From NCBI GenBank assembly GCA_003169195.1, contig PMQB01000208.1, positions 15,554-61,730 of the forward strand: a stretch of 46,177 bases of DNA, read 5' to 3'. A model generated the notes under the pieces. That model did not search any database. It saw only the letters and a program-made list of their open reading frames with translations, and was not told where the DNA came from. Below, piece by piece: positions 1-46,177 of the stretch. How positions within the stretch are numbered: the stretch's first letter is position 1; each line of letters begins with the position of its first letter. The position numbers were made by a program, and so were the translations under genes. This stretch comes from Bryobacterales bacterium. Its GTDB lineage: Bacteria; Acidobacteriota; Terriglobia; Bryobacterales; Bryobacteraceae.

Positions 1-2882
1 TCCACAATGCTCTTACCGCTCTCGTACTCCGCCTTCGCATATTCCACAATCAGAATCGCGTTCTTAGCCGATAAACCAATCAACATGATCAAGCCGATCT
101 GCGTGTAAACATCATCCTCAAAATTCCGCAGCCAGAGCGTCAGAAACGCGCCGAAGACCGCAATCGGCGTACTCAGCAGCACACTGAAAGGCAGCGACCA
201 GCTTTCGTACAGCGCCGCCAGAATCAGAAACACAAACATCAAAGACAGCCCAAACACGACCCATGTCGGAACACCCTTTGACGCTTCTTGCTCCTGATAA
301 GACATGCCCATGTAGTCGTAACCCATCTGGCGCGGCATGGTTTGATCGAACACTTCTTCCAGCGCCTTCATCGCTTGGCCCGAACTGATTCCCGGCGCGG
401 CCGTCACGTTCAATTGCGCCGCTCGATATTCGTTGAACCGCATCGTAAACTCCGGACCAGCCGTTGGCCTAATATTTGTCACCGCACTCAGCGGCACCAT
501 CTGGCCTTTACTGTTCGCCACGTAAAAGCTGTTCAAGTTTTCCGCTTTGACGCGGGCACTATCCTCGGCCTCTACATACACCTGCCACTGACGGCCAAAC
601 TGGTTGAAGTAATTCACGAGATAGCCACCCATGAACGTCTGCATGGTGTTGTAAACATCACCAATGTTCACGCCCTGCCGTTCCACCTTCGCGCGATCCA
701 CGTCCACATAAATCTGCGGCACGTTCGGCAAGTACCCGACGTTCACTGCGGCAATCTCTTTCCGTTTACCCACGGCTGCCAGAAACTTATCCACGTTCTG
801 AGATAAAAAAGCTGGCTCTGCGCCCGATCGATCTTCCAACACCATCGTGACTCCGCCCGATGTTCCTACTCCAGGAATAGCCGGCGGCGGAAAGCTGAAC
901 GCCATGCCCGCTCGCACCTTCGAAAGCCCCGCACCCACATTCCCTAAAATGGCCTCAAGCTGTTGATTGGCCGCTTTTCTCTGCTCCCAAGGTTTCAAAT
1001 TCACAAAGAAGAACGCGCTGTACGTGTTTTGCGTAACACTCAGCAAACTGAACCCTACCACCGACGTCACGCTGTCAATGCCAGGCGTACTCAGCAGCGT
1101 TTTCTCCACTTCTTTAGCCGCATCCGATGTGCGCTCTAAAGACGAAGCATCCGGCAATTGCAGCGCCACAAACATGTATCCCTGATCTTCCGTCGGCAAA
1201 AACGAAGACGGCAGTTTCTTAGAGAGTGGCAATATCAGCGCGGCAATCAGCGCGATAAAAACCACACTGAAGACCGCCTTACGCATCAACAATCCCGAAA
1301 TGCTGATATACCCATCCGTAGTCTTGCCAAAGACTTTGTTGAACCCTTTGAAGAATTTCGCCAGCGGCCCTTTCGTCTCTTTCTTCGGCTTCAATAAAAG
1401 CGCCGAAAGCGCCGGACTCAGCGACAACGCATTAAAGGCCGAAAACAAAACCGAGATCGCAATCGTAACCGCAAACTGCTGATACAACCGACCGGTAATG
1501 CCGGGAATAAAAATCGTGGGAATAAACACCGCCGCCAGAATCAGCGCAATCGCCACCACCGGCCCCGACACTTCCTCCATCGCCTTAAACGCGGCATCAC
1601 GCGGCGTCATCCCCTCTTCAATGTGCCGCTCAACCGCCTCCACCACGACAATGGCGTCATCCACCACCAATCCAATCGCCAGCACTAATCCGAACAGCGA
1701 AAGCGTATTGATCGAAAACCCGAGCACCGGGAACAACACAAACGTCGCAATCAACGAAACCGGCACCGCCAACAACGGAATCAACGTCGCGCGCCAACCC
1801 TGCAGAAAAATATAGACAACCAACACCACTAACGCCAAAGATTCCAGCAGCGTGCGTTCAATATCCTTCATGCCAGCCGTAACCGCTTTAGTCGTATCCA
1901 AACTCACTTCCGACGTCAAATCCTGCGGAAACCGCTTTTGCAATTCCGCCATCTTAGCCCGTACGTTCAGCGCCGCCTGCACCGCGTTCGAACCCGGCAG
2001 TTGATACAGTGCCAGAATCGCCGCCGGCTTCCCATCAAACCGGCTCGTGATGTTGTAAGTCTGCGCACCCAATTCAATCCGCGCCACATCTTTCAAACGC
2101 AGCGTGGAACCATCTGGATTCGCACGAATCAAAATATTGCCAAACTCTTCCGGCGACGTAAGCCGGCCTTGCGCGCGCACCGTATAACTAAATTGCTGCC
2201 CCGTGGGAACTGGCTCCGCCCCAATCTGCCCGGCCGGATTCACCGTGTTCTGCGTCTGCACCGCCGCCAAAATTTGCGGCACCGTCACTTGCAGCTTCGC
2301 TAGTTGATCCGGCTTCACCCAAATCCGCATCGCATACTGCCCAGCTCCAAACACCTGCACGCGCGATATGCCATTCACTCGCGTCAGCTCATCCACTAAA
2401 TTGATGTACCCGTAATTCGCCAGAAAAATGTTGTCATACGTCCCGTGCGGCGAATACAACGCCACCAGCATCAACGGCGAAGTCAAAGACTTCGTCACCG
2501 TCAATCCGGCCGTATTCACAATCGATGGCAATTGCGACTGTGCCTGCGAAGTCCGCAACTGCGTCAACACCTGGTCAATATCAGGATTCGTGCCAACCTT
2601 GAAATCAACCGTAATCTGCGTAAGTCCGTTGTTCGCGCTAGTCGAATAAAAATAATTGGAGTGATCTACCCCTGACATTTGCTGCTCAATCGGCGTAGCT
2701 ACCGATTGCACCAGCGTCTCCGCATCCGCTCCGGGATACGTCGCTTGCACCAAAATCTCCGGCGGAACAATATCGGGAAATTGCGCGGTCGGCAGCGTCT
2801 CAAATGTTACCGCTCCGACAATCACCATAATGATGGCGATGACCATCGCCACAATAGGGCGGTTAATAAAAAATCGAGCCAT
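1..2882 (-). CDS. RND multidrug efflux transporter, HAE1/AcrB type (C-terminus off window)
   Basis: Inner-membrane proton/drug antiporter subunit of a tripartite efflux pump. I translated it by hand: ATG at 2882 gives MARFFINRPIVAMVIAIIMV, the standard RND start with the first transmembrane helix. The transmembrane helix 4 motif GLVVDDAIVVVE carries Asp408 and Asp409, matching the proton-relay aspartates of AcrB. Near the left edge IGLSAKNAILIVEYAK is the conserved late-helix motif. About 960 residues are visible of an expected 1040-1070, so the C-terminus and stop lie outside the window. The start is 3 bases after the stop of the adaptor gene, which indicates one operon. The substrate cannot be read from the sequence. 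Confidence 0.95.
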   Translation of the reverse strand, partial: MARFFINRPIVAMVIAIIMVIVGAVTFETLPTAQFPDIVPPEILVQATYPGADAETLVQSVATPIEQQMSGVDHSNYFYSTSANNGLTQITVDFKVGTNPDIDQVLTQLRTSQAQSQLPSIVNTAGLTVTKSLTSPLMLVALYSPHGTYDNIFLANYGYINLVDELTRVNGISRVQVFGAGQYAMRIWVKPDQLAKLQVTVPQILAAVQTQNTVNPAGQIGAEPVPTGQQFSYTVRAQGRLTSPEEFGNILIRANPDGSTLRLKDVARIELGAQTYNITSRFDGKPAAILALYQLPGSNAVQAALNVRAKMAELQKRFPQDLTSEVSLDTTKAVTAGMKDIERTLLESLALVVLVVYIFLQGWRATLIPLLAVPVSLIATFVLFPVLGFSINTLSLFGLVLAIGLVVDDAIVVVEAVERHIEEGMTPRDAAFKAMEEVSGPVVAIALILAAVFIPTIFIPGITGRLYQQFAVTIAISVLFSAFNALSLSPALSALLLKPKKETKGPLAKFFKGFNKVFGKTTDGYISISGLLMRKAVFSVVFIALIAALILPLSKKLPSSFLPTEDQGYMFVALQLPDASSLERTSDAAKEVEKTLLSTPGIDSVTSVVGFSLLSVTQNTYSAFFFVNLKPWEQRKAANQQLEAILGNVGAGLSKVRAGMAFSFPPPAIPGVGTSGGVTMVLEDRSGAEPAFLSQNVDKFLAAVGKRKEIAAVNVGYLPNVPQIYVDVDRAKVERQGVNIGDVYNTMQTFMGGYLVNYFNQFGRQWQVYVEAEDSARVKAENLNSFYVANSKGQMVPLSAVTNIRPTAGPEFTMRFNEYRAAQLNVTAAPGISSGQAMKALEEVFDQTMPRQMGYDYMGMSYQEQEASKGVPTWVVFGLSLMFVFLILAALYESWSLPFSVLLSTPIAVFGAFLTLWLRNFEDDVYTQIGLIMLIGLSAKNAILIVEYAKAEYESGKSIV

Positions 2883-2885
2883 CGT

Positions 2886-4094
2886 TTACGCTCCCGCGCT
2901 CTTGTGATCGTCCGGTTTCGGTATGACAGGAGATCCTTCTCGAACTTTACTCACGCCCTCACTCACCACTCGCTCGCCTGCTTGCAAGCCTTTAGTGATA
3001 ACCCACGATTCGCCCTCGCGCGGACCGACGCTAACCGGCCGAATCTGTACCTTGTTATCGCTGCCCACAACCGCCACTTGGTACTTACCCTGCAACTCCG
3101 TGACTGCCCGCTGTGGTACCAGCAAGGCGTCATGCGTCACACCCGTTTGCGCGCGGATGCGCCCGAACTGCCCTGGACGAAGAAGGTTGCCAGGATTCGG
3201 AAACGCTCCCACAATGCGAATGGTCCCCGTTTGCGGATCTACTTGCCTGTCGGCAAAGACGATGTGGCCCTTCTGCGGATAAACCGCGTTGTCACTCAGC
3301 GTGAGTTGCAGCGGAACCATGGCGCTGTGCTTCAGCCAATCCGAATTCGCTCCGGGTTGAATCCGCTGCGAAACCTGCAAATACTCCTGCTCGCTAATCG
3401 GAAAGTAAGCCTTGATCGGATTCACTTGCGACACAGTCGTTAACACCGTAGTCTGACTCACCAGATTCCCAATCTGCGTTGCCGCGATGCCCGCAACCCC
3501 ATCAATGAGCGAACGAACCTTCGTAAATCCGACATTCAGTTGTGCCTGTTCAACCGTCGCTTCCGCCGCTTGTATCGACGCCTTCGCTGTCTCTACCGCC
3601 GCCTCCTGCTGCTTTTGCGTTTGTAAATCATTGTCGAGTTGACTCTGCGCAATCGCGTGCGCTTCCGCCAGCGGCGTGTCTCGATTCACATTGATGGAGT
3701 ACAACTTCAGCGAAGCTTCCGCCTGTCCCAGTTGTCCTTTCGCCTGCGCCAGTTGCCCTTTTGCTTGATCCAGCACTGCCTGAAAAGGCCGCGGATCAAT
3801 CTCGAACAGAACGTCACCCTTGTGAACGAACGAACCCTCGCGATAAGTTTGCCGAATTAGGTAGCCTGAAACTTGCGGTTGAATTTGCGCTGTAACATTA
3901 CCGTCCAATGTCGCTACCCAGTCGCCATATGTAACAACATCCTTGCTCTCCACCGTAGAAATACCCACTTCCGGCGGGGGCGGTGCTGGTTGCGCCGCTT
4001 GTTGTTGCTGACACGAAGACAGCGCAAACAAACCGAAAGCGATCGCTGGCACGTAGTAGTACGGAGTTTTTGAAAGCTGCGTGTTAAAGATCAC
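2886..4094 (-). CDS. RND efflux periplasmic adaptor (membrane fusion) lipoprotein
   Basis: HlyD/AcrA-type adaptor linking the inner-membrane RND pump to an outer-membrane channel. The 402-residue protein begins with a lipoprotein signal: a hydrophobic stretch then the lipobox LSSC with Cys28, followed by a Gln/Pro-rich linker. A biotinyl-lipoyl-like half motif (VSGYLIRQTYREGSFVHKGD) precedes an alternating Gln/Ala-rich coiled coil (about residues 105-200), followed by beta-barrel and membrane-proximal domains. The start is GTG; no clear Shine-Dalgarno sequence is visible. It is the first gene of the operon with the RND transporter. No TolC-like gene is in the window, so the channel is encoded elsewhere. 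Confidence 0.93.
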   Translation of the reverse strand: MIFNTQLSKTPYYYVPAIAFGLFALSSCQQQQAAQPAPPPPEVGISTVESKDVVTYGDWVATLDGNVTAQIQPQVSGYLIRQTYREGSFVHKGDVLFEIDPRPFQAVLDQAKGQLAQAKGQLGQAEASLKLYSINVNRDTPLAEAHAIAQSQLDNDLQTQKQQEAAVETAKASIQAAEATVEQAQLNVGFTKVRSLIDGVAGIAATQIGNLVSQTTVLTTVSQVNPIKAYFPISEQEYLQVSQRIQPGANSDWLKHSAMVPLQLTLSDNAVYPQKGHIVFADRQVDPQTGTIRIVGAFPNPGNLLRPGQFGRIRAQTGVTHDALLVPQRAVTELQGKYQVAVVGSDNKVQIRPVSVGPREGESWVITKGLQAGERVVSEGVSKVREGSPVIPKPDDHKSAGA

Positions 4095-4191
4095 TCATGT
4101 TCGATGCAAATCGCGCGCCCGCTGATTCGCACCATGCTTTCCACTACTCGCTTTCCTCCGTCGTCGCGTAGGGCGGCCATTCGTGGCAGCA

Positions 4192-4211
4192 CGCGACCTT
4201 TCCAGGTCGCG
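4192..4211. repeat. 8-bp perfect inverted repeat, REP-like
   Basis: CGCGACCT, a TTCC loop, then AGGTCGCG lie between two divergently transcribed genes, so it is not positioned as a terminator for either. It could be an operator or a dispersed palindromic (REP-like) element; only one copy was noticed here. Confidence 0.5.
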
Positions 4212-4308
4212 CTTTCCACGAGCGCGCAAGTTCGCATCTCGCACAACCACCAACCCATCCGCAGCCCTGCCTATTTAGTGATACGATGACCGAATCGAGG
4301 ATCAGAAA

Positions 4309-5196
4309 ATGTCACATTGCTCCAGACGCAAATTCTTAAAGACGGGACTCGCCGCGGGCGCGCTCGTCGGAGGCGTTAACCTTTCAGCAACTGCCGCTAC
4401 CGGCGGCAAAGCCACCGATTGGGTCACTCTCGGCAAATCTGGCGTCAAAGTCACGCGTCTCGCGTTCGGCACTGGCACCATAAGCGGCCAAGTGCAACGC
4501 GACTTGGGGCAAGACCAGTTCACACGTTTAGTTCGCTATGCCTATGACAACGGCGTGCGTTTCTTTGAGACCGCTGAGTCTTACGGTGAGATGCATAAGA
4601 TGTTAGGCATCGCGCTCAAAGGCCTGCCTCGCGACTCTTATCGAATCATGACGAAAGTCACCACACGTCCCGGCGTCGATCCCATGGATAAGATAGACGA
4701 ACTGCGTAAGCTCGCCCAGACCGAATATTTCGACGTGCTCCTCATGCACTATCAACACGTCGCATCGTGGCCTACCGACACAGTCCGCTGGCAAGACGGC
4801 ATCCTCGAAGCCAAACAGAAGCAAGCGCTCGTCGGCTACGGCGCATCCGTACATGGCCTCCCCGCCCTCCGCCAGTTTCCCGGCAACAAGTGGCTCGAAA
4901 TTGCCATGATCCGCATGAACCACCGTGGCACTAAAATGGACGGCGAAGATTTCAACACGCATGAACCTGGCAACGTTCCCGAAGTAGTCGATCACGTCAA
5001 ACAAGTCAAGAGCGACGGCATGGGCGTCATCAGCATGAAGCTCGTAGGCGAAGGTGCCTTCACCAATCGTGACGACCGCAAAGCCGCCATGCGTTTCGCC
5101 TTCAGAAATGCCGGCGTCGATGCTGTCACTGTTGGGTATAAAAACACCGCCGAGATCGATGAAGCCATCGAAAATCTAAACCTCGCCCTGGCTTAA
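4309..5196 (+). CDS. Tat-exported aldo/keto reductase family protein
   Basis: Oxidoreductase of the aldo/keto reductase fold. The N-terminus SRRKFLKTGLAAGA is a twin-arginine signal, so the protein is probably exported folded. The TIM barrel follows: GKSGVKVTRLAFGTG at the start, then FFETAESYG with Tyr92, Lys116 in MTKVTTR and His147 in LLMHYQH, matching the Tyr/Lys/His of the family's catalytic tetrad. The usual Asp of the FDTA motif is Glu87. It is 295 residues long and ends one base before the next gene's start, so the two are likely co-transcribed. A role in oxidising or reducing sugars released by the neighbouring glycosidase is inference only. Confidence 0.88.
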   Translation: MSHCSRRKFLKTGLAAGALVGGVNLSATAATGGKATDWVTLGKSGVKVTRLAFGTGTISGQVQRDLGQDQFTRLVRYAYDNGVRFFETAESYGEMHKMLGIALKGLPRDSYRIMTKVTTRPGVDPMDKIDELRKLAQTEYFDVLLMHYQHVASWPTDTVRWQDGILEAKQKQALVGYGASVHGLPALRQFPGNKWLEIAMIRMNHRGTKMDGEDFNTHEPGNVPEVVDHVKQVKSDGMGVISMKLVGEGAFTNRDDRKAAMRFAFRNAGVDAVTVGYKNTAEIDEAIENLNLALA

Positions 5197-5197
5197 C

Positions 5198-7633
5198 TTG
5201 AACACTCCCAAGGTCCTCTCGAAAACAGGAGCAACATTTCTGCTCCTATTTTTATTTCCGATCCAAACACCGGCCCAAACCGATTACCCGATTCAGCCTG
5301 TCCCTTTCAATCAGGTTCACGTCACCGATCAATTCTGGGCCCCCAAAATAGAAACCAATCGCCGCGTCAGTATTCCCACCGCCTTCGATCAATGTGAGCG
5401 CACTGGCCGTATCGAGAATTTCGTCCGGGCCGCCAAAGCCATTCGCGGCGAAACGCTCACCGACAAACACGCGCCAGGCTTTCCCTTCGACGACACCGAC
5501 CCGTACAAAGTAATCGAGGGCGCCTCCTACACTTTGAGCGTCACTCCGGATCCAAAACTCCAAGCCTATGTCGATAGCCTGATCGACAAGATCGCCGAGG
5601 CGCAAGAACCCGATGGCTATCTCTACACCACCCGCTCCATTGATCCTCAACACCCGCATGAGTGGGCAGGCACCGCACGCTGGCAGAACGAAGAAGTCCT
5701 CAGTCACGAACTCTATAACCTAGGCCATCTTTACGAAGCCGCCACCGCGAATTATCAAGCCACCGGCGATCGCAAACTCCTCGACGTCGCCCTCCGCAGT
5801 GCCGACCTCTTAGTCGCCACCTTCGGCCCAGGCAAAAAGAAAATCTATCCCGGCCATCAAATCGTTGAGATGGGTTTGGTCAAACTCTATCGCGTCACCG
5901 GCCGCCAGCAATATCTGGATCTAGCCAAGTTCCTGCTCGACAGTCGCGGCCCAGGCGGCAACAGCTACAACCAGGCAGACATTCTCGTCATAGATCAAAC
6001 CGAAGCCGAAGGTCACGCCGTTCGGGCCACCTATATGTATTCCGGCATGGCCGACGTCGCCGCGCTCACCGGTGACACCTCCTATCTCAAAGCCATCGAT
6101 CAGATCTGGCAAAACGTTGTCGATAAGAAACTCTATATAACTGGCGGCATCGGCGCGCTCGGCGAAGGTGAAGCGTTCGGCGCAAATTATCAGTTGCCCA
6201 ACATGACCGCCTACAACGAAACCTGCGCCGCCGTCGGCAACGATTTCTGGAATCAGCGCCTTTTCCTCCTGCACGGCGACGCTAAATACGTGGACGTCTT
6301 CGAGCGCACCCTCTACAACGGCCTGATCTCCGGCGTCTCACTCGATGGCAAAACTTATTTCTATCCGAATCCGCTCGAATCGAACGGCCAGCATCACCGC
6401 AGCCCTTGGTTCGGAGTCGCCTGTTGTCCTGGTAACATCACTCGCTTCATGCCTTCCATTCCGGGCTATATCTATGCGCAACGGGCTGACTCACTCTATG
6501 TCAATCTCTACATGAGCAACACAGCCGAGATCACCATGGCGTCCGGCCGGAAGATCAACATCGCGCAAGAAACTCGCTATCCCTGGAACGGCAATATTAA
6601 AATCACGATCAACCCCTCAGCACCCGCTAATTTCTCCCTCAAGGTCCGCATACCCGGCTGGGCGCGTGGCGAAGCCGTTCCTGGAGATCTCTATAAGTTC
6701 TCCGATCAATCTCTAACTCCCGCAGTTCACCTCCAAGTAAATGGCCAAGATCAATCAACCGCCTTAGATCACGGTTACGCCACCATCACGCGTATTTGGC
6801 ATAAAGGAGACACCGTCACTCTCACCCTCCCCATGCCCGTCCACCGCGTCATCGCCAACGAAAAGGTGGAAGCCGATCGCGACAGAGTGGCTTTGCAGCG
6901 CGGCCCCATCGTCTATTGCGCCGAGTGGGCCGATAGTCCCGACAAGCACGTGCGCAATCTCGTACTCGAGCCGCAGCAAACATTCGCTGCCGAATTCGAC
7001 GCCAACAAACTCAACGGCATCGAAGTGCTCAAAGGCAAAGCACTCGCCTATCGCTTCGACGCGCATCATCAACTACAGCACTCTGAGCAACCCTTTACAG
7101 CCATTCCCTATTACGCCTGGGCCAACCGCGGCCCCGGTCAAATGGAAGTCTGGATCGCTTCGAGGGCCGCGCTAGCACATCCCACGCCCTTCCCTACTCT
7201 CGCCACCATCAGTAAAGTCACGTCATCCGGCCCCACCATGGCCGAAAACGGCGCGCGCGATCCTCATCTTGTGGCCGATCAAGAAGAGCCAAACTCTTCC
7301 GCCGATCGCAGTTCCTCTTATAACTGGCTGCCCAAACGCGGCTCGCAAGAGTGGATTCAATACGATTTTCCGCAAGCCACCCAAATCTCAACCAGCGCTG
7401 TCTATTGGCAGATCACTCCAGACAGACGCGATATCAGCCTCCCCGCCAGATGGCAGCTCCTTTATCGTGACGGCAACGATTGGAAACCGGTCGCTGCGCA
7501 AGGCCCGTATCCAATCGAAAAAGACAAGTACAACCAAGTCACATTCAAACCCGTAAAAACACAGGCCCTTCGCCTGGTCATCGAAATGCAACCCGAATCG
7601 TCCGCAGGAATTCAGGAATGGCGGGTCCAATAA
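5198..7633 (+). CDS. GH127 family glycosidase (beta-L-arabinofuranosidase-like) with C-terminal discoidin-like domain
   Basis: Secreted glycoside hydrolase of family GH127. The TTG start gives a hydrophobic signal peptide (about 1-27). The (alpha/alpha)6 barrel occupies about 30-430, followed by beta-sandwich domains. The family's metal-site residues are visible: Glu341 and Cys343 in the ETC motif, and Cys409-Cys410 in GVACCPGN; in characterised members one cysteine is the nucleophile. Residues about 680-811 form an additional F5/8 (discoidin)-like beta sandwich likely to bind carbohydrate. The expected substrate is arabinose-containing plant polysaccharide or glycoprotein, but GH127 also includes other activities. 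It sits one base downstream of the aldo/keto reductase. Confidence 0.9.
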   Translation: MNTPKVLSKTGATFLLLFLFPIQTPAQTDYPIQPVPFNQVHVTDQFWAPKIETNRRVSIPTAFDQCERTGRIENFVRAAKAIRGETLTDKHAPGFPFDDTDPYKVIEGASYTLSVTPDPKLQAYVDSLIDKIAEAQEPDGYLYTTRSIDPQHPHEWAGTARWQNEEVLSHELYNLGHLYEAATANYQATGDRKLLDVALRSADLLVATFGPGKKKIYPGHQIVEMGLVKLYRVTGRQQYLDLAKFLLDSRGPGGNSYNQADILVIDQTEAEGHAVRATYMYSGMADVAALTGDTSYLKAIDQIWQNVVDKKLYITGGIGALGEGEAFGANYQLPNMTAYNETCAAVGNDFWNQRLFLLHGDAKYVDVFERTLYNGLISGVSLDGKTYFYPNPLESNGQHHRSPWFGVACCPGNITRFMPSIPGYIYAQRADSLYVNLYMSNTAEITMASGRKINIAQETRYPWNGNIKITINPSAPANFSLKVRIPGWARGEAVPGDLYKFSDQSLTPAVHLQVNGQDQSTALDHGYATITRIWHKGDTVTLTLPMPVHRVIANEKVEADRDRVALQRGPIVYCAEWADSPDKHVRNLVLEPQQTFAAEFDANKLNGIEVLKGKALAYRFDAHHQLQHSEQPFTAIPYYAWANRGPGQMEVWIASRAALAHPTPFPTLATISKVTSSGPTMAENGARDPHLVADQEEPNSSADRSSSYNWLPKRGSQEWIQYDFPQATQISTSAVYWQITPDRRDISLPARWQLLYRDGNDWKPVAAQGPYPIEKDKYNQVTFKPVKTQALRLVIEMQPESSAGIQEWRVQ

Positions 7634-7699
7634 GGCCCGTCTCTACTTTTCCCATATGCTTTTTTTATGAATTCTTTAGCACCTTAGATTTACGCTGCT

Positions 7700-7715
7700 A
7701 AGTGACATGTCACTT
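7700..7715. promoter_or_regulatory. 16-bp perfect palindrome centred on the kinase start codon
   Basis: AAGTGACA followed directly by TGTCACTT; the ATG of the kinase gene lies at the centre. It could be a repressor operator or a hairpin that hides the start codon. The function is not known. Confidence 0.5.
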
Positions 7716-8654
7716 GCTATTGGTGATCAACTCGATCATTACCGCATCGAAGAACAAATCGCCCACACCCCCACCTCCTCCGTCTTCAAGGCTGTTGATC
7801 TCGAAACCGGCCGCAATGTGGCGCTCAAAGTCCCGCAAGAAGACGCTGAAGCCGACATTCTTTTCTACGACCGTTTTCACCGCGAAGCCGACATCGGCCG
7901 TCAACTCGATCATCCCGGTGTCCCCAAAGTAATCCAAGACGATCATCCGTGCCGCGTGTATATGGCGACAGAATGGGTGGAAGGCACCTCCCTGCGCCAG
8001 CTCTTACATCGCCAGGGCAAACTGACCTCCGAACAAACCACAAACATCGCCTTGGCCATTTGCGATATCCTTTCCTACATTCATAAGAACGGCGTCGTCC
8101 ATCGCGATCTGAAACCGGAAAACGTGGTGATCTCCGCCGATGGCAGCGTCAAGCTCATCGATTTTGGCATCGCCGCCAAAGCCGGCGCCCGTCGTCTGAC
8201 CTTCGGCAAATTATCGCAAGTGATGGGAACCGCCGATTACATTTCGCCCGAGCAAGTCAAAGGGCAGCGCGGCGACGCACGCAGCGATCTCTACGCTCTT
8301 GGCGTCATGATAGTCGAAATGCTAAGTGGACAGATGCCCTTCCGCGGCAGCAATCCGTTCGCCATCATGAACGATCGCCTGCTGAACGATCCGCTTCCGA
8401 TCGAACAGCTGAATCCAGAAGTCGCACCACACTGGAAAACCATTCTGCAGAAGGTGCTGCAGCGCGATCCAAGAAATCGCTATAAGTCCGCGGCCGATCT
8501 CGCCTTTGATCTGGAAAATCCAGAGCAGGTCAGCCTGCCCCAAACAGCCGCGCCCAAGCCCGCCCACAAGCGCGCCCTATTGTATTCAGCCGTGGCGTTG
8601 GTGCCAACCACCTTGTTTCTCTTGCTTCTCTTAGCGCGTCACTTCAATTCGTGA
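7707..8654 (+). CDS. Membrane-anchored serine/threonine protein kinase
   Basis: Hanks-type kinase of 315 residues. Visible motifs are VALK with Lys41, HRDLKPENV with catalytic Asp134, DFG-like DFGIA with Asp152, and GTADYISPEQ in the activation segment. The nucleotide-binding loop is unusual: the GxGxxG pattern is replaced by a His/Thr/Pro/Ser stretch (AHTPTSSVFKAV). A single transmembrane helix lies at about 288-310 with only a few residues after it, so the kinase domain is cytoplasmic and there is no extracellular sensor domain. The last 16 bases overlap the convergent nuclease gene. Confidence 0.93.
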   Translation: MSLAIGDQLDHYRIEEQIAHTPTSSVFKAVDLETGRNVALKVPQEDAEADILFYDRFHREADIGRQLDHPGVPKVIQDDHPCRVYMATEWVEGTSLRQLLHRQGKLTSEQTTNIALAICDILSYIHKNGVVHRDLKPENVVISADGSVKLIDFGIAAKAGARRLTFGKLSQVMGTADYISPEQVKGQRGDARSDLYALGVMIVEMLSGQMPFRGSNPFAIMNDRLLNDPLPIEQLNPEVAPHWKTILQKVLQRDPRNRYKSAADLAFDLENPEQVSLPQTAAPKPAHKRALLYSAVALVPTTLFLLLLLARHFNS

Positions 8655-9613
8655 TTCAACACCTGGGCCAGTCTCGCACCGGCAACCGCAAGGCGAGCCA
8701 ACGCTAATTGTTGGGCACTCGTCTCATACGCCGACCAAGGCACAATCGTGTACGGCCCTTCTCGTTTTCCAATGGGTGCTTGATAAACTACCGTCTGCGC
8801 CGCGTCAAAGCTTTCGTGAACCCAAACGGCCGTCTTCACCTCGCCCGCCGCACTCGTATCAGGCACCGGTAAAATCGTATTCAGCACCGCCGCGCGGTCA
8901 ACGCAATGCACCTTCTTCGCGCAAAACTGGTATTCCGAACCGGGCAAATTATCCCAATACGAATGCAGATTTGAGTCCGCATCGCCCAACAACTTCACCT
9001 TGTTGCCACCCGCATCACCAGCCAAGTCCCCCTGCGTAATGCGCGCCGTCGCATGCAGCGGCTGGTGTATATCGCCAATCATGTGCAACAGCCAAACCAG
9101 ATCATACGATTTCAATTCATCCGGTTGATCCGAAGCAAGCACCGCGCGAAAAGCGTCAATCTGCGTCTGCGCGTTGGGTGCCGGAATGTCCGGCAGCTTG
9201 GCGCCGTCCGGAGAAAACGGCACATCGATAAAGTGCCAATACTTATGCCGCAATAAATCGCTATACCCGACATTGAGAGCTGAATTCGGGCCGCCAGGAA
9301 TATTTCCTCCCGGGTCCGGTCCGTCGTCGGAATACTGGGACTCGCCTTTAATATCGTCCGCCCAAATAGACGCGGCTACAAAAATGATCCGGTCATGATC
9401 CTCCGGCGAAGTCCCCGCCGGAATCTGTTTGTCCCAGTTCGGGTAGTCGGGATTCAACTTCAACAGCGCAGCAACGCGAGTCTTCACAGCCGGCGTCAAC
9501 TGCTGATACGCGGCATAAGCAACGGTCATATGGCCAATCGGCCCCCAAGCCAGCAGCGAGCTCGCCGTTACGCCCCAAACCACTATCCCAACAATCAGCC
9601 GCTTCACGTTCAC
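8639..9613 (-). CDS. Secreted S1/P1-type zinc nuclease
   Basis: Exported single-strand-specific nuclease or phosphatase of the S1/P1 family, 324 residues. A signal peptide of about 22 residues is followed by WGPIGH, so cleavage would expose Trp23, the N-terminal zinc ligand of the family. Further zinc-binding motifs are WADD, LLHMIGDIHQPLHA and NLHSYWDN. The GTG start directly follows the TGA stop of the peroxiredoxin gene, so the two are translationally linked. The protein probably acts outside the inner membrane to scavenge nucleotides or phosphate. Confidence 0.93.
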   Translation of the reverse strand: MNVKRLIVGIVVWGVTASSLLAWGPIGHMTVAYAAYQQLTPAVKTRVAALLKLNPDYPNWDKQIPAGTSPEDHDRIIFVAASIWADDIKGESQYSDDGPDPGGNIPGGPNSALNVGYSDLLRHKYWHFIDVPFSPDGAKLPDIPAPNAQTQIDAFRAVLASDQPDELKSYDLVWLLHMIGDIHQPLHATARITQGDLAGDAGGNKVKLLGDADSNLHSYWDNLPGSEYQFCAKKVHCVDRAAVLNTILPVPDTSAAGEVKTAVWVHESFDAAQTVVYQAPIGKREGPYTIVPWSAYETSAQQLALARLAVAGARLAQVLNHELK

Positions 9614-10162
9614 TCAGCCCTTCTTCCCTTCGCGTCCTTCCAACTCTTTCAAAACTTCCGCGCTATGGCTAGATGGCTGCACACCCAGCCACACCTTCGC
9701 AATATTTCCCTGAGGGTCAATCAGAAACGTATTGCGCGCCGACATCTTGATCCCCAACATACTTTTTAACGAACCGTACTTCGTAGTCACTTCCCTCTCT
9801 TTGTCGGCTAGTAGTTTGAACGTCAAACCCTGCTTCGTACAAAAGCTCTTGTGGCTCGCCTCAGAATCCAAACTCACACCCACCACGACCGTGTTAAGGC
9901 TCTCGTACTGACGCAGGTCACGTTGAAAATTGTGCGCCTCCAGCGTGCAGCCGGGAGTATTGTCTTTCGGGTAAAAATACAGCAGCACCCATTTGCCGCG
10001 AAATTGCTCCAGGCTTACAGGTGAGCCGTCTTGCGAAGGCAGCGTGAATGTGGGCGCAGCTTGCCCGACTGTGGGCGGTTCACTCGCCGCCGAAGTTGAA
10101 TTGATCATAAAACTGATAGCCGCTAACAACACGACCCCGATTCCTATCTTGCGTAATTTCAT
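9614..10162 (-). CDS. bcp: Exported BCP/PrxQ-type peroxiredoxin
   Basis: Thiol peroxidase of the AhpC/TSA superfamily, 182 residues. A signal-like N-terminal hydrophobic segment (about 5-26) suggests a periplasmic location, unlike classical cytoplasmic BCP. The peroxidatic Cys72 is in TPGCT. The second Cys five residues later that many BCPs use for resolution is His here (LEAHNF), so resolution must use another Cys (for example in SFCTKQG) or an external thiol. It is the first gene of a two-gene unit with the nuclease. Confidence 0.9.
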   Translation of the reverse strand: MKLRKIGIGVVLLAAISFMINSTSAASEPPTVGQAAPTFTLPSQDGSPVSLEQFRGKWVLLYFYPKDNTPGCTLEAHNFQRDLRQYESLNTVVVGVSLDSEASHKSFCTKQGLTFKLLADKEREVTTKYGSLKSMLGIKMSARNTFLIDPQGNIAKVWLGVQPSSHSAEVLKELEGREGKKG

Positions 10163-10328
10163 GTCGCCATTAGGTGCAACCTAGCAAATGCCCTCCCTCC
10201 GGGCATTCCGTTGCTTCCTATACCAATGATCGCGCATTCCTTCGAACCCGATCCGTAGCCGTACGACACAATGTAAAACGACTACCGTAAAGATACGGAG
10301 CGTGTGTTGTAATGTGGTGTTATCCAAG

Positions 10329-10355
10329 ACCTAGAGTTTCACCTTCGTTCTAGGT
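10329..10355. promoter_or_regulatory. 7-bp inverted repeat upstream of the zinc-ribbon gene
   Basis: ACCTAGA and TCTAGGT are separated by 13 bases and end 21 bases before the ATG at 10377. They lie in the 5' leader, ahead of a strong GGAGAGGAGAGG purine-rich ribosome site. This is a possible operator or leader hairpin. Confidence 0.3.
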
Positions 10356-10376
10356 GTTCGGCGGAGAGGAGAGGCG

Positions 10377-10637
10377 ATGTGTCCGAGCTGTAATTCCAAC
10401 GACATCAGCCGTTCACGCAAACGCAAGCTGAAGGACAGCTTCATGCGCTGGATGGGTAAAGTCGCCTATCGCTGCCGCGAATGCCAGCGCCGTTTCTACG
10501 TCAACATTGACGTCGATCGCCGTCTCCGCCGCGCCAAAGAATGGCAGCGCCGTTCCGCGGAACACATCAACATGGCCCAGAAACATGATGATGAACAAGA
10601 TCCGTTGGATGGCTATGAAGAAGACATGGAAGCCTGA
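10377..10637 (+). CDS. Small zinc-ribbon protein
   Basis: An 86-residue protein of unknown function. CPSC at residues 2-5 and CREC further on form a four-cysteine zinc ribbon. A strongly basic middle follows (RRLRRAKEWQRR), then an acidic tail (DPLDGYEEDMEA). The composition suggests nucleic-acid or protein binding. A strong Shine-Dalgarno sequence (GAGGAGAGG) sits just upstream of the ATG. It ends 38 bases before ilvE on the same strand, but ilvE seems to have its own -10 element. Confidence 0.75.
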   Translation: MCPSCNSNDISRSRKRKLKDSFMRWMGKVAYRCRECQRRFYVNIDVDRRLRRAKEWQRRSAEHINMAQKHDDEQDPLDGYEEDMEA

Positions 10638-10663
10638 ACTTCTGCGATTCGCCTTTATAACGC

Positions 10664-10669
10664 TATAAT
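10664..10669 (+). promoter_or_regulatory. Perfect -10 box placing the start site at the ilvE ATG
   Basis: TATAAT lies 6 bases before the ATG at 10676, so transcription would begin at or next to the A of the start codon, and there is no Shine-Dalgarno sequence in that space. This suggests a leaderless transcript. The -35 region is weak. Confidence 0.45.
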
Positions 10670-10675
10670 CGGTGA

Positions 10676-11626
10676 ATGTTGCAGCCTACCGAGAAGATCT
10701 GGCATAACGGCCGCTTAATCGCCTGGAACGACGCCAAGATCCATGTCCTTTCCCACGTTGTAAGCTACGGCAGCTCGGTCTTCGAGGGCGTACGATGCTA
10801 CGAAACTCAGCAAGGCCCTGCCGTGTTTCGTCCCCGTGAGCATATGCGCCGCCTCGTTGATTCAGCAAAAATCTACCGCATGGACTTGAAATACTCCATC
10901 GATGAGTTGACTGATGCCATGCTTGATGTCATTCGCGTCAACAACATGAGTTCCTGCTATGTTCGACCCCTCGTCCTGCGCGGTTACGGCGATGTCGGCG
11001 TCCTGCCCAACAACAATCCAATCGAAACCTACATCGCGTGCTTCCCGTGGGGCCGCTATCTCGGCGAGGCTGCTCTGAAAGATGGTGTCGATGTCTGCGT
11101 CTCTTCCTGGACGCGCATCGCACCCAACACTCTGCCCGCGCTCGCCAAGGCCGGTGCAAACTATATGAACTCGCAACTCATTCGCATGGAAGCCGCCGCC
11201 AACGGTTACACCGAAGGCATAGCACTCGATGAAGCCGGTTATGTCAGCGAAGGCTCAGGCGAAAACATTTTCCTGGTACGTGACGGCAAGCTTCTCACGC
11301 CGCCCCTCGGTGCCTCAGTATTGCCCGGCATCACGCGCGACACCATCGTCAAAATCGCGGGCCAACTCGGTGTGCCCGTGGTGGAAACCATCATCCCGCG
11401 CGAACTCCTCTACATCGCCGACGAAGTTTTCTTCACTGGAACCGCTGCCGAAGTCACCCCCATCCGCTCCGTCGATAAAATTAAGGTCGGCTCCGGCTCC
11501 CGCGGCCCCATCACCGAGAAAATCCAAAAGCGCTTCTTCGAAATCGTCGATGGCTCCGCCAAAGATGAATTCGGCTGGCTGACCTACATCTCAAACGTCC
11601 GTGAAAAAGTACCCGTCGGCGCGTAG
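10676..11626 (+). CDS. ilvE: Branched-chain amino acid aminotransferase
   Basis: PLP-dependent class IV aminotransferase catalysing the last step of valine, leucine and isoleucine synthesis and the first step of their breakdown. The 316 residues match the family length. The start IWHNGRLIAWNDAKIHVLSH and the motif SYGSSVFEGVRCY are typical. The PLP lysine is Lys158 in AKAGANYMNS. The cofactor-binding YVSEGSGENIF and the late FFTGTAAEVTPI are also present. The family includes D-amino acid transaminases and aminodeoxychorismate lyases, but this length and these motifs favour IlvE. Confidence 0.96.
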   Translation: MLQPTEKIWHNGRLIAWNDAKIHVLSHVVSYGSSVFEGVRCYETQQGPAVFRPREHMRRLVDSAKIYRMDLKYSIDELTDAMLDVIRVNNMSSCYVRPLVLRGYGDVGVLPNNNPIETYIACFPWGRYLGEAALKDGVDVCVSSWTRIAPNTLPALAKAGANYMNSQLIRMEAAANGYTEGIALDEAGYVSEGSGENIFLVRDGKLLTPPLGASVLPGITRDTIVKIAGQLGVPVVETIIPRELLYIADEVFFTGTAAEVTPIRSVDKIKVGSGSRGPITEKIQKRFFEIVDGSAKDEFGWLTYISNVREKVPVGA

Positions 11627-11739
11627 TCAGAACGGTCCGAGAAAATTCGGGCTGGCATCACCGCCCGGCCCCTGACATATCCTTCTACAAAGGGATTGTG
11701 GCATATGCGCCCAGATCCCCTGGCTTACACTCAAACTAC

Positions 11740-12654
11740 ATGCTCAACCGGGGCTATGCGTACACCTCCATCATCAGTAGCAAATACCACGGGCAAACCC
11801 TGCTCTCGCACTTGGCAAGCCTTTACCCCCATTCAACCCCACAAGCCTGGCAACAAAAGTTAAGCAACGGCGAAGTCACCCTCAACGGCGTCACCGCCAC
11901 CGGAAGAGAGCCGCTCACTTTAGACCAAACCCTCGTCTGGAACCGTCCACCCTGGATCGAGCCAGACGCCCCTCAACACTTCGAAGTGCTGTTCGAAGAC
12001 TCCCATCTGTTGGCCGTAAACAAACCGAGCGGGCTCCCCACCCTCCCCGGCGGCGGCTTCATGGAAAACACCCTCCTGCGCTGCGTGCAAAGGCGAACCC
12101 CTAACGCAAATCCGGTCCACCGCTTGGGCCGAGCCACCACCGGCATCGTCCTCTTCGCCAAAACTCCGCAGTCGGCCTCTCATCTATTCGCAAACTGGAA
12201 CACACCCAAGATTCAAAAAATCTACCGGGCACTGGCTCAAAACCGAGCCCAGCGCGACGCCTACGAAATCCTCACACCTATCGGCCTCGTACCGCACCCG
12301 CTCATCGGTTCCGTGTGGGCCGCCAACGCAAGTGGTAAACCGTCAAAGTCACAGGCAAAGGTGCTCTCACGCTCCGCCAGCACTACAACATTTGAGGTGA
12401 GCCTAAGTTCGGGCCGCCCTCATCAAATCAGAATCCATCTAGCCTCCATCGGCCATCCCCTCGTGGGCGATCCTCTGTACGGCGTAACAGGCCAGCCCCT
12501 TGAAAATCTCCCCGGCCTCCCCGGCGATGGAGGATATTTCCTGCACGCCCAATTTCTGAAATTCCACCACCCCATCACGGGAGAACCAATCAATCTTGAG
12601 GCCGCTGTGCCGTCTGAATTTCTCGCGACCGTGTTGGCGGCGGTACCCACCTGA
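11740..12654 (+). CDS. RluA-family RNA pseudouridine synthase with altered catalytic motif
   Basis: Isomerises uridine to pseudouridine in rRNA or tRNA. An S4-like RNA-binding domain (about 10-70) precedes the synthase domain, with AVNKPSGLPTLPGG and the C-terminal GRPHQIRIHLASIGHPLVGDPLYG. The catalytic motif, usually HRLD, reads VHRLGRATTGIVLFAK: the catalytic Asp position is Gly. I chose the ATG at 11740 because homology to the S4 start begins right after it (NRGYAYTSII). A GTG at 11698 would add 14 residues of no recognisable character. The protein may belong to a subgroup with a different catalytic residue or be a non-catalytic RNA binder. Confidence 0.85.
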   Translation: MLNRGYAYTSIISSKYHGQTLLSHLASLYPHSTPQAWQQKLSNGEVTLNGVTATGREPLTLDQTLVWNRPPWIEPDAPQHFEVLFEDSHLLAVNKPSGLPTLPGGGFMENTLLRCVQRRTPNANPVHRLGRATTGIVLFAKTPQSASHLFANWNTPKIQKIYRALAQNRAQRDAYEILTPIGLVPHPLIGSVWAANASGKPSKSQAKVLSRSASTTTFEVSLSSGRPHQIRIHLASIGHPLVGDPLYGVTGQPLENLPGLPGDGGYFLHAQFLKFHHPITGEPINLEAAVPSEFLATVLAAVPT

Positions 12655-12676
12655 TTTGCGCTGGAAGGACACCGAG

Positions 12677-13297
12677 ATGCGAAAAGGGTTTACCAGAATA
12701 CCGAAAGCGGACGAGCCTGCGACACCAGGTAAGAACTACATAACTCCGAGTGGCCTGCAGCGTCTCCAAGAGGAGCACCGCTTTCTCCTCAACCGGGAAC
12801 GCCCGGCCGTGACGCAGGTAGTGGCGTGGGCCGCCAGTAACGGCGATCGCAGTGAAAACGCCGACTATCAGTACGGCAAGCGGCGCCTGCGGCAAATCGA
12901 TGGACGCATTCGCTTTCTCGGCAAGCGGATCGAAGCTGCCGAAGTGGTCGACCCGGAAAAGCCAAGAACGGGGCAAGCCGCCACCACAGCATTCTTCGGC
13001 GCCACCGTGCGCTATGCCAACGCCGCGGGCGTGGAGCGAGTGGTGAGCATCGTGGGCACCGACGAAGTCGATCTCGACCGTAACCACATCAGTTGGGTGT
13101 CGCCTCTGGGCCGCGCGTTGCTCAAGTCGGCAGCGGGCGACAGCGTTGTGCTCCAAGCGCCGGGAGGTACCGAATACCTGGATGTCCTGGAAGTGCGTTA
13201 TGAACGCATTTCGGTGGAACCGTTCCGTGAGCCGCTTGGATCAGAGTCCTCGTCAAAGCAAACCCCTCGCCCGCCCATTCCAACTGACGAAGGTTAA
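12677..13297 (+). CDS. greB: Transcription elongation factor GreB
   Basis: Rescues backtracked RNA polymerase by stimulating transcript cleavage. The N-terminal coiled coil carries the tip GDRSENADY with the acidic pair Asp57 and Glu60 that holds the second Mg2+ in the polymerase active site. The C-terminal FKBP-like domain follows, with VVSIVGTDEVDLDRNHISWVSP typical of Gre factors. It has a 30-residue hydrophilic Pro/Ser tail and a basic N-terminal extension. The ATG at 12677 is preceded by GGAAGGA; an upstream in-frame extension to 12596 would overlap the previous gene and lacks support. It starts 23 bases after the pseudouridine synthase and is likely co-transcribed. Confidence 0.93.
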   Translation: MRKGFTRIPKADEPATPGKNYITPSGLQRLQEEHRFLLNRERPAVTQVVAWAASNGDRSENADYQYGKRRLRQIDGRIRFLGKRIEAAEVVDPEKPRTGQAATTAFFGATVRYANAAGVERVVSIVGTDEVDLDRNHISWVSPLGRALLKSAAGDSVVLQAPGGTEYLDVLEVRYERISVEPFREPLGSESSSKQTPRPPIPTDEG

Positions 13298-13385
13298 CGG
13301 GCCGGTACACGAAAATTCCCTGTCTCAGTGCCGGAGAATGCACTCAAGACGTGTGGGTGTTGGGCCAACCTAAGGCATTTTCATA

Positions 13386-13781
13386 TCAACCTGCATTGAG
13401 AGCCTTCATAACCTGTTCGCCAAAAGACTGGCCTAAATCCCATATCGAACAGGTGCGCCGCACGATTTCACGTCGATGGTTATCGCGAACAATGTACATT
13501 CCTGCTCCGCTCAGTTCGAAGAGAACGAAATGGTTGTGGCTCCCGGATTTCTCTTTGGTCGGAACATTGAATGAACCCGGCTTCTTATTCCAGTTCTTCT
13601 TAGACGAATAAAAGAATACGCGATCAGAAACCGGCTCGATATAGATGTCAGCGATTTGCGTTTTCTTTGTAGACTCTTCCGGTCGGCATACCAAGCATTT
13701 TTCAACCGTTACTTCTGCGCTAAAGCGATCCTCTGAGCCGTGATCGTCAATGACACATGTAAATTTGTTATCCGAAGCCAT
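13386..13781 (-). CDS. Hypothetical protein, 131 residues
   Basis: Not recognised. It starts at ATG 13781 with GAGGAA about 10 bases upstream. The protein is soluble, with no signal peptide or membrane helix, and has a pair of cysteines (KCLVCRPEE) in the first third, then a mixed charged/aromatic sequence ending in an amphipathic stretch (LGQSFGEQVMKALNAG). The amino-acid usage differs from the flanking housekeeping genes (more Lys and Asn), consistent with transferred DNA. It lies between greB and the SIR2-TIR operon on the opposite strand. Confidence 0.55.
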   Translation of the reverse strand: MASDNKFTCVIDDHGSEDRFSAEVTVEKCLVCRPEESTKKTQIADIYIEPVSDRVFFYSSKKNWNKKPGSFNVPTKEKSGSHNHFVLFELSGAGMYIVRDNHRREIVRRTCSIWDLGQSFGEQVMKALNAG

Positions 13782-13869
13782 AACAATATGTTCCTCGCTA
13801 ATCCTCGATAGTTCGTAGGTGTCGCTTTCCCCGCCTGGCCGCCACTAGCGTTGCAGCGAAGCGTTTAAA

Positions 13870-14295
13870 TCAAATAGCCTTCACTGTCTTCAAAACTTGC
13901 AGCGGTGTCCCCGTCGCTATCTCGTCCACCTTGCCCTGTGGAACATCTTTGCTTGCCGCAACCTTCACACTTTCTCGCAACAGCAACTTGTCCGTTTCGT
14001 TAGTAATCCATTTGCCGCCAACGACGCCGATAAGAAAGGCACCGGCCAACGCAGGCATTTGTAAATGCGGTCGCACTACGGCGTTCGCCAGGTCAATCTC
14101 AACTCCCGAACCATAGAAAGACCAGGATGCCCACGCCGCGAATGCACCAATCAACACCGTTGAAAAAGCGCCCGGGCACCAAATTCCCTCCACCCGTCGG
14201 GGCATTGCGAAGCCATTGTTGCTCATAAGAGCGTTAGCGAAACCACCGACGCCGCCGGAGGTGCTGATAAGAAGAGCACAGATCCAAGGATTCAA
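13870..14295 (-). CDS. Hypothetical three-helix membrane protein
   Basis: A 141-residue protein with three predicted transmembrane segments: about residues 4-24 (ICALLISTSGGVGGFANAL), 43-61 (FSTVLIGAFAAWASWSFYG) and 80-98 (PALAGAFLIGVVGGKWIT). A hydrophilic, Lys-containing tail follows. The start codon is TTG, with a strong GGAGG six bases upstream. It is divergent from the SIR2-TIR/nSTAND operon, whose start is 223 bases away. Similar small Gly-rich membrane proteins occur in other bacteria without known function. A link to the adjacent operon is only positional. Confidence 0.6.
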   Translation of the reverse strand: MNPWICALLISTSGGVGGFANALMSNNGFAMPRRVEGIWCPGAFSTVLIGAFAAWASWSFYGSGVEIDLANAVVRPHLQMPALAGAFLIGVVGGKWITNETDKLLLRESVKVAASKDVPQGKVDEIATGTPLQVLKTVKAI

Positions 14296-14518
14296 GTTAC
14301 GCCTCCAATACTGTAAAGCGTAAATTGATTTCCAAATGGGTCACGTGACACTGCATTGACGGCGAAAAACACCTGCATCTATATTTTCTTTCTTATCATC
14401 GGTAGCCCCTACATCCTCCGCGCACAATCTATCTGCTTGCATCTTGCTTCTAAATCAGTAACATTGTGTAAACGAACTCTTTCGGGTCGTTTGTGATCAC
14501 CCGTTCGGGAGAATTTTC

Positions 14519-15898
14519 TTGGCTGACATCGAAACGCATTGGGCGAAGCTCATTGGTTATATGGAGGAGGGACGCGTCATCCCTGTAGTCGGCTCCGGGA
14601 GTCTGCAGGTCAACCACGGAGACGGTACAACCTCTTACTATTCGCTCCTTGCCCGCAAACTCGCGAACCGCCTCGATGTTTCGTGTGACGAGTTGCCCCT
14701 GGGCACTGAGTTGAACGAAGTGGCCGTCCGGCATCTGGCGGCTCGGGGCGAGATTGACGACGTCTACTCCACACTTTTTCTTCTTGCCCGGAGCGAAAGC
14801 CTCCCGGTGCCCCAAGCTCTCTTGCAGTTGGCCTCCATCCCGGCCTTTCGCCTGTTCATCACCACAACCTTCGTCAGCTTTCTGGAGCATGCCATTGCGC
14901 AGGTACGTTTTAGCGGCGCCACACCCAAAACACAAGTCCTCACCTATACCCTCTCCAAGTTCGACGATCTGCCCGCGCCCCTCTCGCAAACTCAGCCACC
15001 TATCGTCTATCACGTTCTCGGCAAGCTGGCCGCCACTCAGTCATTCGCGGTCACAAACGAAGACATTCTTGAATTTATCCGCTCTCTCCTCTCCGCTCAG
15101 CGCGTTCCACCACGGCTCTACAGCGAAATGGAGCCCCGCGCCCTCCTCATACTGGGCTGCCGCTTTGATGATTGGATCGCGCGCTTCTTCCTTCGCTGCT
15201 GGCGCAACGTCCGATTTTCCCAGGGCGGCACTCTGCCGGTCTTTGTAGCCGACCAAGCCGTGGCACAGGACAAAAACCTCTTGGAGTTTTTTAAAACCTT
15301 TAGCCGCGGCACCACCGTTTTCCCGGGTATCGGACCATGCGAGTTTATCGCCGAGCTTCATCAACGCTGGACAGATCTTCATCCCGGCTCGGTCGATTGG
15401 AGTAAAATCCACAATGAAGATAGCACGCCTCAAACCGGTCCCTTCATATTCATCAGCTATGCCAGTGAAGATCTAACTGCCGCGGAGTGCATCAACACTG
15501 CGCTGAACCACGCCGGCGTCGATACTTTTTTCGATAGGCAGGGTCTCGTTGCCGGCGAAAATTGGGCTACCAAGCTGCACAACAAAATCGAACAGTGCGC
15601 TCTCTTCCTGGTTGTCATATCGCAAAATGTCCTAACCGATGGCTATTTCCGCAGGGAGTGGAATGCGGCCCTCGACGTTTTTGAAGCCAGCGCCGCCTTT
15701 CATTCCCGTGATTCCGACGACGTCTTCCTTCTTCCCGTCAGCATCGACGGTACCGGCGCGCAAGACCCCCGCATTCCCGAAGTCTTCGCGAAAGTCCAAT
15801 GGACTAACCTTCCCGGCGGACAAGTTAGCGACGAGTTCCTCACTCGCCTTAAATTTTTGTACCGGCGCGTGCAGCAACAAAAGGTGGGCCTCCGGTGA
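14519..15898 (+). CDS. SIR2-like/TIR fusion protein, putative NAD-targeting immune effector
   Basis: A 459-residue protein with two domains that each, in other proteins, bind or hydrolyse NAD. The N-terminal half (about 1-290) is SIR2-like: VIPVVGSGS (residues 20-28) at the nucleotide-binding turn, ITTTF, IVYHVLGK and LILGCRFDDW, as in prokaryotic defence SIR2 domains. A TIR domain starts at about 307 (FIFISYASEDL); Glu380 in YFRREWNAAL is positioned as the catalytic glutamate of TIR NADases. The TTG start is preceded by CGGGAG. An in-frame GTG at 14492 is an alternative. It overlaps the nSTAND gene by 4 bases (GTGA), so the two are translationally coupled. A role in abortive phage defence is inferred from domain families and operon context. 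Confidence 0.88.
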   Translation: MADIETHWAKLIGYMEEGRVIPVVGSGSLQVNHGDGTTSYYSLLARKLANRLDVSCDELPLGTELNEVAVRHLAARGEIDDVYSTLFLLARSESLPVPQALLQLASIPAFRLFITTTFVSFLEHAIAQVRFSGATPKTQVLTYTLSKFDDLPAPLSQTQPPIVYHVLGKLAATQSFAVTNEDILEFIRSLLSAQRVPPRLYSEMEPRALLILGCRFDDWIARFFLRCWRNVRFSQGGTLPVFVADQAVAQDKNLLEFFKTFSRGTTVFPGIGPCEFIAELHQRWTDLHPGSVDWSKIHNEDSTPQTGPFIFISYASEDLTAAECINTALNHAGVDTFFDRQGLVAGENWATKLHNKIEQCALFLVVISQNVLTDGYFRREWNAALDVFEASAAFHSRDSDDVFLLPVSIDGTGAQDPRIPEVFAKVQWTNLPGGQVSDEFLTRLKFLYRRVQQQKVGLR

Positions 15899-18555
15899 GC
15901 GCCCCCGTTTCTGCGTCCCTCGAGTCTCAACGTCCGCCTCTCGACGAAGAAAATCCTTGGCCCGGACTTGACTCCTTCCGCGAATCCGATCAGCGCTTTT
16001 TCCGCGGACGCTCGCAAGAAGTTCGTGAATTGCAAGCGCTCATTGGGCGGTCTCGAATCTCAGTGCTTTATGGCGCGTCGGGAATTGGCAAAAGTTCGCT
16101 CCTTCAGGCCGGCCTTGTCCCCCTTTTGCGCGAAGACGGTTCTCTGCCCATCCGCGTTCGTCTTGATTTCTCAGCCCACGCGCCAGACCCAATTACTCAA
16201 ATTAAACGCGCCATCCTCCTCCAATCGAAAGACGCGGGCATCGAAGCGCCGCCTTCCGACGAACTCGCCAGTCTTTGGGAATATTTCCATCGTCGCGATC
16301 AAAACTTTTGGGATTCTCGCAACCGCCTCGTCACTCCTGTGCTCCTCTTTGATCAATTCGAAGAAGTCTTCACGCTCGGCAGTCCTCGCGGTATTCTCAG
16401 CCCCGCCGCTCGGGAGTTCATGACCCAGCTTTCGCAATTGGCCGAAGGGCATCCTCCCGACGAACTCCAGGAATGGCTCACCCAGCATCCCGAAGACAGC
16501 GCTAAGTTCGTCTTCCAACGTCATTATTACCGCATCGTCATCAGCATGCGAGACGATTACGTCGCTCGTTTAGACGATTTTCGCGGCCTGATCCCCTCAA
16601 TCGCAGCTCATCGTCAACGCCTTCTCGCCATGGATGGATCGGCTGCTTTGCGCGCTGCCAGTCAGTCGCCTCAACTCATCTCTCCTGCGGTCGCCGAACG
16701 CATTGTCCGATTCGTCGCTGCCGATGAAACTCCTGAGCGGGAATTGACAGAACTGACCGTCGACCCTGCGCTGCTCAGCGTCATGTGCAGCGAGTTTAAC
16801 GAAAGGCGCAAAGCGCGCGGTGAATCGAATATTACGGCGAACCTCCTCGAAGGAAGCCGTGACGAGATTCTCCGTGATTTCTACCACCGTGCCGTTGCCG
16901 GCATCCATCCCGCCGTCCGCAGCTTCCTCGAAGAACGCCTGATCATTGACCCCGGCTATCGCGATACCGTTGCTGCGAATCTCGTCCCCGATGTTCCCGG
17001 GTCCCGTGACGATGTGGACTGTCTCATCCGCCGCCGTGTCATTCGCGCTGAACAGCGCGGCCGGGTTCGTCGTATCGAAATCACCCACGATCTTCTTGTC
17101 CCTGTCATCCGCGAAAGCCGTAACAAGCGGCGCAGCGAACAACAGGCCGAAAATGAACGAACCGCCCGTCTACAAGCCGAACGGTCACTTCGCAAAACTC
17201 GCTTGGTGGTCGCACTGTTCGCCGCCATCAGCGTCTTCGCGGTCAGCGCCCTCATTGTTGCCCGCATTGCCGAGCACCACGCCACTTACAACAAGCAAAT
17301 TGCCCAAGACGCTTTAGAAGATCTCTCCGATCTCGCCGGTAGCCACTCAGTCGAAGTGCCCGACGAGGCGCCTGAGACCTTGGCCTTCCGCCAGCAGTTG
17401 ATCAACCACGCCAAGTCCATCTACAACCGCTTCCGGAAAAGTGACCTGAATAGCGAAGACCTGCGCCGTTCCGCCGCAATTGAACACTTCCGCGCCGGGG
17501 ACCTCTATCGCATGCGTGCCGATCCTGAGGCAGCCATCCGCGAGTATCAAACCGCCATCGCCGCGTTACGCGACCTGGTCCGCGATTACCCCCAACAGTC
17601 ACAATACGCGCGCGATTTGGCCGACGCCTATCTGTGGCTCGGCGAAACAGAGCGGCCAATTCCCGCCCATAACTCCGATGCAAAAACGGCCTTCGATAGC
17701 GCTGTGGCTGTTGGACTCGACCTCACCCGGCGCTTTCCTTCCGATGAAACGTTCCGCGAAAAACTTGCCGAAACCTATGATGACCGCGGCATTTTGGAAC
17801 AATTCATCGGCCTCTATCCGGCTGCCGCTACCGACTTCCGCACAGCCATCGGCATGCTCACCCCGCTTTCCACTCCCACCGCGCAACGCGACCTATCTAA
17901 CGCCAAGAACAACCTCGCACGGTTCCTCTACAAAACCGCCGGTCCCACCCCAGAAGCTATCTCTTTATTGGATGAGGCTATCGCTATTGGTGAAAAGCTG
18001 GTCAAGGCAGACCCAGGCAACGCTGAATTTAAACTGCATTTAGCTGAATTCAACAACAACTCAGCCCAATTACTTGCAGACTCAAACCAAGCGCTCGCTT
18101 CCGAGCGCAATCGTAAGGCCATTGATTTGACGCGAGATCTGGCCAAGCCTGCGTTCTATTTAACCGCCCGCCTCGGTCTCTTCATCAGCACCCGTGCCGG
18201 CATGTTTAACAAGAGGTCCGATTACGAGCAAGCCATCGCCCTCCTGCGAAACGCCACATCCCAGACAGAGGACCGCAGCTTTCATATCTGGCTTGGCGAG
18301 GCCCTCACCAACTTCGCCGAAAGCGGAAGCGCCCCAAATCCCGTCGAACTGTTGCAGGAAGCCATTCAGCAGCAGACGCAAACCGGATCAAAGTACGACC
18401 TTGTTTGGGACTACTGCCACCTAGCCTTGGAGTGTCAGAAGAACAAATCCACCGCAGCCATGCAGGCAGCGCTCTTCAATTGCCGCAGTCTGATCGGAGG
18501 CTTGCCGCCTTCCGATCAAACCGAACTCCGTCAGCTCATCAAACCGCTTGAATGA
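15895..18555 (+). CDS. nSTAND NTPase with membrane helix and TPR-like C-terminus
   Basis: An 886-residue signal-transduction ATPase. NPWPGLDSFRESDQRFFRGR near residue 20 is the usual entry to nSTAND modules. Walker A is GASGIGKSS (about 60-68) and Walker B is LLFDQFEEVF (Asp about 152). The helical and winged-helix parts run to about 400 (RIEITHDLLVPVIRESR). One transmembrane helix lies at about 437-459 (LVVALFAAISVFAVSALIVA), followed by TPR-like helical repeats from about 500 to the end. The GTG start lies within the preceding gene's stop. In the STAND class a sensor repeat region gates ATP-driven oligomerisation, so this could sense a trigger and activate the SIR2-TIR partner. Confidence 0.88.
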   Translation: MSAPVSASLESQRPPLDEENPWPGLDSFRESDQRFFRGRSQEVRELQALIGRSRISVLYGASGIGKSSLLQAGLVPLLREDGSLPIRVRLDFSAHAPDPITQIKRAILLQSKDAGIEAPPSDELASLWEYFHRRDQNFWDSRNRLVTPVLLFDQFEEVFTLGSPRGILSPAAREFMTQLSQLAEGHPPDELQEWLTQHPEDSAKFVFQRHYYRIVISMRDDYVARLDDFRGLIPSIAAHRQRLLAMDGSAALRAASQSPQLISPAVAERIVRFVAADETPERELTELTVDPALLSVMCSEFNERRKARGESNITANLLEGSRDEILRDFYHRAVAGIHPAVRSFLEERLIIDPGYRDTVAANLVPDVPGSRDDVDCLIRRRVIRAEQRGRVRRIEITHDLLVPVIRESRNKRRSEQQAENERTARLQAERSLRKTRLVVALFAAISVFAVSALIVARIAEHHATYNKQIAQDALEDLSDLAGSHSVEVPDEAPETLAFRQQLINHAKSIYNRFRKSDLNSEDLRRSAAIEHFRAGDLYRMRADPEAAIREYQTAIAALRDLVRDYPQQSQYARDLADAYLWLGETERPIPAHNSDAKTAFDSAVAVGLDLTRRFPSDETFREKLAETYDDRGILEQFIGLYPAAATDFRTAIGMLTPLSTPTAQRDLSNAKNNLARFLYKTAGPTPEAISLLDEAIAIGEKLVKADPGNAEFKLHLAEFNNNSAQLLADSNQALASERNRKAIDLTRDLAKPAFYLTARLGLFISTRAGMFNKRSDYEQAIALLRNATSQTEDRSFHIWLGEALTNFAESGSAPNPVELLQEAIQQQTQTGSKYDLVWDYCHLALECQKNKSTAAMQAALFNCRSLIGGLPPSDQTELRQLIKPLE

Positions 18556-18568
18556 TCAATTCGATCGC

Positions 18569-19714
18569 CTAAAACAAGTACTTGTACTCCAATCTCATGA
18601 TCTCCTTATACCAGCGCGAATTCGTCACCGCTTCACCATATCCCAGATATATCGATTGATGTTTATGAAAGGAGATCCTCGCTCCTATCTTCACGTTCAC
18701 AATATTCGTTCCGGCTGCTGACACTTCCGGCACCGCTCCCTGAACAGCCGCAGTTGCACTCGTGTAATACCCATCGAACACATGCCAGCCCACAAACTCG
18801 AGCAACGGCGTAACGGCTACCTCCGGCTTGGGTTTAAATTGATATCCCATCCCCAAGCCATATTCCAAAACATCACCGGAAAAAGCGTTCGGTGAGGAAG
18901 CGGTCGGATAACCTGCCGATCCGCTAAGTGGATGTAAGTCCCCAAATTGACCCAATAAGCTGACATGCTCGTTGAGTCGGTGGTTCAGCAGTACCAGTGG
19001 CTGCACGCTGTAATGATTCGTACCCAAGCCCTGCGAAACATCACCGGTAGGAGTGACCGCCGAAAACTGGAAAGTCAGATAAGTACGCTCCGAAGCCACC
19101 AGCGCAAACTTTAAACCTGCCACGAAATCTCCAAAGCCGTTACCACTGGCCATCGGCCCACCCACGGTCGCCGTATATTGAATTGAGCGCTCTGGTAGAT
19201 CCGCGAAGAACGACAACCGCCGTGTGGGCGCGTATTCCAAATTGACGTGCACTTCTTGCGCATTCACTCGCGCAGCTATCCCCGGCCCCGGTCCGGGCGC
19301 ATTCGGATCGTACGCCGGGTTTGTTGAAGGAAGTCCCCGATAACATCCGCATTTGCCATAGAAGAACTCGGCGCGATCTGGATCCTCTATTGAGAATTCA
19401 GCATCGAAGCGCACGCGGATCTGAGTGCGAACAATCGCGTCCTCAATGTACCCGCCGGTAAAGCTGCCCTCCATGCGCGGCTTAGCCACCTTGACTTTCT
19501 TTGGATTGCTCTTTGTCGCCTGACCATCCGGCAAGTACGAGCGGAATTCGAAAACGTCCCGGTACGTCGGCATTGTCAGAGTCGACTGCGCGCTTGCCAC
19601 AGATACAAAAATGGCTAGGCACCACGCAATTTTCCTAGCGCGCTGGAGCCTGATTCCGTTGCCATTCCCGATCAAGCCTCGGTTGTGTATGAGTTCTCCT
19701 GATGAAATCCGCAT
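18569..19714 (-). CDS. Outer-membrane beta-barrel protein, transporter/phenol-MetA-degradation-like
   Basis: A 381-residue exported protein. A signal peptide (IAWCLAIFVSVASAQS) follows a short N-terminal extension. The rest is rich in alternating beta strands with aromatic girdle residues and ends in LEYKYLF, the C-terminal Phe signature for outer-membrane insertion. The start at 19714 is preceded by AGAGGA; an upstream start at 19780 would add 22 residues without a ribosome site. The substrate is unknown. It is convergent with the nSTAND gene, only 13 bases apart. Confidence 0.75.
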   Translation of the reverse strand: MRISSGELIHNRGLIGNGNGIRLQRARKIAWCLAIFVSVASAQSTLTMPTYRDVFEFRSYLPDGQATKSNPKKVKVAKPRMEGSFTGGYIEDAIVRTQIRVRFDAEFSIEDPDRAEFFYGKCGCYRGLPSTNPAYDPNAPGPGPGIAARVNAQEVHVNLEYAPTRRLSFFADLPERSIQYTATVGGPMASGNGFGDFVAGLKFALVASERTYLTFQFSAVTPTGDVSQGLGTNHYSVQPLVLLNHRLNEHVSLLGQFGDLHPLSGSAGYPTASSPNAFSGDVLEYGLGMGYQFKPKPEVAVTPLLEFVGWHVFDGYYTSATAAVQGAVPEVSAAGTNIVNVKIGARISFHKHQSIYLGYGEAVTNSRWYKEIMRLEYKYLF

Positions 19715-20238
19715 TTGATCCTCTTTGTTTATTAGTAGTCGCGGTCGCCCGACCGTTTCACGAAGAGGCACCAAACTCACACCTTTCGAAGCTCACTTCT
19801 TTCCAAACTTCCACAAATGAGTACACCCAAAGTGTGTCCCAAAAGAATGTGGCGGCGTCGTGCGTGGCTGCTAACGGATTCTCAAGTGGCTCCCTAAAAG
19901 ACATACAGGGCAGAAACCGTTTCAAACCGATGAGTGGAGTACCGGCGAAACTGATTTCTACCCTGAGTGTTGGGCCTATCGCCGAAGCAACCAGCCCAAT
20001 GCCAACATTGCGAACTATCCGGGCGCGGATTCCTAAACTGCAGCCACCTCCCCCGAGATTACCTGCCGATCAAGCATCCGCGCCGGATCTGTTAAAGTTG
20101 TACCGCGAAGCAGCTTCGAAAGCTAGCGCAATTCTCCTCTTCTCGTATGCTTTTCAACACGTTTTATCTCCTGTTATCACCGTTACTTATGAACACTTCG
20201 CTGTTTGAAAAGTGTGGAAAAAACAAGGATGGCCATTT
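19715..20238. other. Intergenic stretch with a possible gene remnant
   Basis: About 520 bases without a convincing gene. The longest plus-strand frame (19702-20208) starts inside the outer-membrane gene, is Pro/Ser/Ala-rich, lacks motifs and looks spurious. A different plus-strand frame, open from 19875 to the stop at 20034-20036, encodes a Trp/Tyr/Asn-rich peptide (ECWAYRRSNQPNANIANYP) that reads like a decayed protein C-terminus. No tRNA-like or terminator-like structure was seen. Confidence 0.3.
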
Positions 20239-21402
20239 ATGTTGAGTGTTCTCGGCAAGTCAATCACCGGATCTTCCATTCTCAAAATCGATCACAACGC
20301 CGCTTTGCTCGCGGTCGATGACCTCCTGCGCCCCGAACCAATCGACTCCTTTGTCGCCCCCGGCTTCATCGACCTGCAAGTCAACGGCTTCGCTGGCGTC
20401 GATTACAACGACCCCGCATCCTCGCACGAAGCCATCTCCCGCTCCATTCAGAAAATGTTCAGCACCGGCGTCACGCGCTTCTACGCCACCATCATCACTG
20501 GCTCCGAAGAACGCATCACCGGCGCCATCAAAAATCTAGTCGCGGCCAAAAACAAATTCACCGCCGCCAACATGCCCGAAGGCGAAGCCCTTGCCGGCCT
20601 CCACATCGAAGGCCCGCATCTCTCACCCGAAGACGGCCCGCGCGGCGCTCATCCGCTCGAACACATCCGGCCGCCCAGCATCGACGAATTCAATCGCTGG
20701 CAGCAAGTCGCCGATGGCAACATTCGCCTCATTACCATCTCGCCCGAATGGCCCGAAGCTCCCGCCTACATCAACGCCATCGTGCGCGAAGGCGTCGTCG
20801 CCAGCATCGGCCACACCAAAGCCAACGCCGATCAAATCAAAACCGCCGTCGACGCCGGCGCCACCATGTCCACCCACTTGGGCAACGCCGCGCATGCCAC
20901 CCTTCACAAAACACAAAACTATATATGGGACCAGCTCGCCGACGAACGCCTCACCGCGAGCTTTATCGTCGACGGCATTCACATCCCCCGCGTCTTCGTT
21001 CACTCGGCGATGCGCGCCAAAGGTCTCGACCGCAGCGTCTTAGTCACCGACGCCGTCATGCCCGCTATGTGTGAACCAGGCCCGTATAAGTTGGGGCAAG
21101 TGGAAGTAGAATTACGGCCCAACGGCAGCGTGGTGCTCCGTGGCGGCAATCGTCTCGCTGGGTCCGCCGTCCGCATGAATTGGGCCATTGCTAACACGGT
21201 CAAACTGGGCGCCGTCAGCCTCTCCCAAGCCATTTCCATGGCTACCACCAACGCCGCTCGCGTCGGTCGCCTCTACGGACGCCAGCGCGGCCTCGTCCCT
21301 GGTGAGAAAGCCGACTTAGTCCGTTTCACCTGGGACCCCGAACATTTTCAACTCACCGTACTAGAAACAATCGTGGCTGGTAATTCGGCGTATAAGTCGT
21401 AA
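20239..21402 (+). CDS. nagA: N-acetylglucosamine-6-phosphate deacetylase
   Basis: Metal-dependent amidohydrolase releasing acetate from GlcNAc-6-P in amino-sugar recycling. The motifs are APGFIDLQVNGFAGVDYND, HIEGPHLS with the metal-site Glu, GHTKA, STHLGNAAHA and LVTDAVMPA with the catalytic Asp. The first motif has QVNGFAG in place of the HxHG-type motif, as is common in the NagA branch. I chose ATG 20239, preceded by AAGGA at good spacing, over GTG 20212, which lacks a ribosome site. The gene ends 18 bases before the superoxide dismutase gene. Confidence 0.9.
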   Translation: MLSVLGKSITGSSILKIDHNAALLAVDDLLRPEPIDSFVAPGFIDLQVNGFAGVDYNDPASSHEAISRSIQKMFSTGVTRFYATIITGSEERITGAIKNLVAAKNKFTAANMPEGEALAGLHIEGPHLSPEDGPRGAHPLEHIRPPSIDEFNRWQQVADGNIRLITISPEWPEAPAYINAIVREGVVASIGHTKANADQIKTAVDAGATMSTHLGNAAHATLHKTQNYIWDQLADERLTASFIVDGIHIPRVFVHSAMRAKGLDRSVLVTDAVMPAMCEPGPYKLGQVEVELRPNGSVVLRGGNRLAGSAVRMNWAIANTVKLGAVSLSQAISMATTNAARVGRLYGRQRGLVPGEKADLVRFTWDPEHFQLTVLETIVAGNSAYKS

Positions 21403-21420
21403 TATGGTAGGTGGATAACA

Positions 21421-22026
21421 ATGGCATTCACTCTTCCGAACCTACCCTACGCACCTGACGCGCTTGAGCCGCATATCGATAAAGCCACCATGGAGATTCA
21501 CCATGGCAAGCACCACGCAGCCTACGTCAACAATCTCAACAAGGCGCTGGAATCCGCCCCTGAGTTGCAAAACAAAACCATCGAACAATTATTGGCCAAC
21601 AACTTGGCGGTCGTAACCGACACCATTAAGACAGCCGTTCGCAACAACGGCGGCGGACACTACAACCATTCCTTGTTCTGGACTCTTCTCTCGCCCAACG
21701 GCGGCGGCGCACCCACCGGCGACATTGCCAGCGTCATGACCGGCACCTTCGGCAGCTTTGACGCCTTCAAAGAAAAATTCGCCGCGGCCGCCACCACCCG
21801 CTTCGGCTCCGGCTGGGCTTGGCTCGTCAAAGATGCCGCTGGCAAATTTGATATCTTGTCAACCCCTAATCAAGACACACCCATCATGGACGGCAAGAAA
21901 GCCATTCTTGGCCTCGATGTATGGGAACACGCCTATTACCTGAAGTATCAAAACCGCCGTCCCGAGTACATCGCCGCTTGGTGGAATGTCATCAACTGGG
22001 ACACCGTCAACAGCCAGTTAAAGTAG
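21421..22026 (+). CDS. Superoxide dismutase, Fe/Mn family
   Basis: Converts superoxide to oxygen and peroxide in the cytoplasm. The 201-residue protein has the full metal set: His27 (MEIHHGKHH), His83 (HYNHSLFW), Asp166 and His170 (LDVWEHAYY). GSGWAWLV and the C-terminal [18 protein letters not shown] are canonical. The Gly-Gly-Gly before HYNHSLFW resembles Mn-type enzymes, but Fe versus Mn (sodB versus sodA) cannot be settled by reading. No signal peptide is present. The ATG start follows AGGTGGA. Confidence 0.97.
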
Positions 22027-22065
22027 CCCCTCCCCGTATTGTGCAAGCGTTTTTCTCGGTTGGTT

Positions 22066-22071
22066 TAGAAT
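22066..22071 (+). promoter_or_regulatory. Possible -10 box for the tRNA-Val gene
   Basis: TAGAAT lies 20 bases before the tRNA 5' end. A TTGTGC at 22039-22044 is a possible -35 but the 21-base spacing is long. Confidence 0.3.
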
Positions 22072-22091
22072 AGAAGAACGCCTTGCACTTC

Positions 22092-22134
22092 GGGCGCGTA
22101 GCTCAGTTGGTTAGAGCGCCTGCTTCACACGCAG
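22092..22134 (+). tRNA. tRNA-Val(CAC), 5' half only, interrupted at the prophage attachment site
   Basis: GGGCGCG acceptor strand, TA, D-stem GCTC/GAGC (22101-22104, 22114-22117) with AGTTGGTTA loop, and anticodon stem CCTGC (22119-22123). The loop TTCACAC contains anticodon CAC at 22126-22128. The 3' side of the stem reads GCAG and then departs from tRNA sequence (T at 22135 where G is needed). No variable loop, T-arm or 3' acceptor strand follows within the next 170 bases. The remaining half must lie at the other prophage end, outside the window, or be lost. Confidence 0.85.
22124..22134 (+). other. Probable attachment-site core (attL) in the tRNA anticodon loop and stem
   Basis: Identity to tRNA-Val stops after TTCACACGCAG; AT-rich phage-like sequence and the integrase gene follow. 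Tyrosine integrases commonly cross over in anticodon loops. The exact core can be set only by comparison with the other prophage end. Confidence 0.6.
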
Positions 22135-22174
22135 TATATCATCGTTGATTACAAAGGACTTAGGCATCTAAAAA

Positions 22175-22282
22175 TGGGAAGATATGGGAAGATTCGATTT
22201 CCACAGGCTATCTTTTTGATATTTTCTGGTACTGCTACTAGTCTATCGATGATGAATCTTCCCACAGCAGCGAATCTTCCCA
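22175..22282. repeat. Paired 9-bp repeats near attL, putative integrase arm-type sites
   Basis: TGGGAAGAT occurs at 22175-22183 and 22185-22193; its reverse complement ATCTTCCCA occurs at 22256-22264 and 22274-22282. The inner copies extend to a shared 12-mer (TGGGAAGATTCG and CGAATCTTCCCA). Two close direct copies facing two inverted copies, between the attachment core and int, match the layout of arm-type integrase binding sites. Confidence 0.55.
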
Positions 22283-22304
22283 CTCAGTGGTAACTGATCA
22301 GAGA

Positions 22305-23534
22305 TCACTTTTTGTTGTTTGTTCCCACTGGGCTTAACACTGTTTTCTGGCCCTTCGTGAACAACTGCTGGACAGCTTTCTTGCGACTGGATTCCTTACC
22401 TTGCATGTACACACCACGGGTCACATCAGGGTTGCTATGACCCGCCTGGAGTTGAATGCTTTTATCCGAGGCACCATCGTCGTGTAGTTCAGTGATGACG
22501 CCACGCCGGAAAGTCGCAAACGTCACGTTGCCGACTCCAGCGGCGGTAGCTGCCGGTTTTAAGACACGCTTCAGCCAGTTCGCGGCGTTTATTGGTGTGC
22601 CCTTTCGTGAAGCGAAAATAAAGTCATCGATGTCCGCGCGTTCATTCCACTCTTTCCACGCCGCAAGTTCTGTAGCAATCTCTTCGGGCAACCACAGCTC
22701 TCGGTTCCCCGCTTGAGTCTTCACTTTCCCTTCCTTGTTGTGTCGGTTAACTTTGGAATCTATTCTCATCTTGAGACCAGCGAAATCGTTCCATCTGATC
22801 GCAAACAGTTCCCCCCGCCGCGCTCCGCCAAAATATAAGAGATTGGCTATCAGCTTGTCACGGCGAGTTGGAAGTCGTTCGATAGTTCGAAGCGCCTCAT
22901 CAAGTTCTGTTGCGACTCTTTTAACAGGCCGACAGTCTGGCAGCTTGATGTCTACAGCCGGGTTTGTGGTGATGACTCCGGTGCCATGAGCCAGCCGAAA
23001 AATAGAACTTGTGTGAATTCGGCAGTGTTGCACCACGGTTTTTGAATAGCCGCTTGCTAGCTTTTTGTAGAAGCTTTTAATCTCTTTGTCGGTCACGTCG
23101 CGGAGCAAACGATCCCCAAACTCTGGGTACAATTTGGTCTCAAAGTAGTAGGTCTCATTGTGGTGCCTCGTGTCCTCGTTCCAGTCAACTCGGTGTTTGG
23201 GGAGCCAAATGGTCTCACAGTACTGTTTGAATGTGAGGGTCTTCGCCGGAACCGTTGTTAGCACTGGTGTTGTTGAAGGGCTTGAGTGCATGATGGAATC
23301 ACAAATTGTGCGCCACAATTCTTTAGCAGCGGTCGGCGACTTGAGCCCTTCACCATGTTTCACCACCGGCCCAAGATCGTGCTGACCTCCGTGAGCCTTG
23401 TAGCGGCCACCCGGTTTACTTGGATCGGCCTTGTACTCCTGCCATTTAGCTATCCATCGCAACCCATCCGCAGTTTTTTGTTTGGTGACCCAGCCGTGGC
23501 CGATTGGTCCCAGTCCCATTGATTTTCTAGGCAT
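22305..23534 (-). CDS. int: Prophage tyrosine recombinase (integrase)
   Basis: Site-specific recombinase for integration and excision, 409 residues. An N-terminal arm-binding-like region (AKWQEYKADPSKPGGRYKAH) and a SAM-like core-binding domain (about 100-190) precede the catalytic domain. Arg239 in GGARRGEL, Lys272, Arg343 in TFRRGVIT, His366 in AGHSNPD and the nucleophile Tyr376 in RGVYMQG are visible. The usual box II His (HxxR) aligns with Ala340. Its 3' end points to the attachment site 170 bases away. The start codon is inside a 9-bp inverted repeat, suggesting autoregulation. Confidence 0.95.
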   Translation of the reverse strand: MPRKSMGLGPIGHGWVTKQKTADGLRWIAKWQEYKADPSKPGGRYKAHGGQHDLGPVVKHGEGLKSPTAAKELWRTICDSIMHSSPSTTPVLTTVPAKTLTFKQYCETIWLPKHRVDWNEDTRHHNETYYFETKLYPEFGDRLLRDVTDKEIKSFYKKLASGYSKTVVQHCRIHTSSIFRLAHGTGVITTNPAVDIKLPDCRPVKRVATELDEALRTIERLPTRRDKLIANLLYFGGARRGELFAIRWNDFAGLKMRIDSKVNRHNKEGKVKTQAGNRELWLPEEIATELAAWKEWNERADIDDFIFASRKGTPINAANWLKRVLKPAATAAGVGNVTFATFRRGVITELHDDGASDKSIQLQAGHSNPDVTRGVYMQGKESSRKKAVQQLFTKGQKTVLSPVGTNNKK

Positions 23535-23555
23535 GTATGCAGGGTAGCATACATG
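23532..23555. promoter_or_regulatory. 9-bp inverted repeat overlapping the integrase start
   Basis: CATGTATGC, a 6-base spacer AGGGTA, then GCATACATG. The int ATG (complement of 23532-23534) lies at the edge of one arm. On the coding strand the other arm contains TATGCT, a plausible -10. This is a good candidate operator for int control, possibly bound by the adjacent HTH protein. Confidence 0.5.
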
Positions 23556-23557
23556 AT

Positions 23558-23995
23558 CTACTGCGTGTCGTGGGAACTTTGATATTTCATTTTCAGTGTG
23601 GTGTGACGCGCTGCCCTCATGAAATCGTGGAGTTCTGTCTCAACAAACATTGGAGCGGAGTCGGGGCCACCGGGACGATAGTGAGGAATGATTGGTTCAG
23701 CGCGGCTGGTGTGGTCGTAGACCCATTGAGGCTTCTTCCCCAGCACCTGCGCAGCCCTTGCGACATCGACATAGTCGCTTTTGAACTCTTCTCGGCCACC
23801 CACCCACGGCACCTTTTTGGGTCTCCCCTTTGGCTTCTTCTTTTTTACGGCCCCCGCCAATCCCACATCCCTCTCCCAATCCGCCCGCTCCTCGTCCGTG
23901 AGCTTCGGCAATTTTTCAAGCGCCGCGATCACTCCATCAAGTCCGCTCAGCAGCGCGGCGCACTCACCCTGGATACTGATTGGTTGTGTAGCCAT
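23558..23995 (-). CDS. Excisionase-like HTH DNA-binding protein
   Basis: A 145-residue protein next to int. The C-terminal part (about 72-125) resembles a MerR/excisionase-type winged helix: SDYVDVARAAQVLGKKPQWV is the helix-turn-helix and PIIPHYRPGGPDSAPMF the wing. A basic AT-hook-like stretch KKKKPKGRPKK precedes it, and the N-terminus is a short acidic helix region. The position suggests a recombination directionality factor or int regulator. No experimental family assignment is possible from reading. Confidence 0.65.
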   Translation of the reverse strand: MATQPISIQGECAALLSGLDGVIAALEKLPKLTDEERADWERDVGLAGAVKKKKPKGRPKKVPWVGGREEFKSDYVDVARAAQVLGKKPQWVYDHTSRAEPIIPHYRPGGPDSAPMFVETELHDFMRAARHTTLKMKYQSSHDTQ

Positions 23996-24042
23996 ACCGA
24001 TCCAGTGCCCGCCGCCCCAGCAAACTCTTATGCGGATTTTTA

Positions 24043-24263
24043 CGGGGTGTTGGAGCTAGTCGCTTACTACGCGACTAGCTAGTGACCCAATGGGTCACTA
24101 GCTCAATCGCATGGAGAGCAACCGGGGTGTTGGGCTAGTTGCACACTGTGCGACTAGCTAGTGCACCAGTGGTGCACTAGCTGGTGCACTAGCTCTCTCG
24201 CATGCCGACCCACCGGTTGACGCGCCGGGCGAATGGAGCTAGTCACACAGTGTGTTACTAGCT
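24043..24263. repeat. Tandem array of CTAG-rich palindromes
   Basis: Two and a half degenerate units of about 80 bases, each starting CGGGGTGTTGG. Palindromes: 24054-24063/24071-24080 (10 bp); 24077-24089/24091-24103 (13 bp perfect, 1-base centre); 24134-24144/24148-24158 (11 bp, one G-T pair); 24156-24168/24170-24182 (13 bp perfect, 1-base centre); 24237-24263 (12 paired positions with one mismatch). The outer arm AGCTAGT is shared while the inner stems differ yet still pair. CTAG occurs 11 times in 206 bases. Confidence 0.85.
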
Positions 24264-24296
24264 TTTCGCTCGCGAGCGGGCGTCCAGGCCAGGGGT

Positions 24297-24333
24297 GGAG
24301 GAGTTTTTACGCCTCGGGTGTAAAAACTCCTCC
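24297..24333. repeat. 14-bp perfect inverted repeat (long hairpin)
   Basis: GGAGGAGTTTTTAC and its exact complement flank a 9-base loop that can pair three more positions. The T5/A5 tract is inside the stem, so this is not a standard terminator. Confidence 0.7.
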
Positions 24334-24361
24334 GTCTGCAAATCTACCAGCGCACAAAAAT

Positions 24362-24397
24362 GAAAAGCCCGCACCCCTTGTGGGAGAAGGTGCGGGC
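24362..24397 (-). terminator. Rho-independent terminator after the antitoxin gene
   Basis: GCCCGCACC (24367-24375) pairs with GGTGCGGGC (24389-24397). On the minus strand the stem is followed by TTTTCATTTTTG. It lies about 43 bases downstream of the antitoxin stop. Confidence 0.8.
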
Positions 24398-24439
24398 CAT
24401 CTGCAAACAATACCGGGCTTGCTTTCTTATTGTAGCCCC

Positions 24440-24823
24440 TTAGAATGTCGCCGTCAGATGATACTTCTTCGCGAGAGGCTCAACGAGCGTATTCACGCCG
24501 TGGCCGGGGTTCGTCTCACGGCGTGTCCTCAATAGTCCATGTGACTCCAGAAGTTCAACGTCGCGGGCCACGGCCTTACGATCTCGTCCGAGTATCTCAG
24601 CGAGACCCGAAACCGAAATGGTCACCTTTTGCTTTCGGAGGGTGTGCAGGAGCCGCCGACGTTCCGCAGCCAGTACAGCGAGCAAATCAGCGGGGTCTGC
24701 AAATGTGATGTTGATCTCGGGCTTTATCGCTTCGCCGCGATCAATCTTCCGGGCACGCTCTGTGGAGCGCTTTACATATTCATCGAGCCCCCCAATCGCA
24801 ACGGTCACTTTCGTCTTTGTCAT
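24440..24823 (-). CDS. TumA-like antitoxin (winged-HTH regulator)
   Basis: A 127-residue protein. The C-terminal half is a winged helix-turn-helix (SGLAEILGRDRKAVARDVELLESHGLL, about 72-98), and the N-terminal half has the ADPADLLAVLAAERRRLLHTL helix seen in HVO_A0114-type antitoxins that accompany DUF6516/TumE toxins. Its ATG overlaps the toxin stop by 4 bases, giving coupled expression. Antitoxins of this type usually bind both toxin and operon promoter. It may stabilise the prophage. The assignment rests on remembered family patterns. Confidence 0.7.
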   Translation of the reverse strand: MTKTKVTVAIGGLDEYVKRSTERARKIDRGEAIKPEINITFADPADLLAVLAAERRRLLHTLRKQKVTISVSGLAEILGRDRKAVARDVELLESHGLLRTRRETNPGHGVNTLVEPLAKKYHLTATF

Positions 24824-25140
24824 ATTTGCTCCTTCCGTAATTTGGCTACCTCAGCATAGAAACGCTTGGCTACCGCTTCATAACTTTCGAATTGCACCGG
24901 TTCTACCGCGCCCATGAAGTGTCGATGGTGGTAATCGTGACTGTTGTCATACCCAAGCACCCTACCGTTGTCCACGCCACAGACTCGGTGATATATGTAG
25001 GCAAGACTATAGTGCACGACTTCACCGCCCGCCGTCCAAACTTCTTCTTTCAATATCGCGCCCTTCGTTGGCCGAGGTAGCACGTACACTTCATCAACTG
25101 TCTTCGTGGGCTTCAACGACGGCTTTGGTGGTCTCGCCAA
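24820..25140 (-). CDS. TumE-like (DUF6516) toxin
   Basis: A 106-residue protein. The central and C-terminal pattern VVHYSLAYIYHRV, VLGYDNSHDYHHRHFMG and PVQFESYEAVAKRFYAEV matches the TumE/DUF6516 toxin family (YDN, HxHH and Pro-x-x-Phe-x-Ser blocks). The start appears to be TTG, directly after a -10-like element, so the transcript may be leaderless. It is encoded immediately before the antitoxin with a 4-base overlap. The target of the toxin is not inferable here. Confidence 0.7.
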   Translation of the reverse strand: MARPPKPSLKPTKTVDEVYVLPRPTKGAILKEEVWTAGGEVVHYSLAYIYHRVCGVDNGRVLGYDNSHDYHHRHFMGAVEPVQFESYEAVAKRFYAEVAKLRKEQI

Positions 25141-25147
25141 TAATTCA

Positions 25148-25178
25148 AGTGTAGCACAGAAGGGACATCGTATGTCAT
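25148..25178 (-). promoter_or_regulatory. Putative promoter of the toxin-antitoxin operon
   Basis: On the minus strand ATGACA (25178-25173) and TACACT (25153-25148) are separated by 19 bases. The -10 ends 7 bases before the TTG start at 25140, so transcription would start at or next to the start codon. Confidence 0.4.
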
Positions 25179-25192
25179 AACTGCGATCTCTC

Positions 25193-25813
25193 TTAAGAAT
25201 TCAATAGCTGCTCCCCCGCCGAATAAAGCGCAGGACCATCCATCGGAAAATTAAGTCTCGCGTATTCTCCATGCAGCTTCTTAGCCGCCACGTCATATGC
25301 GTGGGCCGCACTCGCCGCGTCAAAGAATTGCCCAAGGCTGATCCGCTGGCTATTGACGCCGATCAGCGCTCGGTACATTCCATTGTCCGACCGCCAATGC
25401 ACGCCCTTGTACCCCGAACTATTCGATCTGTTCTTTCCACGGTTGTGGCCGTTTTGGCCGTTAGTGGCAGGTCGCATGTTGCCCCGCGTGCAATTCAATC
25501 CATTGCCATCTTTATGGTCCGTCTGCCCATAGCCCGTCAGCAGAGTATGTAGTTTCAATTCGATGCGCTTGCCATCTGGTCGATACACCATCGTGCTCGC
25601 ATAAACCGTCCGCCGCCTCTTCCGGCTGACTTTGGCGACCCACCGATGCTTCCGTACCTCGCCATAATCGGCGCGGTCAATGATCGCGATGTACCGGTCA
25701 CCATTTTGTCTCTCGATGAGAATGCCGATTCGGCCCTCGGGCATCGTGATCGACTTGTTTTCATCACCTTTTAAAAATCGACCGGTGACCGGGTCGTGTT
25801 TGCATGTGTCCAT
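25193..25813 (-). CDS. HNH endonuclease with AP2 DNA-binding domain
   Basis: A 206-residue homing-type nuclease. The HNH region is TDHKDGNGLNCTRGNMRPA with Asn/Arg-rich continuation (about 95-125). The AP2/ERF-like domain (SGYKGVHWRSDNGMYRALIG to AYDVAAKKLHGEYARLNFP, about 133-190) binds DNA. The N-terminal part has beta-rich sequence seen in numerous phage HNH-AP2 proteins. It lies between the toxin gene and the tail-fibre genes, transcribed with the structural genes. Such genes are selfish and not needed for the phage. Confidence 0.88.
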   Translation of the reverse strand: MDTCKHDPVTGRFLKGDENKSITMPEGRIGILIERQNGDRYIAIIDRADYGEVRKHRWVAKVSRKRRRTVYASTMVYRPDGKRIELKLHTLLTGYGQTDHKDGNGLNCTRGNMRPATNGQNGHNRGKNRSNSSGYKGVHWRSDNGMYRALIGVNSQRISLGQFFDAASAAHAYDVAAKKLHGEYARLNFPMDGPALYSAGEQLLNS

Positions 25814-25858
25814 GCAAAAGTGAATGAAAGTCCTGTTATTCGTTTACACCAGAGTTTT

Positions 25859-26542
25859 CTATGCCACCGCAAAAATCCCGCTCACTGCAAAGTAAGTCAC
25901 TCCACTCGTGGTAAAGCTTCCGCCATTAGGCACTACAATTGCCACCGTGGTGGCCCCGTTATTGATGACGACATACCCCGGCTGCCAGTGTGACGAATCT
26001 GTGTATGAGAAGTCGCCGGACAACGCAGTGCGCCCGCCGATACTGGCCGCCGTGAAGGGTAGTGTCGCGGACACATACTGGTTTAGCGTGCCGCCTAGCG
26101 TCGTGCCGAACTCCAACTCGAACCAGACCAGCGGCCCGATACGAATGTAAGTAGCATTTGTAATCGTGGTTGACGCGACCGTCATTGCGCCGGAGCCAGT
26201 GATGGTTGGCGTCCAGGCTGTTCGTCCGCCAAGCGTTCCGGCAAGTGCCTGGGACGAACTGAATGTTCCGCCACTCACGGTCAGGCCGCCGCTCGTGCTC
26301 AATCCCACGGCTGTTACAGCGCCCCCGCTCGACACCTGAAATTGATTTGTGCTCCCGACACAGAACATGGCGGGCAATACCGGTTGGCCTGAACCAGAGC
26401 CGATCCCTACCTTGCCGTTCACACAATTGAGGTAGATGTTACCCCCGCCGTTCTGGGATTGGATCTGGAGGTGATTCGTGCCGCTATAAGTTGAGATATC
26501 AGCGATGGCGGTGGTCACTGTGGCTTCGCTCAGCCATAGCAC
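25859..26542 (-). CDS. Tail fibre C-terminal fragment (continuation of the upstream collagen-like fibre in another frame)
   Basis: A 227-residue frame rich in Gly, Ser and Thr beta repeats, with [10 protein letters not shown] and [12 protein letters not shown] motifs typical of distal tail-fibre shafts and a beta-sandwich-like end. It begins at GTG 26542, inside the last codons of the upstream fibre gene, 13 bases of overlap in the -1 frame. The sequence across the junction (THNLG to [13 protein letters not shown]) reads as one continuous fibre protein, so this is probably the second half of a single gene split by a frameshift rather than an independent gene. Confidence 0.75.
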
Positions 26543-27360
26543 CCAAGGTTGTGCGTCGAGTCCTGTCCGATCTGAATACCGTAGTATGTTGCATTTGTCG
26601 CACCGTAAATGGCGAGACCATTTATGGCATTGCCGATATCGGTGCCGCCAATGACCATGCGGCCTGATGTGACGACTGATTGCTTGCCGTTGAACGTGGT
26701 GAAGTCAGTCGAGGCAAGATACCCACTCACGGACGCCGTGGCCTTGGTGACCGTGATCGTCGTCGCGGCGAGCAAGGCGGAAGCACCACCTGTGATCGTC
26801 AAAACGGATGACGTGCTCTCTGTGAGTGACGCAGGTGTCGTAGTAGCTACGCTGGTCAATCCAAGATTGCTTCGAGCCGTTGAAGCCGAAGCCACATCAG
26901 ACAAGTTATTTGCCGCGACCAGTACCCCAGAAAGACCGGTGGCACTGATGGTCGGGATATCCGCAGAAACTAACGAACGAAGCGTAGCTGTGCCAGCAGA
27001 TCCATTCGGCGAAGCGAAGACCAAGTTAGCCGCGCCGGTCGGAGCTGGACCGGTGGGGCCTGTGGGGCCTGTGCTGCCTGTGCTGCCTGTGCTGCCTGTG
27101 CTGCCTGTGCCTCCTGTGTTGCCTGTGCTGCCGGTCGGTCCCGTTGGTCCCACAGACCCCGTTGGTCCCACACTGCCAGTGGCTCCCACACTGCCAGTTG
27201 GTCCCACGCTTCCACTGGGGCCGGTCGATCCACTCGGTCCCGTGGGGCCAGCAACCGTGGGAACGCTTCCCGAAATATTAGTGCCGGAAACCTGCCACGT
27301 GACGTTCACGTTTCCGGTCGGCGCGGTGGGTGTGGTGTTGGAGAAATTTGGTAGAGCCAT
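26530..27360 (-). CDS. Collagen-like tail fibre protein (N-terminal part)
   Basis: 276 residues. A short N-terminal segment ([21 protein letters not shown]) leads into a Gly-x-y collagen-like tract (about residues 38-107), then beta-rich repeats ([21 protein letters not shown]) and the shaft motif [15 protein letters not shown], after which the frame stops within three codons. It is probably the receptor-binding side fibre or tail-tip appendage. The stop appears to come from a single-base change in a G run. Read through in the -1 frame it would give a fibre of about 500 residues. Confidence 0.82.
27040..27249 (-). repeat. In-frame 9-bp tandem repeats coding for collagen-like Gly-x-y
   Basis: Repeated GSTGSTGST-type triplets, with TGTGCTGCC-like 9-mers on the plus strand at about 27069-27118 and a second register (CACTGCCAG/TTGGTCCCA) to 27245. 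All units are multiples of 9 bases, so slippage changes fibre length without loss of frame. Confidence 0.8.
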
Positions 27361-27405
27361 CTACTGAGTGATTGAGTAGCTTTTTCTTGGTTCGGGATTT
27401 TCTGG

Positions 27406-28251
27406 GTGGGAGGAAACCCGGAGCGAGCGGACGTAGTTGGTGTGCGCCGACTGACAACCAAAGAATTCATTGGGAGAGCCAGACTCATACACGGCGACGA
27501 ATATGGTTACACTGCCGCAAAATACATTAACACCCATAGCAAGCTTCAGATCAACTGCAAACTTCACGGACCTTTCTGGCAGATCGCAGGAGCCCATCTA
27601 AGCGGCCACCGTTGTCTTAAATGTCGTCGCATCGAACAGGGTGATTCCCGGCGAAGCACAACCGAAGAATTCATCAGGAAAGCGAGACTCATACACGGTA
27701 ACAAATATAGTTATCCACGGTCAGTCTACCGATGCAACCGCATCAAACTAGAAATCCTGTGCAAACTTCATGGACATTTCTGGCAGACCCCAGGAAACCA
27801 TCTAGGCGGCAAAGGCTGTCCTAAATGTGGCCGCATAAGTAGCCTCGAAAAGCTCCACAGCCGCAAGCCAGCAGATAGAGCCAGACTGTACTTAGTATCG
27901 ATGACTGACAAAGACGGAACGACGTTCCTGAAGGTGGGGTGGACAACGAAAGCGGTTTTGGATGAGCGGTTCAGACATTTGAGCTACAGCAACCTCGACG
28001 TACAACTGTTGACGCTCTTTCCGTTGAGCTGCGGCGAGATATGGGCTTTAGAGGCCGAAGTCAAACGACTGTTCGCTTCCGCTCGCTATGCACCGATAGC
28101 CGCGTTTGACGGCGACACAGAATGCTTCGACTGGTCCGCTCGTCACGCCATCTGCCAGTTCCTATGCATCGCTTTCGTCGCGCTGTGGCCGCCGCAATTC
28201 AAAAAACCCAGTTTGGAGAGCATGCAGCGTCAGCGCTACCGGCTGAACTAG
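27406..28251 (+). CDS. Putative homing endonuclease: two DUF723-type zinc modules plus a GIY-YIG-like domain
   Basis: A 281-residue protein on the strand opposite the surrounding phage genes. Two similar 60-residue modules lie at about 16-75 and 84-145. Each has an EFI-RARLIHG start, a CKLHG pair and a CxxC end (HRCLKC, KGCPKC), as in zinc-binding DUF723 modules linked to phage nucleases. The last 110 residues (ARLYLVSMTDKDG, then FLKVGWT) resemble a GIY-YIG-type core. GTG 27406 is the longest start; GTG 27442, just before the first module, is also plausible. Its stop overlaps that of the tail-tip gene in a shared CTAG. Confidence 0.75.
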   Translation: MGGNPERADVVGVRRLTTKEFIGRARLIHGDEYGYTAAKYINTHSKLQINCKLHGPFWQIAGAHLSGHRCLKCRRIEQGDSRRSTTEEFIRKARLIHGNKYSYPRSVYRCNRIKLEILCKLHGHFWQTPGNHLGGKGCPKCGRISSLEKLHSRKPADRARLYLVSMTDKDGTTFLKVGWTTKAVLDERFRHLSYSNLDVQLLTLFPLSCGEIWALEAEVKRLFASARYAPIAAFDGDTECFDWSARHAICQFLCIAFVALWPPQFKKPSLESMQRQRYRLN

Positions 28252-30308
28252 ACCGACGTGCCATTCACCTGAAAAGTGCTCGTTGTGATGTTACTGTTGG
28301 CGTTCGCAACGGTTATCGAATCTTGTATCCAGACGCTATATGCGCCGGAAGTGTTGTACGAGCGGACCTGGACCGTGTAGTTAACCCCATCGTTCACGTT
28401 GCCGAGATAGCACGATGTCACTTGCCCGCCGAACTGCGAATAAGGGAACCAAGTTGTCGTACCTGTTTGCTGGTATTGCAACTCGTAGCCGCCGCCTCTA
28501 TTTATGAAAGCGTCCGTCACACCCGTCCATGAGCACTTTATCTGCGATCTCTGGATGCCATCAGCGCCTTGCACCATAGTCGTGGAGTCACTCTCCAGCG
28601 TCAGTGCGCCCGGAGGCTGACAGTATGCCATATTCGGTAGCTGCGGCGGCAGATTATCCTGTAACGGTAACTCTTCCGTCGCGCTCCACGAGTAGACTGA
28701 GGGGTCGGTCTCAACCACATCCATCTCGACATACACTCTTGATGCCTCGGTGCCGCTAGGCTCTGTGATATTCAGCCGCGTCTGTTGCACTTCCAGGAGT
28801 TTATCCGCCCAACCGAAGCGAGGATAAGTGAACTGAAACACGTCCAGAGGTTGGAGCGGGTAGCCCGCCAACGAGAAGGCGAGTGTGCCAGCGCCTTGTT
28901 GCCGGTTGCGCATCAGCGCTATCTTCATCAGCCGCTGAACCGTAGCTACGCTAATCGTGAAAGGGTAGCGAGTGTCCAGCCACAGCCGCACATTATTGTC
29001 CGCGATCAGGTTGGCATCGGCGGCGTAGCCGTGTTGGATATCTTGCATGTAGTTCGGCGCATCCACTTGATGCCACTCACCATCGAAAACGCCGCTGATC
29101 TTCTGTCCATAGGGGAGACCGGGTCCCGCAGAAACGTATGGACTCGTCGGGCAAACAAAGCTCGCCTTCACGGCGTTCACCAAGTCTCGGTACTTCCGAT
29201 TGAATTTCCATTTGATCGGCGCGACCAAAGAAGTTTGATCGAGCGTCATGGCCGCGCCGGAGAAATACCCGGCGTAGATGTTCCATATGCCATTGACGCA
29301 AGTCATGCGACCGGCCATCGAGTCAAGTATGCCTCGTAAGATGTCGCCGGGTGCGAGGTTGCTGCTGAACGTTCCGTTGCAGGAGTAAGTCGGCTCGTAG
29401 CCGCTGGACGCCAAAGCAATCAATTCATCGCAAACGTTCGCCGAAGCGATGAGCTGCGCTTGATTGATTTCATTGGCATAAACGCATTGCAGGCCGTACG
29501 CGGTATGGCAGAGCACATCCGCTGCGATGAGCGCGGGGTTTTCGCTGAACCCATATGTTCCGCTGCGGGGATCATAGATGTCATTCTTGCCGATGATATC
29601 CACGCGTATCGAAGGCAAGCCATTCGGAAATGTCGCCGAGTCGTAGTTGAGTTGGATGTAAGAGCAGCAGTGACCCGACGCCGTAGCGGTGCTTGGCCAA
29701 ATAGGGTCGTCGGCTGTCAAGTCGGTGAAGGTGGTTTGTGTAACTGTCCCATTCCGCGACTCCCAATACACATGGCCGCCGAAGTTGTACGGGTTGCCGC
29801 TGGCGTCATAGTGAGTCTGGCCGTCGTCGCGGTAGCTCGTCAGCGGTATCGGCGAGTTATGCGTGACTGAATCCAATGCCACGGGAGTGGTCGTGCCCGG
29901 AATGTATACCGGAGCCCCGCCTGGGTTTGAGAACGACAATTGCTTACCGTCCAGGTAGAGTGCAACCACGCCGACGCAGCTATTGCTGGCATGCACTACG
30001 ACCGCATTGTAATGGGCGTTGCCGCTGGTGATCGATTCATAGATGATCGTCCCGCCGACCCGGCTGCGGCCATACACATATTGCTGGTCGGCTGCACCTT
30101 GGCGAGTGGCGATTGATGTCCCGAGTTGGTGCTGCGACGCTTGAGCGATACCCCCGAGGATGAGTGATGCGCCAACGGTGAGACCGGCGATGGCGAGATC
30201 CCCGAGCAGGTAGCCGGTGGAGAAAAAGAGCGCGAGTGATCCACCACCCGTAAGCGGGATGGCGATGAGCGCAGCGATCAAAGCTACACCAGCAATTACC
30301 TTGGCCAT
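28248..30308 (-). CDS. Tail tip / host-specificity protein (gpJ-like)
   Basis: 686 residues from ATG 30308. The N-terminal hydrophobic segment (KVIAGVALIAALIAIPLTGG) and the following QGAADQQYVYGRSRVGGTI block are typical of gpJ-type central tail-tip proteins. A baseplate-hub-like middle follows. A fibronectin type III-like domain lies near the C-terminus (GYELQYQQTGTTTWFPYSQ). I chose the start at 30308 because it forms a TAATG overlap with the upstream stop; the GTG at 30326 is the alternative. It contacts the host surface and is followed by side-fibre genes. Confidence 0.82.
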   Translation of the reverse strand: MAKVIAGVALIAALIAIPLTGGGSLALFFSTGYLLGDLAIAGLTVGASLILGGIAQASQHQLGTSIATRQGAADQQYVYGRSRVGGTIIYESITSGNAHYNAVVVHASNSCVGVVALYLDGKQLSFSNPGGAPVYIPGTTTPVALDSVTHNSPIPLTSYRDDGQTHYDASGNPYNFGGHVYWESRNGTVTQTTFTDLTADDPIWPSTATASGHCCSYIQLNYDSATFPNGLPSIRVDIIGKNDIYDPRSGTYGFSENPALIAADVLCHTAYGLQCVYANEINQAQLIASANVCDELIALASSGYEPTYSCNGTFSSNLAPGDILRGILDSMAGRMTCVNGIWNIYAGYFSGAAMTLDQTSLVAPIKWKFNRKYRDLVNAVKASFVCPTSPYVSAGPGLPYGQKISGVFDGEWHQVDAPNYMQDIQHGYAADANLIADNNVRLWLDTRYPFTISVATVQRLMKIALMRNRQQGAGTLAFSLAGYPLQPLDVFQFTYPRFGWADKLLEVQQTRLNITEPSGTEASRVYVEMDVVETDPSVYSWSATEELPLQDNLPPQLPNMAYCQPPGALTLESDSTTMVQGADGIQRSQIKCSWTGVTDAFINRGGGYELQYQQTGTTTWFPYSQFGGQVTSCYLGNVNDGVNYTVQVRSYNTSGAYSVWIQDSITVANANSNITTSTFQVNGTSV

Positions 30309-30730
30309 TAGTAGGGGGTTCTCCAAATCCGCTTCACTTCGCTCAGTGGTTTCTTGGCCAGCCCTTCCGTGGTTACATATACGGCGTGAAGACCATCCAG
30401 ATGAACAATTCCGAAGACACCGTCATCGAGCATCACCAGATCGCCGCGATGATGAAAGTTCGGGGATACCGGCGTCATTCCATGCTTGGCGGCCATGTCG
30501 TCCACTAAAGATTCCAAAGAATCAAACCCGGCCTTCTTTATCTGCTTCGTTGCACCAAGTTCGCTGCTGTACTTTCCACGGAAGTCTGCGCCTGGGTCTG
30601 TTCCCGTCATCGATTCGATGAGGGTAGCGGCGGCAAGAATACAGTCGTGGTGCCCCGACTCGAAGGACTTGTCTTTCAGTTCGATTAGCTTCTGGTGAAG
30701 CCTCAAAGGCCAGTCGTTATGCCGCTGCAT
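30308..30730 (-). CDS. Tail assembly protein, DUF6950-like
   Basis: 140 residues from ATG 30730 (TAATG overlap with the preceding gene). The pattern NDWPLRLHQKLIELKDKSFESGHHDCILAAATLI with TGTDPGADFRGKYSS matches the DUF6950 family, which replaces the NlpC/P60-like tail peptidase in many siphovirus tail modules. The Cys in HDC and the later HLDGLHAVYV His could form a papain-like pair. It is positioned directly before the tail-tip gene, as lambda gpK and gpI are. Confidence 0.72.
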   Translation of the reverse strand: MQRHNDWPLRLHQKLIELKDKSFESGHHDCILAAATLIESMTGTDPGADFRGKYSSELGATKQIKKAGFDSLESLVDDMAAKHGMTPVSPNFHHRGDLVMLDDGVFGIVHLDGLHAVYVTTEGLAKKPLSEVKRIWRTPY

Positions 30731-31284
30731 TACTTCGCACCCCAGGCACCCGACCAATCCAATAACTGGGCCGTCCACTTGAATGCGTCGTCAGTTGGAT
30801 ACCTCATCCGCTGATCGGAGTCCGTCAATCGATGGTTCTGTGCCCGCTGCAAATCGCTGAGTCGCGACTCCACCGCGATATTGATTACACTCGCCTCCGG
30901 CCCCTCGTCTATATCCGACTGATCCATCATGCCTGCGTAACAGCCAATGGCATCGACCGGCACACCGGCTTGGTTCACCAGAACCAACCACACTTGACAC
31001 TGAAGCCCTTGCTTGATTTCGCTCATCGCTTCAGCCAACAACGCGGATCGGACACCGGCCAGCGATAACGTAATGCCTTGCGCCGTTAGATTGCTATCCT
31101 CGGTGATCGCGGAGATCTTGCCGAAGTCACCGAGTCCAGTCCACGTTTGACCATTCCAGGAGATAGCGCCCACGCCCGTCCAGACATGCTCGACACTTGA
31201 TGCGAACTGCATCTGTACAAAGAGGCCCAGCGACACATAGTTGGAGGTGATGATGCTCTGAGCGAGCGGAGTCATAGGCCGCAT
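30730..31284 (-). CDS. Phage minor tail protein (DUF2163-like)
   Basis: 184 residues from ATG 31284, one base after the upstream stop. Motifs such as FVQMQFASSVEHVWTGVGAI and the C-terminal LSDLQRAQNHRLTDSDQRMR (RxTDxDQ) are usual for tail distal/hub proteins of this kind. A longer start at 31380 would overlap the upstream gene by 95 bases. The coupled gene order (minor tail, this, DUF6950, tip) is conserved in lambdoid-type tails. Confidence 0.7.
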   Translation of the reverse strand: MRPMTPLAQSIITSNYVSLGLFVQMQFASSVEHVWTGVGAISWNGQTWTGLGDFGKISAITEDSNLTAQGITLSLAGVRSALLAEAMSEIKQGLQCQVWLVLVNQAGVPVDAIGCYAGMMDQSDIDEGPEASVINIAVESRLSDLQRAQNHRLTDSDQRMRYPTDDAFKWTAQLLDWSGAWGAK

Positions 31285-31285
31285 C

Positions 31286-31912
31286 TTATAGCGCCTCCTC
31301 CACCTTGAAGTTGATGTTATAGATGTGATCCACGGAAATGTTAAACGAGCGTTCGCTTGTCGATAGCCGGAACAGCCCAACCGCGTTGTGGAAAATAACC
31401 GGCGTACCGGGTGCGGGGGACTCGCGAATTCGCGGCCAGATGTTCAACGTTGCACTGCCGGTTGAGTCGCTGTTGACGACTTCGAGATTCTGGTGCAGCC
31501 GGGCACCGATCTGGAAGTAGTCACCCGGCAATAGCTGCCGCGCCATGCTGGGTTTAAACCCGGTGACTGCAAGCGTGGAAGATCTGCTGGCATTGGTTCC
31601 CGCAGTCACGCAGATGCCGTGAGCCCAGCCGCTTGGAATGGCTCCCACCGCATCACCTAAGTAGAAGGCGGCTCCAGAGCCGCGTAGCTCGGCGAGGAAC
31701 GCGATCCAGGTTTGCGCATAATGCCTCGGCATGTTAGGCAAGCTCACATGCCCTGACCACCAGTCGGTCTGCCAGTCGATGGTCTGCGCCTGATGGGTGT
31801 ACGGGCTCGTGTTCGCCGAGATCGAATCGTTCATCGTCAACTCAACCGACGCATAAGTTGGCGCTAGCGGGGTCGAGACGATGTTCCATCCGTTGAAGGT
31901 TCCAGTGATCAT
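31286..31912 (-). CDS. Phage minor tail protein
   Basis: 208 residues with no signal or membrane segment. The sequence begins with beta-strand-rich ITGTFNGWNIVSTPLAP and contains IDWQTDWWSGHVSLPNMPR and GSGAAFYLGDAVGAIPSGWA, resembling distal tail or hub proteins of siphoviruses. It sits between the beta-helix protein and the DUF2163-like gene, separated by 3 bases and 1 base. The exact structural role is not certain. Confidence 0.65.
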   Translation of the reverse strand: MITGTFNGWNIVSTPLAPTYASVELTMNDSISANTSPYTHQAQTIDWQTDWWSGHVSLPNMPRHYAQTWIAFLAELRGSGAAFYLGDAVGAIPSGWAHGICVTAGTNASRSSTLAVTGFKPSMARQLLPGDYFQIGARLHQNLEVVNSDSTGSATLNIWPRIRESPAPGTPVIFHNAVGLFRLSTSERSFNISVDHIYNINFKVEEAL

Positions 31913-31915
31913 AGG

Positions 31916-34213
31916 TTATGTCCCTGAGCAAGCGCTGGCGCTGCTGTGTAGCTGTCCACCCGTATCGATGCACAGGTAGCGCTGGCCGGTGGTGGATTTC
32001 TGCACGGGGACGATGAGATTGCCGTTGGAGTCCGAGGTCGGTCCTTGCGACACCGTGCCCGAGTTCACGATTGATGCTTTGGCATAACCGAATGCGCCGA
32101 CCGGTGTTGCAGACGAGTAATTGTAAACGTATCCGGTAACCATCGTGCCGACGATGATATTGCTTTGCTCCGGCGCGAAATAGTTTCCACCATCAGCCAA
32201 GTAAAGAGCCGACATGGAGTTCGTGTCAGAGACAAAGGCATTGCCCTGAGTGACGACCGGGAAGTTCAGGCCGTTGACTTGAACGATGCCATTCAGGTGG
32301 ATGAAAGAATTCGTGTTGGTGCTTCCGCCCGAATACTCAAAGGTGTTACCCGTCAGATAGCTTGGGGCCGATACCGTCAACAGGTTCGCGGTCGTATTGC
32401 TCGATATAAATGTGTTGTTCAGCCAGCGGTTAACCTGACTCAAGTTGGTCAGCGCGATTCCGCCTGCGCTCACGTATGAGGTGTTGGCCGAGCCTTGGTT
32501 GAAAGTTGAGTTACTGATGGTGAGCCCGTGGTTAGCTCCTGGGAGCCAGATGAAGGTGCCTTGGTAGTTGTTGATCGTCGATTGATAAAACGGAGTTGCG
32601 GACCCTCCATTGATCTCGGTACCTGAGACGTTATCGATGAGCATGTTCGTGCCCGCAACAAAGACGGCTCCTGAGAAAGAAGAGTCTTTGAGCTGCGACT
32701 CATAATGGTCGAAGGTGTTACCAATCCACTCGTTAAAGACAACGCAGGTGTTGGCCACACCGTTAACGGTGCGGCGGCAGTTCTGCGAATGAACGTCGGA
32801 GAAGGAGTTGTCACCGAAGTGATCCGTACTCCCAAAGACGTTTACGATGATGGCGTGGTCCACATCTCCAATGGGCAAGATCTTTACATTGTGCACCGTA
32901 TTGTGGTAGTTGGCTTCGGTGTCGGTGTCGTTTTCAAAGTGAATGCAGCGAGACAAGTTGTAACATGTGATGTCGTCCACAGAGTTCCACCAGCCACTGT
33001 CTACGGTGACGCCAGCCCGCATCGAAGAAGCATTTGGAATGACCGTTGAACTACCCGACCGTGGGCTCACGCTTTGATCGTGGCCGAAGGTGGCGTGGCG
33101 AACGCTGTTGTAGCTGGACCCGCTGGCTCCGCCCATGAAGATACCGTCCGAGTAGTTGTTATTGCCATATGTATCCGTGATGGCGTTCTCTCGCATCGTT
33201 CCACATTGCAGACAGCGGACATTGTCGAAGTCGTTGTAGTTGGCGTTCTGAAGGTTTGCGAAGTAGCCGGGGTACTCCGTGGCATAAATGTCATGGATGT
33301 GAATCCGCGCCGAACCATTGAGGTAGAAGAGGTCCGCATACGAGACCGTTCCGCTGGGCGTATCCGGCAACGCGGATTGAAACTCCTTCATGCCGTTGAT
33401 GTTGAAGCCGAGGATGCTCACATCGGTGGAGGCACCAAGGTTGAACAGCTCCAGTTTTGTCGTTGCTAGATTGGAGATGTTACTTGCCAATTTCAAGGTG
33501 CAACCGTAACCGAGTATGGTGGTGTTACTCGGCACATTCAAAGCGCCTGAGACAATACAGGTGGAGCCGGACGGATAGATGTGGCCGCCTCCCAATGCAA
33601 GGTCGGTATTGATGGCGGCTGTGTCGTCTGTGGAACCGTCGCACTTGACGCCGCTATTGGCGGGTAGATGCCAGGGGAGCCACGGGCCGGTGATCAGCGC
33701 TGCGGTGAGCAGGCCGGGGACGGTGAACGCTCCACCGGTTCCCGTGGCCGTAACAGCGCCCATCGGACCGACCGGACCTTGGATACCTTGCGGGCCGGGC
33801 GGCCCTGCGGTGATCAGTGCCAGGGGTACGCCGGTCGGAATGTAGGCGTCATAGCTCCACGTGGAGCCTGTTATCTGCGTCGGCTTTGTACTTGAAACCA
33901 CGTTGCCGGTGGAGTTATCGGTGACGGTCAAGACATAGGTAACGTTCAGTGGGTTGGTGTAGTTTGAGTTCGCCACCTGAAACCCAGTGATGGCTCCGTT
34001 GGTCACAGTCGTACAGGTAGGAGTCGTGATGACGATGCCCCCACCGCCTGCCTGGAACACAATCGGCGCGTTACCGGACCATGCTTGGGCACAGAGCTGG
34101 CCGGACGGTAGGAGATTGCCCCCCGCGTCCTGGATATGGGAGGCGGTGACGCTGGTAAAGTTTTGCGCCGCCAGTGCGGATGCGAATAAGGCAAATAGTA
34201 AAAGTGATTTCAT
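31916..34213 (-). CDS. Right-handed beta-helix (pectate-lyase-like) tail protein with signal peptide
   Basis: 765 residues. The N-terminus MKSLLLFALFASALAAQ looks like a true secretory signal with an AxA-type cleavage site, rare in tail proteins. A beta-sandwich-like region, a short collagen tract (GPPGPQGIQGPVGPMGA, about 135-150) and then the tail-spike entry motif SGVKCDGSTDDTAAINTDLA follow. After this come long beta-helix repeats (NVPSNTTILGYGC, HNVKILPIGDVDHAIIVNV). The product could be a polysaccharide-degrading spike or, if exported, a lysogen-encoded surface protein. It lies between the tape measure and minor tail genes. Confidence 0.78.
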   Translation of the reverse strand: MKSLLLFALFASALAAQNFTSVTASHIQDAGGNLLPSGQLCAQAWSGNAPIVFQAGGGGIVITTPTCTTVTNGAITGFQVANSNYTNPLNVTYVLTVTDNSTGNVVSSTKPTQITGSTWSYDAYIPTGVPLALITAGPPGPQGIQGPVGPMGAVTATGTGGAFTVPGLLTAALITGPWLPWHLPANSGVKCDGSTDDTAAINTDLALGGGHIYPSGSTCIVSGALNVPSNTTILGYGCTLKLASNISNLATTKLELFNLGASTDVSILGFNINGMKEFQSALPDTPSGTVSYADLFYLNGSARIHIHDIYATEYPGYFANLQNANYNDFDNVRCLQCGTMRENAITDTYGNNNYSDGIFMGGASGSSYNSVRHATFGHDQSVSPRSGSSTVIPNASSMRAGVTVDSGWWNSVDDITCYNLSRCIHFENDTDTEANYHNTVHNVKILPIGDVDHAIIVNVFGSTDHFGDNSFSDVHSQNCRRTVNGVANTCVVFNEWIGNTFDHYESQLKDSSFSGAVFVAGTNMLIDNVSGTEINGGSATPFYQSTINNYQGTFIWLPGANHGLTISNSTFNQGSANTSYVSAGGIALTNLSQVNRWLNNTFISSNTTANLLTVSAPSYLTGNTFEYSGGSTNTNSFIHLNGIVQVNGLNFPVVTQGNAFVSDTNSMSALYLADGGNYFAPEQSNIIVGTMVTGYVYNYSSATPVGAFGYAKASIVNSGTVSQGPTSDSNGNLIVPVQKSTTGQRYLCIDTGGQLHSSASACSGT

Positions 34214-34214
34214 T

Positions 34215-37200
34215 TTAAAATCTTGGTCTCCTTCTGTTCATTTCCGCCTGTACGGCGACTGACGATCTGACCGCCGAGCCGTGGACCGCCGCCAAGGCAC
34301 GCTGGAATCTCTGCTCAGTTTCTGCGGGGTTGCTATTGCCACGGGCGTCGATGTAGTAGCTCGCCGCGTGACCCCCAGCGCCCAGCGCCCGCATCGAGTC
34401 TGTGCTGTTTGTGATGCGACCGCTCAAGCCCGTGAGAATCTCCGGCCCTTGCTCCCCAACAAGGTAAGCGGAAGATGGATTGACCTCACCGCCGCTGGCG
34501 TGTGGAATGAGAGCGCCGAGCAAGCCTTGGAAAAATCCACCAACGCCACCACCACCATAACCAATTGACGCACCAGACGCGTTTGATTTGTCTCCCCCAA
34601 TGCCAAGCATCGAGCCGACTTGGGAGACGCCGCCTTTGATCCAGACCCAGAAGGGTTTGGAGGTTGATCCATCGGGCTTGCTGGCATTGGCTAAATCGAC
34701 GCCGAACACCTTGCCGAGTGCGCCAACACTGGTCTGCATGCCCTTCTTCAAGGTTGCGGATAACGCGGATTCGGCCACCGCTTTGAAGCTTTCGCGGAAG
34801 GAGGACTTCTGGCCCGAGAGCAGCTTTGCGAAGTTTTCGGCCAGTTTGTTGAACACGTCATTCAGGGAGTTGTAGATAATGCTGGCCGCGCTCTCCGCTT
34901 GCATTTGCATCTTCAGGAAGAACGCTTTGACGCCGTCGAGCGCGGAACCCTCGTGAAGCAGAAGGTTGATGGTCTTCTCTGTCGCGGAGTTGAAGTTTGC
35001 TTGCTCCAGCCCCGTACGCTGCATGATCTGTAAGTTGGTGGCCTTCACCAGCATCACCTGCCGGTAGAGATCTTCTTGGAACTGTAGCTCGTCGTTCTCA
35101 TCGCTCATCACCTTTACCGGGTCGGCAAAGTTCGTGACGGCGCTCTTCTCGCGTGTGATGTATTGTTGCTTTCTAACAGCCATCGTCTGTTCAGCTATTA
35201 GCTTCTTGTAGGACTCTCGCTCTTTGTCAGTGGTAGCGGCGGCTAGTTTCTGCCGCGCCTCCAAGGTAGCGGCTACGATCTCATAGCGCCGCATCGCCTC
35301 CGCGCCACCTATTATGGCGTCGGTCTCCGCGCGAAACAGAACTGTCTTATCCTGGAGCCCTTTGATCTCTTGATTGTTGCCTGCGATGACCTCCAAGCTG
35401 GATAGCTTCTTCATCCCTTCATAAGCCGCCGCGATCTCCTTTGACATCGCCGCTACTTCAGCGCTGGTCTTACCGTAAGTAAGACCAAGGATCTGATTGG
35501 CGATGGTCGCTTGACGCACGGCTTCCACGCCGTGCAACTGTGCCTCAGCAAGGTTCCGTGCCTGTATGATTTGGAGCTGGGCGTTTTGCAGGTGGGTAAC
35601 CACTTCCTGCTTGTAGGCTGTTTCGGTTTTGGCGAGATCGCGCAAGACGATGGCGGCCCTGATCTGCGACTGTTCGCTGGTGGTGAGTATCTTCTTGCCT
35701 GCGTCACGGAGGCCGTTGTTCTTTTCCAGAATGAGCGCGTCGGCCTCCATCGACGATGTCATCGCCTGAATGATCTCTGGTGACTGACCAATTACATAAT
35801 TGAGCGCTTTCTGCGCATTCGTGACTTGCACGATCTTGTCGAGCGTGTCGCGGAAGACATCCTTTTCAGGTTTCGCTTTCACAAGGCCGGAGGTATCCGG
35901 CGAGGGCCGGTCGTCGGTGTGCGGAGACGTTGCCGCCGCCGCCGCTGGCTTACGGTCGGCGTCTTCTCTCTCTCTCTTCGCTTGATCCAACAAATTCTGG
36001 GGTAGCACGAAGGCAATGGTCTTGCCGGTCAACTTGGCGATGAACTCACCTATCGCGTGGAAACCAGCAAAGATCGGCTTCATCCAGGATATGTCGGATA
36101 GCCGGAACGTTAACCGGTGCCACCAGTAGACGATGTCGTCAATGACAGAGGTGACTACTTTCTTGGTGCCGAGCCAGACGGCGGCGAAGATGTCGCGGAT
36201 CTCATACTGTTGTTTGCCGACCGTGATCAGCGACTTACGGAACGCATACAGAAGAGCGCCAAGCGCCACGATAGCCGTTGCAGCAGCAACATAAGGATTC
36301 ACCTCCACGGCAGCGTTTAGCACGTATTGTGCGGCACTGGCAAGACCTTCTTCTTTGGCCAGTAAACCAACGAATTGGATGAACTCAGACAGACCCTTCC
36401 CCGCCGCTAGAGCACCAGCGCCCATGTCTTTGAAGGCGATGATCTGTCTGCCGGTGATACCGAAGAGATCGAGGGTAACTTTCGACAAGCCCGCGAATAA
36501 GTTAGCGAGGCCACCACCGGTCAAGTCACGGACGAGCGGGGCGAACATGGTGCCGAACTTGAGAGCGGCGAGGCCGCCAAAGACAACTGTGAGCGTCTTG
36601 GCATTGTCGGCCAGGAACGCCATTCCTTCGGCGATCTTGATGATCGCGTCGGCTACATGTTCACCAAAAGCCTTGGAGAGATCGGGCAGGTTGATCTTGG
36701 TGGAAACATTCTCCAGGCCGGTCTCTAGCTGCTGTAGCGCGGGTAGCATCGCTGCCGTGACTGAGAGACCAACTCCCTCACCCGCCGCTTCGAGGCGCAC
36801 TAACGACTCGTGAAAGACACCAACCTTCGCGGCGGTCTCTTCACCAATCACAACACCGAACCGTTTTGCTTCGGCGGTGATCTCCGCTTGGTGCGCCCCG
36901 TACTCATTGAGCATGGGGATGAGTGCCGCACCCGCCTTGCCGAAGACCTGCATGGCGAGAGCCGTTTTCCCCGCGCCGTCATGCATCGCGGCAAACTTCG
37001 GTGCCAATTCGTTGAAGAGGACGCCGGTGTCTTTGAGATGGCCGTTACCATCGCTTACAGAGACGCCAAGGCGACTGAACACATTGGCGAGAGTGGTGTT
37101 GCCGTTCTGTGCACCGAAGGAAGCTTTGGCGAGTTTCTCCATGCCGCCAGCGAGTTGTTCAGTTTCGAGATGGGAGCGTTTCGCGGCATACGCGAGAGTT

Positions 37201-37463
37201 AAGAAACTACCTACCGTGGTGCCCGCCGCTTGTGCTAGCCGGGACATGGCGCCGATGGCTTCTACGGACTTGGTTACCATCACGCCCAGGCCGGTCGTTA
37301 GAGCAGCGCCGAAGGAGAGACCGATGGTAGCAAGGGTTTGGAAGGACCGCTTGATGTCGGCAACGGTGCGGCCCGCAAGGGCGCTAGCCTTCCCTAGGTC
37401 ATGCTCTAGCGTGGAAGTGGACGCGGACAAAGAAATATTTAAGCTGCCGACCGTTACACTCAC
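34215..37463 (-). CDS. Tail tape measure protein
   Basis: 1082 residues, the longest prophage gene, placed after the tail chaperones as expected. The start VGSLNISLSASTSTLEHDLGKASALAG is typical of tape measures. Hydrophobic segments (TIGLSFGAALTTGLGVMV near 46-64; AAATAIVALGALLYAF near 400) alternate with long alpha-helical, Ala/Gln/Lys-rich regions. The C-terminus has a Gly-rich part and ends in NRRRPRF. It determines tail length and helps DNA entry. The stop/start junction with the chaperone frame overlaps by one base (TGA/ATG region at 37463). Confidence 0.92.
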   Translation of the reverse strand: MSVTVGSLNISLSASTSTLEHDLGKASALAGRTVADIKRSFQTLATIGLSFGAALTTGLGVMVTKSVEAIGAMSRLAQAAGTTVGSFLTLAYAAKRSHLETEQLAGGMEKLAKASFGAQNGNTTLANVFSRLGVSVSDGNGHLKDTGVLFNELAPKFAAMHDGAGKTALAMQVFGKAGAALIPMLNEYGAHQAEITAEAKRFGVVIGEETAAKVGVFHESLVRLEAAGEGVGLSVTAAMLPALQQLETGLENVSTKINLPDLSKAFGEHVADAIIKIAEGMAFLADNAKTLTVVFGGLAALKFGTMFAPLVRDLTGGGLANLFAGLSKVTLDLFGITGRQIIAFKDMGAGALAAGKGLSEFIQFVGLLAKEEGLASAAQYVLNAAVEVNPYVAAATAIVALGALLYAFRKSLITVGKQQYEIRDIFAAVWLGTKKVVTSVIDDIVYWWHRLTFRLSDISWMKPIFAGFHAIGEFIAKLTGKTIAFVLPQNLLDQAKREREDADRKPAAAAATSPHTDDRPSPDTSGLVKAKPEKDVFRDTLDKIVQVTNAQKALNYVIGQSPEIIQAMTSSMEADALILEKNNGLRDAGKKILTTSEQSQIRAAIVLRDLAKTETAYKQEVVTHLQNAQLQIIQARNLAEAQLHGVEAVRQATIANQILGLTYGKTSAEVAAMSKEIAAAYEGMKKLSSLEVIAGNNQEIKGLQDKTVLFRAETDAIIGGAEAMRRYEIVAATLEARQKLAAATTDKERESYKKLIAEQTMAVRKQQYITREKSAVTNFADPVKVMSDENDELQFQEDLYRQVMLVKATNLQIMQRTGLEQANFNSATEKTINLLLHEGSALDGVKAFFLKMQMQAESAASIIYNSLNDVFNKLAENFAKLLSGQKSSFRESFKAVAESALSATLKKGMQTSVGALGKVFGVDLANASKPDGSTSKPFWVWIKGGVSQVGSMLGIGGDKSNASGASIGYGGGGVGGFFQGLLGALIPHASGGEVNPSSAYLVGEQGPEILTGLSGRITNSTDSMRALGAGGHAASYYIDARGNSNPAETEQRFQRALAAVHGSAVRSSVAVQAEMNRRRPRF

Positions 37464-37813
37464 TAAGCCTCCCCGTGTCTCATCACAAACTGTTTTGGAA
37501 GTCCATGTACCATGGCCAGGATGTCGTCGCCGGTGAGCGGTTTAAGCTTCTCAGGTGGAGGTGGATGGAGCATCCAATACGTGGGCGGCACGGGCTTCTC
37601 CGGGTGACAGAAGCTATAGTTGACCGACGCGCTGCAAATGAGGCCGACGAGTAGCTCTTCCCTCTGCATCGCTTCCAGCTTTCGCTTTCTTAGGCTCTGG
37701 AGCTGTCTGGGCGTCATAGCGAGCCATTCGTTGTCGGAGAGACCTAGATCGATTCTCGCGATAGCCCAGCAATCAAGCCACGTGAGTGGCTGAGTTAGGC
37801 GGTCGCTGACACG
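37463..37813 (-). CDS. Tail assembly chaperone T portion, made by -1 frameshift from G
   Basis: About 116 residues in the frame -1 to the G gene, open upstream across the G stop. The sequence after the slip site reads KRVSDRLTQPLTWLDCWAI and continues into LSDNEWLAMTPRQLQSLRKR. An ATG at 37717 could give only the last 84 residues, but the open frame and a canonical slippery site at 37813-37819 argue for a G-T fusion of about 229 residues, as with lambda gpGT. The fusion recruits tape measure and tail tube protein during assembly. Confidence 0.8.
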   Translation of the reverse strand, partial: RVSDRLTQPLTWLDCWAIARIDLGLSDNEWLAMTPRQLQSLRKRKLEAMQREELLVGLICSASVNYSFCHPEKPVPPTYWMLHPPPPEKLKPLTGDDILAMVHGLPKQFVMRHGEA

Positions 37814-38151
37814 TTTGGGTCCGTCACCTCAGGCTCCGGCATGGAGGCAGCCCAGGCGGTGAGGATGGCTTCTTGCAGAGGTACAAGGTTATGCGGGCCG
37901 ATCAGGTCGCCAACACTTTCGATGGTGCCCTTGTATCCAGCGCGTTGAAGCGAGAGGAACACGATGGCACGGAGTAATGTGGCGGATGGCTTGATCAGAT
38001 TAACCTCACCACTCAGGACGTTGAGGCCGGTTAATGCCTCAACGTCGATGAGCAGGTTGTGGGTGATCACCACCGGCCACGTCTTACCGTCGAGCGTGAT
38101 GGTAACGTTCTTGATTAATTTGTTCGCGATGGACGAGACTTTTTTGGGCAT
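37795..38151 (-). CDS. Tail assembly chaperone (gpG-like)
   Basis: 118 residues: KLIKNVTITLDGKTWPVVITHNLLIDVEALTGLNVL then a helical, Leu-rich part ending PEPEVTDPNVSATA. The length, the position between tail tube and tape measure, and a slippery heptamer six codons before the stop match the G-type tail chaperone. It binds the tape measure before tube polymerisation and is absent from the mature virion. Confidence 0.82.
   Translation of the reverse strand: MPKKVSSIANKLIKNVTITLDGKTWPVVITHNLLIDVEALTGLNVLSGEVNLIKPSATLLRAIVFLSLQRAGYKGTIESVGDLIGPHNLVPLQEAILTAWAASMPEPEVTDPNVSATA
37813..37819 (-). promoter_or_regulatory. Programmed -1 ribosomal frameshift site CCCAAAC
   Basis: Read on the minus strand, the 0-frame codons are GAC CCA AAC, so the heptamer is C CCA AAC, an exact X XXY YYZ slippery site. 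Slipping yields CCC AAA and enters the T frame. Confidence 0.82.
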
Positions 38152-38162
38152 AGATTACTGAA

Positions 38163-38624
38163 TTAGGCGATGGTTTCGAGGAACGCACCCGACACTTTTA
38201 TATCGGCCTTAAATTCCACCGATTTGTCCGCCTCGAAAGGCCCACGGGACAGCTTCGTGACGTACCCATTGCCCTGGAGCGTGTAGGTCTTGCCGCCGTT
38301 GAGCGCGGCAGTAACCTCGAATGGAAACACTGTTCGGCTGGTGCCGAGTGTGACCAGCTCTGCCTGTCCGGCGTCATTCGTGAACTGCCCAGTTAGCGAG
38401 ATGCTGCCCGGCGTCAGAAGTCCTGGGATTGACTCTTTGGTCATGTTCGGGGAGAGCAAGTTCGTTACGTCCACTTCGGGGACCGTGAAGCCTTCGAAGC
38501 TGATGCTGGCGATGTTTGCGACCGCTGTGTAGGTGACCGAACCGCTGGCGAGAACGCCGGTGGAAAAGATGGCTCCATATCCAAGTGACGCGTTCGATGG
38601 CGTGAGGGTGGGTGCTGTGGGCAT
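38163..38624 (-). CDS. Major tail tube protein
   Basis: 153 residues, beta-rich: VTYTAVANIASISFEGFTVPEVDVTNL, GSISLTGQFTNDAG and KSVEFKADIKVSG, the pattern of gpV/phage tail tube proteins. A strong AAGGAG ribosome site lies 7 bases upstream of the ATG, fitting high expression. It lies between the tail completion protein and the tail chaperones, in canonical order. Confidence 0.88.
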   Translation of the reverse strand: MPTAPTLTPSNASLGYGAIFSTGVLASGSVTYTAVANIASISFEGFTVPEVDVTNLLSPNMTKESIPGLLTPGSISLTGQFTNDAGQAELVTLGTSRTVFPFEVTAALNGGKTYTLQGNGYVTKLSRGPFEADKSVEFKADIKVSGAFLETIA

Positions 38625-38682
38625 TGATACTCCTTAAGGAAACTGAATCTGAAGTGAACGTTCTCTTATGGGTTGGGTAGTC

Positions 38683-39081
38683 TTATTGCTTGTAGTAGAA
38701 GACAAAGTAATCGACGCTTCTCCGATAGTTTCTTGCGTCGTCATCGAAGAAGTCAGTCATATTGTCTTTCGCCACCAAGGCGACAACCGTGGCGGCTGTG
38801 TCCTGCAACGTCCCGCTGTACCCGCTCAGCACTTGCTCAATCGCATAAGAGAGGGTGAGGCAGGTGTCGGGGCTCTGAGAGTAAGCGTCAATCTGTACCC
38901 GCCGCTTCACTAGCGTGTCGGGGCCGGTGAGTAAATAGTCAACCGGTTCGCTGATTACGCTGTGGGTCCACGAAGGCAAAGTTGCATTGGGTGGCAACTC
39001 CGACAGGTAGCCGCCAGTGGTAGTGATCGCTTGAACACCGGCGTCTGCGTTTATGAGTGCAACCAAACCAGCTTCTATCAT
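38683..39081 (-). CDS. Tail terminator / completion protein (DUF3168-like)
   Basis: 132 residues beginning IEAGLVALINADAGVQAI, the usual start of DUF3168-type tail terminators. RVQIDAYSQSPDTCLTLSYAIEQVLSGY fits the family's strand-helix middle. It overlaps the preceding HK97 gp10-like gene by 4 bases. It caps the tail tube where the head attaches. Confidence 0.78.
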   Translation of the reverse strand: MIEAGLVALINADAGVQAITTTGGYLSELPPNATLPSWTHSVISEPVDYLLTGPDTLVKRRVQIDAYSQSPDTCLTLSYAIEQVLSGYSGTLQDTAATVVALVAKDNMTDFFDDDARNYRRSVDYFVFYYKQ

Positions 39082-39512
39082 TTGCTCACCGCCAATTTCT
39101 CCACTTCAGTCGTCAGCGTGGCAACGAAGGTATCGAGCGCTGCACCGTTTTTAGCGTCGAATGCTGGCCGCATGTATGGTTGTTTGCGCCAATGCTTACC
39201 GCCGAACTCCATTACGAGCCCGTATGTGGCGGGCGTCTGATTACTGTCGCCCTTCACACGTTCCGGCCCGATGCGGGCGCTGATGAAATTCTTCTTGCTC
39301 TTCACGGACACGTTGATGCTGTCGCGGAGTTCACCGGGGTAACGTTCTGGCGTTGGCACTTGCAATACCGGTGCCTTGGCTTTGGCATCCTCGATGATCG
39401 GTTGCGCCGCCGCGAGAATGGCGTCTTTGATACTCTTCCGCTGAAGCTTGGGCTCCAGGTTAGTGAGCGCCTCTTGTAGCGCTTCGAGGCCAGTGACGTT
39501 CGCGACTATCAT
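39078..39512 (-). CDS. HK97 gp10-like tail-head joining protein
   Basis: 144 residues from ATG 39512 (ATGA overlap with the upstream stop; a longer start at 39536 is less likely). NVTGLEALQEALTNLEPKLQRKSIKDAILAAAQPI and the late GLVMEFGGKHWRKQPYMRPAFD are the defining patterns of the HK97 gp10 family. It works with the head-closure and tail-terminator proteins that flank it. Confidence 0.88.
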   Translation of the reverse strand: MIVANVTGLEALQEALTNLEPKLQRKSIKDAILAAAQPIIEDAKAKAPVLQVPTPERYPGELRDSINVSVKSKKNFISARIGPERVKGDSNQTPATYGLVMEFGGKHWRKQPYMRPAFDAKNGAALDTFVATLTTEVEKLAVSK

Positions 39513-39853
39513 TGGTTGGCTCCAATCGCCAAGCAAGTAAGAACGATCTTGCGGTTTCGCTCCAGAATGTTCTCGATGGCCTGAATCGCATACGTTCCGG
39601 TCGGCGTCTGTAACCGCATAGCCGCTGTGATTCCCGGTTGGTAGCGCATCTCCACCGTGACCTGGAGGGTACTCACGTCGATACCAGCGCGGATCTTATC
39701 GATGCCACGAACAGGCATGATCTTCGCGCGGGTGGCCAAGAAGGGTGTCCACACCGTGGTCATTCCTGAGACACCAGAAGCCGCCGTCGCCTGAAGAAGC
39801 GTTACTTGATGCCGTAGATCGCCGGGATTGATGGAGAGTTGGTTGATGGCCAT
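39509..39853 (-). CDS. Head closure / head-tail adaptor protein
   Basis: 114 residues. INPGDLRHQVTLLQ at the start and RQVQVTV-like strands (TLQVTVEMRYQPGI) match the phage head-closure (SPP1 gp16-like) family. It stops the portal channel after packaging. It is the first gene after a terminator-like hairpin within the structural region. Confidence 0.85.
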   Translation of the reverse strand: MAINQLSINPGDLRHQVTLLQATAASGVSGMTTVWTPFLATRAKIMPVRGIDKIRAGIDVSTLQVTVEMRYQPGITAAMRLQTPTGTYAIQAIENILERNRKIVLTCLAIGANQ

Positions 39854-39872
39854 CTAACAAAGTGGTGAGAAG

Positions 39873-39910
39873 TCCAAAAAGAAGGCCGTGGCAGGTAAGA
39901 CCACGGCCCG
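39873..39910 (-). terminator. Terminator-like hairpin inside the structural operon
   Basis: GGCCGTGG (39884-39891) pairs with CCACGGCC (39901-39908). On the minus strand it is followed by TTCTTTTTGG. It lies between the connector and head-closure genes and would reduce downstream transcription unless antiterminated. Confidence 0.6.
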
Positions 39911-39965
39911 GATAAAGGAAGAGCGGTTGGCATGGCGACCAGCCGTCTGATAAAGGTTCTCGTAG

Positions 39966-40646
39966 TTACTTCACGCTGTAATCGAAACCGCTAACGCGAT
40001 GCTTGCGGAGGATTCGATCCACACCGCGCGGCATCGTGGTCGCAGCGCCGGAGCCAATGGCATAGTCGGCTGGGTTTTCGTACCAAGCCGCAACGATCAT
40101 TTTGATGGCGAGCTGAAATACTCGCGGCACCGGTGAATAACCAGCGGTGTAGTTGATGGTGATTGCGTTGGGAATTTGAAGTGCGCCGGGCCAGTAACCG
40201 TTGTACGCAGGAAGGACACGGGCTGGCTCGCTCTGCATGTCCACCAAGTAGCCATTCGTCGGCAGTGTCTGTGTGGTGCCGTCCACGGCTAGATAGGTGA
40301 TCGAGTCAATGGAGACCAGCGGTGGTCTTGGAATGAAGATCCTCTGCGTGTCCCACCAGAGTGAGCCGACCGACCAGAGACCGCCTGGGATCGCCGGTGC
40401 TGAGTCATTGGGACGCCAGCTTGGCCAGAAGTCGAGATTGAACACCCAGCTACTTTGCAACAGGCATCGGCCTAGCTGGTCTTCCACTTCCTCACGGGCC
40501 GCCGTTATGAGATCGGAGATCAACTCATCATCAACAGTGAACGATGGGTCCACGCGAAGATAGCTCTTCATGTCGCTTAGCGCCACCGGTTCGGCGGGCG
40601 TTGATCCCGTTGGCCAGACGCGCTGAAGTGCGAGGAGTTGAGACAT
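39966..40646 (-). CDS. Head-tail connector protein (HK97 gp6-like)
   Basis: 226 residues. PVALSDMKSYLRVDPSFTVDDELISDLITAAREEVEDQLGR is the standard start of connector proteins, and the C-terminal INYTAGYSPVPRVFQLAIKMIVAAWYENP matches the conserved end. The protein forms the ring below the portal. It is 12 bases after a small 56-residue gene that follows the capsid. Confidence 0.88.
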   Translation of the reverse strand: MSQLLALQRVWPTGSTPAEPVALSDMKSYLRVDPSFTVDDELISDLITAAREEVEDQLGRCLLQSSWVFNLDFWPSWRPNDSAPAIPGGLWSVGSLWWDTQRIFIPRPPLVSIDSITYLAVDGTTQTLPTNGYLVDMQSEPARVLPAYNGYWPGALQIPNAITINYTAGYSPVPRVFQLAIKMIVAAWYENPADYAIGSGAATTMPRGVDRILRKHRVSGFDYSVK

Positions 40647-40658
40647 TAGTTGGTCTTT

Positions 40659-40829
40659 TTACGCTGTACGGGGGACTGTGGCGAACTCTGGATCTTTGCT
40701 AGCGACCGGACGAACGAGGCCACCTTCGATGAGCGCCCTTGCCTCTTCAGGCGGACATTCGAAGATTTCGTTCTTGCGAAACGGTGCGAGATTGGGTTGA
40801 ATGAATGGAATTACAACTTGTACTTGCAT
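40659..40829 (-). CDS. Small hypothetical phage protein, 56 residues
   Basis: Read by hand: ATG at 40829, stop TAA at 40659-40661, with AGAGG 9 bases upstream of the start. The sequence MQVQVVIPFIQPNLAPFRKN then ECPPEEARALIEGGLVRPV looks like a folded small protein. It lies between the capsid and connector genes, where many HK97-like phages carry a short gene of this type. The function is unknown. Confidence 0.65.
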   Translation of the reverse strand: MQVQVVIPFIQPNLAPFRKNEIFECPPEEARALIEGGLVRPVASKDPEFATVPRTA

Positions 40830-40848
40830 GAATTGTGCCTCTCTTAGT

Positions 40849-40877
40849 GAAGGCCGGATGGTTTAGATCCGGCCTTC
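40849..40877. terminator. Strong hairpin downstream of the capsid gene
   Basis: GAAGGCCGGAT and ATCCGGCCTTC form an 11-bp stem with a 7-base loop, 14 bases after the capsid stop. There is no T-run on the minus strand, so it may attenuate or stabilise the capsid mRNA rather than terminate. Confidence 0.45.
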
Positions 40878-40891
40878 GTTTCGATTGCCGA

Positions 40892-42121
40892 CTAGGCGTG
40901 TTGAATCATGCAAATTACCGGGTGCGTGCCCGCATCGAGCAACTTGCCGCTGTGGCGGTGAAAAGCCACGTAACCGTACTGGTGCGACGGGGCATATCTT
41001 TCTGATAATTTGAGTACTTCCAGCCCCCCGACCGTCCTTAATTTATAACGAGTCATGTCTCCGAAGAGCAGTGACTTGCTGCCCGCAGCCGGTCCAACCA
41101 TGGCTTGGTTGAGCACGAACGGACGGCCCAGAATTGTATCGGGGATGCCGCTCGTGATGCTGGCTACGAACAACGGACGACCGTACAGATCTTCTAAACC
41201 GATCAAGCCGCGCAGCACCGCGTTGTGGAACATCCAGGTCGATTTGCTCAGGTAGGATGGATCGAGCGCAGTGTAGGTGGCGACCAAATCAGGGTAGGTG
41301 ATGGCCGTAGGAGCAAGGCTGGTGACGGCGCTGTAAGACCCGCCGACAAGACCCTGAACAGAGCCGGAGGTGGAGCCGTTGGTCAACGCGAGGTTGAGCC
41401 CACGCGCGTAACGAACGCCGAAATTTTCCTCGATGAAGCTGCCGAGATCGAATGCGGCATCGGTGACGAGTGATCTGGACACCTTGATGACGCCCGTCGA
41501 AAAAGTTGACGTATTGAAGGTGACCTGACCAAGCGGGATGTCCTGCTCCGTCACGTCAGTACCGTCCGTCATCTCCTGCGAGTAGTTGGCGGTGTCGTTG
41601 CTCAACGGCCACTGGATGGGCTGGCCCGACTCTGTACGCCAGTCGGAAACGACTGTCAGAGCAGCGCCGTATGCCAGGGTGGCCTGTTCGATGGCGGCGT
41701 TGAAGCCCGTGGGGACAATATATCCACCATCGGCTCCTGTGTCGCCATTCATGTCGCGGAGTTCGCCGGACATCGTGGACATCGTGGTTGGGGTGTAAGT
41801 GCGCAGCAACTTGCCCTGGTCACGGGTCACCCGGCCAGTCACAATGTACTGACGGAAGGCTTCTTTCTCAGCGGCGGTACGCGCTTCTGGTGTCTCAAGC
41901 TGTCCGGGGTTCGGGCGGCCTGGGGCTTGCCGTTGCTCAACGTCGGTCTGAGCCGCTGCGGCCCGTTCCTCAGTTTCGTACTCAGCCTTGATGACATCAG
42001 CATCATCCAACATGGTGTTGGCTTTGGTGACATCTTCGGCGGTACGGCCTTCTTTCTTTAGCAGCGCCTGCGCATCGTTGATGAGCTTGGCGCGGGATTC
42101 ACGCTTCTCGCGGTTGGTCAT
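40892..42121 (-). CDS. Major capsid protein, HK97 fold
   Basis: 409 residues. An N-terminal helical, Glu/Ala-rich delta domain (about 1-100) serves as internal scaffold and would be removed by the prohead protease. The HK97 core follows: GGYIVPTGFNAAIEQ, a strand-rich middle, KSTWMFHNAVLRGLIGLEDLYGRPLF and FGDMTRYKLR. The C-terminus YGYVAFHRHSGKLLDAGTHPVICM is typical. It sits directly after the protease gene. Confidence 0.95.
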   Translation of the reverse strand: MTNREKRESRAKLINDAQALLKKEGRTAEDVTKANTMLDDADVIKAEYETEERAAAAQTDVEQRQAPGRPNPGQLETPEARTAAEKEAFRQYIVTGRVTRDQGKLLRTYTPTTMSTMSGELRDMNGDTGADGGYIVPTGFNAAIEQATLAYGAALTVVSDWRTESGQPIQWPLSNDTANYSQEMTDGTDVTEQDIPLGQVTFNTSTFSTGVIKVSRSLVTDAAFDLGSFIEENFGVRYARGLNLALTNGSTSGSVQGLVGGSYSAVTSLAPTAITYPDLVATYTALDPSYLSKSTWMFHNAVLRGLIGLEDLYGRPLFVASITSGIPDTILGRPFVLNQAMVGPAAGSKSLLFGDMTRYKLRTVGGLEVLKLSERYAPSHQYGYVAFHRHSGKLLDAGTHPVICMIQHA

Positions 42122-42230
42122 GGTTTTACTCCTGTGCTGAATTATTAACTGGCACCGTGACCCGCGTGGGTTGGTTGCTTACTACAGCCGCCTTGCTCAT
42201 TGAAGAGCTGCCGTAGGCGACGGCAAAGAT

Positions 42231-42962
42231 CTAAAGCGCTTGTGCGACTCTCGCCCTTAACAGGGCGGTCTCAACATCTCGGTTGAGATTCCGTTCTGCA
42301 CAATCACAGTTCGGATCGTCACACTCAGGGTCTGAACAATCGAGGCAGTTACCTGCCTCGCATTCGTCGCACTCACACATACATTCAGAAGTTCGAAGTT
42401 GTGTAGTTATTGAATCGGGTACACCGTTGGGGAAGAGTGAACGGACGGAGCAGGATGACGCTTCGTACGCCGGATAAACGACGCATGACGTATCGTAGAG
42501 AGACGCTTGCTTGATTGTACGTGTCCACTTACCACCCGCTAGCTCAGTCCAGTCGCAATTATCTACCGTCATCGCGAATGAGCTTTGCGATACATCCCCC
42601 CTGTCGATCAGTACGGAAAGATCGCGTGCAGCCTGCGTATCAGGGAGGTCACACTCAAAGCGGAGGCCAATGTTGTCCTCCTTGAGGCGAAGTGTGCCAG
42701 CTTTGGTCCGGCCCAGGACCAAATTCGGGTCGTGATTAATCAATGCCCTCACATCGGGATTGGTCGCGAGGTTTGCTGAGAAGCAGCCGGGGCTCAGTCT
42801 CTCTATGAAACCCCCGAGATCACAGCTATCACTGTTGAAGACTGCCGCGTACCCTTCCAACTTGGTCGGTGCGCCGTCGTCACGCTTTACACGTAGTTCC
42901 TGCCCCGCGAACCTGCGTTCAAGCTTTGATGCATTCTCCCGACCCAATGTTGGTTTTTTCAT
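42231..42962 (-). CDS. HK97-family prohead protease with Cys-rich tail
   Basis: 243 residues from ATG 42962, which follows AGGAG; a TTG start at 42983 would leave that site inside the gene. EGYAAVFNSDSCDLGGFIERLSPGCF opens the protease; His in ALINHDP and Ser in GDVSQSSFAM are the catalytic His and Ser of U35-type proteases. The last quarter departs from the family core: nine cysteines within about 32 residues, spaced by Asp, Glu and Asn (ECMCECDEC through CDDPNCDC), suggesting metal binding. It cleaves the capsid delta domain. Confidence 0.9.
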   Translation of the reverse strand: MKKPTLGRENASKLERRFAGQELRVKRDDGAPTKLEGYAAVFNSDSCDLGGFIERLSPGCFSANLATNPDVRALINHDPNLVLGRTKAGTLRLKEDNIGLRFECDLPDTQAARDLSVLIDRGDVSQSSFAMTVDNCDWTELAGGKWTRTIKQASLYDTSCVVYPAYEASSCSVRSLFPNGVPDSITTQLRTSECMCECDECEAGNCLDCSDPECDDPNCDCAERNLNRDVETALLRARVAQAL

Positions 42963-43905
42963 TCGTAATGTCTCCTGATGCAATTAACTCGGCTTCTAAG
43001 ATCGCCCAGGCTTTCTTCATGCGATGGTTCTCCTTTAAACGAAATGAATGCTTGACGTTTAAGGCCAACCCTTCTTCCGAAGTACGAAAGTTCTTACCAG
43101 CCGCCTGCGTGACAGCTTTTGCTGCCGGATCTTTATACCGCTCTAATAAGGCTTGGGAAGCTCGAATATGTGATTCCTTTGATGACCAGTAGGCCGACTG
43201 GCTAGCCGCGTGTGACTCTCGGAATCCTGGGACCGTCCACATTGCACGGCTTGTTTGCCTAAGCCGGTCACGTTCCGCTTGTTTCTCAAACCGTTTTCTC
43301 ATCCTCTCGGCCTGCCTGTCCCGCTCAGTTTGATCTTCATAGCGCCTAACACCGGCTTCAGATTGTTTTCGTAAGGCTTCAGGCGTAAAGCAGACCTTTC
43401 TCAAAAGTTCAACCCGTCGCTCCCTATTCGCTGGGTCAGCCCAATAAATAGAGCGCACCGACTCATGCTTCAGTCGTTCCGTAGGAGACCACGGTTTACC
43501 TTTCCTCGCTGCTGACAACGTTGCTGCCCCTTCCGGTGTGGCCGCATAACTTCGACGTGCTTGGCGAAGTTTCTCCGCTGCCTCAGGTGAAGCTCTTACT
43601 CCTTCGCCGCCGTAAGTGAGGTTATACCCGAATTCGGGTTCGGTTGATCGATACTCGGCTATTTCGGCGATCTCAAGCGCCAACAATTCTTCTTTTGAAT
43701 TGGCTTCATGGATCTCTCGCCTTGTGAATGAATCAGCGCCGTATTTACGAATGGCACAGTGTAAAGAGGTTTTAGCGCCTCGCCTCGCCTCTCCAAGATG
43801 CCCGGTCCATCGAGCACTCAGAGTCTGCGTGGTGAGTCCGACGTAAACCTTCCCGTTCACCGTATTCGTAATGAGATAAATGACGCCGTATGGTTTTGCT
43901 TCCAC
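42919..43905 (-). CDS. GIY-YIG homing endonuclease
   Basis: 328 residues. GVIYLITNTVNGKVYVGLT carries the paired Tyr motifs of the GIY-YIG nuclease, then RWTGHLGEARRGA with the catalytic Arg and NLTYGGEG, the usual domain end. Downstream are short NUMOD-like DNA-binding repeats (TPEGAATLSAARKGKPWS and others) and a basic helical tail. It stands between portal and protease, and its last 44 bases overlap the start of the protease gene, including that gene's ribosome-binding site. The start is GTG with no clear ribosome site. It is a selfish insertion. Confidence 0.9.
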   Translation of the reverse strand: MEAKPYGVIYLITNTVNGKVYVGLTTQTLSARWTGHLGEARRGAKTSLHCAIRKYGADSFTRREIHEANSKEELLALEIAEIAEYRSTEPEFGYNLTYGGEGVRASPEAAEKLRQARRSYAATPEGAATLSAARKGKPWSPTERLKHESVRSIYWADPANRERRVELLRKVCFTPEALRKQSEAGVRRYEDQTERDRQAERMRKRFEKQAERDRLRQTSRAMWTVPGFRESHAASQSAYWSSKESHIRASQALLERYKDPAAKAVTQAAGKNFRTSEEGLALNVKHSFRLKENHRMKKAWAILEAELIASGDITNEKTNIGSGECIKA

Positions 43906-43956
43906 TAAAACGGATACCCGAATAATGGCGGCTGAGTCCGTTTACGTTGAGTAAGA

Positions 43957-45636
43957 TTATTCCGGCGAAGGCAAATCTTCCAAGGTCGGCTCTTCGAGAG
44001 CCTTATTCGCAAGGGCTTCAGACAAATCCCTATAGGCGGCGTGAAGCAGTGTCTTCAACACCCGTGTCACTTCGGTTGGTGAGTCGAGTGATGCCACTCT
44101 CGTGGAAACGCCGCTCAAATACTTCTCCACGGCCCGTTTCGTTTCGGCATCGCCGACCGTCACGCCGTATTGGAGGTCAAGCATGTCCCGCAGTGAGGCA
44201 GAGATAGCCTGCATGCACGGCTCTAAACACTGGCTAATAGCGGTGGAATCGCGCTTCGAACGGTTGGAAAGGCGGCTTAATCCATCGGTAATCAACGCGG
44301 AATAGTTGGCGCGAAGACGGTTAACTAACGGGACGCTTCGCTGGTCCTCATCTTCTTCAATCTGGGCCGGGATTGGGTCGTGAGCCGCGCCCTCTTCGAT
44401 GAGTAGCTGGGTGGCGGGGATGGTGTTTAAGGGCACCATCAGCAAATCGCCTTCCGGTCCCACGGGCTCTAGACCCTCATCTATCCGGCACTCGTTGCTC
44501 GTGAGGATGCCCGCGTTGCGCCCTTGCACGTAATAAGTCATGCGGGCGGCGGAATCGGCGGCCAGCAGAGCCTTGGTGTGAAAACGTACTTCGTACTTTC
44601 CGGCTGTGCGCCCGGCCTTTGGGAATAGGCGAGAGTTGAACGCCTGGGTGTATTTCGTCAGCCACGGATTCAGGGTGAACGTCATGAATTCTTGGCTGAT
44701 TTGCTCGGTGTTGCTCTTCACGCCCTTCGATTCGTCGCTCGCAATCATGTGTATGGGACAGCGCAGCATACTACATAGCTCACTCCTCACCAGCCGCCGC
44801 GCCTCAATCATTTGGGCCTCGTTGTTGGTCGCGGCCATCGTGTTGAACTTCGCGCCACCTTCCAGGAAGAGCAGGCGGAAACGGTTAGCCCCGGTCATTT
44901 GCAGATCGGTGGATGTCTTCAACCGTTGGTAGGCCGTGTCGCTGAGTTCGCCGGGGACCTCAACTACGCCTGATGTGCTGCCGCCGTTGCCGAAATAACG
45001 GGCGGCGTACCGTTCCAGGCCGATGGCCAGACCTACCGCTTGGCGGCAAGTGCTGATGATGTTCTGGCCGACGTAGCCGTCGAGACTCAGCCCTGGAATG
45101 CAAACCATGTCGGCGCTGTCGATGATCACCGGCTTATTGTTGGCGGTATCGTGCGACTCGTAGACGAGCTTCCCCGCCTTGTCACGCTTGGGTTGCACAA
45201 GCCATGGCTTACGCGGCCACAAAGCAATGACGTGATTGCCATTGTCCCTTTCCAACTCGATGTAAGCGGTGCCCCAGAGCAAAGCGTGAACGAGCGATAC
45301 TTGCATACCCACAGTGGCGGTCATCTCGTCGTTCCACTCGGAGCCAAGAAGATCGAAGTAAGGGGGAGAGTGCGCCACTCGTGTGCCACGGTCCAGGCGC
45401 TCGATTATCTGCAACGGTAACTGGCCAGCGCCCTCGCTGATCAGCTTCACACAGGAAACGATTGTGGTGGAAGCGAGCGCGGTGAGTGGTGTTACTTGCT
45501 CGCCGGAGTCCGTGGGAGCGCCACCGGCCCAATTTAGCAGCCAGCCGGGGGCGTTGGCGAGCGAGGCCAGCGGGACGGTGGGTGATTCGAGTGGGTTGCC
45601 GTCGCGGAGATCGAAGAGTTTGGTGAGGAAGGACAT
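43957..45636 (-). CDS. Portal protein, HK97 type
   Basis: 559 residues. TALASTTIVSCVKLISEGAGQLPLQIIE is the classic opening of the phage portal family; ALLWGTAYIELERDNGN and LRCPIHMIASDESKGVKSNTEQ mark the wing and clip regions. The C-terminal 130 residues are an extra helical region. The ATG at 45636 forms a TAATG overlap with the small membrane-protein gene. It forms the dodecameric DNA-entry channel. Confidence 0.95.
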   Translation of the reverse strand: MSFLTKLFDLRDGNPLESPTVPLASLANAPGWLLNWAGGAPTDSGEQVTPLTALASTTIVSCVKLISEGAGQLPLQIIERLDRGTRVAHSPPYFDLLGSEWNDEMTATVGMQVSLVHALLWGTAYIELERDNGNHVIALWPRKPWLVQPKRDKAGKLVYESHDTANNKPVIIDSADMVCIPGLSLDGYVGQNIISTCRQAVGLAIGLERYAARYFGNGGSTSGVVEVPGELSDTAYQRLKTSTDLQMTGANRFRLLFLEGGAKFNTMAATNNEAQMIEARRLVRSELCSMLRCPIHMIASDESKGVKSNTEQISQEFMTFTLNPWLTKYTQAFNSRLFPKAGRTAGKYEVRFHTKALLAADSAARMTYYVQGRNAGILTSNECRIDEGLEPVGPEGDLLMVPLNTIPATQLLIEEGAAHDPIPAQIEEDEDQRSVPLVNRLRANYSALITDGLSRLSNRSKRDSTAISQCLEPCMQAISASLRDMLDLQYGVTVGDAETKRAVEKYLSGVSTRVASLDSPTEVTRVLKTLLHAAYRDLSEALANKALEEPTLEDLPSPE

Positions 45637-45815
45637 TACTTATTCGCCTTTTTATCGGCGGTGATCTTTTCACTCGCTTTCACGGCGGCAGCAGCAAAGG
45701 CGAGGCCGATCAGAGCCACACCAGAAAAGATGACCGCCGCCGCGTGGGAGATCAAGGCGATACCAGCGGCGATCAGCAGGATGCCAGGGATGAAAAGTAT
45801 TTCGATTCTGCTCAT
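45636..45815 (-). CDS. Small membrane protein, holin-like, 59 residues
   Basis: Read by hand: ATG 45815 (ATGA overlap with the terminase stop) to TAA 45636 (TAATG overlap with portal). The sequence MSRIEILFIPGILLIAAGIA continues into ISHAAAVIFSGVALIGLAFA, giving two hydrophobic segments, then a charged tail (KASEKITADKKANK). Two membrane segments plus a Lys-rich C-terminus resemble small holins, but the position within the packaging module is unusual for one, and the function is open. Confidence 0.7.
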   Translation of the reverse strand: MSRIEILFIPGILLIAAGIALISHAAAVIFSGVALIGLAFAAAAVKASEKITADKKANK

Positions 45816-46177
45816 AAGGTTCTAACTCCGCGCCTTTCATAGATGTCGTTGGCGGACGGCTTCTTGTTGGGATCGGGAGTGCTTGCCACGCGAGCGAACG
45901 CGGTGATTAAAGCCACGGCGGCATCAATTTTCAAATTTGGCTTCTCCTTCCGTGGGAAGTAATTGTCATTCGCATCCGCATGTGCCACCACGTTCGATAA
46001 GCACCACGTCAACACCGGATCACCATTGTGATGACACCGGCCATCAGCCACCGCCGCCTCCAGAGCTTTCATGGCTGGAGACAGATACATAACCTTCTGC
46101 GGCACCTCCACGGTTGTTACGCCGGTGGCCGCCAATTGCTGCATCATCTGGCCCGCATACGTCTTGTCAAAGCAGAT
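45812..46177 (-). CDS. Large terminase subunit, C-terminal part (continues off window)
   Basis: 121 residues are visible and the frame stays open to the right edge. This is the end of the RNase H-like nuclease domain: ALEAAVADGRCHHNGDPVLTWCLSN, DNYFPRKEKPNLKIDAAVAL with the Asp that usually completes the metal site, then RVASTPDPNKKPSANDIYERRG. The motor cuts and pumps phage DNA into the prohead through the adjacent portal. The ATPase half and small subunit lie beyond the window. Confidence 0.9.
   Translation of the reverse strand: MCFDKTYAGQMMQQLAATGVTTVEVPQKVMYLSPAMKALEAAVADGRCHHNGDPVLTWCLSNVVAHADANDNYFPRKEKPNLKIDAAVALITAFARVASTPDPNKKPSANDIYERRGVRTL

Follow-up and report, generated by a model that had tools for sequence, protein, structure and literature searches.

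A palindrome array with fixed ends and matched, variable middles upstream of the xis-int genes of a Bryobacterales prophage

A prophage of a Bryobacterales bacterium carries a real, non-random array of CTAG-bounded palindromes upstream of its xis-like and integrase genes. Five 27-bp dyads, each composed of two 13-base arms around a single central base (13+1+13), a shortened sixth copy and a separate palindrome with 18-base arms fill positions 24054-24333 of the window, the 46,177-nt stretch of contig PMQB01000208.1 analyzed here. The outer ends of the dyads are fixed, and their middles vary yet match within each dyad. The array lies at a single place in its genome, and the word of one dyad recurs in one distant virus. 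We infer that the array may be a cis-acting control region of the prophage xis-int operon, a tentative reading that we place somewhat below an even chance. It would regulate xis-int by binding a factor, and the active molecule could be DNA or RNA.

Setting and architecture of the array

The prophage is tailed, with genes for portal, head protease, capsid and tail proteins, and adjoins a superoxide dismutase gene; the window ends at the end of the contig. The presumed attL is the 5' part of a tRNA gene (22092-22134, + strand) that is cut in the anticodon arm. It is read as tRNA-Val, anticodon CAC, with the prophage beginning there near 22134, and ARAGORN found no whole tRNA in the window. A tyrosine recombinase of the phage integrase type is encoded at 22305-23534 (- strand), directly downstream of a gene for a putative excisionase-like small HTH protein of 145 aa (23558-23995, - strand). 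The xis label is used because this protein matches, at 39% over 57 aa, a protein of another genome (G001) that itself matches Pfam HTH_17 and is encoded beside a related, 43% identical integrase. The Pfam match of the xis-like protein itself is HTH_29 at E 0.03, with none at 0.001.

The array sits between the xis-like start codon and an upstream HTH gene, and 58 nt separate that start codon from the first dyad. The initial annotation had placed the array beside int/xis, and this holds for the integrase and the xis-like gene. To the right of the array, a winged-helix HTH gene (24440-24823) is followed by a TumE-type toxin gene; the two overlap (24440-25140) and are likely a toxin-antitoxin pair in the prophage. 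Three + strand ORFs overlapping the array edges have no Pfam match at E 0.1, and one of them has a PHROG match of just 17 residues (E 0.074). In type III toxin-antitoxin systems, tandem repeats (ToxI) precede a gene for a ToxN-type toxin. The array does not fit this type, as the 145-aa protein downstream has only its weak HTH match and its 39% match to an HTH_17 protein. Elsewhere in the prophage, a homing endonuclease gene (42919-43905, GIY-YIG among its PHROG matches) lies between the portal and head protease genes, and short tandem repeats at 27058-27218 are, by eye, collagen-like GPTG coding sequence in an ORF adjoining the tail gene.

The array, whose features carry no strand assignment, is organized in three tandem units holding two palindromes, two plus a shortened one, and one. 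The first unit, R1 (24042-24120), is composed of a leader, CGGGGTGTTGG, the dyads P1 and P2, and a tail with TCGCATG. R2 (24121-24211) has the same leader, followed by P3, P4, the shortened P4b and a tail with TCGCATG. R3 (24222-24285) is a diverged third unit with a single palindrome, P5; it was found by alignment, its limits were set by eye, and its leader is identical to that of R1 at 7 of 11 positions. The degenerate tandem repeat of about 80 bases in the initial annotation was recovered as two 62-nt copies, 74% identical, at an offset of 79.

P1 (24054-24080) is mismatched once, at pair 11 (T.C), and shares an AGCT with P2 (24077-24103), a perfect 13+1+13 dyad. P3 (24133-24159) has two G.T wobbles on the + strand, at pairs 1 and 8, and likewise shares an AGCT with P4 (24156-24182), which is also perfect. 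In both abutting doublets the dyad centres are 23 bases apart. P4b, AGCTGGTGCACTAGCT, occupies 24179-24194. P5 (24237-24263) has one C.T mismatch at pair 8, and its last base starts a four-T run on the + strand. The separate palindrome, at 24297-24333, is not of the CTAG type. The five palindromes with the outer arm AGCTAGT (24054-24263) and the two perfect 13-bp stems with a one-base centre, P2 and P4, are thus as first described. The accompanying statement that each inner stem is still matched was slightly overstated because of the single mismatches in P1 and P5 and the two wobbles in P3.

This architecture is not expected by chance. The 46-kb window holds six palindromes of score at least 9, and all six fall inside 24054-24333. 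Shuffling the 46 kb 40 times gave a mean of 0.95 such palindromes (maximum 4), and 1000 shuffles of 24030-24349 gave a mean of 0.007 (maximum 1). CTAG occurs 11 times in the 206 bases of 24056-24261, as the initial annotation had counted; in the 320 bases of 24030-24349, dinucleotide-shuffled 1000 times, the mean was 2.1 (maximum 6). The tetranucleotide, described there as usually rare, is under-represented in the window as a whole (55 found, 86.9 expected).

Irregularly spaced 27-bp dyads whose outer ends are fixed resemble resolvase subsites. The array could be viewed as a site for recombination, replication or partition (for example subsites of a resolvase type, folded sites like attC, or an origin of replication), and an integrase is encoded nearby. 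However, the recombinase found is a tyrosine integrase, the array is ~1.9 kb from the presumed attL, and the proteins scanned around it include no replication or partition protein. Integron attC sites are recombined at conserved core sites by an integron integrase; against the model of that enzyme, the nearby integrase scores 21.7 bits (cut-off 265). No positive evidence was found for any of these roles, which had been raised from the sequence at the outset, and we consider them highly improbable.

Fixed ends, matched middles and folding

The ten half-sites of the five dyads share the consensus AGCTAGT-n-n-C-n-C-A. It is matched in 69 of 70 cases at positions 1-7 (AGCTAGT) and by all ten half-sites at position 13. 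Eight of the ten follow it at position 10 and eight at position 12; positions 8, 9 and 11 vary freely. Despite this freedom, the left and right halves of the five dyads agree at 27 of 30 inner positions, and among the 120 possible assignments of right to left halves, the true one alone reaches this figure. The covariation score of the five dyads is 0.408, compared to 0.150 in shuffles, and lies above those of all six slid registers. None of 500 shuffles reached that score, and none reached the count of cells altered on both sides. The count of pairs altered on both sides (5 of 13) was reached in 7 of the 500 shuffles and that of further pair types in 49; these figures are not probabilities of independent events because the dyads are related by duplication. 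When a similar dyad from the viral contig L134 is added, the same four measures are reached by 0, 0, 3 and 26 of 500 shuffles.

The comparison of R1 with R2 separates the parts of the dyad. Their outer arms agree at all 23 positions compared (an A absent from P3 is excluded), their inner parts, centres included, at 16 of 26, and their flanks, made up of leader and tail, at 22 of 28. The outer arms differ significantly from the inner parts (p = 0.0008) and from the flanks (p = 0.027), and inner parts and flanks show no significant difference (p = 0.24). The arms are therefore held. In the mechanism that we propose, the distal AGCTAGT arms and the innermost A would be fixed, presumably by contact with a dimeric protein or a structure-reading factor, and the middle of the dyad would be free to change while both arms match. 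The dyads, as DNA operators or as hairpins in DNA or in a transcript, would then gate xis-int transcription and, through it, excision.

The initial annotation took the pair-preserving variation as a sign of selection on a fold. The covariation stands; the need for such selection does not follow, because matched changes can also arise by template switching; the two bases that differ between P2 and P4, swapped in both arms, are a change of this kind. One account (PMC8794818) holds that compensatory changes of several bases can arise in this way and that the process can fix pairing in existing stems. Template switching has to be taken seriously as an explanation of the covariation without selection. 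The array would then be a mutational by-product, a palindrome duplicated in tandem whose changes are copied from arm to arm. Template switching can create matched stems in the first place (PMC8794818), and the array does contain duplication products (P4b and the tandem units). By itself, though, this process does not explain identical outer arms around a changing middle (p = 0.0008) or the presence of the P3 word in a distant virus, and imperfect pairs have been kept in three of the five dyads. We regard the by-product reading as unlikely. The fixed ends and matched variable middles make the array a clean test case for selection on a fold versus homogenization by template switching. Both predict matched stems, but only selection on the fold predicts that one-arm changes are harmful and that matched two-arm changes rescue them. 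The same variation also bears on a plain protein operator, for which symmetric change is unexpected unless template switching homogenizes the arms.

The hairpins may instead act in a transcript, either as the 5' leader of xis-int (- strand) or as a + strand non-coding RNA. Such an RNA might modify RNA polymerase or be bound by a protein that reads the fixed lower stem. The pair-preserving changes fit this, and the folding energy of 24040-24340 is far below that of 100 shuffles (z -8.1 on the + strand and -11.4 on the - strand); any palindrome, however, folds well on both strands. Each dyad alone folds as a hairpin, P1-P2 span 50 nt, and the minimum-energy structure of the whole 301 nt pairs some arms otherwise. 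Four imperfections are of the wobble type (two in P3 and one each in P4b and 24297-24333), and all four are G.U when read on the + strand and A.C when read on the - strand. This lean reaches only p = 0.06, one-sided, and is opposite to the direction of xis-int; the mismatches in P1 and P5 fit neither strand. The P1-P2 and P3-P4 doublets resemble the layout of the HK022 put RNAs (PMC9378689). In a consensus scan of 23500-24900, the one promoter-like site (24457-24429, - strand) reads towards the array and would continue through it into xis-int, but 0.8 such sites are expected by chance. Rfam returned four weak matches in 23500-24900, up to E 5 and all below gathering scores, and a known RNA family was rejected on this ground. 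Taken together, a structured RNA is in our view rather unlikely.

A cluster of insulators or terminators that keeps read-through out of xis-int would also be placed upstream of these genes, as the array is. In Tn916, a terminator, T1, near one end is described as insulating the element (PMC11658703). Look-alike hairpins occur after the tail tube gene of Aeromonas phage LAh10, where TTTT follows, and between two ORFs of a 322-kb viral contig (L130), where TTAT follows. Here, however, the consensus scan of 23500-24900 found no terminator-like site (1.4 expected), and an intrinsic terminator was rejected; the only short T run is at P5 on the + strand, and on the - strand, from which xis-int is read, no dyad is followed by one. 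By analogy with such elements an insulating role can be proposed, and we consider it very unlikely.

For control of xis-int, the position of the array, its fixed ends, its kept pairing and the recurrence of one dyad's word ahead of an ORF in a distant virus all speak in favor. A promoter-like match at chance level, inner parts with no significant difference from the flanks, and the xis-int pair of G001, which is without an array, speak against it. A fast-changing hairpin code is quite unlikely, but can be put in definite terms. A regulator would read the fixed lower stem (AGCTAGT), the variable but always matched upper stem would distinguish single hairpins or phages, and a single-stranded or RNA form would control excision.

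Occurrence of the array and its dyads elsewhere

The pattern GCTAGT-N13-ACTAGC has five matches in the genome itself (a 7.8-Mb draft, about 90% complete), all of them in the array, and outside it blastn gives only weak matches of 20-24 bases. A dispersed repeat was rejected on these results, and the earlier suggestion of a REPIN-like mobile element was not borne out. Across 299 other genomes, three have one match each, with 0, 1 and 3 of 6 inner pairs matched. The doublet pattern was searched for in 399 genomes of the class and found in none of the 398 others. The strict 23-bp doublet is absent from the viral contigs searched. A looser form occurs there once, in a low-complexity, CTAG-rich stretch (L007), and in six stretches of the genome contigs, namely two Spirochaetia tandem hairpins, one Micromonospora repeat and three low-complexity or other repeats. 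The Micromonospora repeat (L052:2149-2250) has 21-bp CTAG-bounded inverted-repeat units that are, by eye, in frame with coding sequence.

A blastn search with the array found matches of 28-39 bases in 13 phage records and none in plasmids. E-values overstate such matches because a palindrome carries half its length's information. When the array DNA was compared to 100 relatives, 10 of them, its own genome included, had matches at E <= 0.1; the other 11 places hold pieces of 18-39 bases, and none of the 11 loci has the array. A model search over 38 loci matched only the window's own (L001). The model searches leave P1 unlisted, presumably because it overlaps P2. At 29 other integrase loci (L022-L050, part of a longer list), there are at most two palindromes of score at least 9 each, versus six in the window. 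Among the titles and abstract openings listed on palindrome and hairpin arrays of prophages and phages, none describes this array. In the genomes, viral contigs, phage records and plasmids searched, it is thus not found as an array elsewhere.

The xis-like protein has no relative in the viral contigs or phage records, and the integrase has none in the viral contigs. The nearest related integrase among the matches found is that of G001 (43%). A 49-bp stretch, 96% identical, is common to G001 and the window and is the tRNA site beside the G001 integrase, so the G001 element seems to occupy this same site. A xis-int pair is present in G001, and the 16 kb covered hold no array; its contig starts inside the element. 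The closest relative of the tail gene (G012, 77%) likewise has no such array in the 18 kb covered, which are without a recognized integrase end, and its genes after the tail gene differ. The initial annotation held that homologous prophages lacking the repeats would count against a folded element. G001 is one such case over 16 kb, but a distant virus carries a perfect dyad with the P3 word.

In the viral contigs, AGCTAGT-N13-ACTAGCT occurs in 24 stretches, and the middle is fully matched in three, L134, L145 and L130. L134 and L145, 100% identical over 9463 bp, represent a single virus. Their dyad has the P3 word, TGCACA, and is one base off P3 in arms 2-13; it is the only CTAGT-N13-ACTAG in the L134 record. 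The dyad ends 47 nt before an ATG taken as the start; the longest ORF starts nearer, at an in-frame TTG at 6980. By hand arithmetic, which treats the two matched dyads as independent and allows for eight half-site words and six bases, the chance of this coincidence is below 1%. The virus has portal, terminase and HNH proteins and a short capsid piece related to those of the prophage, and it encodes an integrase. Both sequences are fragments, and no regulatory gene is detectably shared between them, so they do not point to a common binder. For the 128-aa protein encoded downstream of the L134 dyad, no relative was found among 400 (a search run without a positive control) or in the phage records, and further homologous sites could thus not be gathered through it.

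The inner word GTTGCACANTGTGCAAC is uninformative by itself. It occurs in 20 viral stretches and is followed by CTAG arms only in L134 and L145; the other 18 are extended by 0-3 matched bases. CTAGT-N4-CANTG-N4-ACTAG occurs in 12 viral stretches and, besides L134/L145, has a matched middle only in L182/L183. In the latter, viral contigs rich in AT, the matched dyad is CTAGTACTACA-A/T-TGTAGTACTAG (L182:6425 and L183:62). L134 also contains a perfect 46-bp palindrome (6827-6872), 69 bases from the P3-like dyad. The words GTAAAAATC/AAAAATCTC are found at 24035-24043 (- strand) and 24310-24320 of the window and at 6970 and 7575 of L134. They stand shortly upstream of start codons in the prophage and the L134 virus and are possibly a shared promoter or leader element.

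Comparison with known systems

The LAh10 hairpin, AGCTAGTCACCCAATGGGTGACTAGCT, has the same outer arms and 13+1+13 geometry as the array dyads and scores 43.1 bits, equal to P2. It differs in occurring at one place in its record, after the tail tube gene and with a T run. About one such match is expected in the phage collection by a rough hand estimate; LAh10 was set aside as a relative, and its hairpin is most likely a terminator and a chance or convergent match. In Spirochaetia bacterium MS499-42, inverted-repeat units of 23 bp bounded by CTAG, CTAGTCGAAGGGGCTTAGACTAG among them, stand in tandem on four contigs (C3, C9, C32 and C34 of G469; L055 and L056 among the loci compared). The abutting inverted repeats and the 23-bp unit from CTAG to CTAG are like those of the array, whereas the MS499-42 units are near-identical to one another, carry another word and have imperfect stems. 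They score 21.5-25.1 bits, versus 38.7-43.1 for the listed array members, and the two sets are probably independent.

The put RNAs of HK022 are described as about 70 nt long with two stem-loops (PMC9378689). They are transcribed and suppress pausing and termination. Their two adjacent stem-loops in a temperate phage would have a counterpart in the doublets of the array if these fold as paired hairpins, and the array is without a shown sequence match to them. REP and REPIN elements are short palindromes with conserved ends, partly paired, that have many copies dispersed in the host genome and an associated RAYT transposase. The array likewise has conserved-end palindromes partly in pairs but, unlike these elements, occupies a single locus.

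Phage operator arrays for integration and excision genes are bound by a regulator and have multiple dyads built on one half-site in the control region. The repeated dyads described here, which begin 58 nt upstream of the xis-like start, fit this feature, and the DNA that they occupy may be the corresponding int/xis control region. If the array does control excision, it would be an unusual prophage switch, a DNA or RNA element that changes its sequence while keeping its form. It differs from phage operator arrays in that its inner bases vary yet match within each dyad, and in that its 27-bp dyads abut at a 23-bp pitch.
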